Assembly: GCA_019119995.1 (NCBI GenBank)
Contig: DWVY01000013.1
Location: 1-64,000, forward strand
Source: Candidatus Mediterraneibacter faecavium
Lineage (GTDB): Bacteria > Bacillota > Clostridia > Lachnospirales > Lachnospiraceae
DNA: 64,000 nt
Direction: 5' to 3'
Shown: positions 1 through 64,000 of the stretch, piece after piece
Layout of the letters: each line of letters starts with the position of its first letter
Position numbering within the stretch: position 1 is the first letter of the stretch
The notes under the pieces: model-generated
Database searches by the model: none
Seen by the model: only the letters and a program-made list of their open reading frames with translations
What the model was told of the DNA's origin: nothing
Translations under genes and position numbers: made by a program

Positions 1-1097
1 GCTACAGCCTCTTCCTCTGTTCTCATGCCCTCGTCAACAAGGTCGCATGCGATCTTCAGGGCAGCCTGAGCTGTTCTCTTACCGTTACGTGTCTGAAGCA
101 TGTACAGCTTACCGTGCTCTACAGTAAACTCCATGTCCTGCATATCTCTGTAGTGTGTCTCCAGAGTCTTGCACACATCTTTGAACTGTGCGAAAGCTTC
201 CGGGAACTTCTGCTCCATCTCGGAGATGTGCATCGGTGTACGAACGCCGGCAACAACGTCCTCGCCCTGTGCGTTTGTAAGGAACTCACCGAAAAGTCCG
301 TTTGCTCCTGTAGCCGGGTCACGTGTGAACGCAACGCCTGTACCACAGTCGTCACCCATGTTACCGAACGCCATCATCTGTACGTTGACAGCTGTTCCCC
401 ATGAATACGGGATATCGTTGTCGCGGCGGTATACGTTTGCTCTCGGGTTGTCCCATGAACGGAATACAGCCTTAACAGCGCCGATCAGCTGCTCTTTTGC
501 GTCAGCCGGGAAGTCTGCGCCGATCTTCTCTTTGTACTCAGCCTTGAACTGTCCTGCAAGAGTCTTCAGATCGTTAGCGTCAAGTTCAACGTCCTGCTTC
601 ACGCCTTTTTCTTCTTTCATCTTGTCGATGAGCTCTTCGAAGTATTTCTTACCTACTTCCATAACTACGTCAGAATACATCTGGATGAATCTTCTGTAGC
701 AGTCCCAAGCCCAGCGCTCGTTGCCTGATGCAGCTGCCAGCGCCTCAACAACTTCCTCGTTCAGACCAAGGTTCAGGATCGTGTCCATCATACCCGGCAT
801 GGAAGCTCTAGCTCCGGAACGAACGGAAACGAGAAGCGGATTCTCTTTGTCTCCGAATTTCTTTCCTGTGATCTCCTCGAGCTTTGTCATAGCTTCCATG
901 ATCTGAGCCATGATCTCGTCGTTGATCTGTCTGCCATCCTCGTAGTACTGTGTACAAGCCTCTGTTGTAACAGTAAATCCCTGCGGTACAGGAAGTCCAA
1001 GACCTGTCATCTCTGCAAGGTTGGCGCCTTTGCCACCAAGAAGGTTTCTCATTGTTGCATTACCTTCTGTGAACATATAAACCCATTTTGTTGCCAT
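1..1097 (-). CDS. ppdK: Pyruvate, phosphate dikinase, N-terminal part (C-terminus lies beyond window start)
   Basis: Reverse strand reads MATKWVYMFTEGNATMRNLLGGKGANLAEMTGLGLPVPQGFTVTTEACTQYY..., the PPDK N-terminus. Confidence 0.93.
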   Translation of the reverse strand, partial: MATKWVYMFTEGNATMRNLLGGKGANLAEMTGLGLPVPQGFTVTTEACTQYYEDGRQINDEIMAQIMEAMTKLEEITGKKFGDKENPLLVSVRSGARASMPGMMDTILNLGLNEEVVEALAAASGNERWAWDCYRRFIQMYSDVVMEVGKKYFEELIDKMKEEKGVKQDVELDANDLKTLAGQFKAEYKEKIGADFPADAKEQLIGAVKAVFRSWDNPRANVYRRDNDIPYSWGTAVNVQMMAFGNMGDDCGTGVAFTRDPATGANGLFGEFLTNAQGEDVVAGVRTPMHISEMEQKFPEAFAQFKDVCKTLETHYRDMQDMEFTVEHGKLYMLQTRNGKRTAQAALKIACDLVDEGMRTEEEAV

Positions 1098-1241
1098 GTT
1101 CCAATGACCTCCTCAAAAAATTTGCTAATAACTTCGCATTATTTCGCATATAATATTTTAATGGTTTCAGGCTTGTGCGTCAAGCGTTTTATCCGGAAAG
1201 GATGCACAATCTTTGCCCGCGTTTTGTGTATACAAATGACA

Positions 1242-1285
1242 CCGCCCCGGCAGACGGAGACAACCCTGTCATCCGCCTGCCGGGG
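1242..1285. terminator. Strong GC hairpin between M18 aminopeptidase and ppdK
   Basis: gccccggcag-acgga...tccg-cctgccggggc; T-tract only on the + side, so orientation is uncertain. Confidence 0.55.
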
Positions 1286-1338
1286 CTTTCTGGTTTTTCG
1301 TTTATCTGCTGTCAGTTTATATTTCCCTTTGATCGATC

Positions 1339-2796
1339 TTACATTCTGAGGAACGTGCGGTAGCCTTTCACTGCCTCATATACGTCGGCCTTGCTCGTCA
1401 CCTCGTACGGCGCGTGCATATTCAGAACAGCAACGCCACTGTCGATCACTTCCATACCGTAGTTAGCCATGATATACGCGATCGTGCCGCCGCCTCCGAG
1501 ATCGACCCTTCCAAGCTCTGCGAACTGGTAAGCCACATCGTCGTCATCCATCGCTTTTCTGAGCGCCGCGATATACTCGGCGTTTGCATCGTTGGATCCG
1601 GATTTGCCCCGGCTTCCGGTAAATTTATTAAAGGTAATGCCGCCTCCGAAAAATGCGGAGCTGCGCTTTTCAAATGCTTCCGCGTACATTGGGTCATAGG
1701 CCGCGCTCACATCGGAGGATAACATCCTTGAGTTCATCAGCGCACGGCGGACTTTCAGTTCAGATTCGCCTTCTGTCAGGGCAATCAGCTCCGCAACCGT
1801 ATTCTCAAAGAATTTAGAATGCATTCCGGTGGCGCCGACGCTTCCGATCTCTTCCTTATCTACGAGGAGACAGCAGCCTGTTCTCTTCGCTTCTGTGATA
1901 TCAAGCATTGCGAACAGCGAGGTAAATGCGCACACTCTGTCATCCTGTCCGTAGGAAAGGATCATGCTCCGGTCAAAGCCGCAGTCTCTTGCTTTGCCCG
2001 CTGGAACGATCTCCAGCTCTGCGGAGAGGAAATCTCCCTCGTCTATATCATATTTATCTTTCAGGATACGGAGAACATTTGCCTTTACCGCCTCCTTAGC
2101 CTGAGCTTTTTCCGCTTTTCCTTCTTCCGCGCCTGTCGCTTGGCTTTCTGCCGATGCATTTGCCGAAGCCAGTTCTTCGATCACTTCCTCTGCCGGACGG
2201 TTTCCGATCAGCAGATCCAACTTCTCTCCCTCGATCACTTTAGAAGCCTTCTTCTCCATCTGCTCCTGTGCAAGATGTATAAGAAGATCCGTGATCACGA
2301 ATACAGGATCATTTTCCTCTTCTCCGACGGATACTTTAACCGTTGTTCCGTCCTTCTTCACGATCACTCCGTGGAGCGAAAGCGGCTGCGCCACCCACTG
2401 ATACTTCTTGATACCGCCGTAATAGTGTGTATCCAGGTATGCGAGCCCCTCATTCTCATAGAGAGGATACTGCTTCACATCGATCCTCGGCGAATCGATA
2501 TGCGCGCCGAGGATATTCATTCCCGCCGAGATCGGTTTCTCTCCGATGCGGAAAAGAGCGATCATCTTGTTCATGCACACGGCATAGACCTTGTCGCCCG
2601 TTTTGAGGGATCCGCCTGTCGCTATTACGTTTTTCAGATCCCGGTAACCGGCTTCCTCCGCCATGCTGACGGTAAGCTCCACGCACTCCCGCTCCGTCTT
2701 ACCTGCATTCAGGCAGGATTTGTATTTTTCATTAATGCTGTTCAGCTCTGCAAGCTGCTCCTTTGTGTATGTGTTCCATGCATTTTTTCTGTCCAT
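1339..2796 (-). CDS. M18 family aminopeptidase
   Basis: ORF with NILGAHIDSPRIDVKQYPLYE, DKEEIGSVGATG and MHAPYEVTSKADVYEA motifs. Confidence 0.92.
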   Translation of the reverse strand: MDRKNAWNTYTKEQLAELNSINEKYKSCLNAGKTERECVELTVSMAEEAGYRDLKNVIATGGSLKTGDKVYAVCMNKMIALFRIGEKPISAGMNILGAHIDSPRIDVKQYPLYENEGLAYLDTHYYGGIKKYQWVAQPLSLHGVIVKKDGTTVKVSVGEEENDPVFVITDLLIHLAQEQMEKKASKVIEGEKLDLLIGNRPAEEVIEELASANASAESQATGAEEGKAEKAQAKEAVKANVLRILKDKYDIDEGDFLSAELEIVPAGKARDCGFDRSMILSYGQDDRVCAFTSLFAMLDITEAKRTGCCLLVDKEEIGSVGATGMHSKFFENTVAELIALTEGESELKVRRALMNSRMLSSDVSAAYDPMYAEAFEKRSSAFFGGGITFNKFTGSRGKSGSNDANAEYIAALRKAMDDDDVAYQFAELGRVDLGGGGTIAYIMANYGMEVIDSGVAVLNMHAPYEVTSKADVYEAVKGYRTFLRM

Positions 2797-2811
2797 ATTT
2801 CCTTCCTTTCT

Positions 2812-2850
2812 TCGGGGACGTAGTAAAACCCGATTTCACTACGTCCCCGA
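2812..2850. repeat. REP-like palindrome, copy 1 (left flank of RAYT gene)
   Basis: TCGGGGACGTAGTaAAacccgatTTcACTACGTCCCCGA. Confidence 0.9.
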
Positions 2851-2898
2851 TTTAAATTCATCCTGTCCCAAATTGAACTTTACCCTGTCCCTTTTCGA

Positions 2899-3666
2899 TC
2901 ATTTGTCAATTATACAACTTTTTACATCCCGATACAATCGTTCTGTTTTAGCTTTTGTAAGCTTTAATTCTTCCTGGAGCCGGTTCTTATACTGTTTCCT
3001 CAAGCCCAAATCTTCAATAATCTCACAAGGTTCTTCCAAGCCGCGCAGATGCGCTTCCTGCTTCAGAAGCGTCAAAGCTGCTTTTACCAGCTGTGTTTCC
3101 ACATCCTCGGGTATATCGATGAAAACCTGTTTTTGTCCTCTGTTATGAAATTCCAGATATTCTTCAAAATCCGAGAACTTCTCCTTATATATTTTTATTG
3201 CTTTTGGATGTATTATCCTGCTTTTTTCAGTTTCGTATTCTTTTAGGCTTGAATATTTATAGTTTAAGGGATATTTCACAAGATTTGCATTGACCGGATT
3301 CATGTGGATATATCTCACACAGTTCCAGAAATACTGTTCTGTTTCTACGCATTCACTTTTAAATCTGTCCTGAAATACGTGACCGTTCCGGTTATGTTTA
3401 TAGTTGTAATATTCTGCAAATTCTGCCAAGACAATGGCTAAATAACTTGATAAGAGTTTCAGATCAACACGAATCAGAATATGAAAATGCGTTGACATAA
3501 CAGTATACGCATATATTTCAATATCTTGATCTTTAAGATGCTTCAACAGAAGCCTTATGAAATTGTTCTTCTCTCTTTTCTGCTTAAAAATAGGCTCTTT
3601 ATTAATTCCTCTCGCTATCACATGATATATGTCAGTAGCGCTTTTTCTGCGAGCAGTACGTGGCAT
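2899..3666 (-). CDS. REP-associated tyrosine (Y1/IS200-like) transposase
   Basis: MPRTARRKSATDIYHVIARGINKEPIF; HUH-type STHFHILI; CVRYIHMNPVNANLV; HVFQDRFKSE motifs. Confidence 0.92.
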   Translation of the reverse strand: MPRTARRKSATDIYHVIARGINKEPIFKQKREKNNFIRLLLKHLKDQDIEIYAYTVMSTHFHILIRVDLKLLSSYLAIVLAEFAEYYNYKHNRNGHVFQDRFKSECVETEQYFWNCVRYIHMNPVNANLVKYPLNYKYSSLKEYETEKSRIIHPKAIKIYKEKFSDFEEYLEFHNRGQKQVFIDIPEDVETQLVKAALTLLKQEAHLRGLEEPCEIIEDLGLRKQYKNRLQEELKLTKAKTERLYRDVKSCIIDK

Positions 3667-3733
3667 CGCTTCACCCCTTCCCTGCGATCAGGGACAGGGC
3701 AAAATTCAATTTGGGACACCCTGATTCTTAATT

Positions 3734-3768
3734 GGGGACGTAGTGAAATCGGGTTTTACTACGTCCCC
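3734..3768. repeat. REP-like palindrome, copy 2 (right flank of RAYT gene)
   Basis: GGGGACGTAGTgAAatcgggtTTTACTACGTCCCC. Confidence 0.9.
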
Positions 3769-3776
3769 GAAAGAAG

Positions 3777-5177
3777 TTACCACTCGAATTTTTTCTCGAA
3801 ATATGCTTTCAGATCTTCGATCTTGATCCTCTCCTGCTCCATCGTATCGCGGTCGCGGACTGTTACTGCTCCGTCTTCTTCCGACTCGAAATCGTATGTC
3901 ACGCAGTAAGGTGTTCCGATCTCATCCTGACGGCGGTAGCGTTTTCCGATATTTCCGCGGTCATCGTACTCGCAGTTATAATATTTGCAAAGCTCTGCGT
4001 AAATCTTCTCAGCTCCCTCGTTCAGCTTTTTGGAGAGCGGCAGCACACCGATCTTGACCGGAGCGAGTGCCGGATGGAAGTGAAGCACGGTACGCATATC
4101 CGGTTTCTCTTCTGTTCCGATATTCTCCTCATCATAAGCGCTGCAGAGGAATGCAAGCACCATACGGTCAGCTCCAAGTGACGGCTCGATAACGTAAGGA
4201 ATATACTTCTCTTTTGTCTCGTCGTCAAAGTAAGTCAGATCCAGGCCGGATACATTCTGATGCTGTGTCAGGTCATAATCTGTACGGTCGGCAATGCCCC
4301 ACAGCTCACCCCATCCGAACGGGAAGAGGAATTCCACATCTGTCGTTGCCTTACTGTAGAAGGACAGTTCTTCTTTATCGTGATCGCGGTAGCGGACTTC
4401 ATCGTCTTTGAGTCCGAGGGAAGACAGCCAGTTCAGGCAGAAGCTCTTCCAGTAATCGAACCATTCAAGGTCTGTATCCGGTTTGCAGAAGAACTCAAGC
4501 TCCATCTGCTCGAACTCTCTTGTACGGAATGTGAAGTTGCCCGGTGTGATCTCGTTACGGAATGACTTACCGATCTGGGCGATACCGAACGGAAGTTTCT
4601 TTCTGGATGTACGCTGTACATTCTTGAAGTTTACGAAGATACCCTGTGCAGTCTCCGGACGGAGATATACCGTATTCTTGGCATCCTCCGTCACGCCCTG
4701 GAATGTCTTGAACATCAGGTTGAACTGACGGATATCCGTAAAATTGTGCTTGCCGCAGGTCGGGCACGGGATCTGATGTTCCTCGATAAATGCTGTCATC
4801 TGCTCCTGTGACCATCCGTCCACAGAGCCCTCCAGTGTGATGCCTTTCTCCTCGCAGTAGTCTTCGATCAGCTTATCTGCGCGGAAACGCTCATGACATT
4901 CCTTACAGTCCATCAGCGGATCGCTGAAACCGCCGAGATGACCGGAAGCCACCCATGTCTGCGGGTTCATCAGGATCGCACAGTCAACGCCTACATTGTA
5001 CGGGTTCTCCTGCACGAATTTCTTCCACCATGCTTTCTTTACATTATTCTTCAGTTCCACACCGAGATTACCGTAATCCCATGTGTTCGCAAGCCCGCCG
5101 TAGATCTCGGATCCCGGGTAAACGAATCCTCTTGACTTTGCGAGTGCTACGATTTTATCCATTGTCTTTTCAACCAT
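3777..5177 (-). CDS. glyS: Glycyl-tRNA synthetase (single-chain type)
   Basis: [48 protein letters not shown]-preceded start at 5177 inside the longer ORF. Confidence 0.96.
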
Positions 5178-5261
5178 TGTTATGTTCCTCACATTTCTTT
5201 TTCTCAATCGGTACTTATTATAACGGCTGTATCCGCATTTTTCAAGGGATTGGATGCAATG

Positions 5262-6086
5262 TTATCCATATCGCATAAGAGTCTCCAGTATCTCCAGCGA
5301 CTTAAAATGTTTATCTACATACACTTCCATCAGCCGCTCCATCACTCTGCCCAGCTCATTCAATACTTTTTCTGTCACAGTAAATGTATACAGCTTCTCT
5401 ATCGTGCTGGATTCTATATATTGCATGCTATACAACGTGGAATTATCAAGCACCATGCCGTCGATCACGTTCCCGTCGCATTCGCTGCAGACAAGCCCGC
5501 CTTTTGCCGCACTGAACACTGCAGGCCGGTCTTTGTCTCCGCATGTTATGCACTGGAATACCTGCGGGGCCTGCCCGTTGACCGTCAGCGCCTTCAGTTC
5601 AAATATGTATCGGATCAGCCGGTCGGGAATATGGGGATTGATCAATGCTCGCAGGGTCTGATAGAGAAGTTTTAACATTTCCCGCTCATCATTGAATTCT
5701 TTTGTATAATAATCAGCAAATTCGAGAAAATAGAATCCATAGTAAGCCCCGACCACATCTTCCCTGAGTTCCGCAAAATAGTTTGAAATATTTGCCGACT
5801 GTATCGTATAAGACGTCCTTCCCTCGTACAGCGTAAACTCCCCGAATGAAAACGGATTGACCGCGCCTATAAGCGGGCTGTTCGGACGTCTTGCGCCCCG
5901 TGCAAATGCGGATATCTTTCCCTGTTCTTTTGTCAGTATGACCACGCGCCGGTCATATTCCCCGATGGGCATGGTGGAGAGCACCATCCCCGTAAGTACG
6001 ATCTGATTCACGCTGTTCCTTTCCGCAGCAGCATCCATGCCTGCCAGTTCTCTGAATGTCCGCCGCACTGCTGCTATTTTTCTCAT
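5262..6086 (-). CDS. recO: DNA repair protein RecO (true start uncertain, probably 6038 or 6011)
   Basis: VNQIVLTGMVLSTMPIGEYDRRVVILTKEQGKISAFARGARRPNSPL. Confidence 0.92.
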   Translation of the reverse strand: MRKIAAVRRTFRELAGMDAAAERNSVNQIVLTGMVLSTMPIGEYDRRVVILTKEQGKISAFARGARRPNSPLIGAVNPFSFGEFTLYEGRTSYTIQSANISNYFAELREDVVGAYYGFYFLEFADYYTKEFNDEREMLKLLYQTLRALINPHIPDRLIRYIFELKALTVNGQAPQVFQCITCGDKDRPAVFSAAKGGLVCSECDGNVIDGMVLDNSTLYSMQYIESSTIEKLYTFTVTEKVLNELGRVMERLMEVYVDKHFKSLEILETLMRYG

Positions 6087-6156
6087 GCATCTTAAAATTA
6101 AGATAATCGTCTATCCTGCCGCTTGCCATAAACTGATCCCAGTATTTTTCTTTCAT
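5953..6156 (-). CDS. YqzL-like small protein upstream of recO; C-terminal end overlaps recO in another frame
   Basis: MKEKYWDQFMASGRIDDYLNFK resembles YqzL, which sits beside recO in other Firmicutes. Confidence 0.5.
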   Translation of the reverse strand: MKEKYWDQFMASGRIDDYLNFKMHEKNSSSAADIQRTGRHGCCCGKEQRESDRTYGDGALHHAHRGI

Positions 6157-6474
6157 CGGTCCACCTCTTCTTCCGTGTCTTCTCTGACTTGAGTCTCAGT
6201 GGATCTGAAAGCACTGGCATAATGCAAAGCGGTACTCAGATTTCCGGACTGTTTCTTCACCGTCAGAGATGATACAGTTAGGTTCCCCGATTCTTAAAAA
6301 CACTATACCCCGCAAAAAATACCAGGACTTTTTGCAGGGTGATGCCTTGACAGTCTCTTTTGATATTATAGTGAATTATCAGTCAGATAGCAAATAAGTT
6401 TTATCCGGATTCACTGCGCGCCGCGTGATTATCCTGCCCGCGCATCAGGCAGCTTATAAATGATATGCCTGTAT

Positions 6475-7149
6475 TCAATCAACATGTAAGTCTATGATCT
6501 TGTACGCGGCAAATACTGCCAGAGCCAGCGCTGCCGCCAGCCCCAGATGGATACTGAACACTTTATATGTGATCAGATAGTTGGCGCAGACCGCCGCAAC
6601 GAAAACAACGGCCAGTACTGCCGCCCATTTTTTGTTAAATAATCCGCCGCTCTCGAATGCGCCCTTTGTCAAAAGCATGATAAGAGCTTCCGCTCCCGCC
6701 AGCAGCAGGAGTCCGCCCAGCAGATTTCCCAGTGTCACCGGACAGTCAAATGAAGGCAGCACGCCGAACAGGACTTCCATCAGGCGGCCTGCACACCAGA
6801 TTGCCAGGAGTACGACCAGCGCGGGGAGTGTGTCTCTGATCTGGACAAGCACTTTTTCTTTTCCGCTCATATGAGGGATCTCCGCCACGATACTGTCACA
6901 GAATCCGCGGTAATCCCCGCCGATCACTTCTGCTGCGCAGGCTCCGCGCGCCTCTCCGTCTATCAGCATCCGGGTAATGTCTCTTCTGACTTTTTCCTGT
7001 TCATACATGGAAACCGGCACGCCCCGCAGATAGACGACAATATCCGTAAGAACTTTCCTGCCTTCATCGGAAAGCTGCTGTTCCAGTTCATTATTTTCTC
7101 TTAGCATCTCTTTCACTCTTCTGCTCATTTCATTCACCCTCCACATCAT
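6475..7149 (-). CDS. Membrane protein co-encoded with a PadR regulator (DUF1129/DUF1048-like)
   Basis: N-terminal soluble region plus four to five hydrophobic segments; overlaps start with padR gene. Confidence 0.6.
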   Translation of the reverse strand: MMWRVNEMSRRVKEMLRENNELEQQLSDEGRKVLTDIVVYLRGVPVSMYEQEKVRRDITRMLIDGEARGACAAEVIGGDYRGFCDSIVAEIPHMSGKEKVLVQIRDTLPALVVLLAIWCAGRLMEVLFGVLPSFDCPVTLGNLLGGLLLLAGAEALIMLLTKGAFESGGLFNKKWAAVLAVVFVAAVCANYLITYKVFSIHLGLAAALALAVFAAYKIIDLHVD

Positions 7150-7501
7150 GAAAAAGCCGTTCTACTGCTGATGACAGTTCCCTGTAATTCTCTGCGAACT
7201 GTTCGAGTTCTGTCCTTCCTTTGTCCGTCAGCGAATAGTACTTTCTCTTAGGCCCCAGCTCCGACTGGCGGTACACGGCTGTGACGAGCCCGTTTTTCTC
7301 CAGCCTCAGCAGCAGGGGATAGATCGTTCCCTCGGCAATGCTGCCGAACCCGTACTCTCCTAGCTGGCGGGATATCTCATAACCGTATGTCTCATCCTTA
7401 CTGATAACCGCCAGAATACATCCCTCCAGCGTCCCTTTGAGCATCTGCGATGGGATCATAGTCTCACCTGCCTTAATCTGTTCTCCCGCGCTACCTTGCA
7501 A
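7130..7501 (-). CDS. PadR family transcriptional regulator
   Basis: MLKGTLEGCILAVISKDETYGYEISRQLGEYGFGSIAEGTIYPLLLRLEKNGL. Confidence 0.93.
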   Translation of the reverse strand: MQGSAGEQIKAGETMIPSQMLKGTLEGCILAVISKDETYGYEISRQLGEYGFGSIAEGTIYPLLLRLEKNGLVTAVYRQSELGPKRKYYSLTDKGRTELEQFAENYRELSSAVERLFHDVEGE

Positions 7502-7581
7502 TGCAATGTAGTTTTGACTATATTGTAATGCAAGATAGTATAACTGTCAATAACTATAAAAAACGAATTAAAAAATAAAGA

Positions 7582-7637
7582 AAAAAGACCTCTGCACTTT
7601 TTTGATATAACATCATCTCATGCAAAAGGTCTCTTTT
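7582..7637 (-). terminator. Probable terminator downstream of the DUF134/NifX gene
   Basis: agaccttttgcatga...gtgcagaggtctttttt on the reverse strand. Confidence 0.5.
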
Positions 7638-7675
7638 CTTAAATCATTTTCCGGGTGTTTTTCCGAGCGTTTCTC

Positions 7676-8542
7676 TTAGTGGCATCCGCCGTTTCCGGAG
7701 CACCCGTGTTTCTCCTCGCCGCAGTGTCCGCCCTGATGCCCTTCGCCATGACAGCCTTCCCCGTGGTGGTGCCCTTCTCCGTGGTGGCTGCACTGGATAT
7801 CCGGATCATATGCAAGATTTCCCGTGATAAGAGCTTTCACCGCTTCATCGGCATTCCCCGCAGCGCCGCCGTAAAGCGTGATCCCTGCATCTGCAAGGGC
7901 GTTCTTCGCTCCCATTCCGATCCCGCCGCAGATCAGGGTGTCCACTCCCAGTTCTCTCAGAAGACCTGCCAGCGCCCCGTGTCCGCTTCCGTTGGTATCT
8001 GCGACCTGCTCTTTTGTGATCTGCCCGTTTTCCACGTCGTAGATCTTAAACTGCTCTGTGTGTCCGAAATGCTGATAAATGTTTCCGTTTTCAAATGTTA
8101 CTGCTATCCTCATTGTATGTTCTCCTTTCGCTGATATGCGGTGCGGACCGGATTCCTCCGTCTGTTCCCCCGTGTATGCCGTCCGCGTCTCCGGCTCCCC
8201 CGCAAGCCCGGGGGCCCTGCCGCACCTTTTCCGGCAGAAATGGACTGCAGAGCCGTCGCACAGCCGGTAATCTCCGCCCGCGATCAGCAGGACTCTACCG
8301 TTTACAATGCTGTCCGCGATCTTCTCCCGGGCTGTTTCATAAATCTCTGTCACCGTAGTCCTGGAAATATCCATTCTCTTCGCACACTGTTCATGAGTCA
8401 GCTTCTCGAGATCGATCAGCCGTATCACTTCATACTCATCGACTGTCAGGGTCACGCTTTCACCGCCCGGGATCCCGTCCGGCCGGAAACTGCCGTAATC
8501 CGGCTCGGCGCACACTCTCCTGCATCTTCTCGGTCTGGCCAT
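7676..8542 (-). CDS. DUF134 HTH domain fused to a NifX/NifB-type Fe-Mo cluster-binding domain with a His/Cys-rich tail
   Basis: MARPRRCRRVCAEPDYGSFRP...VTLTVDEYEVIRLIDLEKLTHEQCAKRMDISRTTV then MRIAVTFENGNIYQHFGHTEQFKIYDVENG, ending in SHHGEGHHHGEGCHGEGHQGGHC. Confidence 0.87.
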   Translation of the reverse strand: MARPRRCRRVCAEPDYGSFRPDGIPGGESVTLTVDEYEVIRLIDLEKLTHEQCAKRMDISRTTVTEIYETAREKIADSIVNGRVLLIAGGDYRLCDGSAVHFCRKRCGRAPGLAGEPETRTAYTGEQTEESGPHRISAKGEHTMRIAVTFENGNIYQHFGHTEQFKIYDVENGQITKEQVADTNGSGHGALAGLLRELGVDTLICGGIGMGAKNALADAGITLYGGAAGNADEAVKALITGNLAYDPDIQCSHHGEGHHHGEGCHGEGHQGGHCGEEKHGCSGNGGCH

Positions 8543-8634
8543 ACAGACACCTCCGTTTCCATTTCCGTCATATGTCGAAAATACTATAACACAATTTTCG
8601 AAAAACATCAACTTATAAGTACTGATTAGCAAAC

Positions 8635-8673
8635 ATCCCCGGAGGCGCCCGTCTGTCAGGCATTTCCGGGGAT
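8635..8673. terminator. Hairpin between era and the DUF134 gene
   Basis: atccccggaggc...catttccggggat. Confidence 0.5.
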
Positions 8674-8718
8674 ATATTTCTCGCTTTCCTGCTATAACAG
8701 TTCTCATATTATCCGGGC

Positions 8719-9615
8719 TCACTCATCCTCCCGGTATCCGAAGTTCTTCATCATATAATCGCTGTCCCGCCAGTTCTTCTGCACCTTCACCCACAGCTTC
8801 AGATTCACTTTACAGTCCAGCATCCGCTCGATCTCATAGCGCGCCGTGCTCCCGATCTTCTTGAGCATGCTTCCCTGCTTTCCGATGATGATCCCCTTGT
8901 GGGAATCTCTCTCGCAGATGATCGTCGCATCGATGTGCATCACTTTCCGCTCCATCTTCATCCGGTCGATCGCGACTGCGATGCCGTGGGGGATTTCTTC
9001 ATTCAGACAGTGGAGCGCTTTCTCGCGGATCAGCTCCGCCACGATCTGCCGCTCCGGCTGGTCGGTCACTGTATCCTCATCATAGAACTGAGGGCCGTAC
9101 GGAAGATACTTCAGTATTACTTTCACAAGTTCATCCGTATTGTCCCCGCTCCTCGCCGAGACCGGCACGATATCTGCGAAATCGTATTCCTTCCGGTATA
9201 TATCGATGGCCGGGAGCAGCTCCTCTTTCTTCACCATATCGATCTTGTTGATCACGAGGATGACCGGCGTCTTCACTCTCTTGAGCTGATCGATGATGTG
9301 GCGCTCGCCGGCTCCGATAAACGTGGTCGGCTCCACAAGCCAGAGCACCACGTCCACCTCATTTAAGGAACGCTCGGCTATATTCACCATATATTCGCCC
9401 AGCTTATTCTTCGCCTTGTGGATGCCCGGCGTATCTACGAAGACGATCTGGCCGTCTTCCGTGGTCAGGACAGTCTGGATGCGGTTTCGCGTTGTCTGCG
9501 GTTTGTTGGACGTGATCGCAATCTTCTGTCCGATCAGATGGTTCATCAGGGTGGACTTTCCTACGTTCGGCCTGCCGATCAGGGTGACAAAACCGGATTT
9601 AAAGTTCTCTTTCAT
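8719..9615 (-). CDS. era: GTPase Era
   Basis: GRPNVGKSTLMNHLIGQKIAITSNKPQTTRNRI; C-terminal KH domain GKQGSMLKKIG. Confidence 0.97.
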   Translation of the reverse strand: MKENFKSGFVTLIGRPNVGKSTLMNHLIGQKIAITSNKPQTTRNRIQTVLTTEDGQIVFVDTPGIHKAKNKLGEYMVNIAERSLNEVDVVLWLVEPTTFIGAGERHIIDQLKRVKTPVILVINKIDMVKKEELLPAIDIYRKEYDFADIVPVSARSGDNTDELVKVILKYLPYGPQFYDEDTVTDQPERQIVAELIREKALHCLNEEIPHGIAVAIDRMKMERKVMHIDATIICERDSHKGIIIGKQGSMLKKIGSTARYEIERMLDCKVNLKLWVKVQKNWRDSDYMMKNFGYREDE

Positions 9616-9633
9616 ACATACTCCTCTTCAGTT

Positions 9634-9668
9634 GGGGACGTAGTAAAATTCGATTTTACTACGTCCCC
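9634..9668. repeat. REP-like palindrome, copy 3
   Basis: GGGGACGTAGTAAAAttcgaTTTTACTACGTCCCC between era and the M16C peptidase gene. Confidence 0.9.
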
Positions 9669-9689
9669 GTTCACACTTTTTTCACATTT

Positions 9690-12650
9690 TCAGCTCAATG
9701 TCTTTACTTCCATGAACATTTCTCTGTTCTCTTCGATCTTTTCTTCGCTTCCGATCACGCAGAGTGAATTTTCTTTCAGCATCGCCTCAAGCACTTCCGC
9801 AAGGGCACGGATATCCGCCTGATCTGCGTCGAGGATCTGCGCGCGCTCCTTTCGGATCATTTCTTCGCTCACGCGGTTCATATACAGGTTCATGGAGCGG
9901 CTGCCTTTTGCCGCCGGGTTCATGGGGCGGTCGATATTGCTGATCGTGCCGATGATGAATTTATTCATGTCGCGGTCGCTCACATTGAAGTTCTTCAGAT
10001 AATCTACAACGCCCTCATAGATCTCCATCGTCTTTTTCAGATTCGGATCCCTGTAAGAGATGAGATATCCCTCCCCGATCCGGTTAAAACTGCTCATGCA
10101 GCCGTAAGCTCCGCCTTTCACACGGATATTCTGCCACAGGTAATCATAGCTTAAGATGACTTTCAGGATCTGGAGCGCTCCGGTATATTCCGCGCCGCCG
10201 TCGATAAAGTTGCCTGTCCTTGCCACATACTGCACTTTCGAGGAAGTCTTGAAGCCCTCGTTGCGCTTCCTGCAGTGAAGGATGCACGGGCCGGACACCT
10301 CATCTATAGTCACATCGCCCACAGCCCCGGCAGCCGCGTCGTTAAGCCTGCCGCCTACTGCGGCAAATGCCTTCTCCATCGGTTCAAGTCCTTCTTCCGA
10401 CGACGTATAGCTTACCATCATATTGTCCGCGCGGAAGATCTTCGCCGCGATTGCTTTCAGGCTGCGGATCAGATCTTCCTTATGTCCCTCAAAGTCTTCC
10501 TCGATCGCTTTGACCGTTTCATAATACCCGATACCGTCCGTATCGTCCTTAAACTTGGCGATCGGCGAAGTGTAGGACAGGGAGCGCAGCGCCGCCGTCG
10601 TATGCCCTGATGAGAGGAAGGACATCTGCAGACGGGACTTCAGCATTGCAAGGATCTCTTTGAGCCTCTTCTCGTCGTCCAGTTTTGACTCCATAAGAAT
10701 CTCCCGCATCATGGAGAGCAGCACGTCCATCTTCGGATACAGCGCCTTTCCTTTCATTTCAAATGTAGCGCGGAACTCTTTTTCTTTTACTTTTGTCACA
10801 TCGGTGTAGAGCTCCAGAGATGTGCCGATCCCGCCGGTGTGTACGTTGATCTCGTTGAACAGTTCTCCGTATTCGTAATTTGCCGTATCGATAATGCCGA
10901 GCACGCTCTGCAGGATCCCCACATAGGGAAGCTTTTCCTCTTTGATGCCGGAGAGATCGAACATCAGCGTTACATATCCGATGCCGTTCGTCTCCACGTT
11001 GTGGTGCACCATCTTCACGCCGCCGATCTCTTTTTCATCATTATAGACCGGCGCAATGTCTCTGGAAATATCCTCCCGCTTCAGTACCGGGATCTTCTCC
11101 AGATCTTCCGGGGCTGACTCTTCCTCCTGATATGCTTCCAGTTCTTTCGTATCCTGCACAAGCTTCTGTATCTCCTCCGGCGTCAGGCTGTCTTTATAGG
11201 ACTTCAGCTTTTTGGCAAGCTCGCGGTCCATCCTTGCAGTGCGTCCCTGCTCCGGGCGGATGATCACGATCGAGCCGTGTGTGTTATCCAGAAGATAAGT
11301 CCGGATCAGATCTTCAAAATATCCGGTCTCCACCTGACTTTTCAGGAACTCAAAGGTGGGGATCGCCTCCATATGGATGAACGGCTTCTCCTCGTCATAG
11401 AGCCAGCTGTCGTAAAGCTGCAGGCCGTACATCAGCCCTCGCGGATAATTTCCGAAGTCGGCCTCGCGGAAACGGAATTCATGGTAATTGATCCCGGCGC
11501 GCAGCGCTTTCTGGTCAATGCCGTTCTCTACTATATTTTTCAGTGTGTCTTCGATCACGCGGATAAACGCTTCCTTCTGCTCCATATTGGCGTTCTTCGC
11601 GATCACGGAGAAGATCGGCTGGTACACGCCGTTGTCGTAGGAACCCATGATATCTTTGCCGATCCCTGCGTCCAGAAGGGCCTTCTTAAGCGGTGCGCCC
11701 GGAGCGCTCAGAAGCGCATAGTCCAGGATCTGGAATGCCAGATACAGCTTTTCATCCAGTGAAGTGCCGATCACCTTATTATAGGAAAGATAGGTATTAT
11801 CGGAAACACTTTCATCGCTTGCTATGGAATACTCCTGTACGATCTCTTTCATCTCTGCAAAAGGCTGCTGATACCGGATCGTGGAATCCACCTCGATCGC
11901 ATCAAAAGCCGAGAGGTATTTTTCATCCAGCCATCTCAGTTTCTCTTCCATATCCATATCTCCGTAGAGATAGATATAGCTGTTGGACGGATGATAATAT
12001 TTCCGGTGGAAATCAAGGAACTGCCCGTAGGTGAGCTCCGGGATCACCTCCGGGTCTCCGCCGGATTCATTCGCATAGGAAGTATCCGGGAAAAGGGAAT
12101 TCAGGATCACACGATCCAGCACGCCTTCCGGTGACGAGAACGCCCCTTTCATCTCATTGTACACAACGCCGGACAGGGTGAGTTCTCCGTCCGGATCATC
12201 CAGATGATAGCTCCAGCCCTCCTGGCGGAACGTCTTGTCGCTCTGATAGATATTCGGATAAAATACCGCGTCCATATATACGTGTATCAGGTTCTGGAAA
12301 TCCTTGTCATTGCAGCTCGCCACCGGATATACCGTCTTATCCGGATAAGTCATCGCATTTAAAAATGTATTGAGAGATCCCTTCACAAGTTCTACAAACG
12401 GATCCTTTACAGGGAATTCCCTCGAACCGCAGAGTACGGAGTGCTCCATGATATGCGGCACTCCCGTACTGTCAGACGGCGGCGTGCGGAAGCCGACAGA
12501 GAACACTTTATTCTCATCATCGTTCTTCATCAGCAGCACGCGCGCCCCGCTTTTCTTATGTTTCAGAAGGATCCCGCGGGACTTCAGATCAGATAGATCC
12601 CTGTCCTGGATCACTTCATATGCTGTCAGATCATATACGCTCATATTCAT
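9690..12650 (-). CDS. M16C insulinase-family peptidase (presequence protease-like)
   Basis: HIMEHSVLCGSREFPVKDPFVELVKGSLNTFLNAMTYPDKTVYPVAS (HxxEH motif region). Confidence 0.93.
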   Translation of the reverse strand: MNMSVYDLTAYEVIQDRDLSDLKSRGILLKHKKSGARVLLMKNDDENKVFSVGFRTPPSDSTGVPHIMEHSVLCGSREFPVKDPFVELVKGSLNTFLNAMTYPDKTVYPVASCNDKDFQNLIHVYMDAVFYPNIYQSDKTFRQEGWSYHLDDPDGELTLSGVVYNEMKGAFSSPEGVLDRVILNSLFPDTSYANESGGDPEVIPELTYGQFLDFHRKYYHPSNSYIYLYGDMDMEEKLRWLDEKYLSAFDAIEVDSTIRYQQPFAEMKEIVQEYSIASDESVSDNTYLSYNKVIGTSLDEKLYLAFQILDYALLSAPGAPLKKALLDAGIGKDIMGSYDNGVYQPIFSVIAKNANMEQKEAFIRVIEDTLKNIVENGIDQKALRAGINYHEFRFREADFGNYPRGLMYGLQLYDSWLYDEEKPFIHMEAIPTFEFLKSQVETGYFEDLIRTYLLDNTHGSIVIIRPEQGRTARMDRELAKKLKSYKDSLTPEEIQKLVQDTKELEAYQEEESAPEDLEKIPVLKREDISRDIAPVYNDEKEIGGVKMVHHNVETNGIGYVTLMFDLSGIKEEKLPYVGILQSVLGIIDTANYEYGELFNEINVHTGGIGTSLELYTDVTKVKEKEFRATFEMKGKALYPKMDVLLSMMREILMESKLDDEKRLKEILAMLKSRLQMSFLSSGHTTAALRSLSYTSPIAKFKDDTDGIGYYETVKAIEEDFEGHKEDLIRSLKAIAAKIFRADNMMVSYTSSEEGLEPMEKAFAAVGGRLNDAAAGAVGDVTIDEVSGPCILHCRKRNEGFKTSSKVQYVARTGNFIDGGAEYTGALQILKVILSYDYLWQNIRVKGGAYGCMSSFNRIGEGYLISYRDPNLKKTMEIYEGVVDYLKNFNVSDRDMNKFIIGTISNIDRPMNPAAKGSRSMNLYMNRVSEEMIRKERAQILDADQADIRALAEVLEAMLKENSLCVIGSEEKIEENREMFMEVKTLS

Positions 12651-12701
12651 ATCTCCTTGCTGTTTTTTACGTTTTATTAGTATAACACTATCCGGAGAAG
12701 T

Positions 12702-14255
12702 TTAAAAGTGAAGCATTTTCCTTTTTATAAACTCGTCCTTGTCACCGCTGAAATACGGGATCGTATGAGCCGTATTTGCCGTGGATGCCAGCAGATGGAT
12801 CTCGCCCTTCTTTATCCCGCAGGCCCGTGCGATAAAGTTCTGGGAGAACTCTGCGTACTGGATGTTCCGGTACCGCACGGTAAGATACTGCTTCGCAAAA
12901 TATCCCCCGGCGATCTTCAAATACCGGTCGTCCGCCCCAACTCCGGCAGTACGGTATTTTAACAGCATACCTGCAGGCAGCATCACGACAAGGACTGCCG
13001 CAGCGGTCCAGATATACAGGCGGTATTCATTTCCCGCCAGGGCATCACAGACAAAAGCTCCCGCCGCAACAAAAAGGATATAGATCACTGCCGGGACTGT
13101 CCACGCCGCCCACACCGAAGCCGGAAGCCTGTCTACCGGCTGTCCGACTGAGGAGGCGAACTCCGGAAGGAGGCAAGACAGCCTTTCCTTAAGCTTTGCT
13201 TCCGTACAGTAGAGGACAAGGAACGAATGCTGCTCCTCATGATCGTCTCCCATACCTACATTGACGATCTCCACCATATACCGGCGCCCGATCCTTGCAA
13301 TGAAGGACTGCCGTATCTTCAGCGCCTGTATCTTATCCACGGGGATCGTATACTCTACCTTCTTAAAGAAGCCGTATTTAATATAGATCTTATCTCCCAG
13401 ACGCTTTGCCCGGAAATCATAATACCTGACAAAATCCTTCACCGTATCCCATAGGGTGGAGAGTATGAGAAATGCCGCTACCAGAATGCCTGCCGCCGCC
13501 CCTGACAGAGACGCCGTCACATCCGCACGCCCGAGCACCTCAGCTACGCTTATCACTGTCCCCGCGATCACAAGGAGGAACAGCCCCACTGACAGAATAC
13601 TGATCGAAAAGACGCCGTGCTCAATGATATCGGCGATCCCGGCGCGCACGTCATACTCCGCCGGCTCTCTCATGACAGAGGACACGCTCTGTATGGTTTT
13701 CCCTTCATCTGCGGCGTCTCCTGCAATAGCGCTGCTGCCGGGCGTGATCCCGGAAGCCTCTTCCATCTTCCTCTCAACTTCCTGCTGGAACCAGAGCGCG
13801 TCGGCTTTTTTCAGCACGATCTTGACATCCGTGCTGTCCGCCGTGGAGCGGCTGTTCGTATCCAGTTTCACCTTGCAGGTGCCGAACACCATCTCGATCA
13901 GATTCTGTTCCAGATTGATATTGGAGATATTCCGTATCCCGATCGTATTTTTCTTTTTGCTGATCCTTCCCTTCTCGATCACGATAGCGTTTTCTTCAAT
14001 AGATATGTACGTCCGCGCCCAGACGAGGAACTGGCCTGCCAGGCTGACCGCCAGAAGAAGCGTCACCGCAGCCAGGATCAAAAATCCCCTGCCTGTCAAA
14101 AAGGAAAGGTCTGATTCCATAAGCTCGTCTATGCTCTGGAAAAGCTGCGTGACAACCAGCACAAGGACCGCAGCGATCACGGCGCCTGTCTGCTCCAGGA
14201 TAATGGATATGTGGTTGCGGAATCTTCGTTTCTGTCCTGTCTCATTGTCTTTCAT
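12702..14255 (-). CDS. PH (bPH2/YdbT-like) domain membrane protein
   Basis: Tandem hydrophobic pairs with RISKKKNTIGIRNISNINLEQNLIEMVFGTCKVKL. Confidence 0.75.
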   Translation of the reverse strand: MKDNETGQKRRFRNHISIILEQTGAVIAAVLVLVVTQLFQSIDELMESDLSFLTGRGFLILAAVTLLLAVSLAGQFLVWARTYISIEENAIVIEKGRISKKKNTIGIRNISNINLEQNLIEMVFGTCKVKLDTNSRSTADSTDVKIVLKKADALWFQQEVERKMEEASGITPGSSAIAGDAADEGKTIQSVSSVMREPAEYDVRAGIADIIEHGVFSISILSVGLFLLVIAGTVISVAEVLGRADVTASLSGAAAGILVAAFLILSTLWDTVKDFVRYYDFRAKRLGDKIYIKYGFFKKVEYTIPVDKIQALKIRQSFIARIGRRYMVEIVNVGMGDDHEEQHSFLVLYCTEAKLKERLSCLLPEFASSVGQPVDRLPASVWAAWTVPAVIYILFVAAGAFVCDALAGNEYRLYIWTAAAVLVVMLPAGMLLKYRTAGVGADDRYLKIAGGYFAKQYLTVRYRNIQYAEFSQNFIARACGIKKGEIHLLASTANTAHTIPYFSGDKDEFIKRKMLHF

Positions 14256-14815
14256 CTGCCAATCCCTTTCTCCCCGTTATACTGTGCGCTGCATCCGGCT
14301 TCTCTCTCATCCGCCTGTGCGCCGTTCATTTTCTGCCTCTGCTCCGACACGATCTCATTGATCCGTCTTCTTAAGCTGTCCGCGATCTGCTCCGCCCTTT
14401 CATCCTCCAGAAATGAGATGGTCACATCGCCGCCCCCGGTCGTCACGATCACCTTAGCCACCCGGAACAACTGATCGATCGGGCCTTTCTTCGTCTGGAT
14501 CTTATGGATCCGCTCAATGGGGACAATGTTCCGCTTTACAAACAGGTATCCCTCGATGATGTCAATGCACTCTTCATTGATGCTGTAGCGGTATCTGTGA
14601 TACCTGAAATACGGACTGGCAAATACATCGATCAGTATCAGGACCGCAAGGATCAGCGAGATCCATTTTCCCACGGTAATATTATCGGGGAATATCCAGA
14701 AATAATCGACTGCCCCGACGACTGCCAGAGCGATCGCCCCGGCGATAACATCAGCCGTATACATACAGTACAGCGCCCGTTTCGAAAGTTTCTCGTATTT
14801 CAAATGTTCCTGCAT
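14252..14815 (-). CDS. PH (bPH2/YdbS-like) domain membrane protein
   Basis: EGYLFVKRNIVPIERIHKIQTKKGPIDQLFRVAKVIVTTGGGDVTI; overlaps start with the preceding-frame partner. Confidence 0.8.
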   Translation of the reverse strand: MQEHLKYEKLSKRALYCMYTADVIAGAIALAVVGAVDYFWIFPDNITVGKWISLILAVLILIDVFASPYFRYHRYRYSINEECIDIIEGYLFVKRNIVPIERIHKIQTKKGPIDQLFRVAKVIVTTGGGDVTISFLEDERAEQIADSLRRRINEIVSEQRQKMNGAQADEREAGCSAQYNGEKGIGR

Positions 14816-14951
14816 CTTTATCTTCCTCCGTTTCCGTACTCATGCGGCCTGATCGCGTCTCTTATCCGTAAACATGAAAAGCGCCCCGCTTTTGTACTAT
14901 GCATTTAATACAATGATACGGGACGTCTTCTTCATTGTCAACCGGTTTTTC

Positions 14952-16178
14952 TCAGTCTGTTCCTCTTATCTTCTCCTCGATCCGAAGAAGCCTGTTGCAT
15001 TTCTCCATATACTCCATATGGCAGGGGTATCCGGTCCTGATCCGGGCGGCGCGAAATGCAACGGCAAGATCGGCGGCAAGAGTGTCTGCCGTCTCTCCGG
15101 CATTGTGCGCAACTGTCACACTGTAACCGGCTTCCTGCGCCCTTTTTATCAGGTCGGACAGTCCGCTCAGCGTTCTCCCCGCCCCTGCTCTTATCACGAC
15201 GGCATTTGCCGCGCCAGCCTTGATCCCTTTTTCCAGACGTCCGGGATCCGAGCGGAACAGGGCGTCCCCTGCGAGCTGTACCCTGTTTCCAAGAGATCCC
15301 GTCATCTGCGCCCAGCCGTTCCAGTCTTCACAGTCCAACGGATCTTCTATCGACGATACATGGAATTCCTCCGCCAGCTCTTCATAGTAGGCTGCCGCCT
15401 CCTTCGCTGTCCTGCACACATCTCCTTCTTTCACGCTCTCCTCATAAGGAAACCGGTAACAGCCGCGCTCTCGGTCATACTGCCAGGAAGCAGATGCTCT
15501 CAGCCCGAAGGTCACGTCCTTTCCCACCTGGAATCCTGCCCGTTCAGCTGCCCATTCCAACCGGTCCAGCATTTTCCGGACATCGGCAGATACCGTCCCG
15601 GTCAGGCGCAGGATCTCTATACACATAGTAAGCTGCCCGCGAAGCGAAAGAGCGCCGGAGGGGATAAGATATACTCCTGCCGACGCGCTCACCTCCGGCA
15701 CCGGCATACTCTTTGCATGCACTCCTCCCAGATAACGGTATAAGGGCAGCTTAAGCGCCGCGGCGGCAGCCCTTGCAGCGGCAGCGGACACGCCGAAGAC
15801 CGCCTGCGTTCCCAGCGCGCTCCTTCCATTTGATCCATTTGGTCCATCCAGCCGCGTCAGCGCTTTGTCGATCTCCTTCTGATCAAACACATTCCGCCCG
15901 ATCAGCTCCTGTGCGATATGCGTATTTATGATCTCCACGGCTTTTTCCGCCCCTGTATCCGCCCCTGCGTCATTCCCTGTATCCGCTGCGTCATTCCCTG
16001 TATCCATCCCTGCATCATTTCCTGCATCCGTACCTGACGGAACCGATACCCTGCCTACGATCCCGTCTCCCGCCAGCACTTCTGTCTCCACGGTCAGGTT
16101 TCCGTCGCAGTCAAAAATCTCTCTTGCAAATATATCCCGGATCGGCAGTTCTGCATCCAGCTGCTCCAACTTTATCAC
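14952..16178 (-). CDS. Divergent enolase-family protein lacking most catalytic residues
   Basis: ALGTQAVFGVSAAAARAAAAALKLPLYRYLGGVHAKSMPVPEV; SIEDPLDCEDWNGW; VAHNAGETADTLAADLAVAFRAARIRTG...NRLLRIEEKI align with enolase motifs by eye. Confidence 0.85.
   Translation of the reverse strand: MIKLEQLDAELPIRDIFAREIFDCDGNLTVETEVLAGDGIVGRVSVPSGTDAGNDAGMDTGNDAADTGNDAGADTGAEKAVEIINTHIAQELIGRNVFDQKEIDKALTRLDGPNGSNGRSALGTQAVFGVSAAAARAAAAALKLPLYRYLGGVHAKSMPVPEVSASAGVYLIPSGALSLRGQLTMCIEILRLTGTVSADVRKMLDRLEWAAERAGFQVGKDVTFGLRASASWQYDRERGCYRFPYEESVKEGDVCRTAKEAAAYYEELAEEFHVSSIEDPLDCEDWNGWAQMTGSLGNRVQLAGDALFRSDPGRLEKGIKAGAANAVVIRAGAGRTLSGLSDLIKRAQEAGYSVTVAHNAGETADTLAADLAVAFRAARIRTGYPCHMEYMEKCNRLLRIEEKIRGTD
15950..16035. 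repeat. Short tandem repeat inside the enolase-like gene
   Basis: Repeated cattccctgtatcc-type units encoding DAGNDAGMDTGNDAADTGNDAGADTG. Confidence 0.75.
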
Positions 16179-16324
16179 GCTCCTTTTCCCGTCCTGTTCT
16201 GAGGATTTATTATTCCCCGCCGTACCTTCTTAATGCGTTGACTTTTCATTTTCCAGAGATTACAATTCGGATAGAGGCATAAAATGCCGGAACTATACCG
16301 CGCCAAAAGAGGAGGGATATCCTA

Positions 16325-17167
16325 ATGAAAGACAGATTAAAATACTTTTTCCTGCTGACGTTCAGCACACTTCTCATTGCATTCGGAACTTATTTTTTCA
16401 AATTTACAAATAACTTCACGTTCGGCGGGATCACGGGTCTTGCAGTCCTGGCGGCGAAAACAGGGCTTATCTCTGCCAGCGACTTTAACCTTGTCATGAG
16501 TATGATCCTGCTTCTGGTCGGCCTTATCGTCCTCGGGAAGAAATTTGCCGCAAAAACCGCATACTGCAGCATCCTTCTCTCTTTCGCATTGTCGGCTATG
16601 GAAAGGATCTGGCCCATGAGCGCTCCTCTCACGGAGCAGCCCATGCTGGAATTATGCTTTGCGATCGCGCTTCCGGCACTGGGATCCGCGATCCTGTTCA
16701 ATATCGGCGCTTCCAGCGGCGGCACGGATATCATAGCCATGATCCTGAAGAAATATTCCAGTTTCGACATCGGACGCGCTCTCATGATATCCGATGCAGT
16801 GATCACCGCGGCAGGCTTCTTCATCTTCGATGTCGAGACAGGGCTTTATTCGGTCCTGGGCCTTGCGATCCGCTCCTTCATGATCGATACCTTTATCGAG
16901 AGTTTCAATCTGTCAAAATACTTTAATGTCGTATGCGACCATCCGGAACAGATCTGCGACTTTATCGTACACACCCTCAACAGGAGCGCCAGCGTGTGCC
17001 ATGCCAAAGGTGCATACTCGGGCAAGGACAAATATATCATCTTCACGGCGCTCAACCGGGTGCAGGCTGTCCGGCTCAGAAATTATATCCGCCAGAGTGA
17101 TCCGGAAGCATTTATCCTGATCTCAAACACGAGTGAAATCATAGGAAAAGGTTTCCATAGTGTATAA
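16325..17167 (+). CDS. YitT family membrane protein (DUF2179 C-terminus)
   Basis: TNNFTFGGITGLAVLAAKTG; GASSGGTDIIAMILKKYSSFDIGRAL. Confidence 0.9.
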   Translation: MKDRLKYFFLLTFSTLLIAFGTYFFKFTNNFTFGGITGLAVLAAKTGLISASDFNLVMSMILLLVGLIVLGKKFAAKTAYCSILLSFALSAMERIWPMSAPLTEQPMLELCFAIALPALGSAILFNIGASSGGTDIIAMILKKYSSFDIGRALMISDAVITAAGFFIFDVETGLYSVLGLAIRSFMIDTFIESFNLSKYFNVVCDHPEQICDFIVHTLNRSASVCHAKGAYSGKDKYIIFTALNRVQAVRLRNYIRQSDPEAFILISNTSEIIGKGFHSV

Positions 17168-17197
17168 TATCAAATATATAGAAACGGAGAAATTTAC

Positions 17198-19411
17198 ATG
17201 AAACATCTTGTCATTGCAGAAAAGCCGTCCGTTGCCCGCGATATCGCGCGAGTGCTCGGATGCAGTAAAAAGACCAATTCATATATAGAAGGCAAAGACT
17301 ATGTCGTCACATGGGCGCTGGGGCACCTCGTTACCCTTGCCGATCCGGAAGAGTATGGAGAGCAGTATAAGACATGGAATCTGGACACCCTCCCCATGCT
17401 GCCCGACCGCTGGAAACTGGTCGTGATCCGGCAGACTTCAAAACAGTACCACGCCGTCAAGGAACAGATCTTCCGGAAGGATATCTCGGATATCATTATC
17501 GCCACTGACGCCGGACGCGAGGGGGAGCTCGTGGCCCGCTGGATCCTCGAGAAAGCCGGGAACAAAAAGCCGCTGAAACGTCTCTGGATCTCATCGGTGA
17601 CTGACAAGGCGATCCGGGATGGATTCGCACATCTGCGGCCTGGCAAAGACTATGAAGATCTGTATCACGCAGCAGTGGCCCGCGCAGAAGCCGACTGGGA
17701 GGTAGGCATCAACGCCACCCGCGCGCTCACATGTAAATACAACGCCCAGCTCTCCTGCGGAAGAGTGCAGACGCCCACGCTGGCAATGATCGCATCCCGG
17801 GAGGAAGAGATCAAGAAGTTTGTTCCGAAATCATATTATGGACTCAAGGCAGTTGCAAAAGGGATCCCATTCCTCTGGACAGATGCGAAGAATAACTCCG
17901 GCCGCACATTTGACAGATCCAGGATCGAACCGATCTGCAAAGGCGCGGCTCAGAAGATCAGGGTCTCAGAAGTAAAGAAGAAATCAAAGAAAACATACTC
18001 TCCCGCTCTCTATGATCTGACCGCACTGCAGAGGGAGGCCAACCAGCGGTACGGATACTCAGCAAAAGAGACATTAAATATCATGCAGCGCCTTTACGAA
18101 AACCACAAGGTGCTCACCTATCCGCGGACCGATTCGCGCTATCTGACCTCCGATATGACAGGCACTCTGAAAGAACGCCTGAACGCCTGTGCTGTCGGCC
18201 CTTACCGCAAGGCTGCGTCACGTCTCTCCATGCACGAGATCAAAGCTGACAAGTCTTTTGTAAATAATGCGAAAGTCTCGGACCACCATGCGATCATCCC
18301 CACCGAGCAGTTCGTCCAGCTCGAGCATATGTCAAATGACGAGCGCAGGATATACGACCTTGTTGTCCGCCGTTTCCTCGCCGTCCTGTCTCCTGCCTGT
18401 GAATACGAGGAGATATCCCTGACCGGGATGATCGGGAAAGAGACGTTCCGCGCAAAGGGCAGCCGGATCCTGTCCCCCGGCTGGCGCGGGATCTATGACG
18501 CGGACTGGGCAGATCTTGAAGAGGACGATAACCCGGACTTTGACAAAGACACCGGCAGGTCTTCTATGGCAGACACCGCATGGCCTGATGTCAGGGAGGG
18601 CGACGAACTTCCCGTCTCCTCACTGTCGATCACCGAGGGGAAGACAAAACCGCCGGCTTATTTTACAGAAGGCACACTGATCGCAGCGATGGAAAATCCC
18701 GCACGGTATATGCAGCAGAAAGACCGGACGCTGGCGCGCACCCTGGGGGAGACCGGCGGTCTCGGGACTGTCGCGACCCGCGCCGATATCATTGAGAAAC
18801 TCTTCGGCAGCTTCCTCATGGAAAAGAAAGGCTCAGAGATCCATATCACGTCCAAGGGGAGACAGCTCCTGTCCCTTGTGCCGTCTGATCTCAAGAGCCC
18901 CGAACTCACCGCGCAGTGGGAACTCAGGCTCAGATCCATCGCACAGGGAAAAGAATCACAGAGCAAATTCATGACAGAGATCGAGGATTACACGAAATCA
19001 CTGATCAGCCAGATCAAGAATGCAGACGGCACATTCCGCCATGACAATCTGACCCGCCGCAAATGCCCGCAGTGCGGCAAATTGATGCTTGAAGTCAACG
19101 GCAAACACGGAAAGATGCTCGTATGCCAGGACAGAGAATGCGGCTACCGCGAGACAATCTCCAGACGCACCAACGCCCGCTGTCCCGTCTGCCATAAAAA
19201 GATGGAGCTTGTCGGGAAAGGCGACGCCCAGAGATTCGTCTGCTCCTGCGGCCACAAAGAAAAACTCTCCTCATTCCAGGAGAGAAAGAAAAAAGAAGGA
19301 AAAGGCGCAAATAAACGGGATGTGGCTGTTTATATGAGGAAGCAGGCAAAAGAGGCAAAAGAACCCATCAATAATGCATTCGCCGAAGCATTTAAAAATC
19401 TGGGGCTGTAG
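17198..19411 (+). CDS. topB: DNA topoisomerase III
   Basis: MKHLVIAEKPSVARDIARVLG; ATDAGREGELVARWI; YPRTDSRYL; C-terminal zinc motifs CPQCGKLMLEV. Confidence 0.96.
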   Translation: MKHLVIAEKPSVARDIARVLGCSKKTNSYIEGKDYVVTWALGHLVTLADPEEYGEQYKTWNLDTLPMLPDRWKLVVIRQTSKQYHAVKEQIFRKDISDIIIATDAGREGELVARWILEKAGNKKPLKRLWISSVTDKAIRDGFAHLRPGKDYEDLYHAAVARAEADWEVGINATRALTCKYNAQLSCGRVQTPTLAMIASREEEIKKFVPKSYYGLKAVAKGIPFLWTDAKNNSGRTFDRSRIEPICKGAAQKIRVSEVKKKSKKTYSPALYDLTALQREANQRYGYSAKETLNIMQRLYENHKVLTYPRTDSRYLTSDMTGTLKERLNACAVGPYRKAASRLSMHEIKADKSFVNNAKVSDHHAIIPTEQFVQLEHMSNDERRIYDLVVRRFLAVLSPACEYEEISLTGMIGKETFRAKGSRILSPGWRGIYDADWADLEEDDNPDFDKDTGRSSMADTAWPDVREGDELPVSSLSITEGKTKPPAYFTEGTLIAAMENPARYMQQKDRTLARTLGETGGLGTVATRADIIEKLFGSFLMEKKGSEIHITSKGRQLLSLVPSDLKSPELTAQWELRLRSIAQGKESQSKFMTEIEDYTKSLISQIKNADGTFRHDNLTRRKCPQCGKLMLEVNGKHGKMLVCQDRECGYRETISRRTNARCPVCHKKMELVGKGDAQRFVCSCGHKEKLSSFQERKKKEGKGANKRDVAVYMRKQAKEAKEPINNAFAEAFKNLGL

Positions 19412-19416
19412 ATGCG

Positions 19417-19717
19417 AATTCGTGTTTGTCGGTGAGATACTTTGCGATAAAACATGAAACATCCGAAAATCAATCGGACACAATATGTTGATCCACGTTA
19501 TCGGGACAGGCGGGGACAGGATGCTTCCGGTTCCGGTTACAGGGCATAAGAGATAGTAATAAGCCCGTGGTGTGGCGTTAACTATCTCTAATGCCCTTCC
19601 ACAGTCACCGTCAGCCTCCTATCCCCGCCCATCCCGAAAGGTTCATCAAAGGGGCTGTATCCGACTGATTTTCTGCATTCATCCAACAGGAAGCATCTCC
19701 CCGACAATCACGGAATT
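19417..19717. repeat. Giant imperfect hairpin 1 (arms ~140 bp, loop ~23 bp)
   Basis: Complementary blocks: ttgtcgg 19426/19701; gaaaatca 19465/19666; ggcgggga 19509/19622; agggcat 19541/19591; agagatagt 19549/19581. Confidence 0.85.
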
Positions 19718-19891
19718 AGATAAACCGCGTCGAAAGGGGAACTGTATCGAAAAAGATGCTGTCTTAGGGACTGCTGTTTTTAATAAATGGTGAACCGTTT
19801 CCGGTTATGGAGATTTCTGGTTCTGCTTGTCTGTTTTATATCTGCCGGATATCTGGAATCTTAGTTGATAAAGTTCTGACTTCTTCCGGCT

Positions 19892-20207
19892 TTTAATGAG
19901 TGCTTGTTGAAGGATGACGCTGCGGCGGAAGAAAAGACTACCGACCGGATAAGACAGCGGAAAAAGATGATGCTGCATAAGCTGTGCATCGACATGGAGC
20001 GTTCCGAATACACCTTGTTCTCCATGTTAGCGATGTTAAAATGCAAGTCCCGCTGGACGAGCATTTTGATATCGCGTTACATGGATTCGAGGGGATGAGG
20101 TAAAGCGGGTCGGCACAGCGTTGCAGGATCATCTTTTTCCGCGTCCCTTATCCGATCAATATACTTTCTTCTACTGTGGCGTTAGCCTTTCGACAAACAC
20201 GAATTTA
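19892..20207. repeat. Giant imperfect hairpin 2 (arms ~150 bp, loop ~16 bp)
   Basis: Complementary blocks: cggataag 19946/20147; gcggaaaaagatgat 19957/20128 (15 bp exact); tccatgt 20021/20079; aaaatgc 20038/20061. Confidence 0.85.
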
Positions 20208-21053
20208 ATCTGCAAGTTCCGACAGGGGTTTGATCTGATAGCCCATTTCCGTCCATTTTGTCAGCAGTTCATCGAGTATCGCTGCGTTAGTAGATGATGT
20301 GCTGTGGAGCAGGACGATGGCTCCGGGATGGATCCGCCCGAGGAGTTTGGCGAAGGCTTCTTCTTCCGTCGGCTGGTCGTCCTGATACCAGTCTACATAT
20401 GCGAGGCTCCAGAAGAAAGTCTTATATCCCAGTTCCTGAGCCATTTCCAGATTAGATTCGCTGTATATCCCCCGCGGAGGACGATAGTATCGGGCCATTT
20501 CCTGACCGGTCGCATTGAGAAAAGCGTCCTCTACATCCGTCATTTCTTTTTTGAAAGAATTCATATCCGCAATCTGCGACATGTCGGGGTGATGCCACGT
20601 ATGATTGCCGACGGCATGGCCTTCGTCAACCATTCTTCTGACAAGACCGGGTTCCGATTCTACGTATGTTCCCGTGACGAAGAATGTGGCTGATACATTA
20701 TGCTTTTTCAGTGTGTCCAGTATAGGTGCAGTGTTTCCGTTTTCATAGCCGGCGTCGAAAGTGAGGTAGAGGATTTTTTCATCGGTATCCTGTGCATAGT
20801 ATGCGTCGTATCGGGCGAGCTCTTCGATCGTAGCATTGCCGTCAGGCCGTTTTCCGTTTTCGTGAAACTTCAATCCCCAGTTCCATTCAGCAGATGCAGA
20901 GACGGCTTCAGCCGGGGCAGAGGCATTGGAACTTTCATCCTGCTGTCTGCCCAGCATCTGCTCTTGCCAGAGAGCAGCTCCGGTTCCGATAAGATATGCG
21001 GCTGTAAAAAGAAATAGGAAAGAAAAGATGCGGATCAATAGCTGCTTTTTCAT
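20205..21053 (-). CDS. Polysaccharide deacetylase (PdaA-like)
   Basis: KILYLTFDAGYENGNTAPILDTLKKHNVSATFFVTG; VGNHTWHHPDM; YRPPRGIYSE. Confidence 0.93.
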   Translation of the reverse strand: MKKQLLIRIFSFLFLFTAAYLIGTGAALWQEQMLGRQQDESSNASAPAEAVSASAEWNWGLKFHENGKRPDGNATIEELARYDAYYAQDTDEKILYLTFDAGYENGNTAPILDTLKKHNVSATFFVTGTYVESEPGLVRRMVDEGHAVGNHTWHHPDMSQIADMNSFKKEMTDVEDAFLNATGQEMARYYRPPRGIYSESNLEMAQELGYKTFFWSLAYVDWYQDDQPTEEEAFAKLLGRIHPGAIVLLHSTSSTNAAILDELLTKWTEMGYQIKPLSELAD

Positions 21054-21260
21054 AATTGCTGCAATCACATAAATCAGATTTTTATAATCATATGAAATAA
21101 GAAGCGGATTTAAAACTGATATTGAAAAAAACGGTATTGGAAAACTGGCTGGAGAACTGACAAAAACTGCCGAAAACAGATGTTGAGGAACATTGAAAAC
21201 CGGCTTTTTTTCTGGTATTATAGCTATAGATAAATCTAGGATGAATCTCAGGAGGATATT

Positions 21261-21560
21261 ATGGCGGAAGATTATACGGGAATGGCGATCGGTATATTTG
21301 AACTGGAGAGTGAGTGTATCTGTTTTGTGGCACTCGATGCAGCGGCAAAAGCCGCGAACGTAAGGATACAGGCGGTGGAGAGAAACCGTCTGAAATCGGG
21401 CGCCTGCGTAAAGATGCGCGGAAGTGTGTCGGATGTGAAAGCGGCTATGGAGGCTGCTCTGGATGCGGCAAAAGGACGCAGCAAGGTCGTATCACATACG
21501 GTGATCGCGGCACCGTCAGAGGACACGGAGACAGCGATCGCGATGACGATCGCAAAGTAA
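21261..21560 (+). CDS. BMC-domain microcompartment shell protein
   Basis: GMAIGIFELESECICFVALDAAAKAANVRIQAVERNRLKSGACVKMRGSVSDVKAAMEAAL. Confidence 0.85.
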   Translation: MAEDYTGMAIGIFELESECICFVALDAAAKAANVRIQAVERNRLKSGACVKMRGSVSDVKAAMEAALDAAKGRSKVVSHTVIAAPSEDTETAIAMTIAK

Positions 21561-21621
21561 CAGCAGCAGAAGAAAATGAGAAAGCTGCCTGAAAAAGTGC
21601 AGGAAAGGACAGGAAAGAGAT

Positions 21622-21906
21622 ATGACATATGGAGCTTATGGACTTGTGGAAGTCGTGGGAGAGGCAAATGCAATCCTTGTAACAGATCGTATGCTTAAGA
21701 CTTCTGAAGTAGAATATGTAACGCAGGATACAAAATGCGGAGGCCATGCACTTGTATTTGTAGGTGGAGATGTGGCTGCTGTCACGGCAGCAGTAGAGAG
21801 TGTGAAGCAGGATCCGCCGTGCGAGGTGATCGAGTCGGCAGTGATATCGAATCCTTCGCAGGAGATGAATGATATAGTCGAGTTGTTTAAAAGCAGAAGA
21901 AAATAG
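21622..21906 (+). CDS. BMC-domain microcompartment shell protein
   Basis: AYGLVEVVGEANAILVTDRMLKTSEVEYVTQDTKCGGHALVFVGGDVAAVTAAVESV. Confidence 0.9.
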   Translation: MTYGAYGLVEVVGEANAILVTDRMLKTSEVEYVTQDTKCGGHALVFVGGDVAAVTAAVESVKQDPPCEVIESAVISNPSQEMNDIVELFKSRRK

Positions 21907-21960
21907 CAGAAAGCTGTGGATTAAGCTGTAAATTAAGGTACGGATAATATGAGGCGCAAA

Positions 21961-22009
21961 GCCGTGTCCCGGAGAGAAAAAGCTGGATTCTCCGGGGCAT
22001 GGTTTTTTT
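21961..22009 (+). terminator. Intrinsic terminator after the BMC pair
   Basis: gccgtgtcccggaga...tctccggggcatggttttttt. Confidence 0.85.
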
Positions 22010-22093
22010 GTATGCCGGAAAGCGCTCTTTTACGAGACAGTGGACATTTCCGGAAAAGGATAGTAGAATGATATCTGGAATTTTGAGAATGAA

Positions 22094-22897
22094 ATGGAGA
22101 TTACCATGGAAAAGGCGGTTTTATTTTTCGATATTGACGGTACGATCTTGAGCGAGAAGACGAGATCGATACCGGAAAGCGCCGTGAACGCGCTTCAGAG
22201 GGCAAAAAAGGCGGGACATCTGCTCTTTATCAATACGGGACGGACGATCTGCAGTGTCCCGGCTGAGATCCGGCGGATGTCTTTTGACGGCTTTCTGTGC
22301 GGGTGCGGGACGCATCTGTTTTTTCATGAGGAAGAGTTGCTGGCGAAGTCGCTGCCGCGTGAAAGGGGCAGGGAGATCATTGAAAAAGCATTTGAGTGCA
22401 ATCTCGGGGCTATCGCGGAGGGGCCGGAGGATGTATACTTCCCGAGCCGGATCTCCAGATTTGACAATCTGGAGTCTTCGCGGAGATATTTCAGGGAGAA
22501 GGGCATGGGGATCGAGTGCCCGATCGAGAGAGATGATTTTATATACGACAAGCTCTTCGTCTATGCGGACCGGCACAGTGATCTGAAGAGTTTTCTGGAT
22601 TTTATCGATGAAGATATGGAGGCGCTGGACCGGGGCGGCAATGCGTACGAAGTGGTGCAGAAAGGATATTCCAAGGGAACGGCCTGTGGATTTATGCTGG
22701 ACAGACTGAATATGACAAAGGAGCAGGCATATGTGTTCGGAGACAGCAGCAACGATCTGGCGATGTTTGAATTCGCGGTTCATGCGGTGGCGATGGGGTA
22801 TCATGACGCGGTGCTGGATCCGTACACGGAGTTTGTGACAAGAGATGTGGAGGATGACGGGATCATGTATGCGCTCGAGCATTACGGGCTGATATAG
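22094..22897 (+). CDS. Cof-type HAD-IIB family hydrolase
   Basis: VLFFDIDGTILSEKTRSIPESAVNALQRAKKAGHLLFINTGR; VFGDSSNDLAMFEFA. Confidence 0.93.
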   Translation: MEITMEKAVLFFDIDGTILSEKTRSIPESAVNALQRAKKAGHLLFINTGRTICSVPAEIRRMSFDGFLCGCGTHLFFHEEELLAKSLPRERGREIIEKAFECNLGAIAEGPEDVYFPSRISRFDNLESSRRYFREKGMGIECPIERDDFIYDKLFVYADRHSDLKSFLDFIDEDMEALDRGGNAYEVVQKGYSKGTACGFMLDRLNMTKEQAYVFGDSSNDLAMFEFAVHAVAMGYHDAVLDPYTEFVTRDVEDDGIMYALEHYGLI

Positions 22898-22960
22898 GAG
22901 AGTGGCGGACAGATCCGATGACAGCTTAACAGAGCAGAAGCAGGAGAGGCGGAAAAGACG

Positions 22961-23944
22961 ATGAAGATTTTTGTGTACAGTTACAGGGAGTTTGACGAAG
23001 CGGAGTATTTTCAGAAATTTTCAGAGGAGTATGGTGTGGAGCTCGGTATCTCCACGGATGATCCGACGATGGAAAATGCATATCTCGCGGAAGGATATGA
23101 GTATGTGAGCATTATCACGACGAAGATCGATGCGAAATTAATGGAGCGGTTCTATGAACTGGGCGTGAAGATGATCTCTACGCGGACCATTGGTTATGAT
23201 CATGTGGATCTTGCAGCGGCGAAGCGTCTGGGCGTTCATGTGAGCAATGTGTCCTACTCACCGGAATGTGTGGCGGACTATACGGTCATGCTGATGCTCA
23301 TGTCGATCCGGAAGATGAAGCGGATCATGCAGAGAGAGGAGATCAATGATTTCTCCCTTCCGGGCATCCAGGGGCGGGAACTGCCGAACTTTACAGTCGG
23401 CGTTCTCGGAACAGGGAGGATCGGACGGGCAGTGATCCGGGATCTGACAGGATTCGGATGCAAGATCTATGCATATGATAAATATGAAAACGATTCGGTA
23501 AAAGAGTATGCGCAGTATGCGGATCTGGATACGATCTACAGGGAATGCGACCTCATTACCCTGCATATGCCTCTGCTGGAGGATAACTTCCACCTGATCG
23601 ACGGCGATGCCATAGCGAAGATGAAAGACGGCGTTGTGATCGTCAATACGGCAAGAGGCGGACTGATCGATACGAAAGCTCTGATCGAAGGGATCGAGTC
23701 GGGCAAGATAAGCGCAGCGGGGCTGGATGTGATCGAGGACGAGTTCGGCATGTATTATTATGACAGAAAATCTGATGTTTTGAGTAAGAGGGATCTGTAC
23801 ATTTTAAGAGGGTTCCCGAATGTGATCGTCACGCCCCATATGGCGTTTTACACGGATCAGGCGGTAAGTGATATGGTGAAGAATTCCATGCTCAGCTGCA
23901 TTTATCACGCGGAGGGCAGGGAAGATCCGTGGGCAGTAGTCTGA
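22961..23944 (+). CDS. D-lactate dehydrogenase/D-2-hydroxyacid dehydrogenase (VanH-like fold)
   Basis: VGVLGTGRIGRAVIRDLTGFGCKIYAYDKY; VNTARGGLIDTKALIEG; VIVTPHMAFYTDQAV. Confidence 0.92.
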   Translation: MKIFVYSYREFDEAEYFQKFSEEYGVELGISTDDPTMENAYLAEGYEYVSIITTKIDAKLMERFYELGVKMISTRTIGYDHVDLAAAKRLGVHVSNVSYSPECVADYTVMLMLMSIRKMKRIMQREEINDFSLPGIQGRELPNFTVGVLGTGRIGRAVIRDLTGFGCKIYAYDKYENDSVKEYAQYADLDTIYRECDLITLHMPLLEDNFHLIDGDAIAKMKDGVVIVNTARGGLIDTKALIEGIESGKISAAGLDVIEDEFGMYYYDRKSDVLSKRDLYILRGFPNVIVTPHMAFYTDQAVSDMVKNSMLSCIYHAEGREDPWAVV

Positions 23945-24034
23945 CAATAACTTTATTTCTATTGTCGACAGGGTTCGTTCTTTTTCTTGGGATAGCAGTG
24001 GTATACTGTGGCAAACTTATGAAAAAGGAGGAAC

Positions 24035-24730
24035 ATGATGACAAAGAAGAAAAAGATCACTCTGATCATAGCTATCCTGGCTGTTATCATTGCAGCAGGA
24101 GCTTCTGTTGGTACTTATCTGTATATCAACCGGTTTGACGCGGGGGAATATGTACAGGCGGTACTGGATACATCTTACAAGAATAAAACGGAACAGTATG
24201 TGGAGATCACGGGGATATCACAGAAAGAGGCAGAGAAGATATTTGAGGACAATCTTGACGCTACGATGGCGGGCTTTGAAAGCTCTGAGATGCCGGAGGA
24301 GATGCTGCCAAAGTACCGGGAACTGTTCGGGGAGATTGCCGGAAAGGTGAGCTATACGATCGGAGAGCCCGAAAAACAGGAGGACGGTACATACACAGTG
24401 CCTGTTATTGTCAAGCCGATCACGCTTTTTACCGATACATATGAGACATTTCAGACACGGGCTCAGGAGTACGCACAGGAAGTAACGGACAGTGTGATGA
24501 ACGGCGGTGAGATGCCTACAGACGAAGAAATGCAGAACAGGATCTATCAGATCTACTACGATGTACTCAAAGAACGGGTGGACTCGGGGATGCTCTACGG
24601 AGGCGCAAGAAATATCACGCTGCATGTGACAAAAGAAAGCAGCAGGGCGTTTGTCATTGATCCGGATGATATGGATAAGTTGGATTCCATGCTGATTGAG
24701 AGCGTGGATAACGGGGAGACTGTCTATTGA
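24035..24730 (+). CDS. Hypothetical membrane-anchored extracellular protein
   Basis: Basic N-terminus plus single TM (KKITLIIAILAVIIAAGASVGTYLYI), then soluble domain. Confidence 0.6.
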   Translation: MMTKKKKITLIIAILAVIIAAGASVGTYLYINRFDAGEYVQAVLDTSYKNKTEQYVEITGISQKEAEKIFEDNLDATMAGFESSEMPEEMLPKYRELFGEIAGKVSYTIGEPEKQEDGTYTVPVIVKPITLFTDTYETFQTRAQEYAQEVTDSVMNGGEMPTDEEMQNRIYQIYYDVLKERVDSGMLYGGARNITLHVTKESSRAFVIDPDDMDKLDSMLIESVDNGETVY

Positions 24731-24734
24731 CATT

Positions 24735-25640
24735 TCAAACAAAACAGGTTTTCGGGAAGCTGAGTTTCACCCGTATCATTCCGTCTTCATATTCCGCCGA
24801 AATCTCTCCTCCCATCTGTTCGGTCAGTACTTTTGCGATAGAGAGGCCGAGTCCGGTGGAATCTGCCGATGCGCTCTCCACAGTGTAAAAGCGGTCGAAG
24901 AGACGTCCTACCCGGATCTCGTCGAGCGCAGAGGCATGATTGGCAAAAGTGATCCCTCCGTCTTTGTCTAAAGTGATGACCAGATCCCCGTCACTGTATT
25001 TGACCGCATTGCTGATGATGTTCCCGAAGATGCGGGAAAGGGCATTGCGGTTGAGCATCCGGACTATTTTCTGTTCCGGCATGGATATTTCCGGCGTGAT
25101 ATGCTTTTGTTTTAATGCGGCATAAAGGGCGGAGATGCTGTCCTCCAGACAGCGGTTGAGAATGACCGGCTCATCGGGGGTCCCGCCGGAAACGCTGGTA
25201 TATACCGAATAACGGAAAAGCTCTTCCGTGAGATGGCGCATATTTTCCGTGCGTCCCCGGATGATCTTCAGATACCGGCTGACTGTATCAGATGTTTCCT
25301 CCCGGTCGAGAAGATCCAGATAACCGCAGATGGCGGTCAGAGGTGTGCGCAGATCGTGGGAAATGTTAGTGACAGCGTTCTTCAGATCCTTATCACCCTG
25401 TTGGAAACGGCGGCGGTCATCCTGAAGGAGCAGGAGTTCCTTATTAATGGTATCGGCCAGTTTCCTCATGTGCCGGTCGCAGCTGGAAATGCCGATCAGG
25501 GTATTGGTGTCTGACGCTGCCCGGCCGGCAAAGCCGTCGGCAATCTCGTCCGCAGACTTTTTCAGCAGACAGATCTTGATGATCAGTATGAAAATGATAA
25601 ATGTCAGTATGCCGGTCAGGCAGCAAAGCCAGAATACCAT
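24735..25640 (-). CDS. Sensor histidine kinase
   Basis: NISHDLRTPLTAICGYLDLL H-box; STGLGLSIAKVL G-box. Confidence 0.95.
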   Translation of the reverse strand: MVFWLCCLTGILTFIIFILIIKICLLKKSADEIADGFAGRAASDTNTLIGISSCDRHMRKLADTINKELLLLQDDRRRFQQGDKDLKNAVTNISHDLRTPLTAICGYLDLLDREETSDTVSRYLKIIRGRTENMRHLTEELFRYSVYTSVSGGTPDEPVILNRCLEDSISALYAALKQKHITPEISMPEQKIVRMLNRNALSRIFGNIISNAVKYSDGDLVITLDKDGGITFANHASALDEIRVGRLFDRFYTVESASADSTGLGLSIAKVLTEQMGGEISAEYEDGMIRVKLSFPKTCFV

Positions 25641-25693
25641 GATAAAACCTCCGTTACAGGCGGTCCGCAGACCTTACGGATATGCGCGGCCGT

Positions 25694-26536
25694 CTATTTT
25701 ATATCTTTCTTTTTGAATGCAAACATTCCGATCCCCGTGGATAGGATAATGATGCAGGCGGAGTAAGCGGCAAGCAGTCCGGGAGACTGTGCGATCCCGC
25801 CGCCCTGTGAGATACTGACTGCCTGTCCGGTAGGGAGAAAGTCGTTGATAAACTGATAGATATCACGCTCTGTCCCCTCTTCTATATAAGCCGGATTGGG
25901 TTCTTCCTTTACTTCAGTGACGATACCGCTGTCATTTGTTACGACCATAGGCAGCGTTTCCGGCGCTGTCAGTTTGTTCATCACATAGATTGATGCGACG
26001 AGCAGAAAGCAGGCAGCCAGAATGTTTACAACGGCGGTCAGCGCCTTGTTCTGGCAGAGCATTGCGGTAAGTGTGCACAGCGCGGTAAATGCGGCGGACA
26101 TGACCAGGCTGCACAGGATCAGTATGACGATGCCTTTGAGGATACTGGTGTCGATCGAATAGAGCGGTATGCCGACGGCAAGTGCTCCGACGATATAACT
26201 GATGCAGAATGCCATTCCGGCAACAGAGCAGACAACGAGGTTAGAAAGATAGATGCAGGTTCTTGTGTGACCAATGATAAGTTTGTTGCGTATCGTGCCG
26301 TCGCTGTACTCTGTTCCTGTAAAAAGGCTGTCAAAGGCCGGAATGAGGAAAACAATCACCAACGCATAGACAAAAAGGATATTGGTAAGCTGCGGGGCGT
26401 TCTCTCCGTATTCCTGCATGGCGATGTAGTGCATTGCCGCCATAAATATACCCAATAGAAATATTCCGGCTGTACAGATCCAAAAAAATTTATTCTTTTT
26501 CAATCTTGCAAAATCCGCGGATAATAGTCTACTCAT
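25694..26536 (-). CDS. ABC-2 type transporter permease
   Basis: Multiple TM segments; FTGTEYSDGTIRNKLIIGHTR; adjacent to the ATPase. Confidence 0.87.
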   Translation of the reverse strand: MSRLLSADFARLKKNKFFWICTAGIFLLGIFMAAMHYIAMQEYGENAPQLTNILFVYALVIVFLIPAFDSLFTGTEYSDGTIRNKLIIGHTRTCIYLSNLVVCSVAGMAFCISYIVGALAVGIPLYSIDTSILKGIVILILCSLVMSAAFTALCTLTAMLCQNKALTAVVNILAACFLLVASIYVMNKLTAPETLPMVVTNDSGIVTEVKEEPNPAYIEEGTERDIYQFINDFLPTGQAVSISQGGGIAQSPGLLAAYSACIIILSTGIGMFAFKKKDIK

Positions 26537-27446
26537 TTTGATTCCCTCCTCCGATCAGATTGACATAGTAGCTCTCAAGGCTTTCTTCGCGCTCATTCAG
26601 AGAGATGATGTCACATCCCTGATCCGCAAGGGCGAGGGCAAGCTGAGATATGTTGACTTTGGCGAAGATGTCCGCCATCGTATCGGAGAGGATACGGTAG
26701 TCCAGCTCCATTTCATCGAGTACCCGCGAGAGGACGCGGACATCGGATACCTGTACGCGGATGCATTTGCGGCAGGCAGCGTCCAGTTCGGCGGCGCCCA
26801 TTTCTTTTACCATGTGTCCGCTGTCGATGAAGCCGTAGTGGGTGGCGAGGCGGGAGAGCTCATCTAGGATATGGCTGGAGATGAGAAAGGTGATCCCTTT
26901 TTCCCGGTTCAGCTTCAGGATCAGTTCCCGCACTTCGATGATGCCCTGCGGGTCCAGTCCGTTGACAGGTTCGTCGAGGATGAGGAAGTCCGGATTCCCT
27001 GCCAGTGCGATGGCGATGCCGAGTCTCTGCTTCATGCCGAGAGAGAAGTGCTTTGCTTTCTTCTTACCGGTATTTTCAAGCCCGACAAGACGGAGCAGTT
27101 CCGGGATGCTGTCAAAGGACGGCAGACCGATGATGCGGTACTGTTCTTTCAGGTTATCTTCAGCAGTCATGTCCTGATAAATGGAAGGGGTCTCTACGAC
27201 CGCGCCCATTCTGCGGCGGCATCTGCTGATGCCGGGATCCGTATGTTCAGTTCCGTAGAGCGTATAGCTTCCGGCGGAAGGTTCCTGAAGTCCGCATACA
27301 AGGCGGATCAATGTAGTCTTGCCAGCGCCGTTCTTCCCGATGAATCCGTAGATCGCCCCTTTGGGAACATGGATGGAGAAGTCATTCAGCGCTTTGAAGT
27401 TCTTATAGCGTTTACCCAGTGACCGGGCTGTCAGAATATAATCCAT
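26529..27446 (-). CDS. ABC transporter ATP-binding protein (bacitracin/lantibiotic-resistance type)
   Basis: GFIGKNGAGKTTLIRLVCGLQ; HFSLGMKQRLGIAIALAGNPDFLILDEPVNGLDP. Confidence 0.95.
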   Translation of the reverse strand: MDYILTARSLGKRYKNFKALNDFSIHVPKGAIYGFIGKNGAGKTTLIRLVCGLQEPSAGSYTLYGTEHTDPGISRCRRRMGAVVETPSIYQDMTAEDNLKEQYRIIGLPSFDSIPELLRLVGLENTGKKKAKHFSLGMKQRLGIAIALAGNPDFLILDEPVNGLDPQGIIEVRELILKLNREKGITFLISSHILDELSRLATHYGFIDSGHMVKEMGAAELDAACRKCIRVQVSDVRVLSRVLDEMELDYRILSDTMADIFAKVNISQLALALADQGCDIISLNEREESLESYYVNLIGGGNQNE

Positions 27447-27474
27447 AATTTCAGCCTCCTTAATGTTACGATTA

Positions 27475-27500
27475 GTAACAGTTCAGTCATGGACTGTTAC
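27475..27500. promoter_or_regulatory. Palindrome upstream of the ABC operon, candidate operator
   Basis: GTAACAGTtCAgtcaTGgACTGTTAC, preceded by GTTAC-gatta-GTAAC. Confidence 0.45.
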
Positions 27501-27595
27501 CACTATTTTTTTATCTGACACCGTGTATTCTATCGTGCGGTGGTTAAGAAATCGGTTAAGGAAACAGTAAAGAAACAGTTAAGATTATGGAACGG

Positions 27596-28270
27596 TTAAG
27601 GCAGCAGTTCTTCGTTGAGCTTAAAACCGATCCCCCAGACAGCCTCGATATAGTCTTTCCCCTCGACAGCTTTCAGCTTTTTCCTGAGATTGCTGATATG
27701 GACTTTCAGGGAGCTTTCCGTACAGTCGGGCGTATCCTCGCTGATCCGGTCCAGCATTACGGATTTCGTGATGACCTGTGACGGATTTGCTATGAGCAGT
27801 TTGAGGATGGCGTATTCGGTCTGTGTCAGGCGGACCGACGTGTCCGCAACTGTTACGGCACGGGTATCTGTATTCATGCGGATCACATCGAAAGAGAGGA
27901 TACCGGATGATCTTCGGTCAGCGCTTTTCCTGAGCTGCACAGTGATGCGGGCCAGCAGCTCGGAAGTATCAAAAGGCTTAGTAATATAATCCGCCGCCCC
28001 GCCAAGAAGAAGCTCCACTTTATCGGAGACTTCGGCTTTGGCGCTCACGACGATCACAGGGATATCCTTGATGAGCGGAAGAAGCTCTTCGCCGCTTAAG
28101 CCCGGCAGCATCAGATCCAGCAGGATGAGATCCGGGCGGCGGGAAGAAAGGTACAGGAGCGCTTCCGTGCCGGAATAAGCGCGCCCTACATTGTAGTTTT
28201 CCTTTATGAGAAGTTCTTCCAGCATATCGCCGATATATACGTCGTCATCTACGATCAGTATTGTTTTCAA
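27596..28270 (-). CDS. OmpR-family response regulator (TTG start with RBS suggested at 28270)
   Basis: LKTILIVDDDVYIGDMLEELL; PDLILLDLMLPGLSGEELL; winged-helix C-terminus. Confidence 0.94.
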   Translation of the reverse strand: MKTILIVDDDVYIGDMLEELLIKENYNVGRAYSGTEALLYLSSRRPDLILLDLMLPGLSGEELLPLIKDIPVIVVSAKAEVSDKVELLLGGAADYITKPFDTSELLARITVQLRKSADRRSSGILSFDVIRMNTDTRAVTVADTSVRLTQTEYAILKLLIANPSQVITKSVMLDRISEDTPDCTESSLKVHISNLRKKLKAVEGKDYIEAVWGIGFKLNEELLP

Positions 28271-28480
28271 GACGGTTACCTCCGCGTAATGTATGTCATG
28301 GTTTATTTTAGACAGAAAGAGAAGAAAATTCAAGAATGCGCAAGTCAAAATCTATAGGATCAGCCCGCGATTGGTGTTATCATAAAAGCATATCGAAAAA
28401 AACGGGCAGACGATACAAAAAGGATACAATTGTCCGGTACACTGACATCAGAAACAAAAAGACGGAAAGAGGAGTCGTGT

Positions 28481-29155
28481 ATGGAACTGAAACTTTTGAT
28501 CGCAGAGGATGACCGGCTGCTTGCAGAGGCGGTGAGCGATTACTTTACCGCCAAAGGATGGAGCGCGGAATGTGCGTATGACGGGATCACGGCACTGGAG
28601 AAGGCCGAGAGGCATTCTTATCAGATGATCCTTCTGGATGTGATGCTGCCGGGATGCGACGGATTCTCTGTATGCAGGAAGATCCGGGAAGTATCCGGAA
28701 CGCCGATCTTCTTTATCACGGCGAGAGTGATGGAGGAAGACGAGCTGAACGGCTATGCCGTGGGAGCAGACGATTATATCACCAAGCCTTTTTCTCTGGC
28801 GGTGCTCTACGCCAAGGTGATGGCACTGACCGGCAGATTCCGCAGCGGAGCGCAGAGCGAGCTTCTTAGACGGGGCGACGTGACAGTCAATCTACACACC
28901 CGGGAGACGTTCGTTGCCGGCAGCACGATGAGGCTGGCGCCGAAGGAATATGATATGCTCCTGCTTTTCCTGGAGAATCCGAACCGGATCTTCACGAGAG
29001 ACCAGCTGCTGATCCGGCTGTGGGGCTATGACTTCGAGGGAAATGAACGGGTCGTGGATAATCATATCAAGAAGCTGCGAAAAGCGCTGGCAGGAAGCCG
29101 GTGTCAGATCCATACCGTGAGGAAATCCGGTTACAGGATGGAGGTGTCGGTATGA
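28481..29155 (+). CDS. OmpR-family response regulator
   Basis: MELKLLIAEDDRLLAEAVSDYF; MILLDVMLPGCDGFSVCRKIRE; RFFTRDQLLIRLWGYDFEGNERVVDNHIKKLRKAL-type effector. Confidence 0.95.
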   Translation: MELKLLIAEDDRLLAEAVSDYFTAKGWSAECAYDGITALEKAERHSYQMILLDVMLPGCDGFSVCRKIREVSGTPIFFITARVMEEDELNGYAVGADDYITKPFSLAVLYAKVMALTGRFRSGAQSELLRRGDVTVNLHTRETFVAGSTMRLAPKEYDMLLLFLENPNRIFTRDQLLIRLWGYDFEGNERVVDNHIKKLRKALAGSRCQIHTVRKSGYRMEVSV

Positions 29156-30840
29156 AAGAGGATAATAAGACAATTATGAAACGCTTCGGTTATACGGGCT
29201 GGAAACTGCGGACGGTCCTGATCCTTGCTTTCGCCCTGATCTGGTTTTTCAGCATGCTGCTGGCTACCTGGGTGGATCAGCTGGCGAAGCGGGGCGATTA
29301 CAGTGAGAACATTTCCCGGATGCAGGGGGATATTTTAGAACAGCTGGATTATGATCTTGCATTCCTGCGTGAAAATCCGGAATTTACTGAACAGGAACAG
29401 GAGGAGAGGAGAAGCAGCAGCCTGTATGCGGCTTTAAGCTCCAGAGCCCAGACCTACAGCACACAGTATCAGCAGGTATCAGCCGCCGTGTATGACGAGA
29501 ACGGGAGACTGGCTGCACAGAGTACGGATATACTGTCGGCTGATATGCGTTATGGTTCCTGGGTGCTTGGCAAGAGTTTTCTCCTGGCTGATCATCTGAC
29601 GGAGGAAGAACTTATAACGCTGGCGCAGTATGAAGCTGAAAATACCAAAGCACATGATTATGGCAGAGACAGGTATGAATTCAGCGCCGGATATACGGAA
29701 GACGGGAAAGAACTGACGGCAGTGCAGGCGCGCCGGGTTTACTATTCAACAGATGACAGGGAACAGGGGAAAATGGAAGGAGAAGACGCAGACATTGTTA
29801 TATGGCAGAACGAAGACGTTTCCGGAACAGAAAAGACCACAGAGGCAGTTCTATGGATGCCGGGGATTGCCTGCGGCGGGATCAGCGCATGGGAAAACTG
29901 GAGGAATCAGGCATATCTGCAGGAATTTCCGGAAGAATACAAAGGGACTGACAGCGGAACCGAAGAAAAGGATTTTGTACTCTATATGGAATCAGCGGCC
30001 GGGTTTTATCCGGATAACAGGTATGACGAACCGGGATATACACTCGTGATCCGCTCAGCGGCGCACCCGTGGATGGCTGCGGTTGACTCTCTGAAAGTGA
30101 TCTATGCGTGGGGAGCGGCGCTGTCTGCGCTGTGTGCAGGTCTGGTTCTCTTTATCGTAGAGCGGACGTTCCGGCGACGTGCCTTACTTGAAGAACAGCG
30201 GCGGGATTTTATCAATGCCATCGCCCATGAAATGAAGACCCCGCTGGCAGTGATCCGAGGATTTTCTGAGAATCTGGAGGAGAATGCAAACAGCGGGAAA
30301 AGAAAATATTACCTGGAGCAGATCATCGGACAGACGGAGCGGATGGACGATATGGTGAAGGAGATGGTCTGTATCTCGGGGCTGGATTCCGGGGCATATC
30401 GCCTAAAAAAAGAAAAGATCTCTGTCAGAGATCTGATCGGAGAACTTGCGGCAGAACAGAATGACCGGATCGAGGAGAAACGGATCGATCTGCAGGTAAG
30501 CTGCAAAGAGGACTTCGTGATCGAAGGAGATAAGCGGTTTATCGAAAAAGCATTCGCCTGTATTCTTGACAATGCAGTCAGCCATAACCGGGAGGAAGGG
30601 ACAATACTGATCCATATGGAAAAAGACAGATGCGTGATCGAGAATACCGGGGAAAGGATCCCGGAAGAAGATCTTCCCCGTGTATGCGAGCTCTTCTTTA
30701 CAGGAGAAAAAAGCAGAGACAGAGGAGAGAAACATCTGGGAGCGGGCCTGTATCTGGCAGAGCGGATCTTCCGGATGCACGGTTTAAAGCTTAAGATCGA
30801 AAATACAGAAAGCGGCGTGCGGGCAGCAGTGTTTATGTGA
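29152..30840 (+). CDS. Sensor histidine kinase
   Basis: FINAIAHEMKTPLAVIRGFSENLEEN; HLGAGLYLAERIF. Confidence 0.95.
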   Translation: MKEDNKTIMKRFGYTGWKLRTVLILAFALIWFFSMLLATWVDQLAKRGDYSENISRMQGDILEQLDYDLAFLRENPEFTEQEQEERRSSSLYAALSSRAQTYSTQYQQVSAAVYDENGRLAAQSTDILSADMRYGSWVLGKSFLLADHLTEEELITLAQYEAENTKAHDYGRDRYEFSAGYTEDGKELTAVQARRVYYSTDDREQGKMEGEDADIVIWQNEDVSGTEKTTEAVLWMPGIACGGISAWENWRNQAYLQEFPEEYKGTDSGTEEKDFVLYMESAAGFYPDNRYDEPGYTLVIRSAAHPWMAAVDSLKVIYAWGAALSALCAGLVLFIVERTFRRRALLEEQRRDFINAIAHEMKTPLAVIRGFSENLEENANSGKRKYYLEQIIGQTERMDDMVKEMVCISGLDSGAYRLKKEKISVRDLIGELAAEQNDRIEEKRIDLQVSCKEDFVIEGDKRFIEKAFACILDNAVSHNREEGTILIHMEKDRCVIENTGERIPEEDLPRVCELFFTGEKSRDRGEKHLGAGLYLAERIFRMHGLKLKIENTESGVRAAVFM

Positions 30841-31016
30841 TCATCCATAGGATACCGAAAAATACAATGCTGGATAAAATAAGCATAAATTTTGGATAAA
30901 AATCGGATAAAATATGTTGAAATGCGGATGGACATGCATTATAATTAAGCACATAAAAGATCCGGTGGTGCGGATCGGGACTCGGGAAGCTTGGTACAGA
31001 AGCGGGAAGGAGAAGT

Positions 31017-31808
31017 GTGTTTATGACGATCAGGGAGATGCAGGAGAGAAAGAAGGAGCTCGGTCTTACTTATGCACAGATAGCCGAGAGGTCCGGCCTG
31101 CCGGTGGGAACGGTCCAGAAAGTACTCGGCGGGATCACGCTGACGCCCAGATATGATACGATCATGGCGTTGGAGAGTGTGCTGGGGGAGGAGCAGCCTA
31201 TGGCAGTGAGAGAGGCGGCTGTATCGTATCATGTAAAAAGGCAGGGAGAATACACACTGGAAGATTACTATCAGTTTCCGGACGATGTGCGTCTGGAGCT
31301 GATCGACGGAGTGATCTACTACATGTCCTCACCGACATCAGCCCATCAGCTCATCGGCGGATTTATATACAGCAGGATGCTTCGGCACGTGCTGGATAAT
31401 GGCGGGAAATGTCTGCCGGTGATCGCGCCGATGGATGTACAGCTCGACTGTGATGACAGGACGATGGTAGAGCCAGATGTGCTCATCGTGTGCGACAGAG
31501 AGAAGATCATCAACCGGTGTGTGTACGGCGCCCCGGATTTTATCATTGAGATACTGTCAAAGTCTACGAAGAAGAAAGACTCCGTGATCAAGCTGAACAA
31601 ATATCTAAACGCGGGCGTGCGGGAATACTGGATGATCGATCCGGACAAGCAAAAAGTCATCGTATATGATTTTGAGCATGACGAGTATCCGGTGATCTAC
31701 GGATTTGATGCGAAGGTTCCGGTCGGGATCTGGAACGGGGAGTTGGAGATCGACTTCGCGGAAGTGTATGATCATGTGAAATTCCTCTATGAGAGGGAGG
31801 AGCGATAA
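31017..31808 (+). CDS. N-terminal HTH fused to Uma2 (DUF820)-family putative endonuclease
   Basis: MTIREMQERKKELGLTYAQIAERSGLPVGTVQKVLGG then YTLEDYYQFPDDVRLELIDGVIYYM...VEPDVLIVCD...GAPDFIIEILSKSTKKKD. Confidence 0.9.
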   Translation: MFMTIREMQERKKELGLTYAQIAERSGLPVGTVQKVLGGITLTPRYDTIMALESVLGEEQPMAVREAAVSYHVKRQGEYTLEDYYQFPDDVRLELIDGVIYYMSSPTSAHQLIGGFIYSRMLRHVLDNGGKCLPVIAPMDVQLDCDDRTMVEPDVLIVCDREKIINRCVYGAPDFIIEILSKSTKKKDSVIKLNKYLNAGVREYWMIDPDKQKVIVYDFEHDEYPVIYGFDAKVPVGIWNGELEIDFAEVYDHVKFLYEREER

Positions 31809-32017
31809 GGAAAGTCCAACCGACCATATGGAAGGATTGCTGTAAAATAAGAAATACACAGAATATTCACTAAAATTAAAGAAGTATAAACAATTCTAAA
31901 ATAAGTGATAAAGTCACTGACAAAACCGGATTCTTCTGTTAAAATGCAAACGTAACATGAAACAGACGTTTTGAGGACGTTTCGATCTTGGTGATCCATT
32001 TGCAGGAGGTATGGTTT

Positions 32018-32182
32018 ATGTCTTTGGGATATTATTATAGATTGGTCAACAGCGGTATCGGTAAGAAAGTGAAAGAAGTCTTAAACGGGCTGATCCCCGG
32101 ACTGATCCCGGAGCCGGTGCCGGTAAGAGTACCGGTGAGACAGCCGGAGAGGAGACCGGGAGATTACCGGACCGGCAGGTAG
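32018..32182 (+). CDS. Small proline/arginine-rich ORF (54 aa)
   Basis: Strong RBS aggaggtatggtttATG; MSLGYYYRLVNSGIGKKVKEVLNGLIPGLIPEPVPVRVPVRQPERRPGDYRTGR. Confidence 0.45.
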   Translation: MSLGYYYRLVNSGIGKKVKEVLNGLIPGLIPEPVPVRVPVRQPERRPGDYRTGR

Positions 32183-32236
32183 CAGATAAGAACAGGCAGG
32201 AAAACATGCGATAAAAATAAAGGATAAAAAGCAGTG

Positions 32237-32269
32237 CCGCATCAGGTGATTTTTTCATCTGATGCGGCC
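32237..32269 (+). terminator. Intrinsic terminator
   Basis: gccgcatcaggtgattttttcatctgatgcggc followed by ctttgt. Confidence 0.7.
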
Positions 32270-32343
32270 TTTGTCTTGTACTGTTTTTGGATTCGTGCTA
32301 GAGTAACAGATGAACAGAACATTTGTTTACGGGGAGGATGAAG

Positions 32344-33333
32344 ATGAAAATAGGAAAAAAGATAAGGGCGATATGGTGCTCTCTGATGTTGGCCTTTTCG
32401 CTTGCAGCCTGCGGCAGCCCGGACGGGAGCACTGCATACAGTGGAAATACCGCTGACAATAGTGGGGACAGCAGTTCTTCTGTGCAGACTGCCGATACGG
32501 TTGAGGATGTGCCGGACTACAGTGGAGAACCCTATGTGGAGATCAACGATAACCAGCCGGAGTTCGAGGAGTATGAGCTGACCACAGTGCCTTTCGAGGA
32601 CTACAGCGAACTTGACGAGCTGGGCAGATGCGGCGAGGCGGAGGCGTGCGTTGGAGAGGAGACCATGCCGACCGAAGACCGGGAGAGTATCAGCAGCGTA
32701 GAGCCCACAGGCTGGGAGAATGAGAAGTACGACAATGTGGACGGCGGATATGTGTACAACCGCTGCCATCTGATCGGATTCCAGCTCACCGGGGAGAATG
32801 CCAATGAGGAGAATCTCATCACAGGCACCCGCTATATGAATACGGAAGGGATGCTGCCTTTTGAAAATATGGTCGCCGATTATATCCACGAGACGGACAA
32901 TCATGTGCTGTACCGTGTGACGCCGATCTTTGAAGGAGAGGACCTGGTCGCCTCCGGGGTACAGATGGAGGCAGAGTCCGTGGAAGATGACGGAGCCGGG
33001 ATCTGCTTCAATGTGTATGTGTATAATGTACAGCCGCAGATCACGATCAACTATGCCACGGGAGAAAACTGGGAGAGCTCAGAGTCAGACGATGTACAGG
33101 AGAATTCTGCCGGAATCGGACAGTCTGCTCAGGACAGAGATTCCGCATCTCAGGGAGACAAATTGCAGTCAGAGAAACAGACCTATATAATAAACGAAAA
33201 TACAGATAAATTTCATGATCCGGACTGCTCCAGTGTGGGCGAGATCAAAGAGAAAAATAAGAGGGAGTTCACCGGCACCAGTGATGAACTGATCGAGGAT
33301 GGATACGAACCGTGCGGGATTTGCAAGCCGTGA
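32344..33333 (+). CDS. DNA/RNA non-specific endonuclease lipoprotein with C-terminal Ada-like Zn motif
   Basis: Lipobox LAACGS; YNRCHLIGFQLTGENANEENLITGTRYMNTEGM; C-terminal FHDPDCSSVG...PCGICKP. Confidence 0.85.
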   Translation: MKIGKKIRAIWCSLMLAFSLAACGSPDGSTAYSGNTADNSGDSSSSVQTADTVEDVPDYSGEPYVEINDNQPEFEEYELTTVPFEDYSELDELGRCGEAEACVGEETMPTEDRESISSVEPTGWENEKYDNVDGGYVYNRCHLIGFQLTGENANEENLITGTRYMNTEGMLPFENMVADYIHETDNHVLYRVTPIFEGEDLVASGVQMEAESVEDDGAGICFNVYVYNVQPQITINYATGENWESSESDDVQENSAGIGQSAQDRDSASQGDKLQSEKQTYIINENTDKFHDPDCSSVGEIKEKNKREFTGTSDELIEDGYEPCGICKP

Positions 33334-33445
33334 TTATGATAGAAGATATCTCTATATCGTGGGAAGAGTGAAACAGGAAAAATGCTGTATAGGAACAGAT
33401 GCATAAAAACAGTTGGGAAGAGATTCCGGAAAGGAAGGGCTGAGT

Positions 33446-34636
33446 ATGGAGAAATATAAGAGAATATTTGTGATCGTTATGGATTCCCTCGGCGTGGGAG
33501 CCATGGACGACTCACCGGAATTCGGCGATACGGGGGTCAACACACTGGGGCATATCTCGCAGTCAGTGGACAGTTTCCATATGCCTAATCTTCAGAAAAT
33601 GGGCATGGCGAACCTGACCCCTTTAAAACAGGTGGAGCCGGTGGAAAAGAGCCTCGGATACTATGGAAAGTTAAGAGAGAAGAGCCGGGGCAAGGATACG
33701 ATGACAGGCCACTGGGAAATGATGGGGCTTGAAGTCACAAAGCCGTTCAAGACATTTACGGAGCACGGATTTCCGCCGGAGCTGATCGCTGAGCTGGAGA
33801 AGCGGACAGGACACAAAGTAATCGGAAACAAGAGCGCCAGCGGAACAGAGATCTTAGACGAACTCGGCGAAGAAGAGATCGCCACAGGACATATGATCGT
33901 CTATACATCCGCGGACTCGGTTCTTCAGATCTGCGGGAATGAAGAGACTTTCGGACTGGATGAACTGTACCGCTGCTGCGAGATCGCAAGAGAGATCACG
34001 ATGAAAGACGAGTGGCGCGTGGGGCGCGTCATCGCCCGCCCTTATGTGGGCAGGAAAAAGGGCGAGTTCAAGCGTACAAGCAACCGCCACGACTACGCGC
34101 TGAAACCGTTCGGGAAGACCGCTCTCAATGCCCTGCAGGACGCCGGGCTGGATGTGATCTCTGTAGGGAAGATCCGGGATATATTCGACGGCGAAGGAAT
34201 CACCGAGGCGTATAAATCCAAAAGTTCTGTCCACGGTATGGAGCAGACGATTGAACTGGCACAGAAAGATTTCCACGGTCTGTGTTTTGTCAATCTGGTG
34301 GACTTCGATGCACTGTGGGGACACAGAAGAAATCCCCAGGGCTATGCGGAAGAAATCGAGAAGTTCGATATAAATCTCGGGAAACTCCTGTCGCTTCTGA
34401 AAGAGGATGACCTGCTGATCATCACGGCGGATCACGGGAATGACCCGACCTATACAGGCACGGACCACACAAGAGAAAAAGTGCCGTTCCTCGCATACTC
34501 CCCGTCCATGAGCGGCAGCGGCAAACTTCCGGAGGCAGATACATTTGCGGTGATCGGTGCGACAGTGGCAGATAACTTCGGCGTGAAGATGCCGGAGGGG
34601 ACGATCGGGGGATCGCTGATGGGGAAACTGCGGTGA
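33446..34636 (+). CDS. deoB: Phosphopentomutase
   Basis: [67 protein letters not shown]. Confidence 0.97.
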
Positions 34637-34749
34637 CGGGAGAGGAGTTGAACCAAATGTGCAATCTGAGCGATTATGTGGAAGAAGATGAAGAAACTAT
34701 TCGAAAGATACTAAAAAATATAGAATGACCATAATTTTGGAAAGGCGTG

Positions 34750-34785
34750 ATATTCCGGGTGAGATATGAGCACCCGGAATATTTT
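34750..34785 (+). terminator. Intrinsic terminator downstream of deoB
   Basis: atattccgggtgagatatgagcacccggaatattttt. Confidence 0.85.
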
Positions 34786-34931
34786 TGAGTTTTATAGGGA
34801 TGTACCATTTGGAATTCCGGTGAATTTAGAGAAATGAATCATAGAATAGGTTCCGTTTGCTTGACGCAGGAATAGAATCAGTGTACTATAGTACTTAGTA
34901 ATACTAAATATTATAAAAGGAGAAGACAAAA

Positions 34932-35276
34932 ATGGACAGCAGATTTGCCCGGCAGATGAAAAAGGGTGTGCTGGATATGATTGTTCTAAAACTTGTTGCA
35001 GAAAAAGAGACCTATGGATATGAGTTGATACAGGAACTATCAGAAAGAGGATCCGGATTTTTCGATCTGAAAGAAGGCACCCTTTATCCGGTGCTTTACC
35101 GTCTGGAAGACACGGGGCTGGTAAAGGCATTCTGGAAAAATGGTGAGGGGCGTTCTACACCGAAAAAATATTACTGTATCACGGAAAAAGGGAGAGAAAC
35201 GCTGCATGATTATTACAGTGTCTGGAAACAGTTTGAAAAATGTGTCGATGAGCTGTGCAGGGAGGAGACATTATGA
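34932..35276 (+). CDS. PadR family transcriptional regulator
   Basis: MKKGVLDMIVLKLVAEKETYGYELIQELSERGSGFFDLKEGTLYPVLYRLED. Confidence 0.93.
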   Translation: MDSRFARQMKKGVLDMIVLKLVAEKETYGYELIQELSERGSGFFDLKEGTLYPVLYRLEDTGLVKAFWKNGEGRSTPKKYYCITEKGRETLHDYYSVWKQFEKCVDELCREETL

Positions 35277-35932
35277 CAGAAGATCAGAAGAAAATTAAGC
35301 GTTATGTAAACCGGTTGGAACGACATCTGCGACTTCCCTTGGAGCTAAAAGTCCGGATCAATGGTGACATTGGTACTGAGATCCAACGGCGTATGGAGTC
35401 CGGTCAGACTGTAGATCAGGTGTTTCAGGAGATGGGAAGTCCGGACGAGGTCGCGGCGAGTTTCAATCATGAGTTTTCAGAATTTGAAATAAGGAAAAAT
35501 CCGATCCGGTTTCTGTTTCTCATTATGGCGGTAATGGCTGCGGCGGGGGAACTGTGGTATATAAGGGCTCTTTTGCAAATGCAGAATATGGCAGAAAGTC
35601 TGAACAGGATTTTTTTAAATCCGGAAGAGTTCGGCAGGGGCAGTGTGATCGCTGTATGCGGTTTCATAGCAGGTTGCATTGCCGCATACTTTATTGCGCT
35701 GTATGGAAGAAAAGAAACTTATGTCAAGTATAGAAAATGTATTATACTCTCAGCTGTGGGATTTCTAGCAGGCATGACGGCGGCTGTCCTGCCCGAATCT
35801 ACCGGCGCGCTTCAATGGAAAATTCCATTCGGGATGTCCGATCTGGTGGTAGAACCCGGAATGATAATCAACATTGTAGTTTTGATAATGTCGGTAAAAT
35901 ATTTTTATACACAAAAAGAGAAAAATTCTTGA
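35255..35932 (+). CDS. HAAS-type membrane protein paired with PadR
   Basis: N-terminal helical RYVNRLERHLRLPLELKVRINGDIGTEIQRRMESGQTVDQVFQEMGSPDEVA plus TM segments. Confidence 0.75.
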   Translation: MQGGDIMTEDQKKIKRYVNRLERHLRLPLELKVRINGDIGTEIQRRMESGQTVDQVFQEMGSPDEVAASFNHEFSEFEIRKNPIRFLFLIMAVMAAAGELWYIRALLQMQNMAESLNRIFLNPEEFGRGSVIAVCGFIAGCIAAYFIALYGRKETYVKYRKCIILSAVGFLAGMTAAVLPESTGALQWKIPFGMSDLVVEPGMIINIVVLIMSVKYFYTQKEKNS

Positions 35933-35957
35933 CAAATGATATATCTCACAGTATACT
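35929..35957 (+). promoter_or_regulatory. Sigma-70-type promoter for tRNA-Trp
   Basis: TTGACA - 17 nt - TATACT. Confidence 0.85.
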
Positions 35958-35991
35958 ATACAAGTGGCTTACGGAAGACAGGCCACGATAC

Positions 35992-36062
35992 AGGGGATTG
36001 GTCAAATGGTATGATAGGGGTCTCCAAAACCTTTGGTGGGAGTTCGATTCTCTCATCCCCTG
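35992..36062 (+). tRNA. tRNA-Trp (anticodon CCA)
   Basis: AGGGGAT/ATCCCCT acceptor; GTCA/TGAT D-stem; GGGGT-CTCCAAA-ACCTT anticodon arm; GGGAG-TTCGATT-CTCTC T-arm; no encoded 3' CCA. Confidence 0.93.
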
Positions 36063-36067
36063 TTTGA

Positions 36068-36095
36068 AAAGCACCGTGTTTACGGTGCTTTTTTG
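36068..36095 (+). terminator. Intrinsic terminator of tRNA-Trp
   Basis: aagcaccgtgtttacggtgctttttt. Confidence 0.9.
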
Positions 36096-36347
36096 TTTAA
36101 CAGGAAACTTCGTCCCTGTTAAACAAAAAGCCCTCCGGGCAGGATGCACACGCCGCAATGAGGTATGTTACCGCTTTGCGGTATTGCGGCGGCGCGCAAA
36201 GTGTTCAAGCCCCTCAAGATTGATGGGAGGGGGAGTTGAGGCGGGCTTGCCCACTTTGCTCATGCCGTTTTGATGCCGGAATGAGGTATAATATCCCTGC
36301 TTTTGTTTTGAGAAGGCGGGGATTATTTTATACGAGAGGAAAAAGAA

Positions 36348-37007
36348 ATGATAAAAATATTGATTGTCGAAGACGAGATCTCCATATCGAAAATGATGGA
36401 GATGAGTCTGAAAAGATTGGGATACCAATGCGATTGCGCATATGACGGCGAGGAAGCTGCGGAGAAGATCGGCAGAAACAGTTACGATCTGATCCTGTTG
36501 GACGTGATGCTTCCGAAGATCGACGGGTTTGAATTGATGGAATATATCCGGCCGATGGAGATACCGGTGATTTTTATAACGGCAAAGGATTCTGTAAAAG
36601 ACCGGGTAAAAGGACTGCGTATGGGAGCCGAGGACTACATTGTGAAACCTTTTGCGATCATAGAACTTCTGGCACGGGTGGATGTGGTGCTGCGGCGTTT
36701 CAGGCTCACGGACGAGGTGATGGATATATGCGGACTCCACATTGATCTGAGGTCCATGCAGGTGACAAGGAACGGGAGCGAGATTCCTCTGACGAAAAAG
36801 GAATATGATCTGCTTCTTCTATTTGCAAGAAATCCAAACACTGCACTTTACAGAGAAACGATCTATGAAAGAGTGTGGGGCGGAGAATTTGAGTATGGAA
36901 GTAAAGCGGTGGATCTGCTGGTCCAGCGGCTGCGGAAGAAGGTGGAATGGAGCCGGGAACTGAAGGCTGTGAATAAGGTCGGATACAGGCTGGAGGTGGA
37001 CGGATGA
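36348..37007 (+). CDS. OmpR-family response regulator (VanR-like)
   Basis: MIKILIVEDEISISKMMEMSLKRLGYQCDCAYDGEEA; YDLILLDVMLPKIDGFELM. Confidence 0.94.
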   Translation: MIKILIVEDEISISKMMEMSLKRLGYQCDCAYDGEEAAEKIGRNSYDLILLDVMLPKIDGFELMEYIRPMEIPVIFITAKDSVKDRVKGLRMGAEDYIVKPFAIIELLARVDVVLRRFRLTDEVMDICGLHIDLRSMQVTRNGSEIPLTKKEYDLLLLFARNPNTALYRETIYERVWGGEFEYGSKAVDLLVQRLRKKVEWSRELKAVNKVGYRLEVDG

Positions 37008-38413
37008 AGCTTCGGATCAAGATCATGGTCTGTATGCTGTGTCTTGTAAGTATCTTGTTTGGATTGGGAAGCAGTACCTTGATCCTTATTTCCTTTCAAA
37101 ATGGTCTGGAACAGGAAAGGGATACCGCGGCGAACTCGTACAGGCTGCTTATATATACGCTGCAGATGTCGGGAGGAACAGAGATGTTTTCAGGATCAGA
37201 GAACATACAGGACACTCTCCGGCAGATAGCCGGTCAGAGAGGAAACTACTGGGATTCTGTCGTCCTTTCCGACAGTGGCGGGGTGGTGTACAGTCAGGGG
37301 GAGGCAGCAGGATATCTGACCCGGTCAGAAGAAAGAGGATATGCAGGATCGTGTGTGGTCACATCTTTCCGGACAGACGACGGCAGCGCATACCTCAGGG
37401 TTTCGGGAGTCTTCACATCCGGAGGTCAGACGTTATACTTAGAAGCAGGGCATGATATTTCATCTCTGTACGAAAAGAGGGAATATCAGCAGAAAATCTA
37501 CAGGATCATTTTTGCGGCAGCTATGATCCTATGTGCGGTCTTTTCCTATGGAACCGCGTATTTGCTGACCCGTCCGCTGTCTGGGCTGGCTAAGGGAGCC
37601 AGAGAGATTGCGGGAGGTAATCTTTCGTTTCGGACCAATATCCGTACCGGCGATGAGATCGGAAGTCTGTCAGAGGATTTTGATCGGATGTCAGAGCAGA
37701 TCGGGAACAATGTCCGGGAACTCGAACGGGCTGTAGAGAGGCAGGAGCGGTTTGTGGAGAGCTTTACTCATGAGATGAAAACGCCTATGACAGCAGTGAT
37801 CGGATATGCGGATCTGCTCCGCAGTCAGCAGCTTACGGAAGAGGAGGTGCGGGATGCGGCCGATTACATTTTCTCAGAAGGAAGACGGCTGGAGCGCCTG
37901 TCTATGAAACTTCTGGATATCTATGTGGCGGAGAAGGCGGAAGTCCGGCTGTCCCTCCACTGCCCGGGGCGTATCGCAGAAAATACGGCAGATCATTTAA
38001 AACCGGTCTTTGAAAAGAAAAGGATCACTCTGACCGGGAAATATGAAAAAGGAAAATGCCTGCTTGAGCCGGATCTGTTCCGTTCTCTGGCAGTCAATCT
38101 GATAGACAACGCGTCTAAGGCGGCCGGGGAAGGCGGACATATATGGGTGTGGGTCAGAATGACCGATGAGGGCTGCGTACTCGGTGTGGAAGACAACGGA
38201 CCGGGAATCCCGGAAGAAGCAAGAGAACATCTGACTGAAGCGTTCTACCGGGGGGATAAGTCGAGGTCGAGAAAACAGGGGGGAGCCGGACTGGGTCTGA
38301 CTCTGTGCGCAGAGATCGTAAAACTGCATGGCGGGACGCTTGCTTTCAAAAAGCGAAGAGACGGGGGAACAAGGGTGATCGCTGAACTGAGAGGAGGCCG
38401 TTATGAACAATAG
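37004..38413 (+). CDS. HAMP-containing sensor histidine kinase
   Basis: ESFTHEMKTPMTAVIGYADLLRSQ; EDNGPGIPEEAREHLTEAFYRGDKSRSRKQGGAGLGLTLCAEIV. Confidence 0.95.
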   Translation: MKLRIKIMVCMLCLVSILFGLGSSTLILISFQNGLEQERDTAANSYRLLIYTLQMSGGTEMFSGSENIQDTLRQIAGQRGNYWDSVVLSDSGGVVYSQGEAAGYLTRSEERGYAGSCVVTSFRTDDGSAYLRVSGVFTSGGQTLYLEAGHDISSLYEKREYQQKIYRIIFAAAMILCAVFSYGTAYLLTRPLSGLAKGAREIAGGNLSFRTNIRTGDEIGSLSEDFDRMSEQIGNNVRELERAVERQERFVESFTHEMKTPMTAVIGYADLLRSQQLTEEEVRDAADYIFSEGRRLERLSMKLLDIYVAEKAEVRLSLHCPGRIAENTADHLKPVFEKKRITLTGKYEKGKCLLEPDLFRSLAVNLIDNASKAAGEGGHIWVWVRMTDEGCVLGVEDNGPGIPEEAREHLTEAFYRGDKSRSRKQGGAGLGLTLCAEIVKLHGGTLAFKKRRDGGTRVIAELRGGRYEQ

Positions 38414-39254
38414 AAGGGGAATAGCTGCGGCGGCTTTTTCAGCTGCGGCTGCGCTGATCTTTGGCTTTTTCCTGCCGGATCTTGCGGGGAGAGCCGCAGA
38501 TCAGAAAATGAGCGCACAGGCCGAGACGTTTGCCCTGGGAAAAGTGCCGTCAGCCGCAGATGCGAGAATGGCGGACATGCTGAAACTGGCGGATACCTAT
38601 GAGAATGAAGTGTATCTGGATCATGGCGCCGTGAGTGAGGAGAGCGATATAAAACGAAGTGCCGCAGACATAATTAACCGTCTGTCAGAGTACGGAGTGT
38701 TGGCTAAAATGGAATGCGAAGATTATTCGCTGTCTCCGGTCATAGCTGTCAAAGGGAAAATGCTTTCGGATGACGCTTACGGATATGATGATGCAGATCA
38801 TACTGCATTAACAGGTGATATAGCGGAAAACACGATAGATACATCAGATCAAACCGGTTCCGGTACTGGCGTGCAGATGGGGATCATATGGAAGTGTTAT
38901 GTATCCGATCCGCAGACAGGCATTGATCTTGAGATCCTGGTCGATGACCGGAGCGGGAAAATGCTTTCTTTTAATCTTGCCCGGTACGGGGCGGATCCGG
39001 CTGCGGAAGAGGTGTATCGGAATGAAGAAGAAATAGACAAAGAGATACAGGAAGACCTTCGGGGAAAGAGCGATGGTCTGAAAACTTTTTGTGAAGAATA
39101 TTACGGCTTCCGGTATACGGATAGAGAGTACCGCATAGAGGGTTCTTCCTGTTTTGTCAGGTTCTTTTTTGAAGATGAGAACGGGGAAAATATCGTGCTC
39201 GACCTAGAACGGGACCGGTACGGAACCGTGTATACATGGAACCGGACTTTATAG
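38403..39254 (+). CDS. Hypothetical exported protein in the two-component operon
   Basis: Signal-like N-terminus, overlaps kinase stop; no family recognised. Confidence 0.6.
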   Translation: MNNRRGIAAAAFSAAAALIFGFFLPDLAGRAADQKMSAQAETFALGKVPSAADARMADMLKLADTYENEVYLDHGAVSEESDIKRSAADIINRLSEYGVLAKMECEDYSLSPVIAVKGKMLSDDAYGYDDADHTALTGDIAENTIDTSDQTGSGTGVQMGIIWKCYVSDPQTGIDLEILVDDRSGKMLSFNLARYGADPAAEEVYRNEEEIDKEIQEDLRGKSDGLKTFCEEYYGFRYTDREYRIEGSSCFVRFFFEDENGENIVLDLERDRYGTVYTWNRTL

Positions 39255-39356
39255 AAAGCTCATAGATATGAAGCCGTTTTGATGCCGGTATCATGCTTCT
39301 TTGAAGGAATGGTACGTTAAGATCATGACATAATAAAACCAATGAGGTGAGTATTT

Positions 39357-40214
39357 ATGTCATACAGAAAACAGCAGGGATACAGAACGTGCAGGGGAAG
39401 GGGCAGCCGGAGAAAGAGAAGATCCCGGAAGACAGGCATCGGACTGCCGGCAGTTCTTATGGGAAGTGTACTGACCCTGATCTTGTGCGGACGGGGCATT
39501 ATCACCGGCGGGACCGGAGAAATAACAGGACAGGCGGCGGAAAGCCAGCCGGTCGAAAGCCGGGCGGTTGAAACTGCAGCTTCGGCAGATACGTCATCGG
39601 GGCAGCAGGACAGCCAGGCGGAACCGGTACATCAGGTGAAAGATGCACAGGAACAGGAATGGAATCTGCTTCTTGTAAATCCGTGGAATCCCATACCGGA
39701 GAATTACGAACCGGAACTGACCTATCTGAGAAACGGACAGGCTGTGGACTCCAGATGTTATCCGGAGCTCCAGCAGATGATGGACGACTGCCGGGCAGCG
39801 GGGCTGGATCCCCTGATCTGTGCATCCTATCGGACAATGGAGAAGCAGGAGGCTCTGTTTGAAGATAAAGAAGCACGTCTGATCCGCGAAGGATGCCCGG
39901 AGAATGAAGCCGGGGCTGAGGCGGCAAAGGTGGTTGCATATCCGGGGACAAGCGAACATCAGCTGGGACTGGCTCTGGACATTGTGGATGTCAGCTATCA
40001 GCAGCTGGACACAGAGCAGGAAAATACACCGGTCCAGCAGTGGCTGATGAAGAACAGTTGGAAGTACGGATTTGTTCTTCGCTATCCTACGGATAAAAGC
40101 GATATCACCGGCATTATCTATGAACCGTGGCATTATCGGTATGTCGGCAAAGAAGCGTCGGCAGAGATGTATGAACATAAACTCTGTCTGGAAGAATATC
40201 TGGAGATAAACTAA
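39357..40214 (+). CDS. M15B D-alanyl-D-alanine carboxypeptidase (VanY-like)
   Basis: LICASYRTMEKQEALFEDKEARLI; YPGTSEHQLGLALDIVD; WLMKNSWKYGFVLRYPTDKSDITGIIYEPWHYRYVG. Confidence 0.93.
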   Translation: MSYRKQQGYRTCRGRGSRRKRRSRKTGIGLPAVLMGSVLTLILCGRGIITGGTGEITGQAAESQPVESRAVETAASADTSSGQQDSQAEPVHQVKDAQEQEWNLLLVNPWNPIPENYEPELTYLRNGQAVDSRCYPELQQMMDDCRAAGLDPLICASYRTMEKQEALFEDKEARLIREGCPENEAGAEAAKVVAYPGTSEHQLGLALDIVDVSYQQLDTEQENTPVQQWLMKNSWKYGFVLRYPTDKSDITGIIYEPWHYRYVGKEASAEMYEHKLCLEEYLEIN

Positions 40215-40438
40215 TCTCTGTGATGCTCCGGCATACAGTGCGCGCATCCGTTCCTTGTGATCCCCAGTACAGAGGCGAACAGGACAGCTTCGGCGTATGT
40301 ATCGCAGGCAAAGATATTATCAGCATCTATTTTGTCAATACAGCACAGTGGTGATTCGCGGTCCAGGTCGTGGATTTCCCCTGTGCTTTTATTCAATATA
40401 AACTGTTTTCCGTTAAACGGCGCATCATTGCGGCGCAT
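40211..40438 (-). CDS. Small conserved-looking hypothetical protein (75 aa)
   Basis: RBS aaaggagttgatcttATG; MRRNDAPFNGKQFILNKSTGEIHDLDRESPLCCIDKIDADNIFACDTYAEA... Confidence 0.6.
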   Translation of the reverse strand: MRRNDAPFNGKQFILNKSTGEIHDLDRESPLCCIDKIDADNIFACDTYAEAVLFASVLGITRNGCAHCMPEHHRD

Positions 40439-40773
40439 AAGATCAACTCCTTTTATAATATATTAAAGGGAAAGCAGCGGTATGATCTGCTGTTAATTCC
40501 CAGTGCCTTTCATTATACAGTGACGTCGGCGGCAGGTCAATCTTTCAATTGGCGCTCATCCCATGAAACCGCCCGCTCGAAAAATCATACAGACATGATT
40601 TTCTCTCCCGGACAGTTTCATGGCTGAATTTTTGTAAAATGATGTGACCGGGAAGCTTTAAAAATGGAGAAAATGATGGTAAAATAGCTACATTCGGGGC
40701 GTTCGGTCCACGCCGTATCTGGAATGCGCCCATCCAAGAAAAACAAGACGAGCTAAAGCTAAGGAGGAAGATT

Positions 40774-41646
40774 ATGGCTGACTATGTGATAACAACAGAT
40801 TCCAATTCCGACGTATTGCCGGAATTTATCAAAGAGAATGATCTTACGATCATCCCGCAGTATTATTCATTCGGGGATACGGTATACGGAGACGAGCTGA
40901 ATATGCCGCCTCATGAATTCTATGAGACCATGCGCAAAGGCGAACTGCCCAAGTCCCAGGCAAATAATCCGGCGGTGATCAGGGACAAGTTTGAAAAGAT
41001 TCTAAAAGAAGGAAAAAACATACTCCATATCGCATTTTCCAGTGCATTGAGCGGCAGCTGCAACAATGTTGTCATGACAGCGAACGAGCTGCTGGAGGAT
41101 TATCCGGACCGGAAGATCATGGTGTTCGATTCCCTGAATGCATCGCTCGGCGAGGGTGTATCTGTTTACCGTGCGGTGGAGCTGTGGAAGGCGGGAAAGG
41201 CAATGGAGGAAGTGTACGACGTCCTGATGGAAGAGCGGGATCATGTGAACGTATCCTTTACAGTAAACGACCTGTATCATCTGCAGAGGGGAGGACGTGT
41301 GTCCAAGACGACAGCGGTCGTCGGAAGCCTTGTGAACATTAAGCCGATCCTCGCAGTGACATCAACCGGAGAACTGAAATCGGACGGAACAGTCAGAGGA
41401 CGGAAGAAATCCCTCAAGACACTGGTTGCGAGACTGCAGGAGTCGTTGGATTTGGAAGAGTATGGGAAAGACAGGATGGTGGCAGTTCTCCATGGCGACT
41501 GTATAGACGATGCGAAGGCGGTAGCCGACATGGTAAGAGAACTGGGATTTTCCAATATTGTCATCAACGATGTGAGCCCGAGCATCGGAACCCATGCGGG
41601 ACCGGGAGTCGTAGGGCTGATCAACTACGGTAAGAAGCGGAAATAG
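40774..41646 (+). CDS. DegV family fatty-acid-binding protein
   Basis: YVITTDSNSDVLPEFIKENDLTIIPQYYSFGDTVYGDE; FSSALSGSCNN. Confidence 0.94.
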   Translation: MADYVITTDSNSDVLPEFIKENDLTIIPQYYSFGDTVYGDELNMPPHEFYETMRKGELPKSQANNPAVIRDKFEKILKEGKNILHIAFSSALSGSCNNVVMTANELLEDYPDRKIMVFDSLNASLGEGVSVYRAVELWKAGKAMEEVYDVLMEERDHVNVSFTVNDLYHLQRGGRVSKTTAVVGSLVNIKPILAVTSTGELKSDGTVRGRKKSLKTLVARLQESLDLEEYGKDRMVAVLHGDCIDDAKAVADMVRELGFSNIVINDVSPSIGTHAGPGVVGLINYGKKRK

Positions 41647-41649
41647 TCA

Positions 41650-41734
41650 AAAAGGGACAGGGCAAAACGCGATTTGGGACGTAGTAAAATCTGATTTTAC
41701 TACGTCCCAAATCAAAGTTTGCCCTGTCCCTTTT
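41650..41734. repeat. Composite REPIN-like 85-nt palindrome (copy 4) between convergent degV and dapA
   Basis: AAAAGGGACAGGGCAAA..GATTTGGGACGTAGTAAAATctgATTTTACTACGTCCCAAATC..TTTGCCCTGTCCCTTTT. Confidence 0.92.
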
Positions 41735-42617
41735 ACAGTAATCCGAAGTCCATCATCGCTTTTCTCAGCACTTCTTTGTGTGCGTCTTCCATCTCTGTCA
41801 GAGGCGCCCTGAGCGGCCCTACTTCTTTGCCCATCATGTTCATTGCGGCTTTTACCGGGATCGGGTTGACCTCGCAGAAGAGTGCGTTGATCAGCGGGAT
41901 TGCGTCAAGCTGCATCTTTGCGCTGCCGGCAGTATCTCCGGACAGATATTTGTATACCATGTCGTGTACGTAAGCCGGAGCCACATTTGAGAGTACGGAG
42001 ATCACGCCGATCCCTCCGAGAGAGAGGAGCGGTACGACCTGATCGTCGTTTCCGGAGTACAGGTCGATATTTCCGTCGCACAGATGCATGATCTCGGCTA
42101 CAGTTCCGATATTTCCGGAAGCTTCTTTCACGCCGACGATGTTGTCTACATTTTTTACAAGTGTTGCCAGAGTCTTCGGCTGGATGGAACATCCGGTACG
42201 GCTCGGCACATTGTAGAGGATCGCCGGGATCTGTACTTCATTACAGATCTGTGTATAGTGGGCGATCAGTCCGTTCTGTGTCGCTTTATTGTAATACGGA
42301 GTTACGAGAAGAAGCCCGTCAGCCCCGTCTTTCTCTGCTTCTCTGGAGAGTTCGACCGCAGTCCTTGTGCAGTTTGAACCGGTTCCGGCGATAACGGGGA
42401 TCCGATGGTTTACTCTCTCGACCGTAAAACGTATCGCCTCGCTGTGCTCAGCTTCTGTCATGGTTGCGGACTCGCCTGTAGTACCGCAGATGATAATGGC
42501 GTCTGTGCCGCCGGCGATCTGCTCCTCAATGATCTCATCCAGTTTATCGTAGTTGATCTCCAGATCCTCTTTCATCGGAGTAACGATTGCTACACCTGCA
42601 CCTTTAAAAATTGCCAT
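41733..42617 (-). CDS. dapA: 4-hydroxy-tetrahydrodipicolinate synthase
   Basis: MAIFKGAGVAIVTPMKEDLEINYDKLDEIIEEQIAGGTDAIIICGTTGESATMTEAEH; YNVPSRTGCSI. Confidence 0.96.
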   Translation of the reverse strand: MAIFKGAGVAIVTPMKEDLEINYDKLDEIIEEQIAGGTDAIIICGTTGESATMTEAEHSEAIRFTVERVNHRIPVIAGTGSNCTRTAVELSREAEKDGADGLLLVTPYYNKATQNGLIAHYTQICNEVQIPAILYNVPSRTGCSIQPKTLATLVKNVDNIVGVKEASGNIGTVAEIMHLCDGNIDLYSGNDDQVVPLLSLGGIGVISVLSNVAPAYVHDMVYKYLSGDTAGSAKMQLDAIPLINALFCEVNPIPVKAAMNMMGKEVGPLRAPLTEMEDAHKEVLRKAMMDFGLL

Positions 42618-42717
42618 TCTTTTTTCCTCCTCTTATATTATGCTGTAGAATAGAATCACAAGATGCCGTGGGGAAAAGTGATTTGCCCGTGGCATCGCCA
42701 CAATGTGCTGTACAATA

Positions 42718-42741
42718 AAAGAAACGGCAAGATGCGCCGTC
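42718..42741 (-). terminator. Putative riboswitch-linked terminator upstream of dapA
   Basis: Reverse strand gacggcgcatcttgccgtttctttta. Confidence 0.55.
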
Positions 42742-42764
42742 CCGGAATATACTTTATCGTATAT

Positions 42765-42927
42765 CAGATAGCTCTCCATCCTGCGATGACAGTCATGCCG
42801 CTGTTTGCGTCATGCCCAGGAACAAGATTTCAGGTGTCTTATCCCTTCGGCATCTTCCCCTTTTTGATGATTTCCTATGTCCCTGATACATCCGTCATCA
42901 TACTCATGAAAAATGCGACCTCTATCC
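42765..42927 (-). ncRNA. Lysine riboswitch (L box) upstream of dapA
   Basis: Reverse strand GATAGAGGTCGCATTTTTCATGAGTATG...AAAGGGGAAGATGCCGAAGGG...CTGGGCATGACGC...GACTGTCAT...GGAGAGCTATCTG matches recalled L-box conserved blocks. Confidence 0.85.
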
Positions 42928-43034
42928 TTCGTTTCATTATTTAAAAAAATGATAACACCAGGCAGTCATACTGTCAACTGTTTTGCGGTTTATCCTTTGA
43001 CAATTCTCCGGCTTCATGTTAGAATACAAGGGCT

Positions 43035-43090
43035 TCAAGTGTGAATGACGCGGACTGGACTGTTACGATTTTCATTTGCACTTTTTTTTG
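43035..43090 (+). repeat. Stem-loop with GACTGGACTGTTA loop, followed by T8
   Basis: AAGTGtGAATG...gactggactgttac...CATTtGCACTTtttttt. Confidence 0.65.
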
Positions 43091-43212
43091 CGCAACAGCC
43101 GCGATAAGCACGAAGTGCGGTTTTACGAATGCCGCGGCTGAGCAGGTACTTTTTCGCGTTTATACGCAGAGGGATTTATTCGCAGACGTCAGGTAGAGAA
43201 AGGAGAGCCGTT

Positions 43213-44016
43213 GTGATTACGATCGGTAATTATGTGAAACCCAAGTCGCTGGAGGAGGCTTATGAGCTGAATCAGGCGCGCAGCAGCCGGGTGATGGGAG
43301 GCATGATGTGGATGCGCCTCGGAAACGCCCGGGTCAAGACAGTCATTGATCTGTCGGGTCTGGGACTTGACCAGATTGAAGATGAAGGAAATGTCATTAA
43401 GATCGGCGCGATGTGTACGTTGAGGCAGATCGAACAGTGCGAGGCGTTAAGAGACCTGTGCGGAGACGGTATTGCCGAGTGTGTCCGCCATATTGTCGGG
43501 GTACAGTTCCGCAATCAGGCTACGATCGGCGGAAGTATCTATGGCAGGTTCGGCTTCTCTGATGTACTGACTGCATTTCTTGCGCTGGATACTTTTGTGG
43601 AGCTCTATGACGGTGGTACGATCCGTCTGTCGGAGTTCGTGAACCGGAAACCGGACAAGGACATTCTTTTATCAGTCATTGTGAGAAAGAGCAAGAGAAA
43701 GTTCCGCTATGATTCCATCCGTCAGACAAAGACAGACTTTCCGGTGATCGCCTGCTCTGTCGTGACCGGAATGGTACACGGCAAGGAGACGTGGTATTTC
43801 TCCGTGGGGGCAAGACCGATGAAAGCGGCTCTTCTGGAAAAGCAGTGGGAGATCCCCGCGGATGCCTCTGAGGAAATGATCGCCGATTATGCAAGGCAGG
43901 CGGCAGCGGAATTTACATACGGATCCAATATGCGCGGCAGCGCCGGATACAGGCAGCATCTGGCAGAGGTGCTGATCCGGCGCGAGATGACTTCGATTCT
44001 GGCGGAGGAAAGATAA
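43213..44016 (+). CDS. Xanthine dehydrogenase-type FAD-binding subunit (GTG start)
   Basis: VITIGNYVKPKSLEEAYELNQARSSRVMGGMMWMRLG; RNQATIGGSIYGRFGFSDVLTAFLALD. Confidence 0.9.
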   Translation: MITIGNYVKPKSLEEAYELNQARSSRVMGGMMWMRLGNARVKTVIDLSGLGLDQIEDEGNVIKIGAMCTLRQIEQCEALRDLCGDGIAECVRHIVGVQFRNQATIGGSIYGRFGFSDVLTAFLALDTFVELYDGGTIRLSEFVNRKPDKDILLSVIVRKSKRKFRYDSIRQTKTDFPVIACSVVTGMVHGKETWYFSVGARPMKAALLEKQWEIPADASEEMIADYARQAAAEFTYGSNMRGSAGYRQHLAEVLIRREMTSILAEER

Positions 44017-44018
44017 GG

Positions 44019-44498
44019 ATGGAGATACAGTTTACATTAAATAGGAAACAGGTAACTGCTGAAGTGGGAGCGGACACCGTGCTCCTTGGCGTGCTAAGGG
44101 ACCTCGGGTGCAAGAGTGTGAAATGCGGATGCGAGACGACGAACTGCGGTCTCTGTACGGTCTGGATCGACGGAAAATCGAGACTGTCATGTTCCGTACT
44201 CGCGGCAGGCATAGACGGACATGAAGTCACGACGCTGGAAGGCGTGGAGGAAGAGGCTGCCGAGTTCGGCAGATTTCTCGCGGCAGAAGGGGGCGAGCAG
44301 TGCGGATTCTGCTCTCCGGGATTTATTATGAATGTACTGGCGATGAAGCGGGAGCTTGAGGATCCTGATCTGGACGAGATCAAAGAGTATCTGGCAGGCA
44401 ATCTCTGCCGGTGTACCGGATACATGAGCCAGCTCCGCGCGATTCAGAAGTATATGGCAGCACAGAAGGAAAAGTCCGGAAAGGAGGCGCAGGCATGA
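44019..44498 (+). CDS. Xanthine dehydrogenase-type [2Fe-2S] subunit
   Basis: LGCKSVKCGCETTNCGLCTVWIDGKSRLSCSVLA; CGFCSPGFIMNVLAM; AGNLCRCTGY. Confidence 0.96.
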   Translation: MEIQFTLNRKQVTAEVGADTVLLGVLRDLGCKSVKCGCETTNCGLCTVWIDGKSRLSCSVLAAGIDGHEVTTLEGVEEEAAEFGRFLAAEGGEQCGFCSPGFIMNVLAMKRELEDPDLDEIKEYLAGNLCRCTGYMSQLRAIQKYMAAQKEKSGKEAQA

Positions 44499-46798
44499 CT
44501 ATGGCAGAGGAGAGAAAAGATATGCGTGTCGTGAATCACGCCGTGCCGAAGGTGGACGCACAGGCGCTTGTGACAGGAAAGGCGGTTTACACCAACGACC
44601 TTGCACCGTTTGACAGTCTGATCGTAAAGATCGTAAGAAGCCCGCACGCCCACGCCCTGATCAAAGATATTAATACGGCAAGGGCTGAGGCGGTTCCGGG
44701 GATTGAATGTGTCCTTACCTATAAAGACTGTCCGGATAAAAGATTTACAATGGCGGGGCAGACTTATCCCGAGCCGAGCCCGTATGACCGTCTGATCCTC
44801 GATCAGAGGATGCGCTTTGTAGGGGATGCCGCCGCGATCGTTGCAGGAACGTCGGAAGAGGCGGTCAGGAAAGCCATGAAGCTGGTCAAGATCAAATATG
44901 AAGTGCTGGAACCTGTGCTCGATTTCAGACAGGCGAAGGACAACCCCATTCTCGTCCATCCGGAAGACAACTGGAAGAGTCTGTGTCCCGTAGGAGCTGA
45001 CAACAAGAGAAACCTTTGCGCCCATGACGAGTGCGGCAGCGGAGATATCGAGGCGGTCCTTGCAGACTGCGACTACGTGATCGACAGAGTGTACCATACG
45101 AAGGCAAACCAGCAGGCGATGATGGAGACGTTCCGCACATATACATATCTGGATGCATACGGCAGGCTGAACGTAGTATCTTCCACGCAGGTTCCGTTCC
45201 ATGTGCGCCGCATCCTTGCAAACGCACTGGATATCCCGAAGAGTAAAGTACGCGTGATCAAGCCTCGTATCGGCGGCGGTTTCGGAGCGAAGCAGACGTC
45301 TGTTTCGGAAGTATATCCGGCGCTTGTCACATGGAAGACAGGAAAACCGGCGAAGATCATTTTTACGAGGGAAGAGTCTCTGATCGCTTCATCCCCGCGT
45401 CATGAGATGGAAATGCATGTCCGTCTCGGAGCAGACAAAGAAGGCCATATCCGGGGAATCGACCTTTATACATTGTCTAATACAGGAGCGTTCGGCGAGC
45501 ACGGACCTACTACGGTAGGACTTTCGGGGCACAAGTCCATCCCGCTTTACGGACAGACTGAAGCATTCCGCTTCACCTATGATGTTGTATATACGAATGT
45601 AATGTCTGCCGGGGCGTACAGAGGATACGGCGCGACACAGGGAATCTTTGCCGTGGAGTCTGCGGTCAATGAGCTGGCACAGGTGCTCGGTATGGACCCG
45701 ACTGTTTTAAGAGAGAAGAATCTTGTCCGTGAGGGGCAGACCATGCCGGCATATTACGGGGAGACGGCTGCAAGCTGTGCGCTTGACCGGTGCCTTTCCC
45801 GGGCGAAAGAGATGATCGGCTGGGATGAGAAATATCCCTGCCGGGATATGGGCAACGGCAAAGTCCGCGGCGTCGGCGTGGCCATGGCGATGCAGGGCTC
45901 CGGTATCTCAGGCGTGGATACGGGGTCTGTTTCGATCAAGGTAAATGACGACGGCTTCTACAGTCTGATGATCGGAGCGACGGATATGGGAACAGGCTGT
46001 GATACGATCCTCTCCCAGATGGCGGCGGAGTGCCTGGATTGTGATATAAGCGAGATCGTCGTCCACGGTGTGGATACGGATATCTCTCCCTATGACTGCG
46101 GTTCTTACGCATCCAGTACAACGTATGTAACCGGTATGGCGGTGGTGAAAGCGTGCGAGTCGCTCAGAGAGAAAATCTGCGAAAAGGGCGCAGAGTATAT
46201 GGGATGCGCTGTCGATGAAGTAGAGTTCAATGGCGCGGAGGTCGTGAACTTAAAGACCGGAGGCTCCATTTCCAGAAAAGATATCGGAAATAAAGTCATG
46301 TGCTTTAATAATGAACCGCTCTGTGCATCCGGAGCATATTCGTCTCCGACTTCCCCGCCGCCGTTTATGGCAGGCATTGCCGAGGTGGAGATCGACAAAG
46401 AGACGGGCGTCGTGGAGATGGTGGATTACGCGGCGGTAGTAGACTGCGGGACCGTGGTAAATCCGAGCCTTGCCCGCGTACAGACAGAGGGCGGTATCGC
46501 ACAGGGAATCGGGATGGCGCTCTATGAGGATGTGGTCTACAATTCCAGAGGAAAGAACTACAGCAATTCCTTCATGCAGTACAAGATCCCGAGCCGTCTC
46601 GATGTGGGAACGATCAGAGTGGAATTCGAGAGCAGTTATGAGCCGACAGGCCCGTTCGGCGCAAAGTCCATCGGCGAGATCGTTATCAACACACCGTCCC
46701 CGGCCATTTCCAACGCGGTCCAGAACGCGGTGGGAGTGATCGTAAGGGAACTTCCGATCACTGCGGAGAAGGTTTACAGAGGAATGCAGGAAAAATAG
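44495..46798 (+). CDS. Xanthine dehydrogenase-type molybdenum-binding subunit
   Basis: RIGGGFGAKQTSVSEVYPALVTWKTGKPAKIIFTREES; GAYRGYGATQGIFAVES; TGPFGAKSIGEIVINTPSPAISNAVQNAVG. Confidence 0.95.
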   Translation: MTMAEERKDMRVVNHAVPKVDAQALVTGKAVYTNDLAPFDSLIVKIVRSPHAHALIKDINTARAEAVPGIECVLTYKDCPDKRFTMAGQTYPEPSPYDRLILDQRMRFVGDAAAIVAGTSEEAVRKAMKLVKIKYEVLEPVLDFRQAKDNPILVHPEDNWKSLCPVGADNKRNLCAHDECGSGDIEAVLADCDYVIDRVYHTKANQQAMMETFRTYTYLDAYGRLNVVSSTQVPFHVRRILANALDIPKSKVRVIKPRIGGGFGAKQTSVSEVYPALVTWKTGKPAKIIFTREESLIASSPRHEMEMHVRLGADKEGHIRGIDLYTLSNTGAFGEHGPTTVGLSGHKSIPLYGQTEAFRFTYDVVYTNVMSAGAYRGYGATQGIFAVESAVNELAQVLGMDPTVLREKNLVREGQTMPAYYGETAASCALDRCLSRAKEMIGWDEKYPCRDMGNGKVRGVGVAMAMQGSGISGVDTGSVSIKVNDDGFYSLMIGATDMGTGCDTILSQMAAECLDCDISEIVVHGVDTDISPYDCGSYASSTTYVTGMAVVKACESLREKICEKGAEYMGCAVDEVEFNGAEVVNLKTGGSISRKDIGNKVMCFNNEPLCASGAYSSPTSPPPFMAGIAEVEIDKETGVVEMVDYAAVVDCGTVVNPSLARVQTEGGIAQGIGMALYEDVVYNSRGKNYSNSFMQYKIPSRLDVGTIRVEFESSYEPTGPFGAKSIGEIVINTPSPAISNAVQNAVGVIVRELPITAEKVYRGMQEK

Positions 46799-46881
46799 AA
46801 AACAGATTACAATGAAAGATTCAAAAGGAGCAGTCAAGATGCAATGTCATTTAGTTAAGGTATCGGTAGGGCGCTCCTTAC

Positions 46882-46920
46882 AGAGCAAGGTATATAGAGA
46901 TATGTACCCTGCTCTTTTTT
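46882..46920 (+). terminator. Hairpin with T-tract near the IS left end
   Basis: agagcaaggtat...gtaccctgctctttttt. Confidence 0.6.
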
Positions 46921-46979
46921 GTGATTTTTTCCAAAAAACACTTGACAAACACTGAAAAATTTGCGGCGAAGCCCCTTAA

Positions 46980-47525
46980 ATGTATTACATTTTTGGAGGT
47001 AACGCTATGATATTTGCTGAACATGTTAAAAACAGTCTTTTGTCACTGATCCATGAAATGGCTTCGTTCCCATGGCTATTTGTGAAAAATCCTGCGGCTG
47101 ATTTTTCAAGAAGCAGTAAACTTGATTTTGCATCTACGATTCAATTTATTCTTTCTATGGAAAGTGGCAGCTTGAAAAAAGAATTATTGGATTATTTCCA
47201 GTTTTCCGTTGATACACCTTCCGTTTCTGCCTTTAGCCAGCAGAGAAATAAACTGCTTCTAGAGACATTTCTTTTTTTGCTCCATGAATTTAATTCCCTT
47301 TTCCCACTCCAAAAGAATTATAATGGCTATCGTTTGTTAGCCTGTGATGGATCTGATCTGAATATTCCGCGTAACCCTAAGGATGCGGATACTTATTTCC
47401 AATCACTTCCAACAGACAAGGGCTTTAACCAGATCCACCTGAACGCACTCTATGATCTGCGTGAAAAGCGTTATACTGATGTTGTGATACAGCCTGCGCG
47501 GAAAAAAATGAATCCCTTGCAATGA
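46980..47525 (+). CDS. IS4-type transposase, N-terminal ORF
   Basis: LLACDGSDLNIPRNPKDADTYFQSLPTDKGFNQIHLNALYDLREKRYTDVVIQPARKK. Confidence 0.88.
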   Translation: MYYIFGGNAMIFAEHVKNSLLSLIHEMASFPWLFVKNPAADFSRSSKLDFASTIQFILSMESGSLKKELLDYFQFSVDTPSVSAFSQQRNKLLLETFLFLLHEFNSLFPLQKNYNGYRLLACDGSDLNIPRNPKDADTYFQSLPTDKGFNQIHLNALYDLREKRYTDVVIQPARKKMNPLQ

Positions 47526-48310
47526 CTCAGATGATTGACCGCTACTGTGGACAGAAGAATACGATTTTTATTGCTGACAGGGGGTATGAAACCTACAACA
47601 TTTTTGCTCATGTTCAGGAAAAGGGGATGTATTATCTGATTCGAGTAAAGGATGGCGGCGGGGGCAGTATGACAGGAAGTTTTTCGCTTCCTGACGAGGA
47701 CGAATTTGATCATGCTATGCAGCTTGTACTGACGAAGAAACAGACGAACACAGTAAAAGCCAATCCCCCAAAATACAAGATTCTCCCTAAATCAAGACCT
47801 TTTGACTACTTGGATTTACACCATAAAAAGTTTTATACCTTGAATTTTCGGGTGGTAAGATTTGCTCTTTCGGAGAATTCATATGAGTGTATTATTACAA
47901 ATCTGCCAATTGAAAAATTCCCAGCAGATGAGATAAAGAAGATTTACGCGATGAGATGGGGGATAGAAACCTCTTTCCGGGAATTAAAATATGCCATAGG
48001 GTTAAGCTGTTTTCATTCAAAAAAGGCGGAGTATATCATGCAGGAAATATATGCACGCCTGATCCTTTATAATTATTGTGAAATCATCACGATGCACGTG
48101 GTGATCCACCAAAAGGATACAAAACATATTTATCAGATGAATTATACTATAGCAATCCATATATGCCGATATTTCCTGCGGAATGATATTTCTCCGCCCA
48201 ACGTTGAGAAACTGATACAGAAGAATCTTTTACCTGTCAGACCTGGGCGTTCAGACCCTCGCAAAGTCAAACCTAAGTCAGTAGTAAGTTTTCTATACCG
48301 AGTTACTTAA
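47522..48310 (+). CDS. IS4-type transposase, C-terminal ORF (other frame; joined at an A7 run)
   Basis: TIFIADRGYETYNIFAHVQEKGMYYLIRVKD; MRWGIETSFRELKYAIGLSCFHSKK. Confidence 0.88.
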   Translation: MTQMIDRYCGQKNTIFIADRGYETYNIFAHVQEKGMYYLIRVKDGGGGSMTGSFSLPDEDEFDHAMQLVLTKKQTNTVKANPPKYKILPKSRPFDYLDLHHKKFYTLNFRVVRFALSENSYECIITNLPIEKFPADEIKKIYAMRWGIETSFRELKYAIGLSCFHSKKAEYIMQEIYARLILYNYCEIITMHVVIHQKDTKHIYQMNYTIAIHICRYFLRNDISPPNVEKLIQKNLLPVRPGRSDPRKVKPKSVVSFLYRVT

Positions 48311-48499
48311 CTTCTACAAAAGTATATCTCTTTTTCAGGCAGATAGCAATCTGTCTTTTCGTGTTGCCTGAATAAGGGGAAAACCCTCTGCTAAAAGGAT
48401 ATCAACAGGCAATACTGAAATTTTTAAGTCCAGTCCATAGTCATAGTATCTTAACTAAATGACATTGGTCAAGATGGCTGCACCTTTTTGCGATAGTTA

Positions 48500-49555
48500 C
48501 TATACCGTTTTGTCTCCCTTGAAAAATGAAAGATCCGTCGGATGGACATAGCTGTCGCCGATTTCCTTCAAGAGTACGACGTTCAGATGTCCGTTCAGAT
48601 TTTTCTTGTCATGTGTGATCGCTTTTGTCAGGTCGGAAAGGGCAAGACCGCAGGAACACGGAAGTCCGTATATTTCAAGGGCTTTCCTGATCTGCTCTGC
48701 ACACCCGGAAGCGGTAAGCCCTATCTCCTCTGCGATGCGGGTGATCTGATACATGCCGATCCCTACGGCTTCTCCGTGACTTTCACGCTCGTAGTTGTAG
48801 TACTGTTCGATCGTATGCGCCAGTGTGTGACCGAAGTTTAAGAGCATGCGCTCGCCGGTATCAAACTGGTCCGCCTCTACCACGATCCTTTTAATGTCAA
48901 CACAGCGGGCGATGATCTCCGGCAGCTCAGGCTTCAGGTCTTCAAAAGAACTGTGCGCACAGAGCTTTTCAAAAAGACGGGCGTCTTTGATACAGCCGTA
49001 TTTGATGACTTCGCCCATACCGTCTTTGATGAAATGTTCCGGAAGCGTATCAAGGACTTCCGGATCGATCAGCACCATCTTCGGCTGGAAGAAAGCGCCT
49101 ACAAGGTTCTTCCCCTGCGGCAGGTCTACCGCAACTTTGCCGCCTACGGAAGAATCCACCTGAGCCAGCAGGGAAGTCGGAATCTGCACCAGCTTGATTC
49201 CCCGCAGATAACTTGCAGCGGCAAATCCTGCGAGATCACCGATCACCCCGCCGCCGAGCGCGATAACGAGGTCGCTTCTCGTAAGCTTCGCATCCAGCAG
49301 GGCTTCGTAAATTTTCGGTAAAGACTGAAAACTTTTGGTCGGCTCGCCGTGGGGGAGAACGAGGGAATGACACTCGTAATCTGTAAGAGAGTCTATCACC
49401 TGCTGTCCATACAGCGGAAATACGTTGTCATCCGAGATGATCATAATCTTCTGCCCGTTGAAGATTTGGGAAACATGTTCGCCGGTTTTTTTGATAATAC
49501 CGTTTTCGATAAAAATGGGATATGAATTTTCACCTAAATTAACTGTTAATTTCAT
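48500..49555 (-). CDS. aroB: 3-dehydroquinate synthase
   Basis: ALGGGVIGDLAGFAAASYLRGIKLVQIPTSLLAQVDSSVGGKVAVDLPQGKNLVGAFFQPK. Confidence 0.97.
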   Translation of the reverse strand: MKLTVNLGENSYPIFIENGIIKKTGEHVSQIFNGQKIMIISDDNVFPLYGQQVIDSLTDYECHSLVLPHGEPTKSFQSLPKIYEALLDAKLTRSDLVIALGGGVIGDLAGFAAASYLRGIKLVQIPTSLLAQVDSSVGGKVAVDLPQGKNLVGAFFQPKMVLIDPEVLDTLPEHFIKDGMGEVIKYGCIKDARLFEKLCAHSSFEDLKPELPEIIARCVDIKRIVVEADQFDTGERMLLNFGHTLAHTIEQYYNYERESHGEAVGIGMYQITRIAEEIGLTASGCAEQIRKALEIYGLPCSCGLALSDLTKAITHDKKNLNGHLNVVLLKEIGDSYVHPTDLSFFKGDKTV

Positions 49556-49607
49556 GAGTTTTTACTCCTGTAGATACAATTATTTAAAATGGGGACAGGG
49601 TGGTTTT

Positions 49608-49652
49608 GATTCGGGGACGTAGTCAAACTCAGTTTGACTACGTCCCCGAATC
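49608..49652. repeat. REP-like palindrome, copy 5 (perfect arms)
   Basis: GATTCGGGGACGTAGTCAAACtcaGTTTGACTACGTCCCCGAATC, preceded by ggggacaggg module at 49591. Confidence 0.92.
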
Positions 49653-49654
49653 AA

Positions 49655-50668
49655 TTAAAGAACTTTTCCGACAACTTCGGCAATCTGTTTTACCTGTTGC
49701 AGCAGTCCGTTATATTTTTCTGGTTTCAATGACTGCGCTCCGTCGCAGAGTGCACATTCCGGATTGTTGTGGACTTCGATCATGAGACCGTCTGCTCCAG
49801 CAGCTACAGCCGCCTTTGCCATCGGCTCAACGAGCCACCATTTTCCGCCGGCGTGGCTTGGATCTACTACGACTGGAAGATGGGTTTTTTTGCGGAGCAC
49901 CGGAATGCTCTGGAGATCGAGGGTGTTGCGTGTATATGTCTCAAAGGTACGGATGCCTCTCTCGCAGAGTATGACGTTCTCGTTTCCGGAAGCCATGATA
50001 TATTCAGCAGACATGATCCACTCTTCATAAGTTGCGTTCAGTCCGCGCTTTAAGAGGATCGGACGGTCGAGCTGGCCGAGTTGTTTGAGAAGATCAAAGT
50101 TCTGCATATTACGTGCTCCGATCTGGATCAGATCTACTTTCTCATTGAAGACGTCCAGATACTGAGGAGACATCAGCTCGGTAACGATCGGAAGCCCTAC
50201 CTCGTCCCTGACGGCACAGAGGATGTCGAGACCTTCAAGGCCCAGTCCCTGAAAGGAGTACGGGCTGGTCCTTGGCTTGAATGCACCTCCGCGGAGCATA
50301 TTGGCGCCGGAGGCTTTCACTGCTTTAGCCACCTCCAGGACTTGTTCGAAAGATTCTACAGAACACGGACCGGCGATCAGGCCGAGGTGTCCTCCTCCGA
50401 ATTTAACTCCCGAGACATCAACTACAGAGTCCTCAGGGTGAAATGCACGGTTTGCCAGTTTGTACGGCTCCTGCACATGCATGACTTTATCAACAGAACT
50501 GTCTACTTCAAAGAGTCGGGGATCGATCAGCGTGGTATCACCGATACACCCGATGATCGTCATCTCGGTACCGCGTACTACGTGGGTGTCAAGACCTCTG
50601 TTTTTTACCAGATTTTCAACGCGCGTAATATTTTCTTCTGATGTATGTGGCTTTAATACGATAATCAT
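49655..50668 (-). CDS. aroF: 3-deoxy-7-phosphoheptulonate synthase
   Basis: VIAGPCSVESFEQ-type LGLIAGPCSVES; MLRGGAFKPRTSPYSFQGLGLEGL; VDPSHAGGKWWLVEPMAKAAVAAGADGLMIEVH. Confidence 0.96.
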   Translation of the reverse strand: MIIVLKPHTSEENITRVENLVKNRGLDTHVVRGTEMTIIGCIGDTTLIDPRLFEVDSSVDKVMHVQEPYKLANRAFHPEDSVVDVSGVKFGGGHLGLIAGPCSVESFEQVLEVAKAVKASGANMLRGGAFKPRTSPYSFQGLGLEGLDILCAVRDEVGLPIVTELMSPQYLDVFNEKVDLIQIGARNMQNFDLLKQLGQLDRPILLKRGLNATYEEWIMSAEYIMASGNENVILCERGIRTFETYTRNTLDLQSIPVLRKKTHLPVVVDPSHAGGKWWLVEPMAKAAVAAGADGLMIEVHNNPECALCDGAQSLKPEKYNGLLQQVKQIAEVVGKVL

Positions 50669-50718
50669 TCTTGATTTTCCTCCGGTTTCCTATATAATAG
50701 AAAAGTATTTTTAATAAA

Positions 50719-50780
50719 CAGTGCGGCTTTGCGAATGCGTAGACTGGACTGTTATATTTGTGATGCAACTTCGCACTGTA
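50719..50780. repeat. Stem-loop with GACTGGACTGTTA loop (second copy)
   Basis: ACAGTGCGgctttgcgaatgcgtagactggactgttatatttgtgatgcaacttCGCACTGT. Confidence 0.6.
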
Positions 50781-50913
50781 AAATTTTAGTTGTTTAAAGT
50801 ACGAAAACAATAGTATCATAAATCATTAAAATAGGAATGTCAACAGTTTTCCAAATGGCATGGGATAAACTGTTACATTATAAAAAATAAAACTAAGAAG
50901 GGAATAAGTTTAT

Positions 50914-51279
50914 ATGAAGATCATAAGACAGATTGGGATTATTTTTACTGTGTGCTGGCTGAGTATTCTGGTGGAGAAGGCACTGCCTTTTTCATTTCCT
51001 GCCAGTGTGATCGGCATGCTCCTGTTATTTATCTGCCTGCTCACAGGCATTTTAAAGATTGAACATATCCAGGAGAAGGCGGATTTCCTCCTGGAGAATA
51101 TGGCGTTTTTCTTTGTGCCTGCAGGAGTGAGTATCATTAATTATTTTGATGTACTTAAAAGTACATGGATACAGCTTGTTGTTATCTGTGTTATCTCTAC
51201 GGTGGTCACATTCGTGGTGACAGCATGGAGTGTCAGGCTGACAATCCGGTGGATGGAAAGGAGGAAGATCGATGAGTGA
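50914..51279 (+). CDS. CidA/LrgA family protein
   Basis: FPASVIGMLLLFICLLTGILKIEHIQEKADFLLENMAFFFVPAGVSIINYFD. Confidence 0.93.
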   Translation: MKIIRQIGIIFTVCWLSILVEKALPFSFPASVIGMLLLFICLLTGILKIEHIQEKADFLLENMAFFFVPAGVSIINYFDVLKSTWIQLVVICVISTVVTFVVTAWSVRLTIRWMERRKIDE

Positions 51280-51952
51280 GATATTTGCCTCTCCTTATTT
51301 TGGAGTTGCCCTCAGTGTGATCGCTTTCGGCATTGGCGTAAAGCTGAATCAGAAGTTTAAAACTCCGTTCTGTAATCCTCTGATCATTGCGATCGTGCTG
51401 GTGTCTGCCGTACTGCTTATTTTCAAGATACCTTATGAGGATTATAATAAAGGCGGCGAGATCATCAATATGTTCCTTGCACCGGCTACGGCATGTCTGG
51501 CGGTCGCGGTTTATACAAAACTTCAGATCCTGAAACAGTACTGGTTCCCGATCCTTGTGGGATGCGCGGCAGGCTCTGCGGCATCCATGGGAAGCGTATA
51601 TCTGTTGTGCCGGCTGTTCGGACTGGATGAGAGCCTGACAGTGTCACTCTTGCCGAAATCCGTGACAACGCCGATCGCAGTCAGCATTGCGGAGCCGGCG
51701 GGCGGTATGGTCCCTATCACGGTAGTGGCAGTGATATTTACGGGAATCCTTGGCGGAATTTTCGCCCCGCTGCTCATCCGGCTGTTCCGTGTATCTGATC
51801 CGGTTGCAGCAGGGCTTGCCATTGGAGCGTCAAGCCATGCAGTGGGAACTTCCAAGGCGATCGAACTGGGAGAGATAGAAGGAGCGATGAGCGGACTTGC
51901 CATCGGAATATGCGGGATCATCACTGTATTGTTTTCGATTCTGGTGCTGTGA
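51272..51952 (+). CDS. LrgB/CidB family protein
   Basis: LLPKSVTTPIAVSIAEPAGGMVPITVVAVIFTGILGG; GLAIGASSHAVGTSKAIELGEIEGAMSGLAIGICG. Confidence 0.95.
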   Translation: MSEIFASPYFGVALSVIAFGIGVKLNQKFKTPFCNPLIIAIVLVSAVLLIFKIPYEDYNKGGEIINMFLAPATACLAVAVYTKLQILKQYWFPILVGCAAGSAASMGSVYLLCRLFGLDESLTVSLLPKSVTTPIAVSIAEPAGGMVPITVVAVIFTGILGGIFAPLLIRLFRVSDPVAAGLAIGASSHAVGTSKAIELGEIEGAMSGLAIGICGIITVLFSILVL

Positions 51953-52020
51953 CAGGAGTTATTACTGGTGCTATGACAGAATTAATTGCAGATTGCTTTG
52001 AGCGGATTTGGTTATAAGGA

Positions 52021-53622
52021 GTGGGAGAAAAAATGAAAAAAGATACGTCGCATACGTTGAAGCGGGCACAGCGATTCCCTGTCATCCTGATCGGAGAGGG
52101 ACTGCTGGCCGGTGCTGTCTCGGGGCTGATCGTGATGCTCTACCGGATCGCCCTGACTTTCGCGGGACAATGGCTCAATAAGATACTGGGATACATAAAC
52201 GGACATCCGCTTCGGATTCTCGGATGGTTTGCCGTGCTGATCCTGCTGGCGGTAATTGTCGGCCGGCTGGTAAAATGGGAGCCGATGATCTCGGGCAGCG
52301 GGATCCCTCAGGTGGAGGGTGAAGTGCTGGGGAAGCTCAGACAGAACTGGAAACGGGTCCTTCCTGCCAAGTTTGCCGGCGGATTCCTCTGTCTGCTGGG
52401 CGGTCTTTCCCTCGGCAGAGAAGGCCCGTCTATCCAGTTGGGAGCTATGGGAGGACAGGGGATTTCCAGGCTTTTTGACCGGGGAAAAACGGAAGAGCGG
52501 TATCTTATGACCTGCGGAGCAAGCGCAGGGCTTGCGGCAGCGTTCCATGCGCCCCTGGCAGGCGTGATGTTTGCACTTGAGGAGATCCACAAAGGATTTT
52601 CCGTCAGCCTGCTGATTTCCGTGATGACGGCTTCTGTGACGGCGGATTATATCTGCTCCCATATCATGGGGATCGACCCGGTCTTTCAGTTTGAACTGGA
52701 ACATGTGCTGCCGCAGGACCATTACTGGATGCTGCTTATCCTTGGCGTGATCCTCGGACTTATGGGTGCATTTTATAATAAGGTTATGTTAAAGGCACAG
52801 GAGCTTTACAAGAAACCGAAATGTCTGAATGAGACCACGCGGCTTGTGATCGCGTTTCTGGCAGCAGGTGTGCTGGGGATTTTGATGCCCTCCGTGCTGG
52901 GAAGCGGCGGCGATCTGATCGTATCGCTCACAGACGGAGAGATGGTACTGCGGCTTGTTATCCTGACATTTGTGGTGAAGTTTTTGTTTTCCGCCGTCAG
53001 TTTCGGTTCCGGTGCGCCGGGCGGGATCTTCTTTCCGCTTCTGATCCTCGGCGCACTGATCGGAGGCGCTTTTGCCATGACCGGAGTAGAGCTGTTCGGA
53101 CTGGATCCGGCATATATCAATAATTTCGTACTGCTTGCCATGGCGGGCTTTTTTACCGCGATCGTCAGGGCGCCGGTCACCGGGATCATCCTGCTCTTTG
53201 AAATGTCCGGCTCTGTGAGCCAGATGCTCTCTCTTGCCATCGTTTCAGTCGCCGCCTATATCACGGCTGCTCTGTTGAGATCAGAGCCGATCTATGAGAG
53301 CCTGCTGAACCGCCTGTTGGATGGACAGAATAGGGAAAATGAGTCAGGCGGCAGCAGAAAACAGGGAGCCGGAGCGGGCGGCCAGAAGGTGTTAAGTGAG
53401 TTTGTCATCATGAGCGGTTCGGTTCTTGAAGACCGTACGGTCATGGAGATCCACTGGCCGAACAACTGTCTCCTTGTTGCGCTTGAACGGGACGGAAAAG
53501 AGATGATCCCCCGCGGAAAGACAAGGCTTATGGTAGGCGACCGTCTGACGGTGATGACAGATGAGCGGGATGCGGGATATATACATGACAAATTGGAAAA
53601 CTTATGTTATACTTCATTTTAG
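52021..53622 (+). CDS. ClC-family chloride channel/transporter with TrkA-C domain
   Basis: MISGSGIPQVEGEVLG; GGLSLGREGPSIQLGAMGGQGIS; GSGAPGGIFFPLLILGALIGG. Confidence 0.95.
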   Translation: MGEKMKKDTSHTLKRAQRFPVILIGEGLLAGAVSGLIVMLYRIALTFAGQWLNKILGYINGHPLRILGWFAVLILLAVIVGRLVKWEPMISGSGIPQVEGEVLGKLRQNWKRVLPAKFAGGFLCLLGGLSLGREGPSIQLGAMGGQGISRLFDRGKTEERYLMTCGASAGLAAAFHAPLAGVMFALEEIHKGFSVSLLISVMTASVTADYICSHIMGIDPVFQFELEHVLPQDHYWMLLILGVILGLMGAFYNKVMLKAQELYKKPKCLNETTRLVIAFLAAGVLGILMPSVLGSGGDLIVSLTDGEMVLRLVILTFVVKFLFSAVSFGSGAPGGIFFPLLILGALIGGAFAMTGVELFGLDPAYINNFVLLAMAGFFTAIVRAPVTGIILLFEMSGSVSQMLSLAIVSVAAYITAALLRSEPIYESLLNRLLDGQNRENESGGSRKQGAGAGGQKVLSEFVIMSGSVLEDRTVMEIHWPNNCLLVALERDGKEMIPRGKTRLMVGDRLTVMTDERDAGYIHDKLENLCYTSF

Positions 53623-53648
53623 CAGACAAAACAAAGGAGCTTACTATA

Positions 53649-54344
53649 ATGAAAAGAGTATTACTTAAGCTGAGCGGGGAGGCCCTCGCAGGAGATAAAA
53701 AGACAGGGTTTGACGAGGCAACCTGCATCGGTGTCGCCGATCAGGTAAAGAAGCTTGTTGACGACGGGATCCAGGTGGCGATCGTGACAGGCGGCGGCAA
53801 TTTCTGGAGAGGACGCACGAGCGAGACGATCGACCGTACAAAGGCGGATCAGATCGGAATGCTCGCAACGGTGATGAACTGTATCTATGTATCAGATATC
53901 TTCAGACACGTAGGGATGAAGACAGAAGTGTTTACGCCGTTTGTGTGCGGCTCTTTCACATCCCTGTTCTCAAAAGACGCGGCAGTGGAAGCTCTGAATG
54001 AAGGTAAGGTGATCTTCTTCGCGGGCGGCACCGGACACCCGTACTTTTCAACAGACACAGGGGCGGTTTTACGTGCGATCGAGATTGAAGCGGACGCAAT
54101 GCTCCTTGCAAAAGCGATCGACGGGATCTACGACAGCGATCCGAAGGTGAATCCAAATGCTGTCAAGTACGATGAGGTATCCATCCAGGAAGTGATCGAC
54201 AAGAAACTTGCAGCAGTGGATCTTACGGCGTCGATCCTCTGCCTTGAGAATAAGATGCCGATGCTCGTGTTCGGGCTGAATGAAGAAAACAGCATCGTGG
54301 AAACGATGAGCGGTAATTTTACCGGAACAAAAGTAACAGTGTAG
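53649..54344 (+). CDS. pyrH: UMP kinase
   Basis: MKRVLLKLSGEALAGDKKTGFDEATCIGVADQVKKLVDDGIQVAIVTGGGNFWRGR. Confidence 0.97.
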   Translation: MKRVLLKLSGEALAGDKKTGFDEATCIGVADQVKKLVDDGIQVAIVTGGGNFWRGRTSETIDRTKADQIGMLATVMNCIYVSDIFRHVGMKTEVFTPFVCGSFTSLFSKDAAVEALNEGKVIFFAGGTGHPYFSTDTGAVLRAIEIEADAMLLAKAIDGIYDSDPKVNPNAVKYDEVSIQEVIDKKLAAVDLTASILCLENKMPMLVFGLNEENSIVETMSGNFTGTKVTV

Positions 54345-54356
54345 GAGGAGTTCATT

Positions 54357-54908
54357 ATGAATGAGAAAGTGGCTGTGTATGACACAAAGATGACAAAGAC
54401 GATCAACAACCTTGACAGCGAGCTGGCGACGATCCGTGCAGGACGTGCCAATCCGCATGTGCTGGACAAGCTGGCTGTCGACTATTACGGAGCGCCCACA
54501 CCGATCCAGCAGGTGGCGAACGTGTCCGTTCCTGAGGCGAGGATGATCCAGATCCAGCCCTGGGAGAAGAGCATGTTAAAGGCGATCGAAAAAGCGATCC
54601 TCACTTCAGATATCGGCATCAACCCGACCAATGACGGCGCATCCATCCGCCTTGTATTTCCGGAACTTACAGAGGAGCGGAGAAAAGAGCTGGCAAAAGA
54701 CGTGAAGAAGAAAGGCGAGGCGGCAAAAGTCGCTGTCCGCAATATCCGCCGGGACGGCAATGTGGCTTTTAAGAAGCTCAAAGGAACAGAGATCTCCGAG
54801 GACGGGATCAAGGATCTTGAGGATGAACTTCAGAAGATCACAGACAAATACATCGCAAAGATCGATAAGATGGTCGATGCAAAATCAAAAGAAATCATGA
54901 CAGTATAG
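54357..54908 (+). CDS. frr: Ribosome recycling factor
   Basis: LDSELATIRAGRANPHVLDKLAVDYYGAPTPIQQVANVSVPEARMIQIQPWEKSMLKAIEKAI. Confidence 0.98.
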   Translation: MNEKVAVYDTKMTKTINNLDSELATIRAGRANPHVLDKLAVDYYGAPTPIQQVANVSVPEARMIQIQPWEKSMLKAIEKAILTSDIGINPTNDGASIRLVFPELTEERRKELAKDVKKKGEAAKVAVRNIRRDGNVAFKKLKGTEISEDGIKDLEDELQKITDKYIAKIDKMVDAKSKEIMTV

Positions 54909-54918
54909 GGATGTTAAG

Positions 54919-54947
54919 AAGGGGGCTTTGAAGTTTAAGCCCCCTTT
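54919..54947 (+). terminator. Intrinsic hairpin after frr
   Basis: aagggggctttgaagtttaagccccctt. Confidence 0.75.
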
Positions 54948-54984
54948 ACAGCGTATATAATAGTAAAGTGAGAGGAAAGAGAAT

Positions 54985-55692
54985 ATGAAAGTACCGCAGC
55001 ATATTGCGATCATATTAGACGGAAACGGACGCTGGGCGAAGGCGAAGGGAATGCCCCGCAATTACGGCCATGCCCAGGGGAGTAAGAATGTAGAGCGCAT
55101 CTGTGAAGAGGCGTGGCGAATGGGGATCAAATACCTGACGGTCTACGCATTTTCCACGGAAAACTGGAACCGCCCGGCGAGCGAAGTGTCAGCGCTTATG
55201 ACTCTGCTGCGCAATTATATGAAGACCTGCTTAAAGACAGCGGCTAAAAACGATATGAAGATCCGTGTCATCGGAGACACCGAGCCGTTGGACGACGACA
55301 TTAAGAACAGGATCCGGGAGCTGGAGTCGGCGACAGTGAATAACGGAGGGCTGAATTTTACCATAGCGCTTAATTACGGCAGCAGGGATGAACTGACAAG
55401 AGCGGCGCGAAAGATGGCTCAGGACTGCGCAGACGGAAAGCTTAAGGCTGACGATATCGATGAAGCAGTGTTCGAGTCGTATCTTGATACCCATGGGATC
55501 CCGGATCCGGATCTGATGATCCGCACCAGCGGGGAACAGAGGCTGTCCAATTACCTGCTGTGGCAGCTGGCCTATTCGGAGTTCTATTTTACAGATGTTC
55601 CATGGCCGGATTTTACGAAAGAAGAGCTGGTGAAAGCAATCGAGGAATATAACCACAGACACAGAAGATTCGGCAAAGTAGAGGAGGCGTAG
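54985..55692 (+). CDS. uppS: Isoprenyl (undecaprenyl) diphosphate synthase
   Basis: HIAIILDGNGRWAKAKGMPRNYGHAQGSKNVERIC; PDLMIRTSGEQRLSNYLLWQLAYSEFYF. Confidence 0.97.
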   Translation: MKVPQHIAIILDGNGRWAKAKGMPRNYGHAQGSKNVERICEEAWRMGIKYLTVYAFSTENWNRPASEVSALMTLLRNYMKTCLKTAAKNDMKIRVIGDTEPLDDDIKNRIRELESATVNNGGLNFTIALNYGSRDELTRAARKMAQDCADGKLKADDIDEAVFESYLDTHGIPDPDLMIRTSGEQRLSNYLLWQLAYSEFYFTDVPWPDFTKEELVKAIEEYNHRHRRFGKVEEA

Positions 55693-55697
55693 GGTTT

Positions 55698-56513
55698 ATG
55701 TTCAGGACAAGACTGTTGAGCGGGATCCTTTTGATGGTGATCGCGCTCGTGACTCTGATCAGAGGCGGAAATCTTCTTTTCTTTGTCCTGCTGATCATCA
55801 GTCTGATCGGCATGACAGAGCTTTATAAAGTATTCGGGATCGAAAAGAAACCGCCGGGGATGATCGGCTATATCGCTGCGGCTGCATATTACGCGCTTCT
55901 TTATTTTGAGCAGCAGCTTCCCGGCGATAAGATGACATGGTTTATGATGCTGTTCATGGCATTCTTGATCTGCGAGATGGCTGCGCTCGTATTTGCCTAT
56001 CCGAAATACAACACCCAGCAGATATTCGCGGCATTTTTCGGACTTTTTTACGTGACAGTGATGCTGTCCTACATTTACCAGACAAGGCTTCTGGAGGGCG
56101 GTATCTTTACGGTGTGGCTTGTCTTTGTATGTTCCTGGGGATGCGACACCTGCGCATACTGTGTGGGGATGCTGATCGGAAAGCATAAGATGGCTCCTGT
56201 CTTAAGCCCGAAGAAATCAGTGGAAGGCGGCATCGGCGGTATCCTGGGCGCGGAGCTTATCGGCGTGCTCTACGCTCTGGCGATCAACCACTGGGGAAAT
56301 GCAGGGGCGGATATCCTTTCTTATGCGATCATCGGAGCCGTCGGCGGGGCGATCTCCCAGATCGGCGATCTGGCTGCGTCCGCGATCAAGCGGTACCATA
56401 ATATCAAAGATTACGGAAAGCTGATCCCCGGACACGGCGGGATCCTGGACCGGTTTGACAGTGTCATTTTTACAGCGCCGATCATATATTATCTTGCAGT
56501 CTTTTTGCAGTGA
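55698..56513 (+). CDS. cdsA: Phosphatidate cytidylyltransferase
   Basis: GCDTCAYCVGMLIGKHKMAPVLSPKKSVEGGIGGILGAELIG; IPGHGGILDRFDSVIFTAP. Confidence 0.96.
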   Translation: MFRTRLLSGILLMVIALVTLIRGGNLLFFVLLIISLIGMTELYKVFGIEKKPPGMIGYIAAAAYYALLYFEQQLPGDKMTWFMMLFMAFLICEMAALVFAYPKYNTQQIFAAFFGLFYVTVMLSYIYQTRLLEGGIFTVWLVFVCSWGCDTCAYCVGMLIGKHKMAPVLSPKKSVEGGIGGILGAELIGVLYALAINHWGNAGADILSYAIIGAVGGAISQIGDLAASAIKRYHNIKDYGKLIPGHGGILDRFDSVIFTAPIIYYLAVFLQ

Positions 56514-56646
56514 GCAGAGTCCTGCCCTCTGCAATGGCGAGAAAATCCGGAACATGTATTATGTCAGTTAAATCTGACCCGCATCCCGCGCTAAGACTCG
56601 CAAGCGGGGAGTCCACGAATGATCAGAAACGAGGTTTACGAAAACG

Positions 56647-57789
56647 ATGAAAAAAATTGCAATTCTGGGTTCCACAGGTTCCATCGGCACCCAGACACTT
56701 GAGATTGTAAGGACAAATAAAGATATTAAAGTAACGGCTCTTGCCGCAGGACGAAATATCGACCTGCTTGAGAAACAGATTCGGGAGTTTGAGCCGAAGC
56801 TGGCAGCAGTGTGGAACGAGGAGCTGGCATCTGAACTGAAGAGCCGCGTCCGGGATATGCAGGTGGAAGTACTCTCCGGCATGGACGGACTCCTGGCAGT
56901 GGCTTCTGAGCAGGAGTCGGAGATCCTCGTGACGGCGATCGTTGGTATGATCGGGATCCTGCCTACCATTGAAGCGATCAAGGCAGGAAAAGACATCGCG
57001 CTGGCAAATAAGGAAACTCTTGTGACGGCAGGTCATATCATCATGCCGCTGGCCGAACAGTATCATGTGTCCATCCTTCCGGTGGACAGCGAGCACAGCG
57101 CGATCTTCCAGTCGCTGCAGGGCGGACAGAGAAAGGCGCTGCACAAGATCCTCCTGACTGCATCGGGAGGACCGTTCCGCGGAAAGAAGAGAGAAGAGCT
57201 GGAGAATATACAGGTGGAAGATGCCCTGAAGCATCCGAACTGGGAGATGGGGCGCAAGATCACGATCGATTCCTCCACCATGGTAAATAAAGGGTTGGAA
57301 GTGATCGAGGCAAAATGGCTCTTTGGCGTCACGGTGGATCAGATCCAGGTGGTCGTCCAGCCTCAGAGCATCATCCATTCCATGGTGGAATACGAGGACG
57401 GTGCCGTCATCGCTCAGCTCGGGACGCCGGATATGAAGCTTCCCATCCAGTATGCGCTCTATTATCCGGAACGCAGATTCCTTCCGGGCGACAGATTGGA
57501 TTTCGGCCGGCTTTCCCAGATCACATTTGAGAAGCCGGACATGGAGACTTTCTATGGGCTGAAACTGGCAATCGAGGCTGGGAAAAAGGGGGGATCTCTT
57601 CCGACAGTATTCAACGCTGCCAATGAAAAAGCGGTGGCGCTGTTTCTTGACCGGAAGATCCGGTATCTCCAGATACCCGAGATCATCCAGGCAAGTATGG
57701 AAAACCATAAGAATATTGCCGGCCCGACTGTGGAAGAGATACTAAAGACAGAGCAGGAAACATATGAATTTATTAAAAACAGGTGGTAA
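56647..57789 (+). CDS. dxr: 1-deoxy-D-xylulose-5-phosphate reductoisomerase
   Basis: KKIAILGSTGSIGTQTLEIV; LPVDSEHSAIFQSLQGG; LTASGGPFRGKKREELENIQVEDALKHPNWEMGRKITIDSSTMVNKGLEVIEA. Confidence 0.98.
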   Translation: MKKIAILGSTGSIGTQTLEIVRTNKDIKVTALAAGRNIDLLEKQIREFEPKLAAVWNEELASELKSRVRDMQVEVLSGMDGLLAVASEQESEILVTAIVGMIGILPTIEAIKAGKDIALANKETLVTAGHIIMPLAEQYHVSILPVDSEHSAIFQSLQGGQRKALHKILLTASGGPFRGKKREELENIQVEDALKHPNWEMGRKITIDSSTMVNKGLEVIEAKWLFGVTVDQIQVVVQPQSIIHSMVEYEDGAVIAQLGTPDMKLPIQYALYYPERRFLPGDRLDFGRLSQITFEKPDMETFYGLKLAIEAGKKGGSLPTVFNAANEKAVALFLDRKIRYLQIPEIIQASMENHKNIAGPTVEEILKTEQETYEFIKNRW

Positions 57790-57792
57790 TAC

Positions 57793-58824
57793 ATGGGTAT
57801 AATCATAGCGATCCTACTATTCAGTTTTATAATCATCTTCCATGAGCTGGGACACTTCCTTCTCGCAAAGGCAAACGGCATCCGGGTGGATGAGTTTTCG
57901 CTCGGCCTGGGACCGACGCTGATCGGAAAGAAGATCGGAGGAACGTTTTTCTGTATCAAGCTGCTCCCGTTCGGCGGAGCCTGCATGATGGGAGAAGACG
58001 ATGCGGACGATATGTCCGAGGGAAGCTTCAACAGCAAATCCGTGTGGGCGAGGATGTCAGTCATTGCGGCAGGGCCGCTTTTCAATCTGCTCCTTGCATG
58101 GATCTTCTGCATGATCCTGGTGGGGGCGACCGGCTACATCTCCACTGAGATCAGTGCCGTATCCGACGGTTATTCTGCACAGGAGCAGGGCCTGAGGGCA
58201 GGAGACGTGATCAAAGAGATCAACGGACGTAACATCCACATATGGGAAGATGTGCAGCTCTATACCCTGACGCATCCGGATGACGCCCCTTATGAAGTCG
58301 TATATGAGCGCGGCGGCAAAGAGTACACGGCGCAGATCGAGCCGAGGCAGCTGGAGGGAGATGCATCTCCCATGCTGGGCATAGCCGGAGGCAGTTATGA
58401 GCGTCCGGGCTTTTTCGGAACAATGCAGTATGGATTCTACAGGCTGGAGTACTGGATGAATTATACGGTGGACGCTCTTCGGATGCTGGTGAGCGGACAG
58501 GTCGGACTGAAGGATCTGTCCGGACCTGTGGGGATCGTCGCTGTCGTGGACGACGTCTATGAGTCGGCTGCCCCGTCCGGACTTTTGACAATTGTCTTAA
58601 GTCTGATGAATTTTGGGACTCTGCTGTCGGCAAACCTGGGCGTGATGAATCTGCTCCCAATACCGGCGCTGGACGGAGGAAGACTGGTATTTCTGATCGT
58701 GGAGGCTGTGCGCCGCAAGAGGATCCCGCCGGAGAAAGAGGGCATGGTACATTTTGCAGGGTTTGCACTCCTCATGCTGCTCATGGTGGTGGTCATGTTC
58801 AATGATATTATGAAATTGTTCTAA
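57793..58824 (+). CDS. rseP: RIP/site-2 metalloprotease RseP
   Basis: FIIIFHELGHFLLAKANGIRVDEFSLGLGPTL; NLLPIPALDGGRLVFLIVEA. Confidence 0.96.
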   Translation: MGIIIAILLFSFIIIFHELGHFLLAKANGIRVDEFSLGLGPTLIGKKIGGTFFCIKLLPFGGACMMGEDDADDMSEGSFNSKSVWARMSVIAAGPLFNLLLAWIFCMILVGATGYISTEISAVSDGYSAQEQGLRAGDVIKEINGRNIHIWEDVQLYTLTHPDDAPYEVVYERGGKEYTAQIEPRQLEGDASPMLGIAGGSYERPGFFGTMQYGFYRLEYWMNYTVDALRMLVSGQVGLKDLSGPVGIVAVVDDVYESAAPSGLLTIVLSLMNFGTLLSANLGVMNLLPIPALDGGRLVFLIVEAVRRKRIPPEKEGMVHFAGFALLMLLMVVVMFNDIMKLF

Positions 58825-58864
58825 AGATTGTCTTCCGCATATATAATTAACAGATCACTTTATT

Positions 58865-59776
58865 ATGCGGGAGACATTTTATATGCGGGATATAAGAGCA
58901 ATGCAGGATGAAGCTTCGGGAAAGGGCGGACTCCAGATCAATGTCACTTCGACACTGGATTCACATCCTATTGCGGAGGCACGGATATCCATTTCTTATA
59001 CAGGAGTGCCGGAACAGACGCTGGAGCAGGTGACGACGGATTCCTCCGGACAGAGCGAAGTGCTCACACTGGACGCTCCGCCGGAGGAGTGGAGCCTGGA
59101 TCCGGATAACGAGAGACAGCCGTATTCCGAGTACACGTTGGATATCAGTGCGCCGGGATTCGAGCCGGTGAGCATTGCCGGCACAGAGATACTTGCAAAT
59201 GTGAAAGCAATCCAGAATGTCAGGATGCGGCCAAGCGATACGGGCGGGGAAGAAGAGGAAGTGTTCGTCATCCCCGCCCATACTCTGTACGGGGATTATC
59301 CGCCCAAGATCGCTGAGGATGAGATCAAGCCCACGAACGAGTCGGGGGAGATCGTCTTGAGCAGGGTGGTCGTGCCGGAGTATATTGTCGTCCATGACGG
59401 GTCGCCGCGGGATACGACGGCAACGGATTATTATGTGAAATATAAAGACTACATCAAAAATGTGGCGTCCAGCGAGATATACGCCACATGGCCGGCGGAT
59501 ACGATCCGGGCAAATGTGCTGGCGATCATGTCCTTCACGCTGAACCGCGTATACACTGAATGGTACAGGAATCGCGGTTATGATTTTACGATCACCTCAT
59601 CCACGGCGTTTGACCATAAGTGGATACCGGAGAGAAATATCTATGACACCATATCCGTGATCGTGGATGAACTCTTCGCTGCTTACCTGTCCCGGCCGAA
59701 TGTGAGACAGCCGATCCTGACCCAGTACTGTGACGGAAGACGCGTGAGCTGCCCGAACTGGATGACCTTTTTGTAA
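58865..59776 (+). pseudogene. Peptidoglycan-binding-family protein apparently truncated by the adjacent serine-recombinase element
   Basis: IPAHTLYGDYPPKIAEDEIKP...VVVPEYIVVHDGSPRDTTATDYYVKYKDYIKNVASSEIYATWP...ILTQYCDGRRVSCPNWMT then FL*; recalled homologues continue QWGSK... Confidence 0.72.
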
Positions 59777-59805
59777 CAACGTACAAGTGCCGGAAATCCC
59801 CGTAT

Positions 59806-61290
59806 TTACAGGGATTGCGGCTTATAGTAATAGTAGACTTTCAGCTCGTCAGAAGCCTTATCGTAAATGATCTTCTCGATCACACTCTTAAGAATCTCGT
59901 TCTTCGTCGCAGAATCCACGGAGTCGGAACTGACAATATCATATACATTCCGGACACGCTCCAGAAGGCTCGTCTCTGCTGATCCGGAATCGGGCGTGTC
60001 ATCCTCAGCCTCTTTCAACTGCTCTTCGAGACGGTCCCGCTCCTGTTGGACAAGCTGCTTATTGGCCTTGTATTCTTCGAGCGTGTCCACACCGTTGCGG
60101 TACGCCTCTTTGATCCGCTCGAGCTTCTCGGTGTTACGCCTGAGCTGCTCTGTGAGGATATCGGTCATACTGGCAGCAGGCTCATGATCCGGTGGCATAT
60201 ACCGGTACATGATGTGACCGGAATCAAGCACGTCCCGGATGGAAGAGAGCACCGCAGGCTCCAGCTTCATAGCGCTGACTGTATTCTTCGCCAGACACTT
60301 ACCCTTCGAGTATCCATAACATGTAAAATAGACATACACCTTTTGTCTGTCCGTGGTGCGCTTAGCAATCATGGTCCGGCCGCAGGCAGGACACTTCACA
60401 AGACCGGAAAGCCAGTGCTTATATGTAGAGGACGGGCGGGCGCCTTTCGGTTTATACTCCTGCTCATAGCGCGCCTGAGCTTTGTCAAACAGCTCTTTCG
60501 AGATAATGGCAGGATGCTGGCCGTCTGCGATGATCCACTCTTCCTTTGGGCGGATTTCGTTTGTTTCATTAACTGTCCGATTCCACCGGATCATACCGCA
60601 GTAAGTTGGATTCTGCAGGATATATTCCACAGACCGGCGTTCAAACGATTTACCGCGAGACGTCTTAAACCCGTGCAAATTTAGATAGCGTGCGATATCA
60701 AAAATGCCGCAATGATCATTTGCGTACTTCCGGAAAATAATCTTGACAACCTCGGCTTCCTCCGGCACGATCACCGGAGGCTTCCCATGGTCAATGATCC
60801 GGTACCCGAGCGGAGGGCGCGCCTGATAGCCGCCGCGCTGCGCCTTTTCCATCATGCCGCGGGTAACCTCTCCAGAAAGCCGGATCGAGTAATATTCATC
60901 CATCCATTCAATGATCCTCTCGATCAGGCTGCCAAACGGTCCATCTGCAAGAGGCTCAGAGACACTGATCACATCCACATTATGCTTTTTCTTCAAGAGA
61001 GACTTATAGACGATACTTTCCTCCTGATTACGGGCAAAACGGCTGAATTTCCAGACAAGGATTGCATCCACCGGATGATCCGCAGACTTCGCCTGGGCGA
61101 TCATCTTCTGAAACTCCGGGCGCTTCTCGGCTTTCCGGCCGGAGATACCGAGCTCATAGAAGATATTGGATATAATGATCCCATTCTTCTGAGCATAGTC
61201 TTTCAAGAGCTTTGCCTGTGAGTCAGGAGAGAGTTCTTCCTGTTTATCCGTAGAGACTCTGACGTAGCCATAACCATATTTAGTTTCCAT
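59806..61290 (-). CDS. Large serine recombinase
   Basis: YGYVRVSTDKQEELSPDSQAKLLKDYAQKNGI; VWKFSRFARNQEES; Zn-ribbon CPACGRTMIAKR...YFTCYGYSKGKC. Confidence 0.96.
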   Translation of the reverse strand: METKYGYGYVRVSTDKQEELSPDSQAKLLKDYAQKNGIIISNIFYELGISGRKAEKRPEFQKMIAQAKSADHPVDAILVWKFSRFARNQEESIVYKSLLKKKHNVDVISVSEPLADGPFGSLIERIIEWMDEYYSIRLSGEVTRGMMEKAQRGGYQARPPLGYRIIDHGKPPVIVPEEAEVVKIIFRKYANDHCGIFDIARYLNLHGFKTSRGKSFERRSVEYILQNPTYCGMIRWNRTVNETNEIRPKEEWIIADGQHPAIISKELFDKAQARYEQEYKPKGARPSSTYKHWLSGLVKCPACGRTMIAKRTTDRQKVYVYFTCYGYSKGKCLAKNTVSAMKLEPAVLSSIRDVLDSGHIMYRYMPPDHEPAASMTDILTEQLRRNTEKLERIKEAYRNGVDTLEEYKANKQLVQQERDRLEEQLKEAEDDTPDSGSAETSLLERVRNVYDIVSSDSVDSATKNEILKSVIEKIIYDKASDELKVYYYYKPQSL

Positions 61291-61450
61291 GACATCACCT
61301 CGGTTGATTTTATTCCGGGCGTGGCCCGAAAATGAGTATAAAAATAACAGCCAGCGAACTTGTCGGAAATTCCGAACAGTTGCTTGCAAGCTGCCCCCGA
61401 AGATGATACAATATTCCTGTCAAAGATCTGCATATCTTCGGATATGTATT

Positions 61451-61484
61451 AAACCGTTCGGTACTGCCAGTACCGGGCGGTTTT
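61451..61484 (-). terminator. Terminator downstream of the exonuclease-like gene
   Basis: aaaccgttcggtactgccagtaccgggcggtttt. Confidence 0.7.
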
Positions 61485-61520
61485 ACGCCATTATGCTAAT
61501 ATAAACAAAGCGTGATCAAT

Positions 61521-62786
61521 TTACAAAATCTTTTCTCTTACAAGTTTTTTAAAAAGAATACCAGTGGCGTATGCATCTGACAGAGCTCTATGCGACATAC
61601 TGTTATCACGAATTGAGTAGTAATCGCATAAGGTATCTAATTTATGGTCCTCCACATCATACTCCTTGTCATAATCTATGTCATAATATCCAAATTCTTT
61701 ATTATATTTATAAACAGGCTTTTTCAGCATTTTCTGACTAATAGACAGAGTGTCGAAATATTTTCTTTTTTGAGAATAAAAATCCAGACCGTTTTTATAT
61801 AAAAATTTTAGATCGAATTTTAAATTATGGCCAACTAAATTATATGACGATATGAAATCTAACAAACAGTCAGAAATCTGTCCAAAACGAGGAGCGTTTT
61901 CAACCATATCATTTGTAATTCCTGTAAGACCGACTATTTGGGAGGAGATAGGAGAAGAAGGCTTTAATAAAGTTTCAAACTTTAATTTAGGAATCCAGTT
62001 TTCAAACAAAATAGCAGCCACCTCTATTATTTCATCATGCCCACAATTCAGCCCAGTTGTTTCAGTATCGATAGCGATGAAAGTTCCGGTTTTTTCGTAG
62101 TTCGTCTTGGAAGTTATATTGGACAATTTTAAATCAGATATATCCGTCACCTTAAATTTTTTAGAAGCAGAGGAACTTACTTCTATGGGGGCATTTTTGA
62201 TTGCCTCAAGCCCGCGCTGAAATTCGGCGTCCGACTTAATGCGCGATATAGCAATTTGCCATCCTCGCTTATAACGCTCTGCAGATGCTTGTATGCTGTC
62301 AATTATGTCGGATATATAATTATCACGATTAGTCCAAACCGAGATTCCGAACTCTGGTATGCGTCCAAAATGAATACGCCTATCATTATCAGATTCGTAA
62401 ATTATCTTCTCTTGAACGATAGCAGGAAAATACTCAAAGTCGGCATTTTTACTTATTAAATCTACGAGAGAATCGCAGAAATTGATTTTTTCCATAAATA
62501 GCGGTAAATCGCCGAGACGCTTCATAGGATCATCGGATGTTTCAATCTCTGATGAAATCTCAGACAGCATAGAAGCAATTTTGTTATAATAATCATATGA
62601 AGGCTGACGTAATGACTCTTGCTCCAACTGTCTTTGCTTGAGCAATGACTGCCGCAAGGCTTCCTGCTTAACTTCTCGATCCCACTTCATTTTGTTTTGA
62701 TACTCTTTCTCACAACTCCTACATCTACCCTCTGAGTTTATTTTTACAAAAAGTCCTCTGTTGCCACAAACTTTACAGGTCCGCAT
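61521..62786 (-). CDS. DnaQ-like 3'-5' exonuclease with N-terminal zinc motif
   Basis: MRTCKVCGNRGLFVKINSEGRCRSCEKEY; FIAIDTETTGLNCGHDEIIEVAAILFENWIPKLKFETLLKPSSPI; YNLVGHNLKFDLKFLY; SHRALSDAYAT. Confidence 0.92.
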   Translation of the reverse strand: MRTCKVCGNRGLFVKINSEGRCRSCEKEYQNKMKWDREVKQEALRQSLLKQRQLEQESLRQPSYDYYNKIASMLSEISSEIETSDDPMKRLGDLPLFMEKINFCDSLVDLISKNADFEYFPAIVQEKIIYESDNDRRIHFGRIPEFGISVWTNRDNYISDIIDSIQASAERYKRGWQIAISRIKSDAEFQRGLEAIKNAPIEVSSSASKKFKVTDISDLKLSNITSKTNYEKTGTFIAIDTETTGLNCGHDEIIEVAAILFENWIPKLKFETLLKPSSPISSQIVGLTGITNDMVENAPRFGQISDCLLDFISSYNLVGHNLKFDLKFLYKNGLDFYSQKRKYFDTLSISQKMLKKPVYKYNKEFGYYDIDYDKEYDVEDHKLDTLCDYYSIRDNSMSHRALSDAYATGILFKKLVREKIL

Positions 62787-62922
62787 ACACAACCTCCATC
62801 AGTATATTTTCCGAGAGACACCACACTATACGAGAATTACCAAAACTTACCAGCACCATTTACCGTATGTTTCCAGTTCCGAAACTGTTTACTTAATAGG
62901 AACAGGTAAGTGGTGTAAAAAG

Positions 62923-62942
62923 TTATCAACAAGTTATCCACA
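62923..62942 (+). promoter_or_regulatory. Two tandem DnaA-box-like motifs
   Basis: TTATCAACA-ag-TTATCCACA. Confidence 0.5.
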
Positions 62943-63055
62943 GACTTACCAACAAAATAATACAAATCGCAAAGTCCTTTTAATTGGACCGGCCGTGTGC
63001 TATCATAGCGTCAAGGAATTTCGAACAGATGTTTTGCGGTCGGGAGGGTAAGCAT

Positions 63056-63151
63056 ATGAATAATGAAGAGTTCAAAAAGTACATTATCGAAATGATTCAA
63101 AAGATAGATGATACGGAATCTCTCAAACGGATATTCCAATTATGTACATAA
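63056..63151 (+). CDS. Small phage-type ORF (31 aa)
   Basis: RBS gggagggtaagcatATG; MNNEEFKKYIIEMIQKIDDTESLKRIFQLCT; followed by hairpin acgggtaaataagcccgttttt. Confidence 0.6.
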   Translation: MNNEEFKKYIIEMIQKIDDTESLKRIFQLCT

Positions 63152-63170
63152 GTTCTTCATCAGAAAGACG

Positions 63171-63192
63171 GGTAAATAAGCCCGTTTTTCTT
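63171..63192 (+). terminator. Terminator between convergent small ORF and repressor gene
   Basis: acgggtaaataagcccgttttt. Confidence 0.65.
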
Positions 63193-63545
63193 TATGTAAA
63201 AATACTCTTCAGATAATCCTTTATTGTCTGCCGCTGATCTTCTGACAGCTCCAGATACTTCTCAATTATCTTCTTATCTATTTCATCCAGCTTATAGTCC
63301 TCGGCGATTTCATCCACAACGCCCTGAGGCGCTCCGGTAAATATATCGCCTTTTCCCTCGGTAAGCCAGAAATAATTGACTCTAAATTCTCGACAAATTG
63401 ACAATGCCATCTGTTCGGTCATATTGCGCTCTTGATTTTCAATTTTAGATATCGCGGTTTTTCCGACACCTAAGGATTTACCAAATTTTTCAAGAGTAAG
63501 CCCAAGATATTTTCGTAATTCCCTAACGCGCTCGCCTTGTGTCAT
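63192..63545 (-). CDS. XRE-family (CI-like) repressor
   Basis: MTQGERVRELRKYLGLTLEKFGKSLGVGKTAISKIENQERNMTEQMALSICREFRVNYFWLTEGKGDIF. Confidence 0.93.
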   Translation of the reverse strand: MTQGERVRELRKYLGLTLEKFGKSLGVGKTAISKIENQERNMTEQMALSICREFRVNYFWLTEGKGDIFTGAPQGVVDEIAEDYKLDEIDKKIIEKYLELSEDQRQTIKDYLKSIFT

Positions 63546-63601
63546 ATTTATCACCACCTTTCAATGACAGAATAACACCGAAAACTCAATAAGTCAATAA
63601 A

Positions 63602-63654
63602 AAAGTTGGCAAAGGGGACGAAAAAGTGTTGACAAAGTTGGCGATATGCACTAT
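63602..63654 (+). promoter_or_regulatory. Divergent operator/promoter of the repressor region
   Basis: Direct repeats aagttggc; TTGACA-17 nt-TATTAT. Confidence 0.65.
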
Positions 63655-63693
63655 TATGTAGGCGTAGGCAACAAGGGAAGCGAGGTGAACATT

Positions 63694-63846
63694 GTGAGAG
63701 CAAAGATTGTAAAACTTATACGCACTGAAACATCAGAAGGAAAAGGAACAGAAAAAGACCCAGTGCGCATTGTGGTGCGCTACTGGGATAAAAAGGGGAA
63801 GATGATCTTCAAGGAAGACCCGGCTAGGGACAAAGGAGAGACTTAG
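63694..63846 (+). CDS. Small phage-type protein (GTG start, since the promoter overlaps the longer ORF)
   Basis: VRAKIVKLIRTETSEGKGTEKDPVRIVVRYWDKKGKMIFKEDPARDKGET. Confidence 0.65.
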   Translation: MRAKIVKLIRTETSEGKGTEKDPVRIVVRYWDKKGKMIFKEDPARDKGET

Positions 63847-64000
63847 CCTCTTCATATGCTAAGTCTGCATCAATGAAAGTGACAAAGGCGTTGATAAAGG
63901 CTTTCAAGTCGGATGTATCGTAAGAATCGTGGCGCTTTTCGTAATGAGCCTGATCATTCCCGATCCACGAAGAAGCCTTAGCCAGAGCTTTCAGACGCTC
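63824..64000 (-). CDS. C-terminal part of a phage-type protein (DUF4145-like C-terminus), continues beyond window
   Basis: Reverse strand ERLKALAKASSWIGNDQAHYEKRHDSYDTSDLKAFINAFVTFIDADLAYEEAKSLLCP*. Confidence 0.55.
   Translation of the reverse strand, partial: ERLKALAKASSWIGNDQAHYEKRHDSYDTSDLKAFINAFVTFIDADLAYEEAKSLLCP

Follow-up and report, generated by a model that had tools for sequence, protein, structure and literature searches.

ERIC and BOX sequences are large imperfect palindromes or modular repeats of transcribed intergenic regions. The REP, BIME and REPIN sequences that accompany RAYT proteins are extragenic, imperfect and polar palindromes, often arranged as inverted pairs with a linker between them (PMC3116915, PMC3733652). 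Here we describe a giant hairpin element found in 64,000 nucleotides of DNA from Candidatus Mediterraneibacter faecavium, a stretch that we refer to as the window. Similarly to REP, BIME and REPIN sequences, the element exists in dozens of copies which frequently lie between convergent genes, and, as in a REPIN, its hairpins form an inverted polar pair (HA outward on the minus strand, HB outward on the plus strand). However, at about 300 nt each its hairpins are ten times larger than the 20-40 nt of REP; they also differ from REP in comprising several exchangeable families with many conserved internal loops, and in that the foot of the hairpin lacks a conserved GTAG/CGTC tag. Unlike REPINs, they are not tied to the resident RAYT, and we found no cognate RAYT flanked by them. 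With MITEs the element shares recurrent terminal inverted repeats (15 bp, exact), a non-coding content and many copies, but it differs from them in that no parent transposase was found, no target-site duplication was obvious in the flanks inspected, and covariation on one strand keeps its internal structure. Compared with ERIC and BOX, it is larger, unrelated in sequence and lineage, and placed from stop codon to stop codon. It also resembles a bidirectional intrinsic terminator, being a palindrome common to two converging transcription units, yet it is far longer, multi-copy and strand-polar, and no U-tract was recognised at its ends.

Modular anatomy of the element

The element at positions 19417-20207 is a copy of this giant hairpin repeat and fills the convergent junction between topB (17198-19411, plus strand; DNA topoisomerase III-like, named in the initial annotation and by family resemblance) and a polysaccharide deacetylase-like gene (20205-21068, minus strand). 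The topB stop codon lies 5 nt ahead of the element start and the stop codon of the deacetylase gene overlaps the element end, confirming the initial description of a block that runs up to both flanking stop codons. Its left terminal motif (19417-19431, plus strand) forms an exact 15-bp inverted repeat with the right terminal motif (20191-20205, minus strand); this pairing, the exact stem block 19957-19971/20128-20142 and the other coordinates of that description were all found in the sequence as given. Hairpin 1 (19417-19717) is a module that we call alpha, and the strand which favours its structure is the outward, minus strand. Hairpin 2 (19892-20207) is a beta module favoured on the plus strand, again the outward one, and its best-conserved part is the beta core (19997-20108, plus strand), which we modelled as R1. 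The connector between them (19718-19891) is an unusual long variant, also present in the copies at C40:98652, C40:56325 and C43:1, in which the usual connector hairpin survives as a remnant (CTTAG at 19860-19864 and CTTCTTCCGGCTTTT at 19880-19894).

A full copy of the repeat consists of an alpha hairpin of ~370 nt, a connector and a beta hairpin of ~315 nt. Alpha normally bears an apical hairpin of ~80 nt, which is absent from the window copy, where its position would be about 19569-19574; the usual connector is a small hairpin whose stem is variable and whose apex carries a TCGACTAAG-like motif. Typical copies are inverted pairs of strand-polar hairpins flanking this central connector hairpin. 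Solo alpha copies exist (L040, L047 and L129), solo beta copies occur in other genera, the complete genome of a congener, G017, has the arrangement beta'-connector-beta, and other species carry a third large hairpin type, gamma, at the corresponding gene ends (L131, L177, L182, L187-L190 and L195). Since alpha and beta occur separately elsewhere, they are different modules, and the initial view that hairpins 1 and 2 are copies of one unit proved wrong: they represent two distinct hairpin families which have only the end motif of ~15 nt in common. In G017, two different IS630-type transposase genes sit in element connectors (L105:1412-2683 and L106:1184-2374), and these two cases suggest that connectors are hot spots for insertion.

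Folding, compensatory pairing and strand polarity

We folded both strands of each hairpin and compared them with dinucleotide shuffles. Hairpin 1 gave -127.5 kcal/mol on the plus strand (z -9.0) and -156.8 kcal/mol on the minus strand (z -15.3), while hairpin 2 gave -155.2 kcal/mol on the plus strand (z -12.4) and -134.4 kcal/mol on the minus strand (z -13.5). None of the shuffles matched the real fold energy for either hairpin on either strand, so the objection anticipated in the initial annotation, that folding may be no better than in shuffled sequence, fails by far for both hairpins. The outward strand yielded the better fold in nearly all full copies of the source genome.

Conserved pairing was examined in two alignments, one of the beta core (A1; 28 distinct sequences, window 19997-20108) and one of alpha (24 sequences). 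Two-sided changes were present at 23 of 36 pairs of the beta core and at 47 of 108 pairs of alpha. In the beta core 97.0% of the cells were paired, as compared with 83.4% in shuffles and 31-47% when the partner was slid, and in alpha 96.4% versus 89.2% in shuffles; the structures come from the same alignments, so that the slid control is biased in their favour, and the shuffles ignore relatedness, but the margin is still very large. Short internal loops, as read from alignment A1, stayed constant amid the changing stems (GA/GA, TTA/GTT and GTT/TAAA). The aligned copies thereby support the initial proposal of a repeated, RNA-like family whose arms vary while the pairing is kept, and its converse, decayed coding genes without conserved pairing, fails because the pairing is retained through compensatory change.

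The pairing is also strand-polar. On the outward strand, G-U cells outnumbered A-C cells by 47 to 13 in beta and by 248 to 42 in alpha, an excess whose significance is overstated by binomial p-values because the cells are not independent events; in the beta pairs of G017 the strand difference was much weaker. The initial annotation had remarked that the arm differences of hairpin 1 are of the kind that would give G-U pairing in RNA of the minus strand; this proved correct throughout the aligned copies, and hairpin 2 is biased likewise on the plus strand. Compensatory changes as expected of a structured RNA are thus present, with the pairing kept on one strand, and selection appears to act on one strand and not on the duplex. 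An identical bias would arise from G-T pairing in single-stranded DNA; therefore, the strand bias points to RNA without proving it.

Copies, placement and turnover

A sequence search matched the element to more than 100 stretches of its own genome, and its end motif had 103 near-matches genome-wide compared with 19 for a reversed control. From the 2.84 Mb draft we retrieved copies at 59 further loci, the window copy excluded, some of which are two halves of a single copy broken at contig ends; copy numbers are approximate, as they derive from sequence searches of a draft. Within the genus, DNA matches were found in 33 of 58 species, with copies per congener ranging from none detected to dozens, and G017 (2.73 Mb) has ~32 copies, mostly 84-96% identical to a reference copy. 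A search of 397 genomes of the family with model R1, under strict filtering and with nine candidates scored in each genome, found the beta core in at least three of the 334 genera sampled, a lower bound because of those settings; in the two of these three genera other than the source genus the matches are hairpins at gene ends. No family match appeared in the phages, plasmids and viral contigs searched. The initial annotation had recognised no named bacterial RNA family with this architecture, and this was upheld, since the element types searched against Rfam gave nothing above the curated gathering thresholds, the sub-threshold matches being mostly to microRNA hairpin models. Searches of the open-access literature yielded REP/REPIN and terminator work and no account of this hairpin family. 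The element is a member of a multi-copy hairpin repeat family, and we have very high confidence in the existence of the family, in its pairing and in its placement; the family is previously uncatalogued and lineage-restricted.

The copies are concentrated at convergent gene ends. Among the 29 examined, 18 lay between convergent genes versus 6 of the 55 ordinary junctions in the window, a baseline obtained with similarly crude ORF calling (Fisher p 1.7e-6). Of 43 stop codons facing an element, 28 were no more than 3 nt from the element end, and 35 no more than 11 nt, taking BLAST match ends as the ends of the element, and often the stop codon was the element's own terminal TAA. In relatives, the 3' side of topB carries a 110-bp hairpin, a solo alpha, a truncated alpha, a gamma or a plain terminator-like hairpin, and that of the deacetylase gene carries alpha, beta, gamma or simple hairpins. 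Thus, one junction holds different hairpin types in different species. In most relatives whose sequence was read topB faces a GNAT gene, which in the source genome is located elsewhere, likewise abutting an alpha element; such an exchange of partners among topB, GNAT and deacetylase genes is expected if two elements recombined and swapped partners.

Near relatives have many orthologous element sites, yet the copies there generally resemble each other no more closely than do other copies compared across the two genomes. A signal of the site was retained only in very close pairs (97.7% for L050/L052 and 94.6% for L070/L080), and the best paralogue within the source genome was 90-98% identical. 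This likeness of copies within a genome is concerted evolution or repeated replacement. Deep conservation of position is not claimed because the source genome and G017 share just about 5-6 of 42 gene ends, close to the overlap that random occupancy of convergent junctions could produce.

A proposed role at transcript ends and its rivals

We tentatively favour the explanation that these giant modular palindromes are 3'-end RNA modules of convergent genes which spread by recombination, a function that we infer from sequence. The selected molecule would be RNA. A transcript reading through from either gene would run into the far hairpin, in the strand that favours its structure, shortly ahead of the opposing stop codon. 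Each hairpin may close off or shield one of the two converging transcripts at its 3' end, at a point where that transcript has not yet become antisense to the gene opposite. Spread and homogenisation would proceed through recombination or gene conversion between copies, with no dedicated transposase, as would be expected of long palindromes with their breakable cruciforms. SbcCD cuts long palindromes, which are then repaired from homologous copies. Such cutting and repair would account for both homogenisation and partner exchange and is our preferred candidate mechanism. The end-of-transcript function stays putative because scans of the window element picked up neither a promoter nor a U-tract terminator above chance level; none was recognised in L017 either. 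Also, copy numbers varying from none to dozens among congeners count against an RNA module and look selfish rather than functional. We consider it rather unlikely that the family represents a novel class of structured RNA in bacteria, in which exchangeable alpha, beta and gamma cassettes of ~300 nt would serve convergent junctions as paired transcript-end insulators kept uniform across a genome by concerted evolution.

A selfish, non-autonomous palindrome of REPIN/MITE type is a realistic possibility: an enzyme acting in trans would recognise and copy the folded single-stranded DNA, insertion at convergent gene ends would do least harm, and the structure would be selected for mobility and not for the host. 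The inverted strand-polar pair, the terminal inverted repeats, dozens of copies in species-variable number and the differing hairpin types at a single site all agree with it. The search for a mobiliser, however, speaks against it, since we found neither a parent transposon or autonomous element nor a transposase for the giant hairpins, and target-site duplications were not obvious in the inspected copy flanks. The resident RAYT-like gene (2899-3666, minus strand) is flanked on both sides by GGGACGTAGT palindromes which recur elsewhere in the genome and is, because of these short repeats of its own, probably not the mobiliser; moreover, several element-rich genomes have no RAYT-size match (G017, G029 and G033). 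Rpn (Transposase_31) genes adjoin elements in G017, where all six lie between or beside them (L107, L109, L110, L113, L119 and position 172693), but only there, as five other element-bearing genomes that we checked have none, and they were rejected as mobiliser. Reports on relatives of these proteins describe promotion of RecA-independent recombination (PMC5350276) and a role in phage defence (PMC10327210). IS630-type transposases were rejected as parent since they are present solely within the two G017 connectors, a different one in each.

The short palindromes form a family of their own, GGGACGTAGT...ACTACGTCCC, found in the window at 2815-2847, 3735-3767, 9635-9667, 41650-41734 and 49606-49654, with 11 half-site matches in the window versus 1.8 expected and about 25 places genome-wide. 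As two copies flank the RAYT-like gene, they look like its REP family. The copy at 41650 fills a convergent junction. The window also contains a tRNA-Trp gene (35991-36063, plus strand).

It is quite improbable that the elements are oversized bidirectional terminators in which both transcripts would stop at the connector stem and the long hairpins would be carried along as tolerated baggage. The placement between convergent genes fits such a role, as do a CCGGC stem in the connector with a short T-run after it and the plain terminator-like hairpins that some relatives have at this junction. Nevertheless, scans recognised no intrinsic terminator at the connector, no GC-rich stem with a U-tract was found at the connector or ends of the window copy and L017 (L116 has one weak site), and baggage would not retain strand-biased compensatory pairing across 100 pairs. 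Decayed coding sequence or chance palindromes, to which the short ORFs of the gap might point, have virtually no standing, refuted as they are by the pairing statistics and opposed by the fold z-scores and the dozens of copies.

Whether or not the hairpins act as the 3'-end RNA modules that we favour, the family is informative in several respects. Dozens of structured elements positioned at convergent stop codons amount to a natural replicated experiment on how converging transcripts are ended. The family is also informative on the persistence of long palindromes, and its members break draft assemblies, as about 39 of the 132 contig ends of the source genome fall inside copies, and are a plausible source of rearrangements.
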